DNA of 64,000 nucleotides, from contig NC_058061.1 in assembly GCF_020085105.1 (NCBI RefSeq), positions 7,535,284 through 7,599,283 of the forward strand, given 5' to 3'. A program made the position numbers and the translations under genes. Below are positions 1 to 64,000 of the stretch, piece after piece. The notes below the pieces were generated by a model that did not search any database, was not told the origin of the DNA, and worked only from the letters and a program-made list of their open reading frames with translations. The first letter of the stretch is position 1; each line of letters begins with the position of its first letter. This stretch comes from Siniperca chuatsi (taxonomy: Eukaryota > Chordata > Actinopteri > Centrarchiformes > Sinipercidae).

Positions 1-1878
1 TCTGCTCTGTCTTCTTTCACACTTATTAATGCTGGAGAGGAGGAAGGGTTTGGATGCTCTGACCTTAAAGCTATTTACACTGTAGAAAAATCCATAACAG
101 GACAAATCACGAACTAAAAAAAGCCCCAATGACGACACTCTCACTCTTTCTCTCTCTCCTCACCACCTTATTATTATTTACAGCAGGTGGGAGAGGCGAG
201 CAGGGCCGAGGCTTTGTCACCAGATCCCAGAAACAGGAACTGGGGCTGACAGATCGGTTTCACCAGCAGCAATCGCCACCACCACCTCCCCTTCAGGCTG
301 AAACCCGGAGTGTTATATCATAATTTCATACAGCCTGTGACTGATTCAGCTTCATTGTGGTGAGAGGGACACTAATGGCAGCCACAAGTCAACACTTTTT
401 CTTCCCTTGCATCCTTTCTTCAGTTCATAATATCACTATAAATCTAAAATATTATTATAATATCAGAATATTGCCTGACACATCACGTCTGAGTATGATA
501 AAACTCTACTTATATTCCCTGATTCTATTCCAGGTCTCATTTTGTGAGAGATTTCGATATATTTTATGTCTTTGCTTATGACAGAATTGAAAAGCAATAA
601 CATTATTTCTTCACAATGCGATTTTTGACGGTAATATTGGATTACCGCTAAACCCTGGTAGGGAGCTGAACACAGGGCTGCAATCAGAAAATGTCACATA
701 GAGAAACAATAACAAGACAGACTGAAAGCACACGGGTCAGTCTGAGGTCCAAAGGACAGTTTGTGAGTCGGGTCAACAGGGTGTAAAGAGAGTAAGGTTT
801 GGTATTGTTTGAAATGTTTTGATACAGGTGCCAATACGATACCTGAAATGTGGTATCAACATGAACCTTAAAAGCCTTTAACAAACAATAAAAACCTTTC
901 ATATGCATCAGTGTTTATATTGTCTTAAAGCAAACACTGGTATATGAACTTTGCCTTAATAATACACTACATAAATTTAGTCAGGAAATCACTGATCAAA
1001 GAATATGTTAACAGGACTAAGAAACTGACCAAGCTCTGTGTACTAGATGGGTTTTGATTAGAGCTGAAATAATCAGTCGATCGCAAGAACATTTTGCAGC
1101 AAAAATAGCAAAAATTCACAGGTTCTAGCAACAATTTTGAAAATGCCACATTCTCTATTCCCAGCTTCAAAAATGTGAAGATTTTCTGCTTTTCTCTGGT
1201 TTATATCATTATAAACTGAAGGCATAAACCTCGGCTCTGGGAAATGAAAAAAAGGCATTTTTCACTATTTTGATATTTTATATTGAAATAATAATCTACA
1301 AATTAAAGGATGATGAAAATAACCATTGGTTGCAGTCCTACTTTTAAAAAAAATTGAACTTCCATATATGAAACTTCTCTACTGCTGATTTTCATTTTGA
1401 TGCTCATAGATGCACCAAGATAAGAGCCAAACCAAGTTATGTCTCTGACACTCTGCAAAATAGATAAAAATATGAGGTTAACGTGTATCAATATGTGGAT
1501 AGTCTGAGGGATTCACAATGCATGGTGTCAGTATCCCTCTATGGACAATACAACAATGCTGCAGTGCCAGAAATAAATTAGAATACATGATAAAGTGTAA
1601 TAAATGAACATAAAGTAAAGGCAAAGTATAATGTGAATCTGTTAAGGGGAAAGTTGAAAGGAGGCTCAGAAAAATCAGGCATTGGACCTCCCCTCTCTCC
1701 ACAGGTAGCTGCTCCTGTAGGCCTGTCAGCTACAGGGTAAGATGGTGATGGTGTTAATGGTGATGTCTCGGCTACTTTACACTTCCCAACATGAAGCACC
1801 AAATAAATCATCCGCAGAAAGCTTTGAAGCATGTAACTGATGCCCGCACCCAGCATGACCTGTTGTTCGGTGACTTAC
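1..1878 (-). other. rnf157: rnf157 intron 1 (partial), repeat-bearing
   Basis: This stretch lies downstream of the rnf157 exon 1 splice donor and runs off the left edge. I looked for the conserved second exon of the RNF157/MGRN1 family on the minus strand and did not find it, so exon 2 should lie outside the window. About 1060-1350 resembles the dispersed teleost repeat with 'attagttgcag'-type ends, of which other copies occur in this window. No other coding sequence is supported. Confidence 0.65.
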
Positions 1879-1966
1879 CAGATTTCGGCGGATAACGGTA
1901 CACCGAACTGGACGGAATGTCCACTTCTTCCACGCCTATGTTTTGTCTGCTTGTTAAAGCTCCCAT
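1879..1966 (-). CDS. rnf157: RNF157 E3 ubiquitin ligase, coding exon 1
   Basis: Read on the minus strand, an ATG at 1966 opens 29 codons plus one base, ending at a consensus donor (GTAAGT, first intron base at 1878). The peptide starts MGALTSRQN and ends YRYPPKS, which I recognise as the N-terminus of RNF157. The paralog MGRN1 starts differently. Gly2 followed by a Ser/Thr-containing stretch fits N-terminal myristoylation, as proposed for this family. RNF157 is a RING-type E3 ubiquitin ligase; its RING domain is encoded by later exons not present here. The gene is transcribed to the left, divergent from srsf2, whose start codon is about 1.18 kb away. The exon is too short to stand out as an open reading frame and was identified from the protein match and the donor site. 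Confidence 0.9.
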
Positions 1967-2401
1967 TTCCAGTCAAATAAAGACTAGACGGGTTAACGGG
2001 CATAACACTTCAGGTTCGCTTTGTTCGCGGCGTCTCCTTTATTTCCTATCATTGAATCCAGTTCGTGCTGCCCTGTCCATTTCTGTCGTGTCCAAGCCGT
2101 AAATGTGACCGTCCAGGGGATTAGTAGTTGTTCTCTGGCTGCTTATCTCTCCCTGGCCGACAGTGCGGCTCGTTTTGAGGCAGAAAACAGCCGTTGAGGT
2201 CCCGTTAATAACGGATAAGCGCTCTCATGGTGCGCCGCAATCGCACAATCGAGCTAAGCGAAATCTCCGTGCCTGGCTTTACTTTACGGGCGAGTGTGTG
2301 GCACAAAACTGCGTCGACATCTCCCGGCCCGCTGGATGTTGATCATATATCCCCGGTGCTTCTCGTTGCTGGATCCTGTCAAAGAGGTCTGTGGCTCCAC
2401 A

Positions 2402-2409
2402 TGACGTCA
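2402..2409. promoter_or_regulatory. CRE palindrome (CREB/ATF site)
   Basis: A full palindromic TGACGTCA lies 436 bp upstream of the rnf157 start codon and about 740 bp upstream of srsf2. This is the consensus for CREB/ATF factors. Function is inferred from the motif and from its position inside the divergent promoter. Confidence 0.5.
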
Positions 2410-2953
2410 GTCAGGCACAAATCCGGGCCGTGGTTTTTGCGCAGTCCTCCTCTCTCCAGCAGCAGATAGTGCAGACCCGCTTTGTAACGTGACCTTCCTA
2501 CGCCAAATGTGCGAGTAATGCTGACTGCAGTGCAGAGACGGCTCTGTGGAATAGAAACAACATTACCCTCCGGACATCAGTTGAAATGCCAGTAAAACCT
2601 CAACAACTTAGCCCAACAACGGGAAAGACTCTCGCTATGATATAAAAAGCTAATTGAAGCTCTTTTTTTTCCGCAACAAGTAGGGTCATAGAATCAAACT
2701 GAGAGAGTTATACAACGCCACCGGATTCAAAGCAACAATGTCTGGAGATGACAAAATATATAAAAATAACGCATGACAAATAGTTAGTAGGATATTTTTT
2801 AATGAAAGTAAAATGAACAAAGGCGGTCCAACATTGCAGTTACTAGCGACTCCATGACGACAGAGGGCGGTGTAACGGTTTCTGGGAACAGTCAAGCGGC
2901 CAATCAGAGGGGGCCAACACGGGCGCAAAGAGAGGGGAAAAGGAAGCGATATA

Positions 2954-2972
2954 GCCGCCATTTCACGTGAAA
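2954..2972. promoter_or_regulatory. YY1-like motif joined to palindromic E-box
   Basis: GCCGCCAT (a YY1-type core) runs directly into the 12-bp perfect palindrome TTTCACGTGAAA, which contains a CACGTG E-box of the USF/MYC class. The pair sits about 175 bp upstream of the srsf2 start codon, where core promoter or first-exon elements of housekeeping genes are common. Confidence 0.45.
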
Positions 2973-3145
2973 GTAGCGCGGTAGGTAGGAACGACGTCCA
3001 GGGACAAACAACTAAAAAGTCAGCCAGAATTTGTATTAAATACACCAACTGGTGATATATAAATTAACAGTAACTGTTTTGTTAAACGGTAGGGCCTTAC
3101 GGCTTTCGTTTTAACTGTCCTGTTCTGTTCTTGGAGACGAAGACA

Positions 3146-4480
3146 ATGAGTTACGGAAGGCCGCCGCCAGACGTTGAGGGGATGACCTCCCTGAAAGTAG
3201 ACAACCTAACTTATAGAACTTCGCCGGAGACTCTACGCCGAGTTTTTGAAAAGTATGGACGTGTGGGAGATGTGTATATCCCCCGTGACAGGTACACCAA
3301 GGAGAGCCGCGGGTTCGCCTTTGTACGGTTCCTCGACAAGCGCGACGCCGAGGACGCCATGGACGCTATGGACGGCGCGCTGCTTGACGGGCGGGAGCTT
3401 CGGGTGCAGATGGCCCGCTACGGACGACCTCCGGACTCAATGTACAGCCGGAGAGGTGCTCCGCCACGCAGATATGGAGGGTACGGACGCAGAAGCAGGA
3501 GGTAATCCTGTATAGCAGGAGCCAAGGAAGTCGTTTACGTTAGGTGAACGTTAGTCTTGCAAGACAGAAGACGAGCACATGGTGTGCTACTAAACGAAAG
3601 TAGTTTGGGATATATTACTACCCGTTTTCCTATATATCATTATGTAAACATTAATATTTCTCACGTTATAGAAACACCTTCAGTTTAATGGTACACATAA
3701 ATCATAATCTAGTTGTTATACTTAACTGTAACGTTAACTTATTTTGCATAGGCTACTGTGTTGATGCAATACATTAGGGTTGCAACGATTATTTTCATCA
3801 GAGATTAATCTGTAGAGTCCAACGTGACGTCTTGAAATGTATTGTTTGGTCCAACCAACAGTATAAAATCCAAAGACATTAAGTTGACTATCGTAAGACT
3901 GAGAAAATCAGGAAAAAAATCACATTTAACCTGGAACAAGTGAATTTTTACCATTTGCTTAGAAATTGCTTTAATCGACTATCAAGATAATTGCTGATTA
4001 ATTTTCTATCGATCAAGTAATCTATTAAACCGGATGATTGCTTCAGTTCTACAGTACAGCTCTCATGCAACTTCTGTGTGAACTTAGTTTGGTTTCCTCT
4101 TGCTGTTTTTTTTTACTGAAGTGCTTCTCTTTCTGTAACACAGCCGCTCAGCCAGTCCTCGTCGCCGCAGACGTAGCCGCAGCCGCTCCAGGAGCAGAAG
4201 CCGTTCCCGCTCCAGGAGCCGCCACCACTACAGCCGCTCCAGGTCCCGCTCCTACTCCAGATCCAGGTCAAGGTCAAGGTCCAAGTCCAAGTCTAAGTCC
4301 AAGTCCAGAACCCCCAGACGGAGCAAATCAAAGTCTCCCTCCAGATCTCGGTCCCGCTCCAGGTCCAAGTCAAGGAGTCGAACACCACCTTCCAACAGAG
4401 GGTCCAAATCCAAATCCAGGTCCAGGTCCAAATCCAAGAGTAGGCCTAAATCCCCAGAGGACAACGGAGCAGAGTGTTAA
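3146..4480 (+). CDS. srsf2: SRSF2 (SC35) serine/arginine-rich splicing factor
   Basis: Coding exons are 3146-3501 and 4144-4480, joined through a GTAATC donor and a CACAG acceptor inside a Ser codon, giving 230 residues (human SRSF2 has 221). Residues about 14-92 form an RNA recognition motif, with RNP2 LKVDNL at 16-21 and RNP1 RGFAFVRF at 55-62. Pro95, the residue often mutated in human myeloid disease, is conserved. Exon 2 encodes an RS domain of Arg-Ser and Lys-Ser repeats. SRSF2 binds exonic enhancers and recruits U1 and U2 components in the nucleus. An in-frame TTG lies five codons upstream, but the ATG beginning MSYGRPPPD is the family start. The exon 2 peptide read in other frames is a repeat artefact. 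The intron contains a dispersed repeat. Confidence 0.96.
3778..4030. repeat. Teleost dispersed repeat in the srsf2 intron
   Basis: The segment starts 'ggttgcaacgatta' and ends with a related 'gattaattttctatcgat' region. Similar sequence occurs near 1060-1345, 10570-10900 and 41000-41090, including the end 'attagttgcag'. It is non-coding and looks like a small non-autonomous DNA transposon. Limits are approximate. Confidence 0.5.
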
Positions 4481-5800
4481 CCCAAACTTGGACACAATAT
4501 GACGGTATTCAGGGGAAAGGGTGGATTATATTAGTTGCTGTAAATATTACATCTGAGATGGCTATCTGTCATCACTTGGGTTAGTATTCTGCAGTCTTGA
4601 TGCTACATTAGTCATTTGCACACAAGCAACAAAGTCTGCAGAATCCCGAATGTTTTTAGAAATTAAAAGATTGGGACTGAAGTAGTCTACAGTCCTAGTC
4701 CTGTGTATGCTTTACTTTGCTGGTATGTTCAGTCAATCTAAAGCACACACGGGCAACAGGAGATTTGGGTTGATGTGACTGTATCATATTTAAAAAGGGA
4801 TATTAATCACATTTGTACTCATGTGAGTGTGTATGGGAGGGACGTGGGGTGCTTCACTCAAAACGTTCACCTAAATGTGGAATTCTTTCCTCCAAGCTGC
4901 GGAGTCCTGTTTGCAAAGAGAGGAGGAGGAGATGGGGGTGTGGCAGTGTGAGAGCAGTTAGTGTGTGACCCGCCCATGTGACCTGCCTGTTGCTGAGAGC
5001 GATGGCAGTTGCTAAGGAGCAGGTCACCAAGGCAACGGTGGTTACTATGGAGCAGGTCGTCATGGCGGTGGTTCGGGCTGTCAGTTGGTGTATGATGTGG
5101 TGTGGTGAGGTACGTTCACGGGGATCACAGGCAGATGCACTGAGCACTGTTCCCACCTGTGCCTGTGGTTTCCTCCACCTCTCAAAGGGAACGCACCCTG
5201 AGGTTTGTTTTTCAAATATGCCCGAGTGTACGAGTCTTGTTAGAGCTAGTTTTTGGGGAGAGGGGGCCAAGAAAGGTGTGTAAACAAATGTGAAAATGAC
5301 TAGAAATGTTAGGTATAATACACGAAAATGGATGCCCCCAAAAAAGGCAGTCTTATAAATGTTAGTGTCAGGGGAAAGAAGATCAGACCAGTACTGCATT
5401 TAAATATCCAGGTCAGCTGCAGGAGTTTTAAAATAGCCTTTTTGTTTTGCTCTTGTCAAACTCTGTTCTGTCTTTCCTTCCAGATCTCAGATGATTTGAG
5501 CCTTTGCTGAGGACATCAGGAAGAGTCTCACATTGAGCAAGTGGACTCCACTATTACCACTGAATGCAGACTGAAAGGTTATTGGAGCTTGGTCTAAAAT
5601 GTTTTAAATGTTTAATTTGACTTAATTTACCTACACAAATTCTGTAACTTTGATGTGATCATTGTTTGTACAGTTGAGCATATTGAAAGGGCTTTGTAAG
5701 GCTTTTTTGTTTTTGTTTTTTGTTTGTTTGTTTTTTCATTAAAATTGGGGTTTTTTTGCATTTTGATTAAATTTGTACTTGTTAATAAATTCTTTTTTTT
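4481..5800 (+). other. srsf2: srsf2 3' UTR and downstream sequence
   Basis: No coding exon follows the srsf2 stop. A donor-like gag|GTACG at 5110 and a strong polypyrimidine-CAG acceptor at 5483 bracket a possible 3' UTR intron of 374 bp. SRSF2 is known in mammals to autoregulate through splicing of its 3' UTR and nonsense-mediated decay. A canonical AATAAA lies at 5784-5789, in a T-rich context typical of a 3' end; an ATTAAA near 5983 is an alternative. The frame at 4978-5283 is probably fortuitous. Confidence 0.6.
5784..5789 (+). terminator. srsf2: Candidate srsf2 polyadenylation signal
   Basis: AATAAA followed within about 10 bases by a T-run. It is the first canonical hexamer seen after the candidate 3' UTR exon that begins at 5484. 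Confidence 0.5.
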
Positions 5801-6620
5801 GAAATAGCGTAATTTCTTTTAATGAAATCCTTTGTTAATACTCTTTCTAGGTGGATATGAAAGTTTTATTTGCAGAGTTGATGTAGAAAAGGGTGTCATG
5901 TTGGATGTTCAAAGCCTTTACAGCTATGTTATACCACTCTTATTGGAAAAATGGCTTATTGTACAGTGACATGAAAGCAAAACATTAAAGTGTCGCAGTG
6001 CCACTTAATTTGTGACTTGCTAATCCGGCAGCATAGCATTTTCTTTTCTGTCAAATCTTTTTTCTGTCTAGTTAAAGTTGCTTTCCTATGACTCTAACCC
6101 TCTTTCTTGTGTATCTTTTGTGCACTAGGCGCAGTTGTGTAGCAGTTGAGTAATGCTGGTTAGCTGTTAAGATGCGGTGCAGTGCGGTGGTGACATGGTG
6201 TGGCGTGTTGCGGTGCTGAGTGCCCGGCGCTGTTCCGGGGCTCGACCCTCCGCTGCCGTTTGCCGGTTTGTAAGCTCACAGGTGTGGCAGATCAACCATC
6301 CTCTCCTGTCTTGTGACCTCTCCTTCCCTCCATGTGCTGTACAGATTCTCTCCTTCCTTTTCTCTTTATTCTCCCTCCTTTCCTTTTTCCCCCTTCTGTG
6401 GTTTATCCACTGTTGATAACTGGTTTTGCTCGCTTTTTGAAATTGGGTCCAGTGTGACTCCTAGTGAAGGGTTTAAAGGGCAGTCCAGGCTGCTTGATGA
6501 ATATTTTTGTGTATTGCATTCCTCTGTGAACCTCTTGTCTTGTAATTGCGTCAGGTGAATGCGAATAAACATCTTTGTCGTAAATACGTCAATGTGAAAT
6601 TTGTCATGTCGTCACATAGA

Positions 6621-6647
6621 TTTTTTTTTTTTTTTTTTTTTTTTTTT
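6621..6647. repeat. Poly(T) tract
   Basis: An uninterrupted run of 27 T. Confidence 0.9.
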
Positions 6648-8070
6648 CATCGTAATATGGTATTTACTTACTACGAAGAAGCAACTAAACTTCACAGGTG
6701 TTATTTGCAGTCTGCAGGTGGGAATGTCAGTTGTCTGCCAATCCAGTGAATTAAACACCTGAAAACTCAAGGATCTTTATCACTTTGATTTTTTTTAAAA
6801 ATTTAAAAATATATCCTCTATGTCCAATATTGTTAGGCTAATTGATTTGCAACGGTGTAGTACTTACCAGTATTTAGGTGATGAAGCACGATGTCGTGAT
6901 TGTTAATTTCATCGTTTTTATCAGCTCATGTAGGCTTTATATTGTCATATCGATGGTCGAATGAACCCCCTTGGGGCAGAAATGAGCTCTGGGCCCCTAT
7001 TGACTCCACCAACACTTCCCTGCATTGTATATCTTGTCGCCTTCAAGTAAACAAAGTAAACATTTATATAGGAGTTTGACCCCGTCCACTTTAAATGTTT
7101 GGCTAATTGGCTCCTGTTCGGTTTAAACTTTTGAACCAAAAATATCTTTGTATTCTCCGATTCTGGATTCTTCAAAGGATTACTCCTTCCAAGGTAACTC
7201 AACTTTTTTGTAGAAAAAAATCTTATTGCACACAAATTATTCCAAGCAGAGGTTTTTGTTTGGTTTTGTCTTGAAACATGTCTGGATGGGATTTTTAAAA
7301 GATATTTAAACTACTGTAGTTTTTGAAGCAGTGCCCCTTCTACAAGATGAGGTGATGTGGGATATATCCCCTGTCTATATAGATTAGCAGTTCAGGTTAC
7401 CACAATCCATATTGAACCAGGGATTTGGGACTTCTGAGAGTCCGGCGCAGTTGCCCGGTTTGTAATCCAGCCACTAATATATTAAGATATCAGAACATGG
7501 TTTTAATAGTGTGATTGATTTCAACTATATTGTATATAGTCACATAATCATCGTTTTGTGTGCAAAAAAAATTTATTCGTAAAGTAAAAAGTACAATATT
7601 TCCCTCTGAAATGTGGAGAGGAAAGTAGCATGAAAAGAAAATATACAAGTACCTCAAATTTGTACTTAAGTACAGTACTTGACTAAATGTACTTAGTTAC
7701 ATTCCACAGATTTTTCTAAATAAACAGTTCATATTCTCTTAAAGAATCAAACATCAAAGATAAGGCAGTAAAGCACAGAGCTCTTTGTAGTAAAGATGCA
7801 AATCCAACATAATTTAAAAAGTATCAGGATTAGTTTAATTGGGGTCAGTGCATTATAATAATAATATACTGTATGTAAAATTTTCAGAATCAGAAATACT
7901 TTATTTATCCCCGAGGGGAAACTCTTGCTACAGCAGCTCACTATCACGTCAGTGCACACAGGAATAGAAGTATTAAGCAAATCAAAATATAATACAGGAC
8001 AGATAAGTACAAAGTGGACTTAAGTATAAAATTAAAATAAGTGTAAAGTACAAAGTGGATTTACCTGTGC

Positions 8071-8154
8071 CTCACAGTTGTTTATAGTCCACATTAAATC
8101 CCTGCTGCAGACTGACCGGAAGGTGCGTCCTCAGGTGAGAACACCTTTTCCTCC
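8071..8154 (+). repeat. 84-bp direct repeat, upstream copy
   Basis: Identical by eye to 9078-9161. Both copies contain 'cctcag|gtgaga', a good splice-donor context. The intervening DNA includes a MITE and a retroposon tail. Confidence 0.85.
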
Positions 8155-8577
8155 GCTTATTAATATTATTTATTACATAATTAGTGACATTGTATTTTAG
8201 ACTGTACTTTCATCATCAACCAGTAAACCCACTTGGTACTTGACACTTAGTTTATCTTATACTTATACCGACATGATACTCAATTTATTTCTGACCTGTT
8301 TTATAGTGTTTATAGTGTATCATATCGTTTTCTAGTACTTTCTCCCGTGTGCACTGACGTAAAGACGAGCTACTGTAACAAAGAGTTTCCCTTCGGGGAT
8401 CAATAAAGTATTTCTGATTCTGATAAGTATGTACGGTATTTTGTGTCCCCTTCACTTCTGAAACCAAACCTACGTCATTGTTATTATTTTAAATGTGATT
8501 TTCCAACATTCTATTGTAAGATATTGATCTCAGAAACCTGTCATTAATATATTGATTTCAACCATATCACTTTATCC

Positions 8578-9042
8578 CAGTGGTGGAAAGTAACTGAGTA
8601 CATTTAATTAAGTACTGTACTTAAGTGCTATTTTGAGGTACTTGTAATTTACTTTTATGCTACTTTATACTTCTACTCCACTACATTTTGGAGACAAATA
8701 TTGTACGTTTTACTCCACTACATTTATCTGACAGCTTTAGTTACTTTGCAGAATCAGATTATTAAAACAAAATATAAATCAACTAATGAATTATGGTGTA
8801 TTATAATAGGTTAAAATACACATCAGAATATAAAGTAACTACATTTAGCCCCACCTTTACCAGCTGTAATCAAGTCTTATGTGTATAATATATCATAATT
8901 TACAGTAATATATATGAACTTTAATTTGTGCTAAGTATATTGCTTATACTTTTGTACTTAAGCAGGAATTTTACTAATTTTTCACACTGTAGTATTGCTG
9001 CTTCTACTTTAGTAAAAGGTCTGAATACTTCTTCCACCACTG
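8578..9042. mobile_element. hAT-like MITE
   Basis: A 465-bp segment bounded by perfect 11-bp inverted repeats, CAGTGGTGGAA and TTCCACCACTG. Its interior is rich in 'agtacttaagta'-type motifs found in many fish non-autonomous elements. The CAG...CTG ends suggest hAT. The flanking 8-mers (tttatccc and cttcagcc) are similar but not identical, so the target duplication is uncertain. There is no transposase. Confidence 0.7.
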
Positions 9043-9077
9043 CTTCAGCCAACTGGACACTAACTCGAGTTTTCTTG

Positions 9078-9161
9078 CTCACAGTTGTTTATAGTCCACA
9101 TTAAATCCCTGCTGCAGACTGACCGGAAGGTGCGTCCTCAGGTGAGAACACCTTTTCCTCC
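9078..9161 (+). repeat. 84-bp direct repeat, copy next to the mxra7 promoter
   Basis: Second copy of 8071-8154, about 400 bp upstream of the mxra7 start codon. It could contain an upstream non-coding exon, since it carries a donor-like CAG|GTGAGA. Confidence 0.85.
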
Positions 9162-9356
9162 TGCACCTTTTCTGTAAACCCTGCTTGACTTTATCAGCCT
9201 GCAGCTACAGTACACGGGTCCTGTCACAAACCATTTAAATCTCCCGGTCTGTGCGGTACACTCGCCGCTGATGGGATTAACGATAAAAAAGCAAAAGAGC
9301 CGAGCACGTTGCAGCGCGCCGTGCCAGCCAGTCTGGGGCTATAACGCCGGGGTACT

Positions 9357-9565
9357 CGGCACAGGCGGGGCGGGGTGGGGGGCGGAACCGGAGGATGTGA
9401 CGTCCTGCTCGGAGGGGAGATTGTACCATATCCCGTGAATGCTGCTCGTTAACGTTGATGTTTGGTGAGGATTATTACAAGCAGCGGGATGGATAAGTGT
9501 GAGTGAATGCAGGTGAACAGACAGTAAAAGACAGAGGAGTCACAACAACGGGTTTAACATCAACA
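9357..9565 (+). promoter_or_regulatory. mxra7: mxra7 promoter and 5' UTR
   Basis: A GC-rich block contains an SP1-type GGGGCGGGG box (about 9366-9374) and a CRE-like TGACGTCC near 9398. Both are within 200 bp of the mxra7 start codon. The transcription start is not determined. Confidence 0.5.
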
Positions 9566-12500
9566 ATGGATCTAACTTTTATATTATCAGCTGTTATTTT
9601 CACGCTTCTCGCCATTGTGGTCGCAACGTCGCTACTTAACGGCTCTTCGCCCACAGCTGAGTTTGCAAACGCACGGCGTTATTTCGGACACAGAGGAGAC
9701 GCTTCAGCCGGGGGATTAGATCAATCAGGGCCGAAGCAGAACGGCCATGTACCGGACAAGAAGAAGCAGAAGAAGGAGGGAGAGGACGACTGGTGTGAGA
9801 TCAGCGGGAGCTCACATGATCACTGGGATGTAGTGAAATCTGTGCTTTCAGTAAGTAGTCTGCAATCAGACAGTGTGCACAGTGGGACAGATCTGGTTGT
9901 TTTTTCTCTCTTAATTATCCCTTAATCTGTTTTACTGACTCTCCCTCCCACTCAGATACAGCTTACATGTCCATTCAGAGGTGGAAGAAGCACTCAGATC
10001 CTTTACTTGAGTAAAAGTAGCAATACTGGAAAAACTACTATTTAACAAGTAAAGGTCCTGCATTATCATTTGAATGAACTGCAGTGTAATGTAAAGAAGT
10101 ATCGAAATTAAAAGAAGGAGGCAACATAGGAAACAGTGAAAGTTTAAAAAAGGGGGGTTTAAAAGGTCAAATTTAATGGAAAACCTAAATGTTCAAGTTA
10201 GTTGGAAATGAAAATATGATCTGTTTAGAGAAGTAAAAAGTACAGTATTTGGAGGAAAAAGTGAAAATACTCAAGTGAAGTATCTTTACCTCAAAATTGT
10301 GCTTAAGCAGTGGTGGAAGAAATATTCAGATCCTTATGTAATAGTAGCAATACCACAAGTAAAAGTCCTGCATTCAAAATTATATTTATGTACAGAAGTA
10401 TAGTCTAGTAAAAGCACTCATTTTGCGATTGGAGTGCTATTTTATCATGTATTGTATTACTGCATTATTATTACTGATGTAGCATTTTAATGTTGTAGCT
10501 GCTTTATAGTTTAATCTGTAACATTACACTGTATTTAATAAACTGATCATATGTTTTGTATGTCTACAGCTGCAACATTAGTTGATTAATTGAAGTTGAT
10601 TGAGAAAATTAATCAGCTATACTTTTTAAGCAAAAATGGCTAAATTCACATCTTTCAGCTTCTCGAATGAAGGGAGTGTTTTTTCTGGTTTTCTTAATTT
10701 TCTATAATTGTAAATTTATTTGGGTTTTGGACTATTGGTCCGAGAAAACAAGGCACTTGAAGACGTCACCTTGGACTTTGGGAAACTGGAATGGACTTTT
10801 CTCACAATTTGCTATGATTTTGTAGACAAAAGATTATTCGATTAATAAAGAAAATAATTAGCAGATGATTCAGTAATGAAAATTAGCTGCAGCCCCTCTG
10901 TATGTCAAATCTTAGTTTGCAAAGTAACCAGTAACTGTTGCTGTCAAATAAATGTAGTGCCATAAAAAGTACAGTATTTCCCTGTGAAATGTAATGGAGC
11001 AGAAGTGTAAATTGGCATAAAATGGATAGTACTTAAGTAGCTTAAATATACTTGCTTTCCACCTCTGTGGACGTTTCTAGTAGTCGACATCCCTCTCACC
11101 TGTGTTGTTCTGCACTAAAATGACAGACAGAGAGGGCAACAGTAGGAGGACTTTGCATAACTGTCTTCTTTGGTGTCTCTCACCCTTAACTGGTGTCAAT
11201 AAATAGAAAGAAGCAACGTGGCTTTACTCTTATTTTGAAAAAGGCACCCAAGAGACACCTCCACACACCACTCAGGTAGCTGTCATGACTCTCTCTGGCC
11301 TGATTTTAGCCTCTTTAATGCCTGTAGAGGGTCATCAAGTTGGACAAAACATGACAGGGAGAGAGAGGTCAAATCAGCACCCGAGGGAGCAAAGAATGAA
11401 ATGATAACCTTGGCTTTTCCATCACTGACATCTGCGGCAAGTGTAGGCTAGATCAGCATTCTGGAGAGGTGAGGAATTACAGGTAACACACAGAGTTAAA
11501 CTGAGATGTTTGGAGCTTTCCCTTGAGCTAACATCAGTTTCTAATCCAGGCATGCCTGCAAGGACATACACACAGATATTTAAAAAATACATTAATTGCT
11601 CAAGTTTTGGGGGGAAACTTGTGAAAAATTATGGTTTTGATGCCCCTCACCTGACCCCTTAATTCTCTGACAGGAGGAGGCACATCCTCACCCTCCCACT
11701 GAAGAACTGACAACACCAGTTGAGCATTCCTCCTCCACATCTATGAGCTTAGAGGTAGACTGGTCATCCAAGGCCTCATCAGGGAGGGGCCGCAGGTCAT
11801 TCATTGGGCTCTCTGATAAGGAGCTCCTAAAGTGTGCTTTCTCTCACCCCCAGACTGAAGGAGCCACAGAGAGCCCGGGGATCAACGGTGAGCACTTTCA
11901 CCCACTTTGAAGAAGAAGAGTTAAATATAAATAAATATATATGGGTTTTTTTGTTCAAAATAAAAGTTTAGTGTAGATTTCTAATATAACGTTTGTTCTG
12001 TTTCATCAGATGAATCAAATGAAAACAATTCCTTGAAGTACATCCCTGGAAAGGCACGATCCCACCACTTGCAAATGATGATGTCCACAGAGGAACTGGA
12101 GGAGGAGCAGAGGTCAGTGAAAAGTACAAATATGGGTGCCAACTTCCTTTTATATAAAGTTTATAAGCCATTAATAAAAACTATTCATTGGGGAGACCCC
12201 TCTAATGGTTGAACAGTCCATTTGAGGGGCCTTCCTGCTGAATTAAAGCGCTTGCTAAAAAGACGAGCCAAGTGTCATGCTGGAGGAGGATTTCCCACAA
12301 CCTGGCAAGCCAAAAGGTGTTTTTCTTAATGGCTTATAACTAATCTAAAACACATTAATAAATAAATGATGTATTGACAATTAATAAAGCCATTAATTAA
12401 GGCTTTATGAAGGGTGCCTTATCAACAAGTGGCACCCAAATATGTCACAATTTAGTAAATTGTAGTTGGACAAATGTACTCATGGTTACTGGGTTCCCCA

Positions 12501-14843
12501 ATCTGCTCGATATCCCCCTCTGTTCTCCCAAAATACTCTAAAACAGAACAAAAATGCTTTGGCACCAGATTCTTTAATGATTCTCACGACATTTACATAA
12601 AGTTCCCTTGTTTCCACGAAGCTGCCCTGCCCTCTGTCCTCTTCTTCCTCGCTCTAATCTCAACCCTACGCTGTCTTCACGTGTGTTTGTGTGTTGTTGG
12701 CATTGCACTCAGAGGCTTTCACGTTTAGCTGCTGTATCACCCGTCCTTTTGAGGCTAGACTTAGTAAGGCGACATTGAGTCTCTGCCAGGCATTAGCTGA
12801 AGGATGAACGACACAAGACTTAGAAGAAACCGCTCAAAGCGTTCAGTGACTGCTGGGGAAAAAATAGGAAACAGAGGAGAGACAAGATTATTGTTTTTTT
12901 TTTACTGTAATGCATCTGTATACCCTGCTTTTATCATTGCAGGATACACTCCAACACAGACTTTAACTGTCTGTAAGCCTGAAAAAGGAGCAAATATGTG
13001 GTAAAGTATGAGTTATTCTCACCTGTTTATCTCAGGGGAGTCACTTTCTGGCCATTGTGTGAAAACTATTCCAGTGCCGTTTTTTAGTTCAAACCTCAGC
13101 AGTGGTTTTGGTCTCATCAGCTCTTTATCCTCAAGTGGCCATGAAGCGACTGATTAACTGTGCTGTGTTGCTTACCTGATCCCACATGCCCATGTCTCGC
13201 TGTCCCTATTATTCCACATTAGATGTGTGACTCCTAGGAGGTGTCACAGCAGGTGTTGATTGCGTCAACTCTGACAGATGAGTGTTAGTTAATCCTCTGA
13301 GGACTCTCCTCTGTTCTGCCACAAGGAGGAGTCTGTGCAACGCGTAACGGTGGGAAGATTGGAGGTTCATGCTTTGTAATATGTGATGTCAGGAGGATAG
13401 ACAGCTGGGATGATATTTATATCAGAGCACTGATAGAGGACCTGTTTTCCTTGTATTTAATGATAAATACTGGACAGGATCTTTCACTTACATGAGATTA
13501 ATGCTGGTCATGTAGGACATCTTTATCAGCATTTATTACTGAATGTGGTTTAGTGTCTTTGCGTTTCTGCACAGGTGTGATTGTTTAACTGTTGTCAAGT
13601 CTCTGAATTTATCAAAGCTCACCCTTTTGTCTGTCCCTCTTGTGTTTCCCTTGTCATTTAGTAGTAGTGTGACAGTGATGCTAAAGATGGTGGTTTGTGC
13701 AAAAAATTATGTATTTCTAAGCTTCTCTTGCATCTCTAAACAACTACAAAGTTCTTGCACACCAGAAAGTCTTGTTGACTGGTCCATTAGATCAAGAACT
13801 CTGAAAGAAAACAATCCTGCAGACTCTCGATCCCTTGCACTCACTTTATTGATAACTTTTTGGTCCTAAGACCTTCATCAGGTGAACACTATACTGAGCT
13901 CTTCCATCCACATTTAAAGGAATAGTTTTAAGAAATACGCTTAATTGCTTTCTGGTGGAGAGTTAGATGAGATACTACTCTCAAATCTGCAAACTAAATA
14001 TGAAGCTACAGCCAGCAGCCGTTTAGCTTAGCTTAGCACAAAGATTGGAAACAGGGAAACAGCTAGCCTGGCACTGTCTGAAGGTCGCAAAATATATATA
14101 TTACATAACATAATTTGTTTGTTTAATCTCTGCGAGTCTCTGATGGTTGCCTGGCAACTGCTCAGAGGCAAGAAATAGTGATCATCATGTTTTACTTACA
14201 GATTAAATGAACAAGATATAACGTGTTAATCAGTGAGTTTTAGAGGTGCTGAAAGAATTTTGTAACTGTTGGACAGGCTTGCTGTTTCCCCCCATTTCCA
14301 GTCTTTATGCTCAGCTAAGATAAATGTCTGCAGGTTTATACCATACAGTCGAGAGTGGTATCAATCTTCTCATCAAACTCTCCGCCAGAAAGCAAATATG
14401 CGTATTTCCCAAAATGTCGAACTATTCCTTTTAAATTCTCTATTGTATTATATATGTACTTATTTGGTTAAGCCTTGTATATTGATTAGGATGATATGTA
14501 CCTATTTACTTTTCTTGTTTACAATTGGAAAATCTCAGTAGGGGGTTTATTTATAACCTCTGATTTATGGTTTTTCCTGGGATTTCTTTACAATTATTTA
14601 CAGTACAGCTGTTTGTCAGTATGAATTTTACCTGATGAACGCAATAAAGTTTGCATAAGTGATCGACTGTGTGCAGAATTTTTTGGTACTTTCACCTCTT
14701 AATATTTCTTTGATATTTGTCTTCCCAGGGTGCAACGTGAGCAGCTGGCCGCCATTTTCCAGCTGCTGAAAGACAACAGGGAGACGTTCGGGGAGGTGTC
14801 TGAGGGAGACATGGAGGAGCAGCTCAGACTCTACTCCATCTGA
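9566..14843 (+). CDS. mxra7: MXRA7, matrix-remodelling-associated protein 7
   Basis: Coding exons are 9566-9850, 11674-11887, 12010-12112 and 14729-14843; all junctions are GT-AG and keep frame, giving 238 residues. The N-terminus (LTFILSAVIFTLLAIVVATSLL, read in two parts) is one hydrophobic segment, fitting a signal anchor or single membrane pass. The middle is polar, low-complexity and poorly conserved. The last two exons carry the family signature: LKYIPGK, then EELEEEQRVQREQLAAIF, then a short segment ending EEQLRLYSI. MXRA7 has no known enzymatic domain; it has been linked to matrix remodelling and inflammation, with the mechanism unclear. Human MXRA7 also lies beside ST6GALNAC1/2 and near SRSF2. 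The start at 9566 was chosen over an upstream in-frame GTG because it opens directly into the hydrophobic segment. Confidence 0.92.
9976..11067. mobile_element. Composite hAT-like MITE in mxra7 intron 1
   Basis: The outer ends are perfect 11-bp inverted repeats, CAGAGGTGGAA and TTCCACCTCTG. A second start, CAGTGGTGGAA at 10308, shows that a related copy is nested or abutting. A different dispersed repeat (about 10570-10895, 'gctgcaacattagttgatt' to 'attagctgcag') is inserted inside. It is non-coding. Confidence 0.6.
12113..14728 (+). other. mxra7: mxra7 intron 3
   Basis: A 2.6-kb intron between GTCAGT (12113) and TTCCCAG (14728). It holds one MITE, listed separately. The open frames at 12474, 12804 and 13543 have no recognisable domains and no coding signature. 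Confidence 0.7.
13916..14431. mobile_element. MITE with AAAGGAATAGTT inverted repeats
   Basis: Perfect 12-bp inverted ends (AAAGGAATAGTT and AACTATTCCTTT) enclose 516 bp containing the fish-repeat core 'agctagcctggc' and 'gcttagcttagca'. Related but less complete copies occur at about 37681-38240, 51145-51335 and 58935-59125. There is no transposase. Confidence 0.75.
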
Positions 14844-15275
14844 GACTCCTCTCTGACTCTTCGTGTTGCGATCCAGCCTCTTATTGCACTCTTTAATCTG
14901 TGAGCGCTACTGAAGGACTACTCCAGTACACCAAATACTTCAATAATCTTGTTCACAGTATTCAACACAGCTGTACAGTCCACTCAACATCCACTCTCAT
15001 TCGTGTTTTAATATGACATACTTGTTTTATTGTGTTGTTTTGTTGCTGTCATATCCACCTTTCATCCACATGAAGACTTAACCAAAGCAGCAGGATCTAT
15101 TCAAGTCCAGAACAGGCTTTTCTAGCTACCAATACGCAAATAAGGACTGACGGGACTATTGTTCCTAACAGTTTTAATTTATTACATTTATTTTTTTTAT
15201 TTACATGTACAAATCCTGTAAAGTTACTTCTTCATATCTTCCCATTGTTGTGTAATAAACCACATAATGTACCAT
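14844..15275 (+). other. mxra7: mxra7 3' UTR
   Basis: Non-coding sequence from the mxra7 stop to the likely 3' end. AATAAA at 15254-15259 is followed by a GT-rich downstream element (gtgtgtgtgtgtgcgtgtg). From 15024 onward this UTR is also present at 51795-52110, upstream of the second sialyltransferase copy. Confidence 0.75.
15254..15259 (+). terminator. mxra7: mxra7 polyadenylation signal
   Basis: AATAAA with a GT-rich element about 25 bp downstream. The hexamer is conserved in the duplicated tail at 52092-52097. Confidence 0.65.
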
Positions 15276-15468
15276 TGTGAAGGTGTGTGTGTGTGCGTGT
15301 GGGTGGGTGGGTGGTTCCTGTCTATGCAGCAGCCCTGCCCATTACTTTTGGTGACACGGTGTTAAGTGCCTCAGGTGGCTTTCCACCTGATCACAAAATC
15401 CAAGAGGGAAAGCAAACAGCAAACACACTCTGTAATTAACTGAACAGCAAAGCCTACAGTTCTCAGGG

Positions 15469-18400
15469 ATGGCGCTCCAAACCTCCAGGATTTTTTCTTT
15501 GCTGTTTGTGATCGCAGTTGCCATTGTACTTTTAATTTTATCATGGGGATATTTATCAACAAGCATCAGGTAAGTTGTCCTTCTATTTAGTCTAGAGAAA
15601 CATTAAGGATAAAGAAGGAAACTTAACACTAAGATTTTTTAATCTGTAATATTTTCTGGTACATTAGTTCTTTTCTTTAAAGAAATCTGTATCAGCACAT
15701 TTCCAGTTACATTATTTTTATTAAAGTCACTTGCTAATTCTCATATGTTGCGTCTATTGCTCTTTTGTTTTTTTTCAATTTCCAACTCAGCTGGACTGCT
15801 TTCTCAGAAAATAACAGACACCAAGATGAAGACAGTTTGCTTAAGAGTTACATTGAACTCTGGGTTAAAAAAGGAAACTCAACCCATCCGCCTGCTGTGT
15901 TCACCACAACACATAAAGCAAAAATTGCTGATTCCACAAAAACAAACCAGGTGACAAAGCTAAAAACTGATCAAATGAGAGCCTCTACACATGGCGCTGT
16001 GGCTGAGACTCCCATACCCGTCCTTTTAAAAAAATCCTTCAAGAAGCTTCCTCAGTGGGATTTTGAGGATGTTTATAACCAGGATGCCCCACCCAGACAG
16101 ACAGTAAGCAAGTTATGACAAGATAGTACATTACTTATAATAATGTAAATGTAATATAAATGTATTAACTTTGTGGGTGTGGGAAAACCTGTCTGATGGC
16201 GGCACAGCTGTGTGTTCACTTGTGTGTCTTTGGTGTGACCTGCATGGATTAGATGTTTGCTTTTCCCGTGAACGATTTCACACAGTATCATTACCTCTAA
16301 CTACAACCTATTATATTTCATTTGGGTTCTGACTGACATTCCTCTACCTGTTTGACTTCTCTGTCACCAGATTTTTATTTTTATTATTTTAATTTTTACA
16401 GCTGTTTCTTCAGCTGTATCTATTAAATCATTGATTTCAGCCAGATGAACAAAGTGGAAATCTAATTTTATATATTTAGTTGTTTGTTTTCCTGTTAGAA
16501 TTATTTCATAATTTAATATTTAATCCTTTATTCACAGACATGTGCCCAGTCTCTGCGAAACTCTGAGGATGAGAGCTTCAAGAAGGCTTTCCTTCCCAAC
16601 ATACGTTTGTTTTTGCACAAAAACAATTTCAACATGAGCGAGTGGAACCGACTTTCACATTTTAACAACCCTTTTGGTTTTATGGAATACCAGTATAACG
16701 GTAGGTGTTTGTATGTGTCTGTGTGAGACAAGTGTGCTGACACTGTATTTCATAAATACTGTGTGGTTGCTGGGTAATGGACATATTTATCATGTACACT
16801 TTCATTCTTCTGGATATTGCCAAAGTACTCCTCACATTGTTTTGGCACCATAACCAAAAATGTGACAAATCGAGGCATGTTGTTCCATTTGACATGTGTT
16901 GGGATTCAGGTAGGGTGGATTTGGTTATTAGCAAAATATCAAAGATATTTCTGAATATTAATACAATTATTAAAATGGAATAATGATTACAGGGCACCAC
17001 CTTGGGATTAGGGACCAATAACCAAATGTGAACAACAGTCTCAAAGGTGGATGTCCACCTAAAAATGCTGATATTTAAAGTACTATCTTACATTAATAAT
17101 AGTGGACAGTGGAGGGTGAATCCGAGCACTGACCGTCACAAACAGCTATTATTACAACAAATACAAAATATAACCACAGGGAACTGCTCTTTAAAGGTAC
17201 AATAGAGTTTATTTAACCATAGCACTGATTAATAATCATAACTTCAGCCAACAACCACTATCATCTATTCTAAACACAATAAGCATTGGACAATCAGCAA
17301 GCATGTAAGGTGTGTGTTTGTGTGTCTGGAACAATAGAGAGGAGGGGTGCAAGGAAGATAGCAGACGTGACCACGTGGGTGCTCGTCATGCACAGATCCA
17401 AAATGGCAGGCAGGCCTGCGAAACTCAAACAAAGGGGAGAGCCAAAATGGCGGACAGGCTCTATTTGTCCTCAAGATGGCGTGAAGCGTAGCTAGTTATG
17501 CTACCACGCTATTTGGGTCATTTGAGATTTGTGAAAAGGTGTGTGGGTTAGGGAGGAGGAAAGAGAAAGAAAAGCACGCAGAGTAAGGCACAAGAGATTT
17601 CAAATGCCGTGGTAAAGTACAAAAGCTGTCCCTTTATCACACAGGAACCCGGCAGCCAACTTTCTTTCAACAGCTGAGTCACTAACTTGGTCTGATAAAG
17701 CACAGCTGTTAGCTTCCACAGTGGCTACAAAACTAACACAATTAAACGGTCCAGCTGCGTGGTCCCAATACGTAATGGAACACACTAAGCACAAAAACAC
17801 ACAGCAGAAACAGGACATGGATTATTATATGGAAGGTCACAATCAGGATCCAAAAGGTTGTTCAGCAAACAGTCTGTTGCTTGTCCAGCGAGTTAAGACT
17901 TTACCTAGGGAGTTAAAGTTCACGTGATGTGTCCCCTGAAGCAACCGAAGTTACAATGGAAAGACAGCGAGTGGTCTGTGTGCTCTGCTTTTATAGAGGT
18001 GATGACGCCATGGCCAGAGCACCAGGATTTCCTGCGCCCCTTTGGCTTCTTGTCCAGTAGGAATCTAGGCTTTGGACCTAAATGAAATCTCACGTCAGGG
18101 TGTGAATTAACAGCTGGTGGAGATTTGGCACCATTTCTATGAGTTCAGGCTTTTTGGTTTCACTACAGCCTCTGTTCTTTGTTCTCCACACATGGTGAGG
18201 CCCAACACATGCCTGTTGGGGAAAAGGGAAAAGAATGATGGGGAAAGGTTGCTAATAATTTTCTAGGTCTGTCAACTTCATCATAATTAGAAAGTTTATT
18301 TAAAGCTGCTCTAAGAAATATTTGTAGCCTATATTAACAATGGATAAAATGACTGTAATGTGAAAGAGGTCGCTCATAGTGATGAAATTACAGACAATTA

Positions 18401-21400
18401 TCACCTGAATCTGCAGTTCCCTATAGTTTTACAGACGGTTTTAGCATCTTTCAACTCATTGTTTTGGTTTTATGGCCCTTTACTTTAAAATTTAACTGTT
18501 TTCACTCTCACCGCTCTCATGAGCAGCTTTTTCAGTGAAAAAGCTCTAAAAAAAAAAAAAAAAAAAACCTGTACTCAGCACCAAACCATAGAGAGACAAA
18601 GTTAGCAACTAGCAGATATTTTTCCTCAGGAGTTGGTGGAGACCAAAACAGAGCTAAAAGGAGAGTGAATATTTGACTAACAGGTGGGCATAAACACAAC
18701 TTCAAATGAATGCTAATTAAAGTGCTTGCTATAACAACTTTATGAGGTGATTATATGTTAATGTCGTGCTTACATCTTGTTCTGCTGCCCCCAGATGGCC
18801 AAAAATTTAATTGCAGGCTTAAAGTGAAACGTAAGTAAATTTACTTAAGTACTGTACTTACAATTTTGAGGTACTTGTACTTTACTTGAGTATTACCATT
18901 GTATGCTATTTAATACTTCTACATTTTGAAGGAAATATTGTACATAATGCACCCAAATATTGGGTATGTAAAGTCTCTGCACACACCCCCCCCCCACAGG
19001 TGTTTTCAATAACTCTGATTAGGCCTGTAGTCAGGTAGTCTAGTTAAGTACAGCTTTGTTGGGAATTACGTGATTTCACCAAACTCCATGTACTAATAAA
19101 TGTATGTTAATTTGCATTTTATTTAGCAATTTAAGATTTGAGCTAAATTTGTATGGAAACTTGTCTACTGACAGTGTTCATTCTGCACAACGAGTACTTT
19201 TACTTTAAATATTTTAAGTAAACGTTTCTCTTTTTCTTTTACTTCAGTAATATTTTGAATGCAGGACTTTTAAAATACGTGTTGAGAAATATCTGTAAAG
19301 CCAAGGGGAGCTGCAGATTTGGGTGATTATTCACTGTAGGTTCATCACTACGAGCAACCATAGTCACATTGTTTTCACATTGTTACTATAGAAATATAAT
19401 TTGTAGCCACTTTAAGCATAACACATTTGCCAACACTTGTAAGCAACCACCTAGCAAGCCATTAGCAATATGCCAGTGACTTACTTGCAGAAAACCTTCT
19501 TGTTGTAAACTGTTTTGCAGCTTGTGTGCGCATTTTTTCATGTTTTCTTATTTTTGGTTTGCAGATATGATGTCTTCATTGAAGATGATCCCAAAGCCAA
19601 AAGAGCCACTACTCCTTCCAAAGCCAGGCAACGGCGGGTGTGTGCGCTGTGCTGTGGTGGGCACTGGGGGGATCCTCAATGGCTCTAAAATGGGGAAAGA
19701 GATCGATGCTCACGATTACGTCTTCCGGTAAGAAAGACGGAGAAAACAAACCTGTCAATTTTGTTTGTTAGTCATCTCCTGGCAGGCTATGAGGTTTCAA
19801 AACTATTTGACAAATAATTCGTGGAAGGGATTTTGAAGATCATATATGTGTCATTTATAATTTCTTTGCTTCACATCTATCTGAGGTGATGGCTATCAGG
19901 AGCTATGTTAGCTATTGTGTGTGATCAGTACTCAGGTGAGTGAGATCTGTTGATTGCAGTGGGTGGAGCTGGTGGTGTCTGTGTTGGCTCTCTGACAGTA
20001 CCCCCTCCTCCACGGGCGGCTCCTGACGCCCGCTGACGGCAACGGGGTCGGCCTCGGCCTCTGGGTGCAGGACGATCTGGATGAGCACTGTGAAAGTCCG
20101 TCAGTAGCGCCGGGTCGAGGATGTCGTCTCGCAGAACTCAAGATCTTTCTTCGGGCCCGTATCCTTCCCAGACTACCAGGCACTCAAGTCGGCCGCCCCG
20201 TCGCCTAGAATCCATAATGGCCTCCACCCGGTAGATTAGGGGTTCCTCAATCACATCTGGAGGAGGAGTTAGGGGTTGCTCCTCGGGTTCTGTGGAAGAT
20301 GGAGACACAGGTTTTAGGAGTGAGACATAAAATGAAGGGTGAATGCTGTACCTCGGGGGAAGCTAAAGCCGGTAGGTGACGTCATTAATCAGCCTCTCCA
20401 TGGGGAAGGGACCTATGTAGCGGGGACTCAGCTTACGTCAAGGCTGCCGGCCGGAGACGCAGATCCCGAGTGGAAAGCCAGACGCAATCCCCTGGATGAT
20501 AGACCGGGGTAGGGGATCATCGGGCATCTGCAAATTGCTTGTGTCTCCGTACAGCATGCTGCAGGTGGATATGGGCTGAGTCCCACACTCTCTCGCTCGA
20601 AACCAGTGGTCAATGGCTGGGACTTCAGATGGTTCCTCAGTCCAAGGGAACAACGGGAGTTGGTAGCCGAGTACGCACTGGAACGGGGTGAGACCCGTGG
20701 TGTTCTGTTTTAGAGAGTTCTGTGCGTACTTGGCCCACGGAAGGAAGCGGTTCTAGCTGGTTTGGTTGTTGTGACAGTAGGTCCGAAGATATCTCCCTAT
20801 CTCCTGTATCTTCCGCTCAGTCTGGCCGTTGGTCTGAGGGTGATAACCGGAGGAGAGCTTGACTGCTACTTGGAGGAGTTTGAAGAAGGCGCAGACTGAG
20901 CATCCTTCCACGAATTGGGAGACATCCCGGACCATACTGGGCCACCAGTAACGAGCCTGGAGGAGCGAGAGAGTACGCTGGCTGCCTGGGTGTCCAGAGC
21001 CCGGGGGAGCATGCGCTGAGCCCAGAAGGTCCTTACGCAGGTTGGTAGGAACGTAGACCTTACCCTCTGGGCCTCCTGGCGGAGCGGGTTCCGAAACTGT
21101 AGCGGCCTGTATTTGGTCATTCAGGTCCCACTGGATAGGGCTGACAAGTATGGTTGGAGGGAGGATGGGTTCTGGTGTGAGGGATTCCTCGGCAGCATGG
21201 ATTCTGGAGAGGGAATCCGCTTTTACGTTCTTGTCTCCGGGTCTATAGGTGATGGTGAAGTGGAAACGGGTGAAGAAGAGACCAGCGGGTTCAATCTTTT
21301 GGTGGTACGGAGGTATTCCAGGTTCTTATGGTCGGTGATGATAGTGAACGGGTGATTAGCTCCCTCCCGCCAATGCCTCCACTCTTCCAGTGCCAACTTT

Positions 21401-24400
21401 ATCGCCAGCAGCTCCCGGTTGCCGATGTCATAATTCTGCTCCGCCGGGGACAGCTTCTTTGAGAAGAAGGCACAAGGATGGAGTTGAGGAGGCTCTCCGT
21501 GGTGTTGGGATAGCACCGCTCCCGCGCCGGTAGTGGAGGCGTCCACTTCCACCACGAAGGGGAGATCTGGGTTTGGATGTGTGAGCACGGGAGCAGTGCA
21601 GAAGGCTCTTTAACTCTTCGAACGCAGCTCGAGCTTCGGGGTTCCAGGACAGTGACTTGGGTTTACGACGGAGCAGGGAGGTGAGAGGAGAGGACATGAA
21701 ACTGAAGCTCTTAATGAATCTGCGATAGACGTTTGCAAACCCTGGGAAACATTGGAGTTCCTTTACTGATTGAAGAAGTGTCCAGTTCTGGATGGCTTGG
21801 ATCTTCCCCTGGTCCATATGAATGCTCTCTGCGCTGACGATGTACCCGAGGAACTGGACCATGGGGCGATGGAACTCGCACTTGTCACGTTTCAGGTAGA
21901 GTTGATGTTTCCGGAGCTGTTGGAGAACCTGCGTGACGTGGTGGTCCCGGGAGTAAATGAGGATATCATCAATGTAGACGATCGCGAAACGATGGAGATA
22001 CTCTCGGAACACCTCGTTCATGAAGCCCTGGAAGACGGCTGGAGCATTGGACAGTCCGTACGGCATCACCAGGTATTCATAGTGGCCTGAAGGGGTGATG
22101 AACGCCGTCTTCCATTCGTCCCCCTCCCGGATTCAAACGAGGTTGTAGGCACTCCGCAAATCCAGCTTGGTGAAGATGCGAGCCCCACGGAGTTCCTCGA
22201 GGGTGGCAGGGACCAGAGGAAGAGGATAGGGGAGCTTGACAGTTTGGCTGTTGAGGGTCCGGTAGTCGATGCAGGGCCGCAAGCCACCGTCCTTCTTACC
22301 CACGAAGAAGAAGCTCGAGGCCGCGGGTGAGGTAGAAGGTCGAATGAAGTTCTGGCGGAGAGCCTCCTCGATGTAATCCTCCATTGCCTTGCGCTCCGGG
22401 ATGGACAAAGGATACACACGTCCTTTAGGCGGTGTAGCCCCAGGCAGCAGGTCAATAGCACAGTCCCATGGCTGATGTGGTGGTAAGAGGGTGGCCGCCT
22501 GTTTGCTGAAGACATCCTGGAACGCCACATAGTCAGATGGGACGTCGAGATCTGGCGGTGGATCAGGACTCTCCACTCGAGTGGCATGTACCTGGACGGG
22601 GGAGTGACTGACCGGAGGTTTGGGAACCGAGGAGATACACTGTCGAAGGCAGGCTGGACTCCCATCTGACTTCTGGAGAGTGTTGTGCTGTGCAAGCAAC
22701 CGACACGTAGGATGATGGGTGGTGTTTGATATTTCACTCTACCACGTCCTAGCGGTTTTCCCTGGATGGTTTCTACCTTAAGTTCAGCATGAGGCAGAAA
22801 CGGTAACTCTAGTTGTTTTAATAACAACGAGGAGATGAAGTTGCGAGAGGAGCCCGAGTCGAGGAGGGCTCGTACTGCAACGACAGAATGAGGGGTGAGT
22901 AATTGAATTTCTAGAAGGGTTAATTTAGAAATTGCAGGAGAACTGGGAATGGTACTCACCGCAGGACGTGGAGGACGGGTTGGGCATGCCCTGATCTGAT
23001 GCCCAGAGGCCCCGCAATACAGACACCGGCCCTGGTTCAGACGGAGTGCACGTTCCTGGGGAGAGAGCCGGTGAGAGTCAACCTGCATGGGCTCTGGTAC
23101 TGGAGGACAGTCTTCGGGTGAAAGCGGTGAATGAGCGGTTTCTTCCGGCTGGCATGCGGTAAGTAACTGAGTGATTTTCAGTTTTCTGCATGAAGTTCTC
23201 AAGTCCAACACTGTTATTGTAGATAACCAATTTTTTACGGAGTTGGGAATTCAAACCCTGGCGATAGGCTGTCATCAGTGCAGCCTCATTCTATCCACTA
23301 GCAGCCGCTAGCGTACGGAACTGTAGGGTGTAATCACTCGCCGAAGAGTTTCCCTGACGTAGGTGGAAGAGCTGGTCGGAGACCGCCAGGTCCCCGGTGG
23401 CGAGACCGAACACTTCCGCACGAAGGGCGTTGACCAACCCTTCGTATGGATTATCCGTCTGGGGAGCGGAGTGCTCCATCTCCAGATGGGTTTAAAGGTC
23501 TGGTCTTCTGTCAGCAGGTGGACACGGAGGTTAGTACAATGATGAGGGAGTTTATTGAACAGCAAGACAGAGTAAAGTAATGACGGTGGATACGAGGGGC
23601 TGAAGCTAGGAAAGTCTATGAGTCTTATCTGATGTAGAGTAGGTAGTTCAATCCACTGGAGGAGACGGGAAACAGGAGAGCCAGGAGTAGACGACACACA
23701 CACAACGGAGGAGTTCAAAGTCCTTAGGGAGTTGTCAGGAGATACTGCGGTCAGGTAGAATCTCGTAAGAGGTTTGAGACCAGACAGTGAGTGAACCGGG
23801 GGAGTGTGACTTTATAGTGTGGGGTTGGTGATTAATGGCAGGTGTGTGATCAGTACTCAGGTGAGTGAGATCTGTTGATTGCAGTAGGTGGAGCTGGTGG
23901 TGTCTGTGTTGGCTCTCTGACAGGTTAATCCATCTATCCATTTTCTGCCCCTTGTCCAGTCCAGGTCACATTCATTTAATTTATTATATTGTTAGGAATT
24001 GTTGTTATTTACTGTTGGTAAGTACTTAGAAAATGTGATTTAATAATAAATAATTCATACTTTGGTCAGTTTGACCATTAAACAAGCATTAAATTGCATT
24101 GTATGTGGCATTGAAAAGTTGTAAATTTAACTTGGTCAACCCTGCAGAAACCCTGAAACATTTCACATGCAAGTGCCATGACCCCAGTTTAGTCTACATT
24201 TGAGTTAGTTTCCACTTGTGTAGCACCCATACAACCACTCTGTATGTTACATACGTGAGAATGAGGGTGCTTGGGTTCGTTGTAGTTCAGGTGGATACCA
24301 CAAAGGTGCACCTAATGAGTTTCTACTCAATTGTAAAACCTTTTGACAGGAATATTTAACAATAATGAGACCCAGAGATGGTTTTTAGTTTAGAAAATAA

Positions 24401-27400
24401 ATGGGTAAAACCCTTGTTTAATGAATCAAAAGGATTTGGCAAATGAAATATACAACTTCCCTAAAACACAATATAAAAGTCCCTAATTATGACAAAATGT
24501 ACAAAATAAATAACCAAAAGATATCCCAAACAATTAAATAATAATCTTAATCCCTTTAAATCACACGTTTTATACCAAAATAAGGTGTAAAAATCTTCCT
24601 CCCTTATATCTTTCCTAAATATTGAGAATGCACAGAGAACTTTACAAAAACGTGTCAAGTGTCCTGTAACAAGTGTTAGCTAATGCAGCGTTGGGCCCAG
24701 TCACACATACATGCTCACATGTTCCAGTTGACTCACCACGGTACCGATTGAACGAAGAAAAAAAGAAAAACAACGTTGCAGGCCTGTTTTGGTCTCGCAA
24801 AACATTGAGTGCGCTGAACTGACACTTACAAAACATTGAGAGCGTCGAAAAGACTGGTCCGGATACGGGTGCGGTGCGATGAACCAACAGCTCTGCCTCG
24901 TGTGCGCCCGCCGTGGCTAGCTAGCTCGGCTACCTCCGATCGCGGCGTCCGCTCCGTCAGACGGGTCGCGGCCTCGTTTCTCAGTCACAAACGGTCCCCT
25001 TCTCTGAACCTCCCTCTCAGTTTCGTCGACTTTAGTGGCTCTTTTTAGCGTCTTTTTCCTTCTCTCTAAACGTGCGGCGTCCCGTGCTCCCCACGGGTCC
25101 AGCAAGAGAGAGCGAGCCAAAAAAAAGCGAGCGAGGAAAAACTGCTTCCAGCACTTTTCATCCGTGTCCCTCTCTCCCGTCACGTGTACCCCGTTTTTAC
25201 GTGCATGCAGCCAAACACTACTCACAATACAGCGTGAATACTCAAATGACCAATAAAAAGCGGTCACATAAACACAGGAAGGATAAAGTAATAAAAGGAT
25301 AGCTGCATAAAACCTCTGATAATATTATTTAACAAAATAATATAAACTTTAACCTTTAGTTTTAATCACTGTCATGAAATAAAATAAATTATTGATCTCC
25401 CTTTAATCATGTAAAATAAATTAGTATTTACTTATTTGAAAATCAGTTGTCACTTATTTATTTAAAGTAAATAAACGTTTACATTTTAATAGTCATGTCA
25501 CTGGGTTTTGAGAATAAGAGGGATCAATCATAACCCACCCAGTTTCCCTTACACTATAATACCCGAATTTACCACTGGGCTACACCCTCCCCCTTCTAGA
25601 CAATTTTGATGCCCTCATCAAATTAAACCTTAGAGGACTCTAATAGTCTTAAAGTCAAGGGTAGAGGCCAGATTTGAACAAGTGAAACACAACGCCATGG
25701 GGTGGCACCAGAGAGTTTGACATTGACTGCTTCTGGAGTCTCCGTATAATCCACTTCCCACCAACACTCCATGGCTTAAGACTGTCACAGGGTAGTCACA
25801 GGGCTTGCCAAGTTCATCGTAGCTCAGCTTGACCACTGGACGGATGATTCTTTTTGAACGCTCAACTTGTTCAATCTCAGCTTGAGTGTCTGGATAGGAG
25901 TTGATGTCTGCTCCCCCTTCTAGAACGTTGACTTCAGGATCAGCATTGGAAGGCAGGTTTGGAAGATCATTGACCACTGTCTCTATCTCAACCGGGTCTT
26001 GAGCTTGTCTTTCAGGTTCGGGGACGATTGGCTGGGATTGTTTCGTGGACAGTTCTGGATGTGTCAGTAACTTTTCCCAGTCAAACTCAACGGGTCTTGG
26101 CAGGTATACTTCGTCATATTCTGATTCTGAAGACAAATCTTCATCGTGGTTGTTTGTCTGTACTGGTTCTTTTGTCTTCTGCTGGAATGCTCTGGTCACA
26201 GGTCTTTGTTGTGGCTCCACTTCACTTTCGTCGACAGGGAGTCTCACAAGGTATCCAATGGGTAACAGGTGGTTACGATGAATAGTCTTTTCTGTTCCCA
26301 TGCCTCTCTCTGGCTTGATCTTGTAGACCGGTAAGTTGGGTAGCTTCTCCACAACAATATATGGTGAGGGTCGCCACTTGCATTTCAATTTGTGCTTGCC
26401 TGTGACTCCAAAGTTTCTCAGCAGCACCCTGTCGCCTTTGTCAAGGACTTGCTCTTTGACGTGCTTGTCGTGTGCTTTTTTATTTCTTTGATGGTTCTTG
26501 TCTGACGATTCTGTGGCAAGACTGTAAGCTCTTTGGAGATCTTTCTTGAGCTTAGCAACATACTGATGGTAAGACTTTGTCTTTTGGTTGTCCTCGGTCA
26601 CACCAAAACAGATGTCTACCGGCAAGCGAGCTTCTCTGCCGAACATTAGCAGGTAAGGCGAATAACCAGTTGCGTCATTTTGAGAACAGTTGTAGGCATG
26701 GACCAACTGACTGATCTTCTGACTCCATTTTTGTTTTTGCTTTGGGTCGAGTGTGCCCAGCATTGACAAGAGTGTACGATTGAATCTTTCTGGTTGCGGA
26801 TCTCCTGTGGGTGGTAAGGCGATGTTCTTGACTTGCGAATGCCCAACATCATCAGAAGGTCTTGGATCAGTTTGCTTTCAAAATCACGGCCTTGATCTGA
26901 GTGTATGCGGGCAGGAGTCCATAGTGTACAAAGTAGCGCTCACATAGTATCTTGGCCACGGTGGTCGCTTTCTGATCTTTGGCGGGAAAAGCTTGGGCGT
27001 GTCGAGTAAAGTGGTCTGTCACTACAAGGATGTTGGCGAAACCTTGGGAGTCTGGCTCAAGTGACAGAAAATCGATACAGACGAGATCTAGAGGGCCTTG
27101 ACTAGTGATCTGCTTTAAGGAGCAGCTTTCTGGGGAAAGGCTTTGCGAGTAATACATCTGCCGCAATTTTTGATGTACTGCTCAACCTCAGCTCCCATCT
27201 TCGGCCAATAGAACCGGCTTCTGATAAGTTCGATGGTCTTGTCCATGCCCAGGTGACCAGATTCATCATGCAGAGATCTCAAAACCATCGGAACATACTC
27301 TCTGGGCAGTACCAGCTGCTTTACTTCAGTTCCATTTTTCTCAACCTTTCTGTAGAGCAGATTGTTTTGAATGAACAGTTTGCTTGCTTCTTTGTTCAAC

Positions 27401-30400
27401 AGGACTGACGTTGGATTGTCGGGGCTGGTGAATGATGGACCACCACGAAGTGACTGTTTGACTGGAGCGATAGTAGAGTCAACATCTTGAGCGGTGACAA
27501 GATCTTTGTGACTGAGCTGACTCAAAGAACCAAGATCCAGCCGGACTGGGTAGGCGAAACACTCTGGTATACCATCAGGTGACAATCCGAGTGACTCAGC
27601 TATAGTTGTGGGCTCTGTTGGAGTTTCACAGCACTTGATCTGCTTACACAGAGCTTGAACACTTTCATTCGTTACGGTTTGCCAGCCTTCTTCTGTGGTT
27701 GGAAGGGGGTTGCGTGACAGGGCATCGGCATCGATGTTGCTACTGCCAGGCCTGTACTGCAATGTGAAATGGTAAGTGGCAAGTGCTGAGAGCCAGCGGT
27801 GACCTGTCGCGTTGAGTTTGGCAGTCGTGAGGATATAAGTGAGGGGGTTGTTATCAGTTCTCACGGTAAACTGTGCTCCATACAGGTAATCGTGGAACTT
27901 GTCGACCACTGCCCATTTAAGTGCCAAAAACTCAAGCTGGTGTACTGGATAGTTCTTTTCAGAGGCACTTAGCTTGCGGCTTGCGAAAGCAACAGGTCTC
28001 AAACCCTCGGGGTACTCTTGGTTGAGGACAGCGCAGAGCCCATGACAACTGGCGTCAATGTGAAGTATGTAAGGCTTGGTGGGGTCGCCGAATGCCAGCA
28101 CCGGTGCGTTTGTGAGGCAATGGATGATCTTTTGGAATGCCTCTGAACAAGACTGGTCCCACCGGTCACCAAACGGCTCATTGACTTTGTAGTAGGTCTT
28201 GTCTGCTGCAGAGGTAGACTTTCGCTTCTTTTGGGTGGGAGGATAACCTTTGCACAGCTCTGTAAGTGGTCGAACGATGATGGAATAGTTTTTTATAAAC
28301 CTGCGGTAGTAGCCGCAGAACCCCAGAAACGACTGCAGAGAAGAAAGGTCGGTTGGCTGCTTCCACCGCTTCACTGCTTCAACTTTGTCCGGGTCTGTGG
28401 CGATACCATGCTCGGAGACAATGTGCCCGACGTAGGTGACTTGTGAGCGACAGAACTGGCACTTGTCGAGGGACAACTTGAGTCCAGCTTCTTCAAGACG
28501 AGTGATGACTTTGAGTAGTCTTTGCTCATGCTCCTCCAAAGTCTTGCCGAAAACAATGAGATCATCAAGATAGACAATGACTTCAAGCATGTGCATGTCG
28601 CCGACTGCCTTTTCCATTAGTCTTTGAAATGTCGCAGGGGCCCTGTGATCCCCTGCGGCATCCGCTCAAACTGGAAAAATCCCAGAGGACAAATGAAGGC
28701 GGTTTTCTCTTTGTCCTCCTCAGCCATCGGGATTTGATAGTAGCCGCTGCGCAGATCCAACACTGAAAACCACTTACTGCCAGACAAGCAATCGAGAGCG
28801 TCGTCGATACGTGGTACAGTGTACTGATCTGGGATAGTTCTGCGGTTCAGGGTGCGGTAGTCGACACACATACGAAGTTGACCATTCTTTTTACGTGCAA
28901 GGACGATGGGTGACGCATATGGACTTCTTGATTCTTTTATGATCCCAGCCGCCAACAAACCTTGCAGGTGACGCCGAAGATCATCCAAATCCGCAGGGGC
29001 AATACGTCGAGATCGCTCTCTGAAAGGAGTGTTATCGTTCAGGCTGATGTGATGCTCTACCCCTCTAGCCAAACCGACATCCCACTCTTCAACAGAGAAC
29101 ACGTTGGAGTGTTTGGCAAGCTTTTGGCTCAGCCTCTCTTTCCACTCCTTGCTGATGGGGGACTCACTGAAGTCAAACAGAGAGGGATCCATAGCTGAAA
29201 CAGATTCAACTTTAGGGTTTGGTGCATCTGTCACAATGTCAGCGACGTGAAGGTAAGCGATAACGGTGCCCACTGGAATGGCAGTTTGTTTTAGAGACTC
29301 ATTACGCAGAAGCACCAGGAAGTTGTTTGGATCTAGCATCTTGGAGAACAGCACAGCGGGCTGGACCAGTACACTTGGTGGAAGAGCAAGTGAGTGGGCT
29401 CGTTCAAGGATGAGTATGCTGTCTCCGATGTCTTGTTTTTCTTTGACTTTGCAGATAGCAACGTATTCAGAGCCAGGAGGGATGCTGAGAGGACCAGGGC
29501 CAGACCACTTAACTTCAGCCACAGGTAAGTCTTTGTTGTCTTTTGTAGACGTCACTGCAGGAACAGGTAAGTGGTTTTTCTCTTGAACTTGGATGTTGAC
29601 TGAGTTGATGTTCTCTGTGTCTTCTGTCTTTGTTCTGGACTTAAAAGGCTGAACCCCCCTGACGTTTGTGCCGATCAGGACAGGTATAGACTCTGAGCAA
29701 CGTGGATCAGGGCACACCAGGGCCAGGATAGGAACAGACTTGACTTTGTAACACTTGGACATTTGTGGCAGCTCCAGCTCAACTTGGATGTAACCTTTGT
29801 ATGGGTAACTGCGCTCTGACTCACTTAGGCCCCATATGGCTAGACCGGTCACAGAGTTTAACTGAATGTGTGAAAGGTGTTCGGCATACCAGCTGTCGAA
29901 GATGATGGTAACTTGAGAGCCACTGTCCATCAGCGCAGTGCAGGGGTTACCATTGATCTTGACTTGAGCAGTGGAGGGTGGTCCCACGAGTCCCTTGGGC
30001 AAACTGTTGGTCTGTACATTTACAGAGCTTCTCTTGACACTCGTGATTTGTGTTCTTTGTTCTTGTTTCGTTATCAGATTTGTAGTTCTGCTTGTACTTT
30101 CTTTGAGCTTGCAGCAGTTTCTGTATTACTTTGGGATAGTTCTCAGGAGATACACACTTATTTGCAAAATGCCCATCTTCGCCGCACCGATAGCAGAAAA
30201 AATCACTTGGGTCTCTGGCGGTAGAGGGTCTTTGCTGCCAGGGTCTGGACTGAGTCTCTTGTGGGCAGGTCTCAGTAGCCGGACTGTACTTAGGCTTGAC
30301 TGACATGACAGAGACTTGCTTTCGAGCTTGACTACTTCTTTCTTTAACGCTTGAACATTCTTGTCTTCTGAGTTCTCTGCCGCCGGAGTGACTGAAGCCG

Positions 30401-33400
30401 GGCGCTCGTCGAACGGTGACTTGACATGGTGGCGGAGACAGAGAGTTCACTTACTTGTGCTCTGAGTTGGTGTATTTCGGCTTTCAACTCTTTTAACTCT
30501 GTGTCAGGGTCACAGCAGCACTTTTTGGCGTGACGGCTTTGGGTGGATGGAGTCTGCGGCGTGAAGCTTCCTGCTCCTCCTCCAGGCGTATCTCGCTCAG
30601 CAGCTCAAGAAAAGTGGGAGGACTGTCTCTGCGGTCTCTCAATCCAAGATTTAATATCATAAGATCAGATCTGATGGCCCCTTTAATGAGTTGATCAAGA
30701 CGTGCTTTGTCTGCTGCCGATGACTGGAGTCCACCCTTTTGAACAACTTTATTCAGGACTCTCTCAAGTCGTCTCAGGAACTCAGAGAGTTTCTCGTTGG
30801 GGTGTTGACACATCATTCTGAAAGCAAAGTAAAGTTCTTCACCACTCTCAGGGTTGCCAAAGGTGGTCTCAAGAATGTCAATGTAGTCCCTAGAGGTTGC
30901 AGATGGGTTGTTGAAACGGACAGCTTGGAGGATCTCAAGTGCAGGACCCTTTACACTTTCCATTATTCTCATTTTCTTTTCTCTTTCAGGACGATCACAT
31001 TCTTCAATCATAAGTCTGGCTTGTTCAACCCAGTTTTCCAACTGTTCTTCTCCCAGGGTATGGGCATGACCCTGAGAATGTGCGCAGTCTTCTGTAAAGG
31101 CTGTTGTCACCATGTGTGGGCTTACTGGTCATTTGCAGGATATCACCAACCGCTCGAATGATAGCTTCAGGAGTGGAGGCTTGCAGTGGGGAAAAAGACT
31201 GGAATCTTGTTGCGGCACATCTTGACTATCACCCGCTGCCTGAGCTTGGGGTTCTTCCTCCTGCTCAGAAGGTCCAAAGATTCTCCAGGTCATAGCAGAC
31301 CCCTCAGGAACAACATCAAGAGGAATGGCGGCCGTATTCACCTTCTCCCTGCACTCACATAGCACAGTTAAACTTTGAGACTGTGGATCATACATTCTTC
31401 CTCTCACTTTGACTCTCCAGAGTACTTTGATTGTCTGCATCGTTTCTTCAATGAAACCAACTTCAGTTTCTGGAGGTACATCTTTAACCAGCAAGGCTTT
31501 CACCGGGTCTATGCCTTCTCCAACACACCAGTTCTTCAACTGAGCCATCCCCACGGGTTGTGCGCTTACATTAATCACTTGTCAGAACTAAATTTGGTAA
31601 GTTTTAGTTGTATTTTTACTCAGATAAAGCTTAATTTGCGTTTTTGTGGCTTAAAATGCTTAGTAGAACTCTTTTGCTGTTTCAAAGTTTTCTCAATAGC
31701 TACTCTTTAATATGGTTTTTTACATATGTGTTAACAGCTAGCCAGCTTTTGCTTCTAAACTACTTTTTAAACAAAATATTTAAAATCTCTGGGTCAAACT
31801 AAAGTTAGAGCTGATTTAAAACTACTTTTGAACTAAATTTATCCCAGCGGTGCCTCCATTTTATTTATGTAGCACCCATACAACCACTCTGTATGTTACA
31901 TACGTGAGAATGAGGGTGCTTGGGTTCGTTGTAGTTCAGGTGGATACCACAAAGGTGCACCTAATGAGTTTCTACTCAATTGTAAAACCTTTTGACAGGA
32001 ATATTTAACAATAATGAGACCCAGAGATGGTTTTTAGTTTAGAAAATAAATGGGTAAAACCCTTGTTTAATGAATCAAAAGGATTTGGCAAATGAAATAT
32101 ACAACTTCCCTAAAACACAATATAAAAGTCCCTAATTATGACAAAATGTACAAAAATAAATAACCAAAAGATATCCCAAACAATTAAATAATAATCTTAA
32201 TCCCTTTAAATCACACGTTTTATACCAAAATAAGGGGTGTAAAAATCTTCCTCCCTTATATCTTTCCTAAATATTGAGAATGCACAGAGAACTTTACAAA
32301 AACGTGTCAAGTGTCCTGTAACAAGTGTTAGCTAATGCAGCGTTGGGCCCAGTCACACATACATGCTCACATGTTCCAGTTGACTCACCACGGTACCGAT
32401 TGAACGAAGAAAAAAAAAGAAAAAACAACGTTGCAGGCCTGTTTTGGTCTCGCAAAACATTGAGTGCGCTGAACTGACACTTACAAAACATTGAGAGCGT
32501 CGAAAAGACTGGTCCGGATACGCAGGTGCGGTGCGATGAACCAACAGCTCTGCCTCGTGTGCGCCCGCCGTGGCTAGCTAGCTCGGCTACCTCCGATCGC
32601 GGCGTCCGCTCCGTCAGACGGGTCGCCGGCCTCGTTTCTCAGTCACAAACGGTCCCCTTCTCTGAACCTCCCTCTCAGTTTCGTCGACTTTAGTGGCTCT
32701 TTTTAGCGTCTTTTTCCTTCTCTCTAAACGTGCGAGCGTCCCGTGCTCCCCACGGGTCCAGCAAGAGAGAGCGAGCCAAAAAAACGAGCGAGGGAAAAAC
32801 TGCTTCCAGCACTTTTCATCCGTGTCCCTCTCTCCTGTCACGTGTACCCCGTTTTTACGTGCATGCAGCCAAACACTACTCACAATACAGCGTGAATACT
32901 CAAATGACCAATAAAAAGCGGTCACATAAACACAGGAAGGATAAAGTAATAAAAGGATAGCTGCATAAAACCTCTGATAATATTATTTAACAAAATAATA
33001 TAAACTTTAACCTTTAGTTTTAATCACTGTCATGAAATAAAATAAATTATTGATCTCCCTTTAATCATGTAAAATAAATTAGTATTTACTTATTTGAAAA
33101 TCAGTTGTCACTTATTTATTTAAAGTAAATAAACGTTTACATTTTAATAGTCATGTCACTGGGTTTTGAGAATAAGAGGGATCAATCATAACCCACCCAG
33201 TTTCCCTTACACTATAATACCCGAATTTACCACTGGGCTACACTTGTATAGTCAGATAACCTGTCAATTTGTAGAGATGTTTCTGGTTCAGAAACTTTGT
33301 TTAGCATATCAGTGTTCAGCACTAAGCAAAGTCAGATTCCCAGTCATAGTCATCAAGAAATTCCAGTAACAATTTCGTCATTTTAAGTGACTCTCCTGTG

Positions 33401-36014
33401 TGCCTTGATGAGGAAGTATGCCAGTGAGTAAGCTGGCCCAAAACTGTTGCACTTAAATGGATTATTTATAGCCATTGTTAATGTTATTACGTAATCCTGT
33501 GCTTTTCCTACTATGACATGTCAAAATGTCTGCCGTGAGAAAGACCTATTGTTGAAATCTCACTGGTACTACTTGTCTGTTCTTAATATTAGGGACAAAC
33601 AACAAACTCTGTGAGAGAGGTTTATGGTAAGAGTGAGATATTACTTTTGAGAAACACCTCTACTTAATCTGTCTTGAACTATCTGTCACTGCATACTATC
33701 ATAAAATGAAGATGAAGTTTACAGTAAACAAAGACACTGATGTTACCAAGATGATGTGTGTGTGGTTTATGCTTGGCACTGGGCGTTGCAGAGGACGTTC
33801 AGCTGGATCTGTTCCAGTTCCATATAGCAATTGTTCTTTTCTCCACTCATGGCCTCAGATAGACCAGACTCTAAACTGACAATCAGCAATCAGCAGTGCC
33901 GCCCTTCCTACCATGCAGGGCTATCACATCTTTCTTACGAATCAATCAGAGGCCGGTAGCAGGCAGTACAGATGACCGTGAGCCAAAACAAGTAACCACA
34001 AGAAGAGATTCTTGAGAAGAGAGCCTTCACACTCACAAACCTGTACCTCAACCTAGATGTCACTTGTTTGTGTTTAACAACTCAAGTTCAAATTCTTTAT
34101 TGTCATTTGCACAACAACTACAGTGAAGCAGTCATTCTTAGTTCTCAGGCTCCCTCCAACAATGCTCAAACAATATGTATAAAAAGAAAATCATGAAAAC
34201 AAAAAGACAGAATCTAAAAATGTATGTGCAGTTCATTCAACCTTCTTTTAAATCTCGAGGAATCATTGAGGGCATGCCCTCATTTTCAATGATGTCGAGA
34301 TTACAAAAAAGAATAAATACACACAAAAAATAGGTAACGAGAAAACAAACAGCAACAGAACACAGTTAAAAACAATTACATTCAAATGTGGAGTATTTTG
34401 TAATCATGGTGTCAAATTGACCTAGAGGTACAAATGTGTTGAATTGTAGTGTGTGTTGTAAAATGTTCCAAGTGTGTGCAGCACAAAAACCAAATGCAGT
34501 TTCCCCAAATGTGGTGGTTGCATGCGGGGCATCAACCAATCACCTGATCGAGTCAAATCATGACTGTGGGACCAGTTTAATAAGGAAGTGATATATTGTG
34601 GCAAGTTGCCATTAAAAGTTTTATAAATAAATAGAAACCAATGCCTGTCCTGTCTTACTGTTAGAGATGACTTCCCAGCGTTTTCATACAAGATGCAATG
34701 ATGGCAACATCACCATAGTCCAAGACAGACAAGAGAACGGCCTCAATTATCTTCTTCCTGCTGAGCATAGGAAAATTAGCTCAGTTTCTGTACAAATATC
34801 CAATTTCTTTGTCGTAGCTTGCTGTGTCAACATGAAATTTAAACGTAACTTTTTGATCCAGCCAGATACCAAGATATTTGTACTCCAAAACCCTCTCAAT
34901 ACTCCATGTCCATTCAGAGTGGTAATATCCAAACTATTGTCCACAATATCTGTGGCTCTAGAAAATAGCATGTATTTAGTCTTATTTGCATTCAGGACTA
35001 ATTTCAAATTGAAAAGTGCATCTTGCGATTTGTCAAAGGCTTGTTGTAGGATTTCAGTGGCTGAGTGTGCAGTATTTGCAAAACAATACAGAACTATTGT
35101 CCGCATAAAGATGGGCATTACAATTGTTAATATAAATTGTGAACCAGACAGGACCCAATATTGAACCTTGTGGTAGCCCTAAACATATAGACAAAAAGGA
35201 AAACAATTAAAGCATTAAGAAAATGTAAAGTACACATAATGTATACATGCATAATATGTGTTAAGCATTGCATTTCATATATTCCTATTTCACCTGTCCA
35301 TGAAATATAAATATATACATATGTGCTCTGATAAAGCTACGTATATATGCTCAGTCAGTCCTTGTATATATAGTTAACAATACGTAATCTCAGTCAGAGG
35401 TTACGTATTGTAGACCTGTATGTGTGTTTCTTGTTCAGCTGTTTCTTTTTTTTTTACCCATTTGCCTTTTGATTAATAGCTGTGTTTAACAATGATAATC
35501 TGTTTTGCATGTAAGGAAACTGACAGCTGCTAACAACCTCCTTGTGTGTTTTACAATAAACTTGATTCAGATTCTTTGTGGGTATCATATAAACTCTTTT
35601 TTTAAACTAATAAAAATTCAACCACATGTTGATTTATGAAGGCCACTCTTACATTTCGTTTGTGTGGCAGGATGAACGGTGCAGCCATCAAAGGTTACGA
35701 GGAAGACGTAGGAAACAGAACATCGGTGTACGTTCACACGGCCCACTCCATCACTATGTCGCTGTATTTGTTCAAGAAGTACGGATACACATCTGCCCCG
35801 CATGATGAGGTACTCAAACTCGAATGACAAGCGTTTAATATTGTAATGGTTTGTACCACACACATAGACACTCATCTGTCATCCTCTTCCTTTTGGCAGG
35901 GTATAAAATACGTGATGATTCCTGAGGGGGTGGGGGATTTCAACTGGCTTGAGGGTCTTCTCAAAGGAGAAAGGGTCTCTGCTGGCCCATATCACAACAA
36001 ACGGTGAATAACAA

Positions 36015-36064
<50 letters not shown>

Positions 36065-38508
36065 TAGTGGAGGATAACATGCCCACACAAACACACATAC
36101 AGTAGATCGAGTGCTGGAACATATTGGATTGGGCCTGGAAACGGGGTAATATCTGATGCAAGTGAACATTTATTTTTAAAGTCATTTTAGTTATGAGTTA
36201 CTAAACTAATGGACGAAAGCCAAGCAGGTCTCAGTTAGAACATTTTATGGAGATTAAAAGTCGTGTTAAACTTTCACAAGATACACTGTACGCTCCTTTG
36301 TGGCTCGGCCAGAAAACTCCCTTCAAACATCAGGCGATTTAATTAGGTCATTCCAGAGGCGAAACTCATACAGTGTACTTTGTGAAACGCTACAACCCAC
36401 AGTGTCAGCAGTAAAAGTTAATTGTCAAGTGTTTATGATTTCAAGAACAGCTTTGTAACATCTTCCGTGCCCATTCTTTACCTTCTTAAGAGTAGCATCA
36501 CTCTGTTATGTTCCTTAGCGTCCTTCGTCAGTTTCTCACAATATGTTACCACTTGTGTTGTATGGAGTCTGGAATGTGCCCCTGCAATAATTATAGACTT
36601 TTTTGGTGTTAAATAAAAATACATACAGAAATTGATACATTTTTTAAAAGCTATAATACAATGATTATTTAAGTTTGCATTTTAATGTTGAAATTTAAAA
36701 TTCTGGGGTGGGGGAGCAGGAAGCACAATGCAAACAATAACAAATAACATTTTGCTCTCCACTCCACAATTGACTCATTAGAGTGGATCATTCACTGACA
36801 TTTTCAGGTAAACCAGTATTTAAGTGCACTGGCAAGTCCAACATCCCCCCCGCAGCAGATTAAGCCCAGAGTCTTGTATTGTACAAACATGAACTGACAA
36901 AGCACATGTTTCAGCATGTCATAGTTTCGTTATCTCTATTGACTTTTGTTTTTTAACCCTCCAGGCCGTGGACGTACTATGGTGGGCAGTACAATGAGAG
37001 CCGCTTCTATGTTCTGCACCAGGATTTCCTCAGATACGTGCGGAACAGGTCAGCCCTCTTTCCTTTGTATGCTTTATAATAATAATGATAACTTATTTGT
37101 ATAGTACTTCATGCAGAGATGCAGCCCAAAGTGCTTCACAAAATAGGATTAAAAGCTGAAAACAAAAATGAAAATAAACAATAACATTAAATACAAATGT
37201 TTGATAACATTACAAACAATAACAATAAAACCAACAGATAAAAATGATACAAACAGCAAAAGTAAAGACTTGACTAGGTATCCCATATAAAAATTAAAAT
37301 TCTCAGGTCAAAATAAAGCTTCTTTAACTTTATGGTTACTTTGGACTCTGTAGTTTGACTTGTCTTATAGATAATATGGTTATAGCCATATACCTGTATA
37401 CCATATAGGTATATATGGTTTTTAATGTACATATCTTCATTTGACATTGTTCTTTGCCTACAGGTTCTTAAAGTCTGCTCATCTGAATAATTCATACTGG
37501 GCGATAGTCCGACCAACCAATGGGGCATTCGCTCTCTTCCTGGCTCTGCACACCTGTGACACTGTAAGTTAATATTACTTAAACTTGTCCAAATGCCATC
37601 TTTAGGTATCCACGCCTGTATAAATATGAAGTATACAGTATACAGACAGTTCAGACAGTACAGACAGTTCATCAATTCTTAAAAGAATAGTTCGACATGC
37701 AGGGAAATATGTTTATTTGCTTTCTTGCTGGGAGTTAGATGAAAAAAACGATACAATTCTCATGGCTGTTCATTAACTATATAGCTAGACCCAGCAGGCG
37801 GTTAGCTCAGCTTAGCAAAATATCTGAAAACACTGGCAAACAGCTGCCTACCAGCATCTCTAAAGCTCACTAATTAACATCTTGTTTGTTTAATCCGAAT
37901 GTTAACCAAAGTGTAAAAATGACTATTTGTGGTTTTACTGGGGGTTATGTGCGGGACTATTTCTTGGCCGGGTGTATTGATTTCTTAAAACCACAAATTG
38001 TTGTTTTTACTCTTCACGTTTTCAGAACTACAGACAACATGTTACCTTGTGAGCTTTAGAGGTGCTGGTTGGCGGATCTTGTTACCTTTAGACAGAGCCA
38101 GGCTATGTGTTTACCTATGTTTCCAGTCTTTAAGCTAAGCTAAACTAACCATCTGCTGGCTGTAGCTTCCAATTTTTCAGACAGACATGATTTTGGTATC
38201 GATCTTCTCATCTAACTCTTAGCAAGAAATTTTAACAAATCTTTTCTTGGTGTGAGTTATTCTCAATCGTCCCTGTTCTCTGTTTTTGTCATTCTCAGGT
38301 GAGCGCATATGGATTCATGACTGAGGACTACAAGAAATACTCTAACTACTATGTTGAGAAGAATATTAAAACCCATGTCGTTTTCTACGCAAACCACGAC
38401 TATATCCTGGAGATGAATTTGTGGAAAAAATTACACAACAGCAAAATAATGAGGCTATATCAAAGAACAGACTCAGAAACAGGGACAGAAAAACCGAAGC
38501 AACTCTGA
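15469..38508 (+). CDS. GalNAc alpha-2,6-sialyltransferase (ST6GALNAC1/2 type), copy A
   Basis: Nine coding exons: 15469-15569, 15791-16103, 16538-16700, 19565-19727, 35671-35809, 35900-36003, 36965-37048, 37464-37563 and 38299-38508. All are GT-AG with consistent phase, giving 458 residues. It is a type II Golgi enzyme adding alpha-2,6 sialic acid to O-linked GalNAc. Residues about 8-28 form the membrane anchor, followed by a polar stem to about 200. Sialylmotif L begins at Cys218 ([15 protein letters not shown]) and continues into exon 5. Motif S is in exon 8 ([10 protein letters not shown] through LHTC). Motif III is near 403-409 (YSNYYVE). Motif VS is His422-x4-Glu427 (HDYILE). Several N-glycosylation sequons are present. 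ST6GALNAC1 and ST6GALNAC2 cannot be separated with confidence; adjacency to mxra7 resembles human ST6GALNAC1, but the length is intermediate. Intron 4 is 15.9 kb because of insertions. Confidence 0.93.
16897..18207 (-). mobile_element. Solo LTR in intron 3 of copy A
   Basis: 1311 bp with ends TGTTGGGA and GGCCCAACA, flanked by the 4-bp target duplication CATG (16893-16896 and 18208-18211). On the minus strand it has a TATAAAAG box near 17990 and AATAAA near 17210, in the order expected of U3-R-U5. No internal retroelement sequence remains, so it looks like a recombined solo LTR. The same insertion is present in copy B. The short frames inside are not genes. Confidence 0.8.
18548..18567. repeat. 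Poly(A) tract
   Basis: A run of 20 A. The copy B counterpart near 55321 is interrupted ('aaaaaaaaaactgaaaaaaaa'). Confidence 0.85.
19917..19997 (-). repeat. Truncated 3' LTR of the sushi-like element
   Basis: 81 bp matching 23842-23922 with one substitution. It starts (minus strand) TGTCAGAGAGCC directly after the polypurine tract. The rest of the LTR is missing, and the break point joins intron sequence shared with copy B. Confidence 0.85.
20010..22900 (-). pseudogene. pol remnant of the sushi-like element (PR-RT-RH-IN-chromodomain)
   Basis: Read right to left: protease with [12 protein letters not shown] (about 22850); reverse transcriptase from [17 protein letters not shown], with the YIDD catalytic box at 21965-21976; RNase H (VEVDAS and [10 protein letters not shown]); the integrase zinc region (GHPG ... 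CSVCA); then [14 protein letters not shown]. The integrase core between CSVCA and SGYHPQ, which should carry the first two catalytic acidic residues, is absent (junction near 20880). A chromodomain follows (about 20105-20225: [13 protein letters not shown] ... DDILDP). In-frame stops include 22133-22135 in RT and 20138-20140 in the chromodomain, with additional frame shifts. It is a non-functional relic. Confidence 0.85.
22900..23480 (-). pseudogene. gag remnant of the sushi-like element
   Basis: On the minus strand a start at 23479 opens MEHSAPQTD and soon reaches a capsid-type segment ([20 protein letters not shown]), too early for a full Gag, so the N-terminal half of the capsid appears deleted. 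A TAG at 23291-23293 interrupts the frame in what is normally a Trp-containing motif. A CCHC zinc knuckle, [14 protein letters not shown], lies at 22984-23025. Confidence 0.8.
23509..23922 (-). repeat. 5' LTR of the sushi-like element
   Basis: 414 bp on the minus strand from TGTCAG to CTGACA (inverted 6-bp ends). It contains CTATAAA (plus-strand 23811-23817) and AATAAA (plus-strand 23551-23556), matching promoter and polyadenylation signals. I see no obvious match to a tRNA 3' end immediately after it; some Tf1/sushi relatives self-prime, but that is not shown here. Confidence 0.75.
24219..25584 (-). repeat. 3' LTR of the PNMA-type element
   Basis: 1366 bp bounded by TGTAGCACCC and GGGCTACA. 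It is nearly identical to 31868-33242; the differences I see are mainly one- or two-base indels in simple runs, plus about one substitution. The many frames inside this LTR are not genes. Confidence 0.93.
25630..30002 (-). pseudogene. pol of the PNMA-type element (PR-RT-RH-IN), frame-broken
   Basis: Minus strand: protease box [12 protein letters not shown] with [12 protein letters not shown] and [12 protein letters not shown]; a frame break near 28640; the YLDD catalytic box at 28561-28572; RNase H ([34 protein letters not shown]); the integrase HHCC zinc region ([12 protein letters not shown] ... CGRC); breaks near 27120-27160 and 26900 within the integrase core ([26 protein letters not shown]); then the integrase C-terminal half with HNCSQ-like and [10 protein letters not shown] segments and an acidic tail of about 190 residues ending at 25630. 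All catalytic domains are recognisable, so the breaks are recent or are assembly errors. Confidence 0.88.
29990..31548 (-). pseudogene. gag of the PNMA-type element, frame-broken
   Basis: An ATG at 31548 opens [12 protein letters not shown], followed by [29 protein letters not shown] and MTWRIF, the ordered landmarks of PNMA-family N-terminal domains. A second segment from about 31113 ([49 protein letters not shown]) matches the PNMA capsid region. A CCHC knuckle, [14 protein letters not shown], is at 30154-30195. Frame breaks fall around 31110-31250 and 30450-30500, the latter inside a coiled-coil-like stretch. Capsid and nucleocapsid function is known for the family; activity here is not implied. 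Confidence 0.88.
31841..31858 (-). other. tRNA-Thr primer binding site
   Basis: The plus strand reads ATCCCAGCGGTGCCTCCA, equal to the 3' end of vertebrate tRNA-Thr plus the CCA tail. On the minus strand it starts TGG, nine bases after the 5' LTR. This is the expected position for minus-strand priming and confirms the element's orientation. Confidence 0.85.
31868..33242 (-). repeat. 5' LTR of the PNMA-type element
   Basis: 1375 bp with the same ends as the 3' LTR (TGTAGCACCC ... GGGCTACA). It is CpG-rich in its central part (about 32500-32800). Confidence 0.93.
34077..35180 (-). mobile_element. LINE fragment with 3' end
   Basis: On the minus strand, reverse-transcriptase C-terminal segments ([15 protein letters not shown], then [29 protein letters not shown]) are followed by a 3' UTR containing a 16-bp palindrome (34267-34282) and the tail 'acaataaagaatttgaacttgag'. 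It is 5'-truncated with frame breaks. The family looks CR1/L2-like but was not resolved. Copy B shows the same tail from about 63945 to the window end, so this insertion predates the duplication. Confidence 0.75.
36016..36060. repeat. (CT)n(TA)n microsatellite
   Basis: A short CT run followed by about 18 TA units, a few bases into intron 6 of copy A. Confidence 0.9.
37681..38240. repeat. MITE-like repeat in intron 8 of copy A
   Basis: Begins 'aaagaatagttcgacatg' and ends near 'cttctcatctaactcttagcaag'. It shares the core ('gttagctcagcttagcaaaa', 'gccaggctatgtgttta') with the MITE at 13916-14431. Ends are eroded. Confidence 0.55.
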
Positions 38509-41500
38509 TACACTGAGAATGGCAGTAATGGCATCAAGAACTTCATTTTCATTTAAAAAAATTCTTATTCTTATTGTTTACCCTCCTTGGAAAAGATAAG
38601 GAAACTCAAACCCTGCGAGACAATGTGTCACTGTCCAAATTAGGTGTGTGATAAATAGGGGGCTTGATCTGGTTTATACCAGAGGGGTTTTCAGTCCAGG
38701 TCTGACAGGGAGTGGAAAACAATACACCCGTGGTTAACTAATTAAATGAAAATCTGGCATAAAGTTGTCTTAGTAAGGTGTTTTTCCACCTGGACAAAAT
38801 ACAACTAACACCCCTCTCACTGTGCAGTTTAACAGCACAACAAACTACAGCCTTCAAAGTCAACACCTCTGGTAAAACAGTTTCAGCAAAAAGTGGACAT
38901 TATAACCTTAATGAAAGTAGGATTTATAAAAGGCTTTTGTATTACTTCTTTGCATTACTGCATTATTTTTAGCTAATCTTAGCAATTAGCTAGTTTGCAG
39001 GTGCCGAGTCATTCATAGATATCAAAATAGCAATATAAAAGTACCAAATATACAGTATCAAATAACAAGAAATAAAGCCATTGAATAAGAGGAAGGACAT
39101 ACCTTTAGCGTATAAATACTGACATATCAAAATGCTGTAACGTTAGTAGCTAATAGACGGGTTTCCTGTTTACAAACACTCAAGGATGTGTGCTCAGCAG
39201 CAGGGTAGAAAACGTACTGCCATAATGTCATGATAACTTATGGACCTTTGCAGTATTTAAAAAAAACTTGCACACACACCATATATTAATAGACATCCGT
39301 TGTTTCTAGCTAGCTAACGTGAATTCCGGGAAGAAACAGCAACTAGCAACAATAATAATGCTGACTACACAAAGTGTAGGGATTTAATAATTATCAGCTG
39401 CAGAGGATCATGAAAAAAATCCAGGGATCTGACTAGATAACTAGTCACAATTAGCAGCAATTCTGAATTGAAAGGGAGATTTTTCATGCATTGTTTTTGT
39501 GATTGTCATTCTTAATTAATTTATTTATTTATTGAATTGTAAAGTAAGAATATGGCAATAGAAATGTACTATGTGGAGGTTAGAGATAATTTATAGCACT
39601 TGGTATGTATATTAGCTTCTATGTACATTGTTGTATTGCACATACATTCTGGGAATGATGCAAACATTCATATAAATGTACTGTATAATACAGTATGTGT
39701 GTGTGTGTGTGTGGTTTAGTATTGTTATACTTTCATGTCTTTGTATTTTAGAGTTTAAAGGGACAGTTCACCCCAAAATCAAAAATACATATTTTCCCTC
39801 TTACCTGTAGTGCAATTTATCCATCTAGATTGTTTTGGTGTGAGTTGCTGAGTTTAGCCTTTTTTTGAATATAATGGAACTATATGGCACTTGTGGTGCT
39901 CAAAGCACCAATTTAACACATTTGAAAAACTCAACAGCAATGTCTCTTTCCAGAAATTATCACCTGGTTACTCAAGATAATCCACAGATTTGTTGTGAGC
40001 AGTTTCATGTTGGAACTATCGGTAGAAAGAAAATAGTTCCTACATGACACTGCTCACAACAAATCTTAATTCATTGTTTGGTTGGTAGTACTCATGAAAG
40101 TATGCAGTAGCTGCCAACAAAGTGTCATTTAACAAAGGCGCTCTTGAAGGGTTTCAACATTTACTTCCTCTGTGTGGTATTGTGACATTGATTGCAGTCG
40201 ATTTAGAAGGGAGGTGCAGTCAATGTCATGGTGTGATGAAAATGTAAGAGGAAGCCAAGTGAGGCTGGTCCTCTGATTAAAGAAAAGATGTTTTAAACAT
40301 GTCGTTGTCGTTAATCTATCAAAACTGCCCTGCAGCTACACAGTGATGCAATGACTCGCAACAAATTAAAAATGAAACCAAGCACATATCATACCGATAC
40401 ACGCCTTAAATACATCTCATCTGTCGACATTAAAATGGCAATGTACAGTACCTGGATGAACAAAAAGATCAAATGTGTTTTCCAAATAGAAAACAGCATT
40501 ACAACATGGAATAGCATTTACATGGGAGGTTAAATGCATTTATTTAGGCTGTAATGTAGGCTATATCAAATATAATTTCTGTTGTAACTAAGTAGCGTAC
40601 ATTTACTCAAGTATTGTATTTAAAGGGACAGTTCACCCCAAAATCAAACAGACATATTTTTCCTCTTACCTGTAGTGCTATTTATCCATCTAGATAGTTT
40701 GGGCATGAGTTGCTGAGTTTTGGAGATATCGGCCGTAGAGATGTCTGCATATATATATGGCACTCAGCTTGTGGTGCTCAAAGCGCCAAAAAATACAATT
40801 GAAAAACTGCCGCAAATTTGAGGTACTCATACTTTATCTGAGTTTTTTAATCTCATGCCACTTTCTGCTTTTACTTCTTATTTGACAGCTTTCGTTCAGT
40901 TACTTTACAAATTAAGCACACCAAACATATGAAAATATGCAAGTAATTGGTAACTATTTTAACAATCATGTAGTAATTTTTCACTTCTAAAGTTCAGAAT
41001 TTTTACAAATCAAACAATCAATCAATTAATTCAGAAAATAATCAGCAGATTAATCCATAATGAAAATAATCATTAGTTGCAGTCCTACACAGGGCCCATT
41101 TTTCTGCTTTGAGTACTTTTACTTTTAATACATTTTCCATCATACTTTATAATGTCCAGTTTGATGATATATCTGAACGTGACATGTGCAGGGATTAAAT
41201 GAGGGATGTGAAAGGTAAAGTCCAGATTGATAAACCTGTTTTATAGGCGGAGAAATTTATTCTAGAGAAATCCAATACCATGACAAACACCATGATATAG
41301 AGCGAACAACAACACAACAAGTAATGTAACTAACGTTAGCTAGGTTGTGGGTTAACAAACTGTCGCTACAGTTGCTGCTGCGAAGCTAACATGTAGAGAA
41401 GACGAGACGGTTTCCCAGAGCCAGCAAACCAGTTCCAGACAGCGATACTCACAACTCTCCTGCTGCTATAGCTAACATAACAACAACAGCATATCTTGGC

Positions 41501-43444
41501 AAAGTAGAAAGTAAGCTAAATGTCTGTGGGCAAATCATTTAACATCAACTGACACACAAATCATAGCTGAAATAGTGTTGTGTGGCTTGGTCTGAGCAAC
41601 TTTGTTTATTTCCCATTTACAGAGCCACAATGATATTCACTGAATTTGACAAAAAGACGTGTTATGGATAAGAATTGCATACCCCACCTTTAACAAAGGT
41701 GATTTCATGATTAAATATCCTCAGCCACATATTCTTGGAAATATAAAATTAAATGAGCAACTTCTCATTTTACAATCACAGGCTATAAAACGCATGTTCT
41801 CAACAGAGATAGTGGTGTTTGGATTCAGGTTACAGCCGACTGGCAGCAATTTGAAAGTCTACCCACAACACAATGGCCTACATGCACATAGCAGCGCCCA
41901 TAGCAACCACCATAGCAACAATCTGAGACCTGAAAGGATCTTCATAATAACTAACAAAACAAGGACCATATACATTCACTGAACAAAGATTATGAAAATT
42001 AAATGCACTTTTCTCACTAGAAATGTTATCAAAACACACTTTAATGCACAAACTATCTTAAAATACTGCATTTTCCACTGAGAATAAAAGGAACGTCTGC
42101 CATTTTTATTTGTTTTCACAAAAGAAACTTGGCAGTCATGTGACGTGGACGCAGGCCAAGAGAAAAGAATAGGACAAAAAAAAAAATCCTGAATACTTGT
42201 TCCACCACTGGAAGCTACAGATAAAAATATGCATGAAGTCGGCTGCTGGAAATTCTGGAAACACACATGATGAAATGTCCCACAACGTCAGAGTGATTCA
42301 TCTGTTTGCTGAAACCAGTTTTTATGCGCCTTTTGTCACGTACCAGAATGCTGTATCATACAAGTCATGTGCACAGAAACTACAGCAAAATGGAGGAAGC
42401 GTGTCTCTGTATTATGGAGGCATTTGTCCATGATGTCTATCTTTCCCCGGTGATGAGGTCATGGACAGTACATGTTTGTGTGATGATTGACAGTCTGATG
42501 AAGCTTCAAGTCATCTGTGATGATATTTGATTGATTTATTGCGTTGGGAGTGCTTTTTGTGGTTTGTTTTTCATTGTTCAGGCACCACATTACATGTCAC
42601 CATCATAACACTGAACAAGATGCCAAAATAAAGACTATAATATGAAAAGAAACTACAGTAAATTGTACAGTTTGTCATAAAAATTTATTTTAAAAATGTG
42701 GGAATGACGGAATCACAAAAGGTATCAAGTTTATAATTTAACAGTTCAAATATTGCTTCACTGATTTTACAGTGAGTCCATTATATTTAACTTCCTTCTT
42801 TATAGCATTTGTTCCAAGTTGTTTTTTAGTTTGTTTGTTTTTGTTGTTTACAAAGTTGCATCATCCAGTAACTGGCTTACAATTAATGGGACTAATTCCA
42901 CATTTATAACAAATCTATTGGGTGCACTTGAGGTGAAATCAGACTGGGTTGACTTACAATATTATGTCTTTACCAACTGAATAACCATTGGCCAAAACCA
43001 GAAAAAGGCTAATGTTTAGCAGGTAATGGTAAACTTTAACTGCTAAACATTAGCATGCTAGCATTGTCATGGTGATCATTTAGCTCAGAGCACTGCTGTA
43101 TAGCCTCACAGAGCCAATAGCATGGCTGTTACTGCAGGAAACAGATTTGGAGACCCCACGCTTTACAACAAATCTATTAGTGGTGTCAAATGGGAGCAAA
43201 ACATAACTGTTTGAATCTCTATAAGATGTCTTCATCGGCTGATGTTACCCATGGCCAAAACCAACAGTGTCATTGTTTGGAAAAAATAACCATGTGTTCA
43301 ATTAAATAAAATCCTTTGTAAAACTCTACAAACATAATATAGGCTACCAGAAATCTTCAATCAGTTGCTCCACAAGAACCACAGCGAGTCTCATGTTATT
43401 GTAAATTGTTTTGGGGGGGGTTTCAAAATGCCACTCTGAGCTTG

Positions 43445-43487
<43 letters not shown>

Positions 43488-44776
43488 TTCCTTTGTAATA
43501 CCTGTTCTTGGTAACTTCTAGTGGATAATGTTTGTGGAATTAATTTTTTATTTTAATTCAAAAGGGACATTGGTTTTAGATTGTCCAGATACCATTTATC
43601 TTTACCTGGTTTTGAGAAGAGTCAGATCTAAATTTAAAGAAATGAGACAGTGAGATCAGCAACAGTGTGAGTGATTTGGGAAAGAGATTAAGAGTTAGGA
43701 GATGTCCCTGAAAGTTACTGAAACAAATAGCACCACCTGCTGACTCATTAGAGCTATGAGGTAGTTAGATGTGTTGGACTGCTAACTCTTCAATATTAAA
43801 ACACACAGGTTAAGTGCTTTAAATTGACATTCAGTTGGTGTGATTACTGATATGGAGTTTACACATTACAGGAAATACGTAGCATTACTATTCCTATGGT
43901 GTTAGTTAACGTTAGCAATTATGCTAATGGATGTATAGTCGCTAATGCTAACATTTTACCTATGTTAACTGACAAAAAAAAGAGTTTAACATTTTTTTCC
44001 CACCACATAAAAAATGTTGTCTTGTTCACTCTCTCACTCAGTGGCCCTAACCTCATTGTAAAGCTGGAAAATGTTAAAAGCAAACATTTCATGTTATTAA
44101 CAGCAGCCAGCTATCAGCTAGATACCAGATAAATCCTCATAATAAGAATATGTTTTAAAGGCCTTAATCCTAACTCCATTGGTCCAATCCTTGTGTCTGG
44201 CTTAGTTTTTTAATTAGCAGTTTTAGCTGTTAGCCAGCGTTAAGACAGGTAAGGTAAATAACTATCTTTCTGCTATAAACTTAATTATTTACTAGGCAGT
44301 GTTTGTAACTGACGTTTGTTAGCTGATAGCTGTATTCTGTCAAGACTGTTGGTCATGTGTGGACTTTTGCGTATATGGCGCGTGTGTGTGTGCGTTCAAT
44401 TGTGCAGAATTGAAATATTTACAGTTTATGTACTTTCTTATAACTAAAAACAGTGATAGCCTACCTGGTACAGCTTAGATTGAGCCAAATTTTGCCAGCT
44501 GTCTAACAGACAAAGAGACTTGACTAACATTTTGTTTCCTCTCCTAGAACCAGAGAAGATCCAGAATCTGCAATTGATTGGTGAGTAAGTGAAAATCTGA
44601 ACTGAAATTGACAGCAGAGTACATCACTACTGGATAACTGTTCTAGCTCCCTGAGCTTTAAAAATTCCCAACAAGAGATGATGGAAGCTGTTGCGGAGCT
44701 TGGCCGTGCACCTCTGAACTTTTGTAACTAGGTGCCCAGGTAACTAGGTGCCCAGGTGCAACATGGATGCCAAAGC
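38509..44776. other. Gene-free region downstream of copy A
   Basis: Contains the copy A 3' UTR (AATAAA at 39071-39076 is a possible signal) and dispersed repeats: two copies of a repeat starting 'aaagggacagttcaccccaaaatc' (about 39758-40050 and 40622-40810), a GT run near 39695, an AAT run (43450-43488) and fragments of the 'attagttgcag' repeat near 41000-41095. The frames at 38778, 41659, 42197 and 43896 have no recognisable domains. Confidence 0.6.
43450..43488. repeat. (AAT)n microsatellite
   Basis: About 13 trinucleotide units. Confidence 0.9.
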
Positions 44777-45219
44777 TGTCGTAAGTGGTGTTTTCTGAAC
44801 CTAAATGCAGAAACTCACGGTACAGAACTGGGTTTAGTTGGACGGTTTTTATTGTGCAGATAATTGTAAGCGAACGACGAATCCGGCGTGGCCTGTGGTC
44901 TCCCCAAGGAGTCGACCAGACCGGGTTGGAGACGAGACTGGCGGTGCTCTGGACGGAGACTAGGTGGGCTGGCTCTGGACTGGCGAGCGTAGTGGGAAGG
45001 GCTGAGCCGACCAGGTGGATGACACTGAAACCCTCTGGAGGCCGGCGGCTAAGACGGGACCCCTCTGGAGGCCTGAGGCGGGGACCCCCGGGAGGTGTGC
45101 GGCTAATGCGGGAACCCCCTGGAGACCTGCCAATCAGCTCAGGGTACAACGACGGTACAGCAGGGCAGGGGACCGGTAACGAGACGTCCGAACTGAGAAC
45201 AGCATAACATGGACTGGGA

Positions 45220-45505
45220 GCCGGCGACGGGACATCAGGACAGGGAGCCGGCTTCGGAACAGCAGAACTGGGAGCTGGCGTCAGAACAGCAGAACTGGGA
45301 GCCAGCGACGGGACAGCAGGACATGGCGCCGGCTTCTGAACTTCAGGACTGGGAGCCGGCGTCGGGACATCAGGGCTGGGAGCAAGGAGCTGCTGCTATC
45401 CAGCAGGGACTGGAGGCGGTGGCGGCGCTGGGACTGGAGGCGGCGGCGAGGCAACAGAACATGGAGCCAGCGACGAGGTGGCAGGACATGGAGCCGGCGT
45501 TGGGA
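45220..45505. repeat. Irregular ~27-36-bp minisatellite
   Basis: Repeated 'gactgggagccggcgtc' and 'gaacagcag' blocks with variable spacing inside the solo LTR. Confidence 0.7.
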
Positions 45506-45639
45506 TGACTGGCTGAGGGGCAGGCTGGACCGGTGGTGTCCGGGAGTCCGGAACCTGTTCCACCAACTAAGAAGGAGGGTGCGGCTGCAGTTGTGACCCC
45601 GCCGATGATTCGGTGACTTGTTGCGACCCAGCAGACAGT

Positions 45640-45920
45640 CCTGCGTTGTGCTGTGATCCAACCGGAAGCGGAGGTGGTTATGATCCAGCATCGGCCAAGG
45701 ATTGGTGCTGCTGCGATCCAGCCAGGAAAGGAGTCAACTGCGATCCAGCAGGGAGTCCAGGGAGCTGCTGCGATCCAGCAGGGAAAGGAGTCGACTGTGA
45801 TCCAGCAGGGAGTCTTGCGTTGTGCTGTGATCCAACCGGAAGCGGAGGGGGTTGTGATCCAGCATCAGTCAAGGATTGGTGTTGCAGGGATCCAGCAGGG
45901 AGTCCAGGGAGCTGCTGAGG
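45640..45920. repeat. 'gatccagcagggagtc' minisatellite
   Basis: Many copies of a 'ctgcgatccagcaggga' core with diverged spacers; a higher-order unit of about 130-150 bp is suggested by the repeated 'ttgtgctgtgatccaaccgg'. Confidence 0.75.
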
Positions 45921-46104
45921 TCTGGCAGAGAATCCGGGAGCGGGGAGCTGTTGCCACCCTGCAGGGGTTACTGTCTGCTGTGATGACTGCTGCGATCCAG
46001 CAGGGGCAGGGAGCGCTGGCTGCTGCAGAGGCTGCTGCGATCCGGCGGCAGCAGGGAGTGATGGCTGCTGCAATCCAGCAGTGACAGGGTGCTGCTGAGC
46101 AGGT

Positions 46105-46190
46105 GAGCAGCTGGGCAGCGGAGCAGGCGAGCAGCTGGGCAGCGGAGCAGGCGAGCAGCTGGGCAGCGGAGCAGGCGAGCAGCTGGGCAG
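46105..46190. repeat. 24-bp perfect tandem repeat
   Basis: Three full units of gagcagctgggcagcgga + gcaggc followed by a 14-bp partial unit. All units look identical. Confidence 0.92.
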
Positions 46191-46409
46191 GTTTCCCGGA
46201 ATGCGCCAAGACAGCAACATGCTGAGGTGCCTCCTGGCTAGCAGGCTGAAGTGCTGACTGGTGACTGGCTGGTCAGGAGTCAAGCCGGGAACCTGATCAC
46301 ATATGCACACACAAGGACGGACAGGGGACAGGCAAAAAACACAAGGAGAGCCAGGTACACTGAAGTATACAAGAATCAGGGGGGCATAGTGGCTCACTAT
46401 GACAAAAGC

Positions 46410-49400
46410 TAGTCGAGCAGGTTCGCCTCTACAAACACATCTACCACCCTTCTTTGAGAGACCACAGAGACAGCCAAATGAGTCTCAGTTCTTGGAGAGA
46501 GATCGCCACCACCTGCAAAAGATAAGTTATTTTGTAGGAAAGTGTGGAAAAGTATCACCATGTTGGATAATGACATTCTTCTGGTAACCCTCATTGACTT
46601 TTTTTGGTTCCCACTAGATCTATGAAGAACTTTGTGCTCTTGTAAACAATTTAATCATAAACACATTATGCAGGGTTTTCCCTAGGTTTCTGACGGCTTA
46701 AGTGCTGTGGTTGCAGTTGGGGGGTTGTAGGGTTTTTGATTAGGGCTGGGCGATATGGCAAAAAATTATTTTTTCCCCCCATATTGATCAATATCGATAT
46801 TTATCATGATATATAATTTGATAATGCTGCCATTTCGAAGACTATTATGACTGACGCCTGAAGAAACCAGAGGGTTTATTATTGAGACTTTAGAATTGTT
46901 TATTAACAAAAAAATAGAACAACATAATGTAAACATTTAACTGGGCAAAAAATATTTATTTGCCTTAACAAAGCAACTCAAGTTAGCCTGTAGCTTATTA
47001 AAATAATTAAATAAAAGCTGGAGTGGATCACAAAGGAACTGGCATATTTAAGTATAATGTGAGTAATAATGTGTGCAGTATGAAATGGTCAGTAGGTGTC
47101 AGTCTTGGATCATGTTAGAGGATTGGAAGGCCACACTTTCACACACCATTTTCAAATATTAGGTCTACATTCAATCCAAGTGTGCATTAGGCTTTTAAAT
47201 ATATTTAATTTATTAAAATTATACAATTCTGCAATTTTAGGAATGTTTTACTCCACAACAATTGTTACATATTGTTAAAATATGTTTTGTACATGTTTAC
47301 AGTCACATGGCTGAGCATATACAGTATTTAAATAATAATTCATGCAATTACCATGAGGAATGATTTTAATGAAAATAATGATTGTTTTTCTTATTCCAAC
47401 CCCTCTTGCCTATGCTCTGCTCCATATATTGTCTCTGCCTTCTTTCTCTCTGTATTTCACGCTGTGGCTTGCCAAAGGTTCAGCAAGCCCCAGCTGTAAT
47501 TAAGCCAAACTCTTAATTACGGCTTGCTGTGGGTTTCTAAGCCGTGTCTGTCATGCTGTGTCTGTTCTCTCTGCTGGATTTTCTCTCTTCCTGTATTTCA
47601 GGTTTCTAAAATGCCACAATCACAAGACACAGTTTCTAAAAACGTCCATACAACACAAACTTTGTCCTCTGACATTGACCTTTAAAACACATCCAGGCGG
47701 GGTTACCAGTGACCATGCCCAGAAAAGAGAAGAGGTCTAAAGCTTCAAAGGTGGGCTGGCAGAAGTTTGGTCTCAACACCGGCTGAACAGGTGGTGAGTT
47801 CTCATGCTAATGTTACACATGTGTTAGCATCCTGCAGTCAAAGGCATCATAAATACGGCGATTACAGTGCACCTGTAAATCTGTAATATTTATAGCTTTC
47901 CTGCACGAGTTACAACAACCTCCAAAGGTCGGACCTTGATCTTGTTTTCGACAGAGGCTATGCACTGTATGCACTTATTCTGGATTAGTTGCTTGCTGAT
48001 GGTTGGAAAGTTCACATATACCTGACTTACCTACAAACAGCAACACATAATGACCAAGTGTGAATCAATGTTTGGCATGTTTACAGCTTTAACTTACTCA
48101 GCCGGTACTCTGTGCTCCCAGTCCGGGCTGAGTCAGCTAACAGAACCACTAACTAGTTGAGCAGCAGTTAGTGGTTACTTTAGCATCAAGTAAAGCTATC
48201 TGTCCATCAGGAAACTCTGTAAATCACAGAGAGTTGAGGCAGAGCAGCCAGAGGACATCAGAGAATAAACCAGAAAATATTTTCTCCATAAAATATGATC
48301 TCTGTGATGTTGCAAATGGAGCTGCTGTGATGCAAGAAACATTTCAGACTCCGTCTGACAATTAAGTATTATTACATTTTGATTTAAATAATGCTTGCAT
48401 ATATGGAAAATCAGGTTACATTGTTTATATTTCATTTTCTAATTTGAATTAATATTTGAATTTTATCCACTGTACAGCGAGTTACGCAGCTTTTCCATTT
48501 TCATTTAAATATGGTCAGAACGCCATACAAGAATGTGAAAATGAAAATGAAAACTGGATTAATGCATGTTAATTTTTACTCAAAAAATACATACATATGT
48601 GGAAATTCAACTTTTTTATAATGCTACTGTGGAATTACATTTTCATTTTCAAGTTTACATTATCATGATGGAAATTGACCATCTTGAGAACAAGGTGTTT
48701 TGCGAGGCAGAAAGCGTTTCTGAAAACGACAAACAAGGTATTGACAATGAATCATGCGATGACCGTGAACCAGAGCAACAGATAACAGGAGATTTCTATC
48801 AGCTGCTGCCAGTTAGACAGGCTAAACCTTTATGTATATGTATACGTATATGATCCAACTCAGATAGACCTCTGGAATGACAATTTTCAGATGATCACAC
48901 TGATTGAGATTGTGCATTAAAAAGATGATGTCCCTTAGGCTGAGATGCTGAACCGAATCTATGTCAAAGAAAACTCAGACAGATTGTCACAGGAAGACAG
49001 AACTTTACTTTCACAGGCTATCACTGATCTGGTTCAAGGACAAACTGTATGTTTATGCTACAATAAAACAGGTTGAGACATACAACTCTGCATTGTTAGC
49101 TCTGTTTCACATTGAAGTCATAGCAATAGATGCAGACAACTTTCAAAAAGATCTCAAACTGGTAGAATGGCAAGACAAGCTATACAAAACCTCTATGATA
49201 TCAACTCTCTGATCCAGGAGTCACACACAGCAGTTACCATAAACCACCATACTTTCTGCGAAAAACTCCATTCAAACTTTATAGTGTTCCACATCATTCA
49301 TACAATATAGGTATTATTCAGTTTTTAAAGCCACCAATTCACTTTAGTGTCAGCTTTCCTCTTTGATAAAGCTTATAGTTAGGGCTGGCTTGGGTGAGTC

Positions 49401-49599
49401 CTGAACCATCCCTTAGTTATATTGCTATAGGTCTAGACTGCCAGGAGACTTCCCATGATGCACCTCTTTTCTCTCTCCTCCTCTGCCTTTCCCTCTGTAT
49501 GCATTTGTATCCCATTACTGCATGTTACTAACTCAACATCTTCTCTCTCCCGTAGTATTGTGTTTTCTCGTCTCTCTCATTTCTCCTTCTGTCCCTTTC
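46410..49599. other. Gene-free region with faint coding remnants
   Basis: No intact gene. AT-rich sequence with scattered coding-like peptides at 47714-47785, 48661-48850 and 48942-49070 (see findings). No splice-supported model could be built. Confidence 0.5.
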
Positions 49600-50045
49600 A
49601 GCAGGTATTTCTGCCTCCAGAGCTGCAGAGTCTGGATCTGTGGTTGTGGGCCACCTGCTGCCTCCGTGTTCCTGCTCGGTGGCTGCTACTACAGTTGTTG
49701 TTATTGGCTCTGTTACTATTACTGTCATTGTTATTCCTATAGCTGTCATTCCTATTATTATTAATTTATTGGTGTTAATATTACCACTACCATTGCATTG
49801 TTACTATTTTAAAATTCTAGGTGGTATTTGCCGCCCACCACTGAGTCTGGTTCTGCTCAAGGTTTCTGCCTGTTGAAAGGAAGTTTTTCCTTGCCACTGT
49901 CGCCAAATGCTTGCTCATGGTGGGATTTGTTGTGTCTCTGTAATTAATATTATAAAGAGTACGGTCTAGGTATGCTCTATAGGAAAAGTGCAATGAGATA
50001 ACTTCTGTTATGAATTAGCGCTATTTAAATAAAAGTGAATTGAAT
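49600..50045 (+). mobile_element. Teleost retroposon 3' end
   Basis: Contains the fish-typical block 'aaggaagtttttccttgcca', 'gagataacttctgtt' and 'gcgctatttaaataaaa', ending in a 'gtgaattgaatt' tail. This looks like the 3' end of a LINE or derived SINE (L2-like is my best guess). Short hydrophobic frames here are fortuitous. Confidence 0.6.
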
Positions 50046-50245
50046 TTTCAACAAACCTTAAAATATTCCACATCTTTCATGCATGAATCACACAACTTAA
50101 TTAAACTCAGGATGAGGCTGTTTTTTCAAAATAAAAGCCCCATAGAGTAACTGTATCTTAACAGAAAGCTGTATCCTAACAGAAAATAGCCGTTAATTAT
50201 TTTTTCTGTATTTATTCTGTTTTGTACTGTCGACATCATTGAAAA

Positions 50246-51548
50246 TGAGGGCATGCCCTCAATGATTCCTTAAGGTTGAATGAATAAACTGTATGATGGC
50301 ATCTCCATTAAATCCCTCCTATATTTACCACCTGTCAACAGTCAGTCACAAAGCCTCACAATTCTTCTTCTACAGTTAGCTTTACAGTTTTTATTTGAGG
50401 ACATTGGAGAACAAATGTTTGTTTTAAACTATTTACTGACATCTGTGAGATTGCGGCTGGGCTAAAACCAACTCTCAAACTGCCAAGAGCATCAGTCGTG
50501 GATGTCAAGGTTGTGGATGGAAGCGTTGTTAGCTTCTCTCAAATAGTTTTCATTGCAGCCTCCTTGGTGATTCAACACAACCTGCTGTATATTTATTTAT
50601 TTTTTCAAAACATGTGAGCCAAACCTACAGCAGCTCCTTGATGTCACCTATGGGCTCCGTCCTCCAAAACTGTTCGAAGGAGTCACCTTTAACTTTTATT
50701 TATAGAGCCCATATAAAGTATTAAGCCCTTTTGGACTTTGTTTATGTTTTATTGTTTTATGAAATCAATTCAGTTGAAAAAAAGTTGATAAACTGAAAAA
50801 GACTTCTCAGCTGTGAACATCAGGGCATTGCAATATTTCCTGTTTTTTTCTTTCAAACTCTGGCAGTGTGCGTGAACAGCAATTTCTGATTATGGATTAA
50901 GATCAGGACTCGCTCCTCCAGAATATTACTGTCGTTTTTAAATAATTCCTGTTTATATTTTGCTTCAACCCTGACCCTAACCCTGTATGAAGTTCTATTT
51001 ATGTTAGCCTCCAACTTTACAAGTCTTCCAGGCTTTATTATTACATTTCTAAACACAATTAGCTGTTGGAAATCAGATATTATCTTTGAGCCATATTTCC
51101 CAATTCTGCCAGTTAACTGAGGAGCTAAAAATTTACTGTGGACTTGAAGGAGAAGTTTGACATTTTGAGAAATATGCTTATTCACTTTCTTGCCTGGAGT
51201 TTGTTGAGAAAATCGATACCACTCTCATATCTGTAGGCTGAAAATGAATCTACCACCAGCAGCTAGTTAGCTTAGCTTAGCATAAATATTGGAAGCAGGT
51301 GGAAACAGCTAGTCTGGCTGCCTGCTAAAGTTTGTCAAAGTATGTGATATACTGCACTGTGAATATGTGACAGCATTTTTTAAAAGGTTTCTTTTGGGGA
51401 GGCATGTTATGCTGACAGTAGCGATGACGCCCTGTGTGAAGCACTTTGTAACTTGGACGTTGAAAAACACTCTATAAACACTTATTATTCTAACAACAGT
51501 GATGTGAGCGATGAGCGTAAAACAGTTAAGTTATTCACTCTTCAAAAT
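50246..51548 (+). repeat. 1.3-kb repeat, intergenic copy
   Basis: From 50277 on ('gttgaatgaataaactg') this is nearly identical to 58127-59344. It is preceded by a LINE 3' fragment with the same 16-bp palindrome (50246-50261) as the LINE at 34267. It contains a MITE-like core at 51145-51335. About 55 bp near 50965-51035 is missing from the other copy. Confidence 0.85.
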
Positions 51549-51794
51549 CATGCCGTTTGGTTTGAATCTACAACACTTCCAGTTTAGCTTCCAGCATTTG
51601 TCAAGTCATACAGATCAGCTCCTAGCTTACACTATATTTTGCAACCTTAAGCCCATTCCCACTTTCCCACCTATTCATATTCCTTTCTACTTTTCATGCA
51701 TTTTTCAACTCCAGCAGCGCAGCAATGCAGTTTAGCATCAGCCTTTCAACAGCCAGCATTCACACCAGCAAATTCTTCAGAAATTGCTTCTCTA

Positions 51795-52110
51795 GTTTTA
51801 TTGGGTTGTTTTGTTGCTGTCACATCCACCTTTCATCCACATGAAGACTAAACCAAAACAGCAGGATCTATTCCAATCCAGAACAGGATTGTCTAGATAC
51901 CAATGTGCAAGTAAGGACTGAAAAGAATATGGGACAAATTGTTCCTATTAGTTTTATTTTATTATAATAAAAGAAGAAAATGTGTTAATTTATTACATAT
52001 CTTTTTTTATTTATTCAATTTTATCTTTATTGAATCTGTAACAGGTACAAATCCTGCAAGGTTACTTCTGCAAAACTTCCCATTGTTGTGCAATAAACCA
52101 TATAATGTAC
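51795..52110 (+). pseudogene. Duplicated mxra7 3' UTR tail
   Basis: Matches 15024-15275 with substitutions and an insertion of about 60 bp (51940-52040). AATAAA is kept at 52092-52097. There is no mxra7 coding sequence upstream, so it is a fragment carried by the duplication. Confidence 0.8.
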
Positions 52111-52262
52111 CATTGTGAAGGTATGTGTGTGGTTCCTGTTCTATTGTGTATCTCTTTATCAGTAAGCTATCCAGTAGCCCTGCCCATTACTTTTGCTGAC
52201 AAGGTGTTAAGTGCATACACACTCTTTATTTAATTGACCAGCAAAGCCTACAGTTCTCAGGG

Positions 52263-55200
52263 ATGGTGCTCCAAACCTCCAGGATTTTTTCTTTGCTGTT
52301 TGTGATCGCAGTTGCCATTGTACTTTTAATTTTATCATGGGGATATTTATCAACAAGCATCAGGTAAGTTGTCCTTCTATTTAGTCTAGAGAAACATTAA
52401 GGATAAAGAAGGAAACTTAACACTAAGATTTTTTAATCTGTAATATTTTCTGGTACATTAGTTCTTTTCTTTAAAGAAATCTGTATCAGCACATTTCCAG
52501 TTACATTATTTTTATTAAAGTCACTTGCTAATTCTCATATGTTGCATCTATTGCTCTTTTGTTTTTTTTCAATTTCCAACTCAGCTGGACTGCTTACTCA
52601 GAAAATAACAGACACCAAGATGAAGACAGTTTGCTTAAGAGTTACATTGAACTCTGGGTTAAAAAAGGAAACTCAACCCATCCGCCTGCTGTGTTCACCA
52701 CAACACATAAAGCAAAAATTGCTGATTCCACAAAAACAAACCAGGTGACAAAGCTAAAAACTGATCAAATGAGAGCCTCTACACATGGCGCTGTGGCTGA
52801 GACTCCCATACCCGTCCTTTTAAAAAAATCCTTCAAGAAGCTTCCTCAGTGGGATTTTGAGGATGTTTATAACCAGGATGCCCCACCCAGACAGACAGTA
52901 AGCAAGTTATGACAAGATAGTACATTACTTATAATAATGTAAATGTAATATAAATGTATTAACTTTGTGGGTGTGGGAAAATCTGTCTGATGGCGGCACA
53001 GCTGTGTGTTCACTTGTGTGTCTTTGGTGTGACCTGCATGGATTAGATGTTTGCTTTTCCCGTGAACGATTTCACACAGTATCATTACCTCTAACTACAA
53101 CCTATTATATTTCATTTGGGTTCTGACTGACATTCCTCTACCTGTTTGACTTCTCTGTCACCTGATTTTTATTTTTATTATTTTAATTTTTACAGCTGTT
53201 TCTTCAGCTGTATCTATTAAATCATTGATTTCAGCCAGATGAACAAAGTGGAAATCTAATTTTATATATTTAGTTGTTTGTTTTCCTGTTAGAATTATTT
53301 CATAATTTAATATTTAATCCTTTATTCACAGACATGTGCCCAGTCTCTGCGAAACTCTGAGGATGAGAGCTTCAAGAAGGCTTTCCTTCCCAACATACGT
53401 TTGTTTCTGCACAAAGACAATTTCAACATGAGCGAGTGGAACCGACTTTCACATTTTAACAACCCTTTTGGTTTTATGGAATACCAGTATAACGGTAGGT
53501 GTTTGTATGTGTCTGTGTGAGACAAGTGTGCTGACACTGTATTTCATAAATACTGTGTGGTTGCTGGGTAATGGACATATTTATCATGTACACTTTCATT
53601 CTTCTGGATATTGCCAAAGTACTCCTCACATTGTTTTGGCACCATAACCAAAAATGTGACAAATCGAGGCATGTTGTTCCATTTGACATGTGTTGGGATT
53701 CAGGTAGGGTGGATTTGGTTATTAGCAAAATATCAAAGATATTTCTGAATATTAATACAATTATTAAAATGGAATAATGATTACAGGGCACCACCTTGGG
53801 ATTAGGGACCAATAACCAAATGTGAACAACAGTCTCAAAGGTGGATGTCCACCTAAAAATGCTGATATTTAAAGTACTATCTTACATTAATAATAGTGGA
53901 CAGTGGAGGGTGAATCCGAGCACTGACCGTCACAAACAGCTATTATTACAACAAATACAAAATATAACCACAGGGAACTGCTCTTTAAAGGTACAATAGA
54001 GTTTATTTAACCATAGCACTGATTAATAATCATAACTTCAGCCAACAACCACTATCATCTATTCTAAACACAATAAGCATTGGACAATCAGCAAGCATGT
54101 AAGGTGTGTGTTTGTGTGTCTGGGACAATAGAGAGGAGGGGTGCAAGGAAGATAGCAGACGTGACCACAGATCCAAAATGGCAGGCAGGCCTGCGAAACT
54201 CAAACAAAGGGGAGAGCCAAAATGGAGGACAGGCTTGTTGTCCACAAGATGGCGTGAAGCGTAGCTAGTTATGCTACCACGCTATTTGGGTCATTTGAGA
54301 TTTGTGAAAAGGTGTGTGGGTTAGTGAGGAGGAAAGAGAAAGAAAAGCACGCAGAGTAAGGCACAAGAGATTTCAAATGCCGTGGTAAAGTACAAAAGCT
54401 GTCCCTTTATCACACAGGAACCCGGCAGCCAACTTTCTTTCAACAGCTGAGTCACTAACTTGGTCTGATAAAGCACAGCTGTTAGCTTCCACAGTGGCTA
54501 CAAAACTAACACAATTAAACGGTCCAGCTGCGTGGTCCCAATACGTAATGGAACACACTAAGCACAAAAACACACAGCAGAAACAGGACATGGATTATTA
54601 TATGGAAGGTCACAATCAGGATCCAAAAGGTTGTTCAGCAAACAGTCTGTTGCTTGTCCAGCGAGTTAAGACTTTACCTAGGGAGTTAAAGTTCACGTGA
54701 TGTGTCCCCTGAAGCAACCGAAGTTACAATGGAAAGACAGCGAGTGGTCTGTGTGCTCTGCTTTTATAGAGGTGATGACGCCATGGCCAGAGCACCAGGA
54801 TTTCCTGCGCCCCTTTGGCTTCTTGTCCAGTAGGAATCTAGGCTTTGGATCTAAATGAAATCTCACGTCAGGGTGTGAATTAACAGCTGGTGGAGATTTG
54901 GCACCATTTCTATGAGTTCAGGCTTTTTGGTTTCACTACAGCCTCTGTTCTTTGTTCTCCACACATGGTGAGGCCCAACACATGCCTGTTGGGGAAAAGG
55001 GAAAAGAATGATGGGGAAAGGTTGCTAATAATTTTCTAGGTCTGTCAACTTCATCATAATTAGAAAGTTTATTTAAAGCTGCTCTAAGAAATATTTGTAG
55101 CCTATATTAACAATGGATAAAATGACTGTAATGTGAAAGAGGTCGCTCATAGTGATGAAATTACAGACAATTATCACCTGAATCTGCAGTTCCCTATAGT

Positions 55201-56455
55201 TTTACAGACGGTTTTAGCATCTTTCAACTCATTGTTTTGGTTTTATGGCCCTTTACTTTAAAATTTAACTGTTTTCACTCTCACCGCTCTCATGAGCAGC
55301 TTTTTCAGTGAAAAAGCTCTAAAAAAAAAAACTGAAAAAAAACCTGTACTCAGCACCAAACCATAGAGAGACAAAGTTAGCAACTAGCAGATATTTTTCC
55401 TCAGGAGTTGGTGGAGACCAAAACAGAGCTAAAAGGAGAGTGAATATTTGACTAACAGGTGGGCATAAACACAACTTCAAATGAATGCTAATTAAAGTGC
55501 TTGCTATAACAACTTTATGAGGTGATTATATGTTAATGTCGTGCTTACATCTTGTTCCGCTGCCCCCAGATGGCCAAAAATTTTATTACTGCAGGCTTAA
55601 AGTTTCAGCTTTTCGACATATTTTGTGCCTATGTGACCACAGTTTTAACTTCCAGACTGAAAGGTGGTGGTTGAATACAGTAGTGAAAAGTAAGTAAATT
55701 TACTTAAATACTGTACTTACAATTTTGAGGTACTTGTACTTTACTTAAGTATTACCATTGTATGCATTTAATACTTCTACATTTTGAAGGAAATATTGTA
55801 CATAATGCACCCAAATATTGGGTATGTAAAGTCTCTGCACCCCCCCACAGGTGTTTTCAATAACTCTGATTAGACCTGTAGTCAGGTAGTCTAGTTAAGT
55901 ACAGCTTTGTTGGGAATTACGTGATTTCACCAAACTCCATGTATTAATCAATTGATGTTAATTTGCATTTTCTTTAGCAATTTTCTGGAAAGGTTTGTGC
56001 TAAATTTGTATGGAAACTTGTCTACTGACAGTGTTCACTCTGCACAACAAGTACTTTTACTTTAAATATTTTAAGTAAATGTTTCTCTTTTTCTTTTACT
56101 TCAGTAATATTTTGAATGCAGGACTTTTAAAATAAAAATCTCCGTAAAGCCAAGGGGAGCTGCAGATTTGGGTGATAATTCACTGTAGGTTCATCACTAC
56201 AAGCAATCATAGTCACAGAAAACCTTCTTGTTGTAAACTGTTTTGCAGCTTGTGTGCGCATTTTTTCATGTTTTTTTATTTTTGGTTTGCAGATGTGATG
56301 CCTTCATTGAAGTTGATCCCAAAGCCAAAAGAGCCACTACTCCTTCCAAAGCCAGGCAATGGAGGGTGTGTGCGCTGTGCTGTGGTGGGCACTGGGGGGA
56401 TCCTCAATGGCTCTAAAATGGGGAAAGAGATCGATGCTCACGATTACGTCTTCCG
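52263..56455 (+). CDS. GalNAc alpha-2,6-sialyltransferase, copy B (exons 1-4)
   Basis: Exons 52263-52363, 52585-52897, 53332-53494 and 56293-56455 have the same lengths, phases and splice signals as copy A exons 1-4 and remain open. They encode about 246 residues: membrane anchor, stem and the first part of sialylmotif L ([15 protein letters not shown]). Differences from copy A are Ala2Val, one Phe to Tyr in exon 2, Asn to Asp in exon 3, and Met to Val, Ser to Pro and Met to Leu at the start of exon 4. Motif L is identical. Exons 5-9 are not in the window; by the spacing in copy A, exon 5 is expected about 1.5 kb past the right edge. Whether the copy is a full gene cannot be decided here. It has its own upstream region, about 55 bp shorter than in copy A just before exon 1. 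Confidence 0.88.
53691..54980 (-). mobile_element. Solo LTR in intron 3 of copy B
   Basis: Same insertion as 16897-18207, with the same target duplication CATG (53687-53690 and 54981-54984) and ends TGTTGGGA and GGCCCAACA. It is 21 bp shorter, mainly from a small deletion near 54168. Confidence 0.82.
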
Positions 56456-57559
56456 GTAAGAAAGACGGAGAAAACAAACCTGTCAATTTTGTTTGTTAGT
56501 CATCTCCTGGCAGGCTATAAGGTTTCAAAACAATTTGACAAATAATTTGTGGAAGGGATTTTGAAGATCATATATGTGTCATTTATAATTTCTTTGCTTC
56601 ACATCTATCTGAGGTGATGGCTATCAGGAGCTATGTTAGCTATGGTGGGGATCCCATAAGGCCTTGATTTGTGTACACGTGCATAAACTTCATGCACCAA
56701 TTATCCTCTGTGTTTGTCACCAAGGTAAGCACAATTGAATGCAATATTACAGGGAGAAAAGTGAAACCAGGCCAAAGGGGGAAAAAGGGAATATATACAT
56801 TTAAGCCCTTTCAAATAAAAATATTGTGGTTAGGATTCATTAGACTTGAAATCAAATAGGAATGTGAAGAGAAGGGAACATCTCACTCATACTTTGTAGG
56901 AGGGTCTTTATATCTTTCAAAAGCACGCCACAGCGTCGAGGCGAGTTTGCCTGCTCACTGTTCCAGGAGGTGTGACGTGTTGCCCCCCAGGAGCGATATA
57001 AAGCAGCAACAATTGATTCAGAACTATTAAAAAGAGATTTCTTGTTCTTCCCTAAGAAATCTAATAGGAAATGTGATGTCTCTGGGCCCCTTCCCTTCTC
57101 TGCAACACATGGAGACATGAAGTTCTCTCGTCAGCTTCACCGCTGGCTGAAAGGCTGCTGTAACTTTATGAATATCAACTAGACAATCTTAATGTATGTA
57201 TTAACAGATCCACACTTCTGAGATGAGATGGCATTCATCTTAATTCAGAGTTCAGAGTTGTTATCTACAACCATGTGTGAAATGGTAGAATCACCGAAAT
57301 GGGAGCCGTCAATCATGAAGCCTCCTCTCACTGAGTGATGCCCCCAGGTGAACCCGGGTTAAGAATATGTATAGCCTAATATTTGAAAGAATACATTAAT
57401 ACATTACTTTTCTAGTAGGTTATTTTTATTTCACCATTTTAATTCTACTTCATTCTCCACTTTATTTTAGTGTTTACTCACTTCCTTTTATCAGCTCACC
57501 TTGCTTTTCCCTTCAGTTCTCTCTTCTCTTCAGTCCCCACATTAAACAGGAGACTCTCT

Positions 57560-58125
57560 CTCTGTGTGTTTCTCTGCAGAGCATGCTATTTTCTAGAACC
57601 ACAGATATTGTGGACAATAATTTGCATATTACCACTCTGAATGGACAGAGTATTGAGAGGGTTTCGGAGTACAAATATCTTGGTATCTGGCTGGATCAAA
57701 AAGTTACGTTTAAATTTCACATTGAAACAAAATTGGATATTTGTACAGAAACAGAGCTAATTTTCCTATGCTCAGTAGGAAGAAGATAATTGATGCTGTC
57801 CTCTTGTCTGTCTTGGACTATGGTGATGTTGCCTATAGACACGCCTCTGCCTCCACTCCTAAACTGCTAGATTCAGTTTATCACACCACCCTAAGATTTA
57901 TTACCGGTGACAGTTATTCTACTCATCATTGCATCTTGTATGAAAAGGTTGGGTCGGCAAGACGGAACAGGCATCGGTTTCTATTTATTTATAAAGCTCT
58001 TAATGGCAACTTGCCACAATATATCACTTCCTTATTAAATTGGTCCCACAGCCATAATTTGACTTGTTCAAGTGATTGGTTGATGCTCGATGCCCCACGT
58101 GCAAACACTAAGATTTAAATACGTA
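57560..58125 (+). mobile_element. LINE reverse-transcriptase fragment
   Basis: Two overlapping frames encode [27 protein letters not shown] and [19 protein letters not shown], the C-terminal part of a LINE reverse transcriptase of the same family as 34077-35180. It is truncated at both ends with one frame break near 57740-57790. Confidence 0.75.
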
Positions 58126-58126
58126 A

Positions 58127-59344
58127 AGGTTGAATGAATAAACTGTATGATGGCATCTCCATTAAATCCCTCCTATATTTACCACCTGTCAACAGTCAGT
58201 CACAAAGCCTCACAATTCTTCTTCTACAGTTAGCTTTACAGTTTTTATTTGAGGACATTGGAGAACAAATGTTTGTTTTAAACTATTTACTGACATCTGT
58301 GAGATTGCGGCTGGGCTAAAACCAACTCTCAAACTGCCAAGAGCATCAGTCGTGGATGTCAAGGTTGTGGATGGAAGCGTTGTTAGCTTCTCTCAAATAG
58401 TTTTCATTGCAGCCTCCTTGGTGATTCAACACAACCTGCTGTATATTTATTTATTTTTTCAAAACATGTGAGCCAAACCTACAGCAGCTCCTTGATGTCA
58501 CCTATGGGCTCCGTCCTCCAAAACTGTTCAAGGAGTCACCTTTAACTTTTATTTATAGAGCCCATATAAAGTATTAAGCCTTTTTGGACTTTGTTTATGT
58601 TTTATTGTTTTATGAAATCAATTCAGTTGAAAAAAAGTTGATAAACTGAAAAAGACTTCTCAGCTGTGAACATCAGGGCATTGCAATATTTCCTGTTTTT
58701 TTCTTTCAAACTCTGGCAGTGTGCGTGAACAGCAATTTCTGATTATGGATTAAGATCAGGACTCGCTCCTCCAGAATATTACTGTCGTTTTTAAATAATT
58801 CCTGTGTATATTTTGCTTTTTTATTATTACATTTCTAAACACAATTAGCTGTTGGAAATCAGATATTATCTTTGAGCCATATTTCCCAATTCTGCCAGTT
58901 AACTGAGGAGCTAAAAATTTACTGTGGACTTGAAGGAGAAGTTTGACATTTTGAGAAACATGCTTATTCACTTTCTTGCCTGGAGTTTGTTGAGAAAATT
59001 GATACCACTCTCATATCTGTAGGCTGAAAATGAATCTACCACCAGCAGCTAGTTAGCTTAGCTTAGCATAAATATTGGAAGCAGGTGGAAACAGCTAGTC
59101 TGGCTGCCTGCTAAAGTTTGTCAAAATATGTGATATACTGCACTGTGAATATGTGACAGCATTTTTTAAAAGGTTTCTTTTGGGGAGGCATGTTATGCTG
59201 ACAGTAGCGATGACGCCCTGTGTGAAGCACTTTGTAACTTGGATGTTGAAAAACACTCTATAAACACTTAAATTATTATTCTAACAACAGTGATGTGAGC
59301 AATGAGCGTAAAACAGTTAAGTTATTCACTCTTCAAAATCATGC
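58127..59344 (+). repeat. 1.2-kb repeat, copy in unit B intron
   Basis: Nearly identical to 50277-51548. It also follows LINE-derived sequence, suggesting that it travels with, or was duplicated alongside, the LINE. Confidence 0.85.
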
Positions 59345-60247
59345 CTTTTCCTGTATAATTTGACTGGCAAAGTAGCACCAGACACATTGCATTGGTAATT
59401 GCCACAAAGGTAGACCTGTGGCTGAGATAAACAACATCATATAGTGGAGTAGAATCATCACTGTTCATTTAACTGTTTATTTATAATTTGTTGTATAAGA
59501 GAAAAAGATCAACAGGCTTTCATAAGAGGAATTGTCAGGAATTATTTCTTCAGTAGAAATAATTTCTATGAAACTGTTGAGTATGAGGTCTGTGGATTAT
59601 CCAGATTGACAGGTGTATAATTCCTGTAAAAATAAATTGTTATACTAATGTAATCCGGAGGGGGGATTGCCCCTTTTTTCTGTTTTCACAAATAGAAGAA
59701 AGGTTTCACAAATCTGTTTCAAAATGTCTACTTGTTGATCTAGACCAGGTTCCCCTTAACCTCCACAGTGGAAGCTGTGAATTTGACGTTAACTTCAGCA
59801 TCTGACCTTTTAAAGAGGACTGTTTGTATCATAGTGATGTTGTTGCATGTAGAGGCAGCTAAACTGTATATGCAACCTCATTAATTTGTTAAGTAAAACA
59901 AAGTTAAGACAACCTGAAAAAAACACATGATGATAGAGAGATAAATTCCAGTTAAAAAGAGACATCATTGGTCCTTGGTGCCATATTTACAGTACCCATA
60001 CTACTTAACTTACCCCTTCTGGATATACACTGCCATATATTCATACTTCAACTGCTGTATATTTGAAGAGAATAGTTTCATGACCTGCATTTATTTTATA
60101 TGGCACTTTTATACAAGATTGATTTATTGATCATTTTACAACACAGGGTTGTATAATGAGATTTTGATTGTAGTTCCCTTTATGCTACTCAAAAACAATT
60201 GTTATGTGCAAAAAATATATACAGTAGTTTGGTGAATATATATTAAG

Positions 60248-61386
60248 TGTTGGGATTTACAATGGCTAAAGGGGCACCAAAGCCATCTGTAGGTGGAATC
60301 AATTATTTATGATTATATAAATAATATCTTTAATTAATATAGTCCTCGGGGACGCCACTCTTCGTAAAGAAGATACATTATAGCCAATCAATTGATTGAG
60401 TCTCATATAATATTCTAATTTTGAACACATTTGGAACTCAGATTAATAATTCAATTTTTAACTATAACCAAAATGACCATTAATAGCAAGTAAGTTGAAG
60501 GATTTGGAGTTCATCATAGAAGAGGTTGGCAAATTATTCACTCTTGTGCAACATTTTAGAAACCAGTAAAATTATACACAAACATTTATTAAAAGATAAT
60601 AAAAGCAAAAACGTGAGTGTAAATAACTAAGTGTACATGTGTACTGTATAGGATAAACGCTGGCTACCAAATTAACCTAACAGTGAAAACACATCACAAC
60701 AATAAAACTCCATGAACCAAATTAATACATATACATTCACAAAAGTAACAGTCCTGTGCTTAGCCGTGTACTCTGCTATGCTAAGTTATGCCCAATTATA
60801 TGTTCGGTGGTTATGTTATCAGTCCGTAAAGGAAGAAGTTGCTTTGAAGTTGCTGTTATTATCTGCCGGAATGAGCCAGGCAGGGAAGAATGTTGGTTCC
60901 GATTGAAGGAAAGTCCTTGCTGTGAGTCCGTTTGTGCAGATGGAGGAACTGGTCATTCTGTCTGTTGTTCTCCTTGCAGTTAGCTCGCCGCTAACTTCGT
61001 TAGTTGCTTCTTAAAAATAGCTGGCAGACTTTGTATAGTTGCCATTGGCGCTAAGCTTTGTTGCAGAATTCTTATGAAGGCCCTTGCATCGCTGCTGTAA
61101 GATAGAGTTTTCAGCACTGCTGTGTGTCTGCTCCAAGCAGATACACTGGGAGGGAGACAGCAGTTTAAGCAGACCCCTTTAATTGACCTGGTGACACGGG
61201 TCACAGGTCAGACTGACCAATCCTATCTGGGAACTGGGTTCATGGGGGGAGTTTACACCTCCAGGGATTCTGGGAGACTGAGTTCCATGGCTCTCCTTTG
61301 TTTACAGAACAAAAGAGCATGCTGTCTCTTAATAGAGTTCAGTTAAAATCACACAAATTAATGAATTCATCTGTGGAGTCCCAACA
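60248..61386. mobile_element. Solo LTR, TGTTGGGA/TCCCAACA type
   Basis: 1139 bp with 8-bp inverted ends TGTTGGGA and TCCCAACA and a 4-bp target duplication TAAG (60244-60247 and 61387-61390). The ends resemble the intron 3 solo LTR, so it may be a relative. There are no internal genes; short frames inside are not supported. Confidence 0.72.
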
Positions 61387-61404
61387 TAAGTCATAGAAAT
61401 TAAA

Positions 61405-62240
61405 GCTATTTTACATGGTAGTGTGTTGAGGATGAAGTAAGGAGTCTCACAGCCTGAGGGAAGAAGCTGCTATATAGTCTGGTGGTACGACAGTGGATAC
61501 TTCTGTATCTCTTGCCAGACAGCAGCAGGGTGAACAGGCTGTGGCTGGGGTGGGTATTGTCTTTTAGTATCCTTTGGGGTCTGCACAGGCACATCACAGA
61601 TATCACTGATGCTCGGTAGGTTGGTACCAATGATCCTCTAAGCGGTTTTAATCACCTGCTTCAGAGCTCTCCTGTCCTGGGCCGTGCACATCCCATGCCA
61701 GTTTGTGAGGTTTCCAGTCAGGATGCTTTTATATTGCTTCTCTGTAAAAGTTAATAAGCACTTGGCACAGGAAATTTGCCTTCTTGAGTTTCCTTAAGAA
61801 ATACAGCCATTTCTGAGCTTTCTTGACCAGGGTCGAGATGTGAGAGGACCATGTCAGGTTCTTTGTGATGTTGACTCCCAGGAACCTAAACTATTTACCT
61901 GCTCCACCTCAGTTCCACTGATGTAGACAGGGGTGTGTGCCTTTGCCTCCTTTTTTCTAAAACGATCAGCTCCTTGGTTTTACTGACGTTGAGCAGTAGG
62001 TTATTCTCTATGCACCACTCTGCAAAAATTTTGATCTCCTCCTGATATGAAGTCTCATCATTGTTTGAAATCCAGCCAATGATGGTGGCGTCATCCGCAA
62101 GTTTCACAACAGAGTTGTCTTCATGACAGGGGCTGCAATTATGGGTGTACAGTGTGAATAGGAGCACACAATATGCCAATGTATTTTATACCACTGGGGT
62201 TCACTGTCTGCCTTGCAGTTTACGGACGAACCAGTCTACC
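61405..62240 (-). mobile_element. LINE fragment, reverse-transcriptase C-terminal half
   Basis: The minus strand encodes VVKLADDATIIGWISNNDE, with an ADD catalytic box, then NNLLLNVSKTKELIV, and further on CRTTRLYSSFFPQAVRLL, a typical LINE C-terminal segment. Frames are interrupted. It is a different LINE family from 34077-35180. Confidence 0.75.
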
Positions 62241-62748
62241 TCCTGAGCCACAGCCACCACAGCCTCTTAGGTGAAGCTGGTCTAAAAGTCGCAGGTCTCC
62301 GGATAATTTAATTTAAAATGTAAAACCTGTGTGTTCATTATAACTATAATGAGCAATGGCTTTAGGAAAGCTGGAAAGCGTAATTTAAGTGACTCTCTGG
62401 GATTATATTTTACTTGTAGGATTAAATAAAATGTTTTTTGCACATTATTACATTTATTTTGAGATGTGATGTCTTAGTGATGCAGTTACACATAATTTGC
62501 TGGTAATTTTACCCAGATCATTTTTATTACCCATCTACAGGGTATCTGTAGGTCTTGAAAAGTCCTGAAAAGCATTGAATTTAGTTTTCTCAAAATATAG
62601 ACCTTTGAAGGTATTAAAAAGCTTTTGTATTCAATACTCTTACTGTCACTACGTCTAGCTAGTAGTGACGGTAGCTAGGAAGCTCATTGCCTCATAAGGT
62701 TCCAGTGTCAATTTTAGCAATGAATTTAAATAAATCAATTCTTTTTAA

Positions 62749-64000
62749 TTAGTTAATCTATCCATTTTCTGCCCCTTGTCCGTGTCCAGGTCACATTCAT
62801 TCAATTTATTATATTGTTAGGAATTGTTGTTATATACTGTTGGGAAGTACTGAAAAAATGTGATACTTTGGTCAGTTTGAAGCAAGCATTAAATTGCATT
62901 CTATGTGGCATTAAAAAGTCATAAATTTAACTTGGTCAACCCTGCAGAAACCCTGAAATATTTCACATGCTAGTGCCATGACCCCAGTTTAGTCCACATT
63001 TGAGGTTTTTTAGCTGTTAGTTTCCAATTGTATAGTCAGATAACCTGTCTATTTGTAGAGATGTTTCTGGTTCAGAAACTCTGTTTAGCATATCAGTGTT
63101 CAGCACTAAGTCAGATTCCCAGTCATAGTCATCAAGAAATTCCAGTAACAATTTCGTCATTTTAAGTGACTCTCCTTTGTGCCTTGATGAGACAGTAATA
63201 AGCTTTTCTGTTGACAGACATTTTGGCTCGACATACTAGGAGGAAGTACAAAAAATAAAGGTAGCATGCCAGTGAGTAAGCTGGCCCAAAACTGTTGCAC
63301 TTAAATGGATTATTTATAGCCATTGTTAATGTTATTACGTAATCCTGTGCTTTTCCTACTATGACATGTCAAAATGTCTGCCGTGAGAAAGACCTATTGT
63401 TGAAATCTCACTGGTACTACTTGTCTGTTCTTAATATTAGGGACAAACAACAAACTCTGTGAGAGAGGTTTATGTAAGAGTGAAATATTACTTTTGAGAA
63501 ACACCTCTACTTAATCTGTCTTGAACTATCTGTCACTGCATACTATCATAAAATGAAGATGAAGTTTACAGTAAACAAAGACACTGATGTTACCAAGATG
63601 ATGTGTGTGTGGTTTATGCTTGGCACTGGGCGTTGCTGAGGACGTTCAGCTGGATCTGTTCCAGTTCCACATAGCAATTGTTCTTTTCTCCACTCATGGC
63701 CTCAGATAGACCAGACTCTAAACTGACAATCAGCAATCAGCAGTGCCACCCTTCCTACCATGCAGGTCATTCACATCTTTCTTACAAATCAATCAAAGGC
63801 CCCTTTTGCCCAGCCCAAAAAATGTAACCTCTCCAGTCTAGCAGGCAGTACAGATGACCGTGAGTCAAAACAAATAGCACGATTCTTCCGTCAGGTCTTC
63901 GCACTCACAAACCTGTACCTCAACCTAGATGTCACTTGTTTGTGTTTAACAACTCAAGTTCAAATTCTTTATTGTCATATGCACAACAACTACAGTGAAG
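62749..64000 (+). other. Copy B intron 4, shared with copy A
   Basis: Corresponds to 23927-24218 joined directly to 33243-34140 of unit A, with the copy A retrotransposon absent. It ends in the start of the LINE tail also present at 34077. No exon is seen. Confidence 0.8.

What the first reader, a model, noticed from the sequence alone, without database searches (positions are those of the whole stretch)
24219..33242. Near-complete retrotransposon carrying a PNMA-type Gag
The element has ordered PNMA-like Gag landmarks (LxNWC, ALLV, IEET, RGRMY, AAIP, W.IF, then the capsid segment), a CCHC knuckle and a full Ty3 pol. PNMA genes in mammals are known to derive from Ty3/gypsy elements; this is a living-style relative with all parts in place, useful as an outgroup for capsid evolution.
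Basis: partly seen in the sequence, partly recalled or inferred. Interest (0 to 1): 0.75.

Follow-up and report, generated by a model that had tools for sequence, protein, structure and literature searches.

The report
Fish retrotransposon with PNMA-type Gag
This is a recently inserted fish jumping element whose shell protein belongs to the family from which mammalian PNMA genes arose; that kind of element is already described, and this copy has broken reading frames that may partly be assembly errors.

Summary
Confirmed: window 24219-33242 (- strand) is a two-LTR Ty3/gypsy (Metaviridae) insertion with TGTAGC/GCTACA ends, a 4-bp CTTG target duplication, a polypurine tract and the order PNMA_N - PNMA capsid - CCHC - PR - dUTPase-fold domain - RT - RNase H - IN.

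Corrected: this copy is not intact. Gag and pol are split over several frames; its 8 private one-base deletions lie mostly in base runs, so assembly error may contribute. The kind is published: Henriques et al. 2024 (PMC11011659) report RBD-CA-NC metaviruses in fish, amphibians and reptiles.

Added: a low-copy young family. Gag and Pol share one frame in the C21 copy and in relatives, while 7 of 7 examined loci of other PNMA-type families in this genome hold pol in the -1 frame; 6 have an in-phase G_GGA_AAC/U or U_UUA_AAC at the gag end, and 3 of 6 tested a pseudoknot reached by at most 2 of 1000 shuffles. Mammalian PNMA capsids do not nest in the window's group (AU p=0.005). New member of a known kind.

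The parts
31868..33242 (-). 5' LTR, 1375 bp, TGTAGC...GCTACA
24219..25584 (-). 3' LTR, 1366 bp
24215..24218 (.). target-site duplication, left copy (CTTG on + strand)
33243..33246 (.). target-site duplication, right copy (CTTG on + strand)
31841..31858 (-). putative primer-binding site, 9 nt inside the 5' LTR; resembles the 3' end of tRNA-Thr (recalled, not confirmed)
   Evidence: for position; the same string follows the 5' LTR in the C3 and C54 copies
25585..25596 (-). polypurine tract abutting the 3' LTR
   Evidence: same string before the C3 and C21 3' LTRs
31279..31548 (-). Gag N-terminal PNMA_N (RRM-like) domain
   Evidence: PF20846 E=4e-12; PNMA2 8uyo E=3e-9
30598..31059 (-). Gag capsid, PNMA type
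   Evidence: PF14893 E=2.7e-45; PNMA2 8uyo E=3.9e-26, MOAP1 7lgc E=8.5e-11
30154..30195 (-). CCHC zinc knuckle
   Evidence: PF00098 E=1.4e-4
29637..29990 (-). retroviral-type aspartic protease
29193..29540 (-). dUTPase-fold domain between protease and RT, probably not catalytic
28417..28895 (-). reverse transcriptase, split over two frames
   Evidence: PF00078 in two pieces; Ty3 RT nearest in PDB
27772..28161 (-). RNase H
   Evidence: PF17919 E=1.5e-32, PF17917 E=4.6e-30
27139..27306 (-). integrase zinc-binding domain H2C2
   Evidence: PF17921 E=1e-19
26808..27097 (-). integrase core, split over two frames
   Evidence: PF00665 E=1.3e-4 and 3.3e-6, each half below cut-off
25633..26769 (-). integrase C-terminal region and Pol tail; no chromodomain, no envelope gene
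   Evidence: no Pfam match for 25633-26769 or 25633-26877; 36 bp between the end of this frame and the polypurine tract

Best explanation
A Ty3/gypsy LTR retrotransposon (Metaviridae) of the PNMA-Gag kind, inserted recently in a fish genome. Shown here: two near-identical LTRs, ends, 4-bp target duplication, PNMA_N-capsid-CCHC Gag, PR, a dUTPase-fold domain, RT, RNase H and IN, a few near-identical copies and nine solo LTRs. Inferred from known biology of the family: the LTR-driven RNA is translated to Gag and Gag-Pol, Gag forms a capsid around the RNA (PNMA_N and CCHC both candidate RNA-binding parts), a tRNA primes reverse transcription at the primer site, RNase H leaves the polypurine tract as plus-strand primer, and integrase inserts the DNA with a 4-bp duplication. 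In this family Gag and Pol lie in one frame, so the Gag:Pol ratio would be set by proteolysis or another means rather than by frameshifting. The window copy as assembled cannot make its own proteins.
For: Domains. PDB. Ends, duplication, primer site, polypurine tract. Copies: LTR query 31 matches, 15 of them over the whole 743-bp query at 97-100%; gag DNA 4 places, near-identical RT DNA 3 places. Window, C3 and C21 internal DNA about 99% identical. One frame: in the C21 copy 731 codons run open from the CCHC knuckle into RT; 15 of 28 CCHC-bearing proteins among the 186 fetched hold CCHC and protease motif in one chain at 85-89 residues spacing.
Against: In the window and C3 copies as assembled, pol is in the +1 frame relative to gag, so the one-frame claim rests on C21 and on relatives. 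No transcript, particle or mobility data. The tRNA of the primer site is recalled; a 19-base pattern of that tRNA gave 0 matches in the genome.
Confidence: 0.94

Rival explanations
1. A host PNMA-like gene (domesticated Gag), as in mammals, rather than a mobile element.
For: Many fish proteins of this type are named 'paraneoplastic antigen Ma1 homolog' in databases.
Against: LTR pair with target duplication, full set of pol domains, several near-identical dispersed copies and solo LTRs.
Confidence: 0.02
2. The window copy was already defective when it inserted and was carried by proteins of another copy (trans-mobilised), so its lesions are old and biological.
For: LTRs nearly identical (3 mismatches and 8 gap openings by blastn; 7 mismatches and 7 gap events by MAFFT) while the coding part has many lesions; C3 and C21 share one in-frame stop in the capsid at different insertion sites.
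Against: The window's one-base deletions are private to it among the three copies compared, and the window does not share the C3/C21 stop.
Confidence: 0.25
3. Much of the frame damage of the window copy is long-read assembly error in a repeat that cannot be polished.
For: Private changes: window 13 substitutions, 8 deletions, 1 insertion; C3 6, 9 and 4; C21 25, 0 and 1. Of the window's 8 one-base deletions 7 lie in runs of three or more of the same base, of C3's 9 deletions 6 lie in runs of four or more, against 18% and 6% of bases. C3 LTR pair: 0 mismatches but 7 gap events.
Against: Runs are also natural slippage sites; no reads were available; C21 and other PNMA-type loci in the same assembly have long open frames.
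Confidence: 0.55

Closest known systems
RBD-CA-NC metaviruses, PNMA ancestor proxy Gypsy-30_Ami (Henriques et al. 2024, PMC11011659; abstract, section 8 part 1, section 10 and passages read)
   Same: PNMA_N (called RBD) - capsid - NC Gag, and a dUTPase between Gag and RT reported only for this proxy among the four studied; authors list 12 Repbase consensus elements and 217 RBD-like ORFs, fish included
   Different: The sequence of Gypsy-30_Ami was not available for comparison; here the dUTPase-fold domain shows no conserved catalytic set, and copy number, one-frame Gag-Pol and neighbours with -1 frame are described
Gypsy12_DR group of zebrafish (Campillos et al. 2006, seen only as cited in passages of PMC3406341)
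   Same: Ty3/gypsy element with PNMA-type Gag in a fish
   Different: Not compared by sequence; Repbase is not held here
Mammalian PNMA genes (PNMA2 8uyo/8rb3, MOAP1 7lgc)
   Same: PNMA_N and capsid homology, 35.2% identity to PNMA2 capsid over 165 columns
   Different: Host genes without LTRs or pol; capsids lie outside the window's group
Ty3 of yeast
   Same: RT nearest among solved structures, E=4.3e-72 for 4ol8; same domain order
   Different: Gag of PNMA type, added dUTPase-fold domain, 4-bp duplication

Membership tests
Metaviridae (Ty3/gypsy LTR retrotransposon) | Two LTRs with TG...CA ends and a short target duplication | tested here: met
   7 of 9 solo LTRs of the family also have exact 4-bp duplications, L011 and L012 do not
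Metaviridae (Ty3/gypsy LTR retrotransposon) | Pol order PR - RT - RNase H - IN | tested here: met
Metaviridae (Ty3/gypsy LTR retrotransposon) | RT closer to Ty3 than to retroviral or caulimoviral RT | tested here: met
   profile of 31 relatives: Ty3 246.7 bits, caulimovirus 177.1, foamy virus 110.7; no tree with named Ty3 clades
PNMA-type Gag | PNMA_N RRM-like domain | tested here: met
   PF20846 46.8 bits, cut-off 27
PNMA-type Gag | PNMA capsid | tested here: met
   PF14893 154.2 bits, cut-off 25
PNMA-type Gag | CCHC nucleocapsid knuckle after the capsid | tested here: met
   PF00098 22.2 bits, cut-off 20.8
Domesticated PNMA gene | Single-copy host gene without LTR and pol | tested here: not met
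Gypsy12_DR / Gypsy-30_Ami subfamily | Sequence identity to the Repbase consensus | not testable with these tools
   Repbase and Dfam are not held
Catalytic dUTPase | dUTPase fold | tested here: met
Catalytic dUTPase | Conserved active-site motifs | tested here: not met
   between positions 114 and 277 only N234 is invariant or nearly invariant in 31 relatives; PF00692 matched by 1 of 31 at E=0.0016; the motifs themselves are recalled
Chromovirus | Chromodomain at the integrase C-terminus | tested here: not met
   no Pfam match in 25633-26877
Errantivirus / env-bearing element | env gene between IN and 3' LTR | tested here: not met
   Pol frame ends at 25630, polypurine tract at 25585-25596

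The most novel reading that the evidence does not exclude
PNMA-type fish elements fall into two recoding modes: a group that includes the window's family, with Gag and Pol fused in one frame, and a group that makes Pol by -1 ribosomal frameshifting at G_GGA_AAC or U_UUA_AAC before an H-type pseudoknot. The -1 frameshift known in the mammalian genes PNMA3 and PNMA5 would then be an inherited gag-pol recoding signal of the second group, kept after pol was lost, and the window's family a cousin that lost it.
Probability: 0.45. Interest if true: 0.5.

Novelty: new member of a known kind. Interest (0 to 1): 0.33.

Why it matters
It confirms in one more fish genome that elements with the complete PNMA Gag (RRM-like domain, capsid, knuckle) are still inserting, which gives experimentally accessible relatives for asking what the RRM-like domain of PNMA proteins does in a capsid. 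The side result, a -1 frame and slippery site with pseudoknot in sister families but not in this one, makes the origin of the PNMA3/PNMA5 frameshift testable. The copy also warns that frame lesions in young repeats of long-read assemblies may be artefacts.

Tried and rejected
Shared deletion between the window copy and P0001 as proof of an amplified defective lineage: proposed from the protein, dropped after the DNA showed only frame changes in the window. Domesticated PNMA-like host genes in this genome: L001-L005, L059 and L060 all have pol matches beside gag, so none of the 7 examined is a lone gene; of the 22 PNMA capsid places, 4 belong to the window's family, 7 were examined and 11 were not. 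Minimum-free-energy folding of the stretch after the slippery sites showed no excess stability (6 of 6 z-scores between -0.02 and -0.55); a nested fold cannot show a pseudoknot, so an H-type scan was written: L002 2, L003 1 and L059 1 of 1000 shuffles reach the score; L004 169, L005 152; L001 has none. L002 and L003 are near copies, so this is two independent cases. For L004/L005 a knot with an interrupted first stem can be drawn by eye but fails the test. Rfam: no match in 9 loci at E up to 1, none in window 18000-38000 at gathering. The first capsid tree held P0114, which has no capsid; it was dropped and the tree redone with 41 rows. In that tree the branch {PNMA2, MOAP1, L001-L005, the two divergent loci} against the rest has 98.8/94 support, but whether PNMA joins the frameshifting loci or the rest is open (AU 0.44 and 0.46, neither rejected). 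PNMA inside the window's nine-row group is rejected (AU 0.005), inside a wider 14-row group it is borderline (0.052). Host placement: a beta-globin exon scores best with 1xq5 (155.9 bits) against 114.5 for 2r1h and 109.5 for 1out, which I read as a perch-like host (species of these entries recalled); the alpha-globin exon did not separate them. Horizontal transfer: the best-named Gag match is Pseudorasbora parva (84.2% over 120, 90.7% over 86 residues), but Mugilogobius is practically equal (83.5% and 89.6%); not claimed. Primer tRNA: 19-base pattern, 0 matches; shorter pattern did not complete. PNMA_N count in the genome did not complete.
Full report
Observation. Window 24219-33242 holds, on the - strand, a 5' LTR (31868-33242, 1375 bp) and a 3' LTR (24219-25584, 1366 bp), each TGTAGC...GCTACA, with CTTG on both sides. 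Inside lie a putative primer site 9 nt from the 5' LTR and a polypurine tract abutting the 3' LTR; the same strings sit at the same places in other copies.

Gag. Pfam finds PNMA_N (E=4e-12), PNMA capsid (E=2.7e-45) and a CCHC knuckle (E=1.4e-4) in order; Retrotrans_gag is below its cut-off. Against PDB the capsid piece matches only PNMA2 and MOAP1 chains up to E=1 (three sequences), and the N-terminal piece only PNMA2 up to E=5. Fish proteins named Ma1 or Ma2 homolog fill the named part of the homologue lists (14 proteins, 55).

State of the copy. As assembled it cannot make Gag or Pol: coding similarity jumps between frames in gag, at the gag/pol border, in RT and in integrase. Compared with C3 and C21, the window has 13 private substitutions, 8 deletions and 1 insertion, C3 6, 9 and 4, C21 25, 0 and 1. 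Seven of the window's 8 one-base deletions are in runs of three or more (18% of bases), six of C3's 9 in runs of four or more (6% of bases). This looks like consensus error in two long near-identical copies, but natural slippage is not excluded. C3 and C21 share one in-frame stop in the capsid that the window lacks.

Copies and age. The genome (719 Mb, 65 contigs) gives 31 matches to a 743-bp LTR query, 15 of them full length. Six of the 15 belong to four element copies (window two, C3 two, C21 one, C54 one); nine are solo LTRs, seven with exact 4-bp duplications and two without. C21 has lost most of its 5' LTR and the start of gag, C54 matches the window only up to the capsid region. Gag DNA is found at 4 places and near-identical RT at 3, with 8 further RT places at 68-71%; all these are lower bounds by the tool's own note. 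The window LTRs differ by 3 mismatches and 8 gap openings (blastn) or 7 and 7 (MAFFT); the C3 pair by 0 mismatches and 7 gap events. The insertions are young.

Recoding. In C21 the frame is open for 731 codons from the knuckle into RT, and 15 of 28 CCHC-bearing proteins among 186 fetched carry knuckle and protease motif in one chain (the other 13 may simply be cut short). In contrast, 7 of 7 examined loci of other PNMA-type families in this genome hold pol in the -1 frame. In phase with gag, L002-L005 hold G_GGA_AAC and L001 G_GGA_AAU shortly before the gag stop, L059 U_UUA_AAC directly before it and C_CCA_AAU further up, L060 only C_CCA_AAU. H-type knots beat shuffles in L002, L003 and L059, not in L001, L004, L005. 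PNMA_N in these loci is weaker: 26.8 bits in L002 and 22 in L004, both under the cut-off of 27, none found in L059. PNMA3 uses about 20% -1 frameshifting at a classical heptanucleotide with an H-type pseudoknot (PMC5009743, passages). Henriques et al. call the relevance of the PNMA3/PNMA5 frameshift unclear. My searches listed no paper on frameshifting in PNMA-type elements.

Relation to PNMA genes. In a capsid tree of 41 rows and 170 columns PNMA2 and MOAP1 fall with the frameshifting loci on one side of a supported branch (98.8/94), but their exact attachment is open. Placing them inside the window's own group is rejected (AU 0.005), inside a wider group borderline (0.052). So the window's family is a relative of the PNMA ancestor, not its closest sampled kin.

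Verdict. New member of a known kind, interest modest, with one side lead worth a test.

Noticed in passing
L001-L005, L059, L060 (same genome): Other PNMA-type Ty3 families hold pol in the -1 frame of gag in 7 of 7 loci examined; slippery heptamers in phase, and H-type pseudoknots beating shuffles in L002, L003 and L059.
   Followed up: partly
L025, L029, L032, L036 (by eye): Solo LTRs of this family with different internal deletions but both ends and 4-bp duplications kept, at near 100% identity; down to about 56 bp in L036.
   Followed up: no
L028, L030, L033, L034, L035: Short pieces (67-163 bp) of the LTR that all begin exactly at the 5' end of the LTR and are 98.6-100% identical.
   Followed up: no
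window 19917-23923: A second, damaged Ty3-like element on the - strand (CCHC by eye, protease, RT pieces) between two 82-bp direct repeats 99% alike, about 300 bp from the PNMA-type element.
   Followed up: partly
window 29193-29540: dUTPase-fold domain between protease and RT without conserved catalytic positions.
   Followed up: yes
window 30496-31578 against P0002: Gag pieces are about as close to a cyprinid protein (Pseudorasbora parva) as to a goby one (Mugilogobius), although the host looks perch-like by one globin exon; horizontal transfer possible, not shown.
   Followed up: partly
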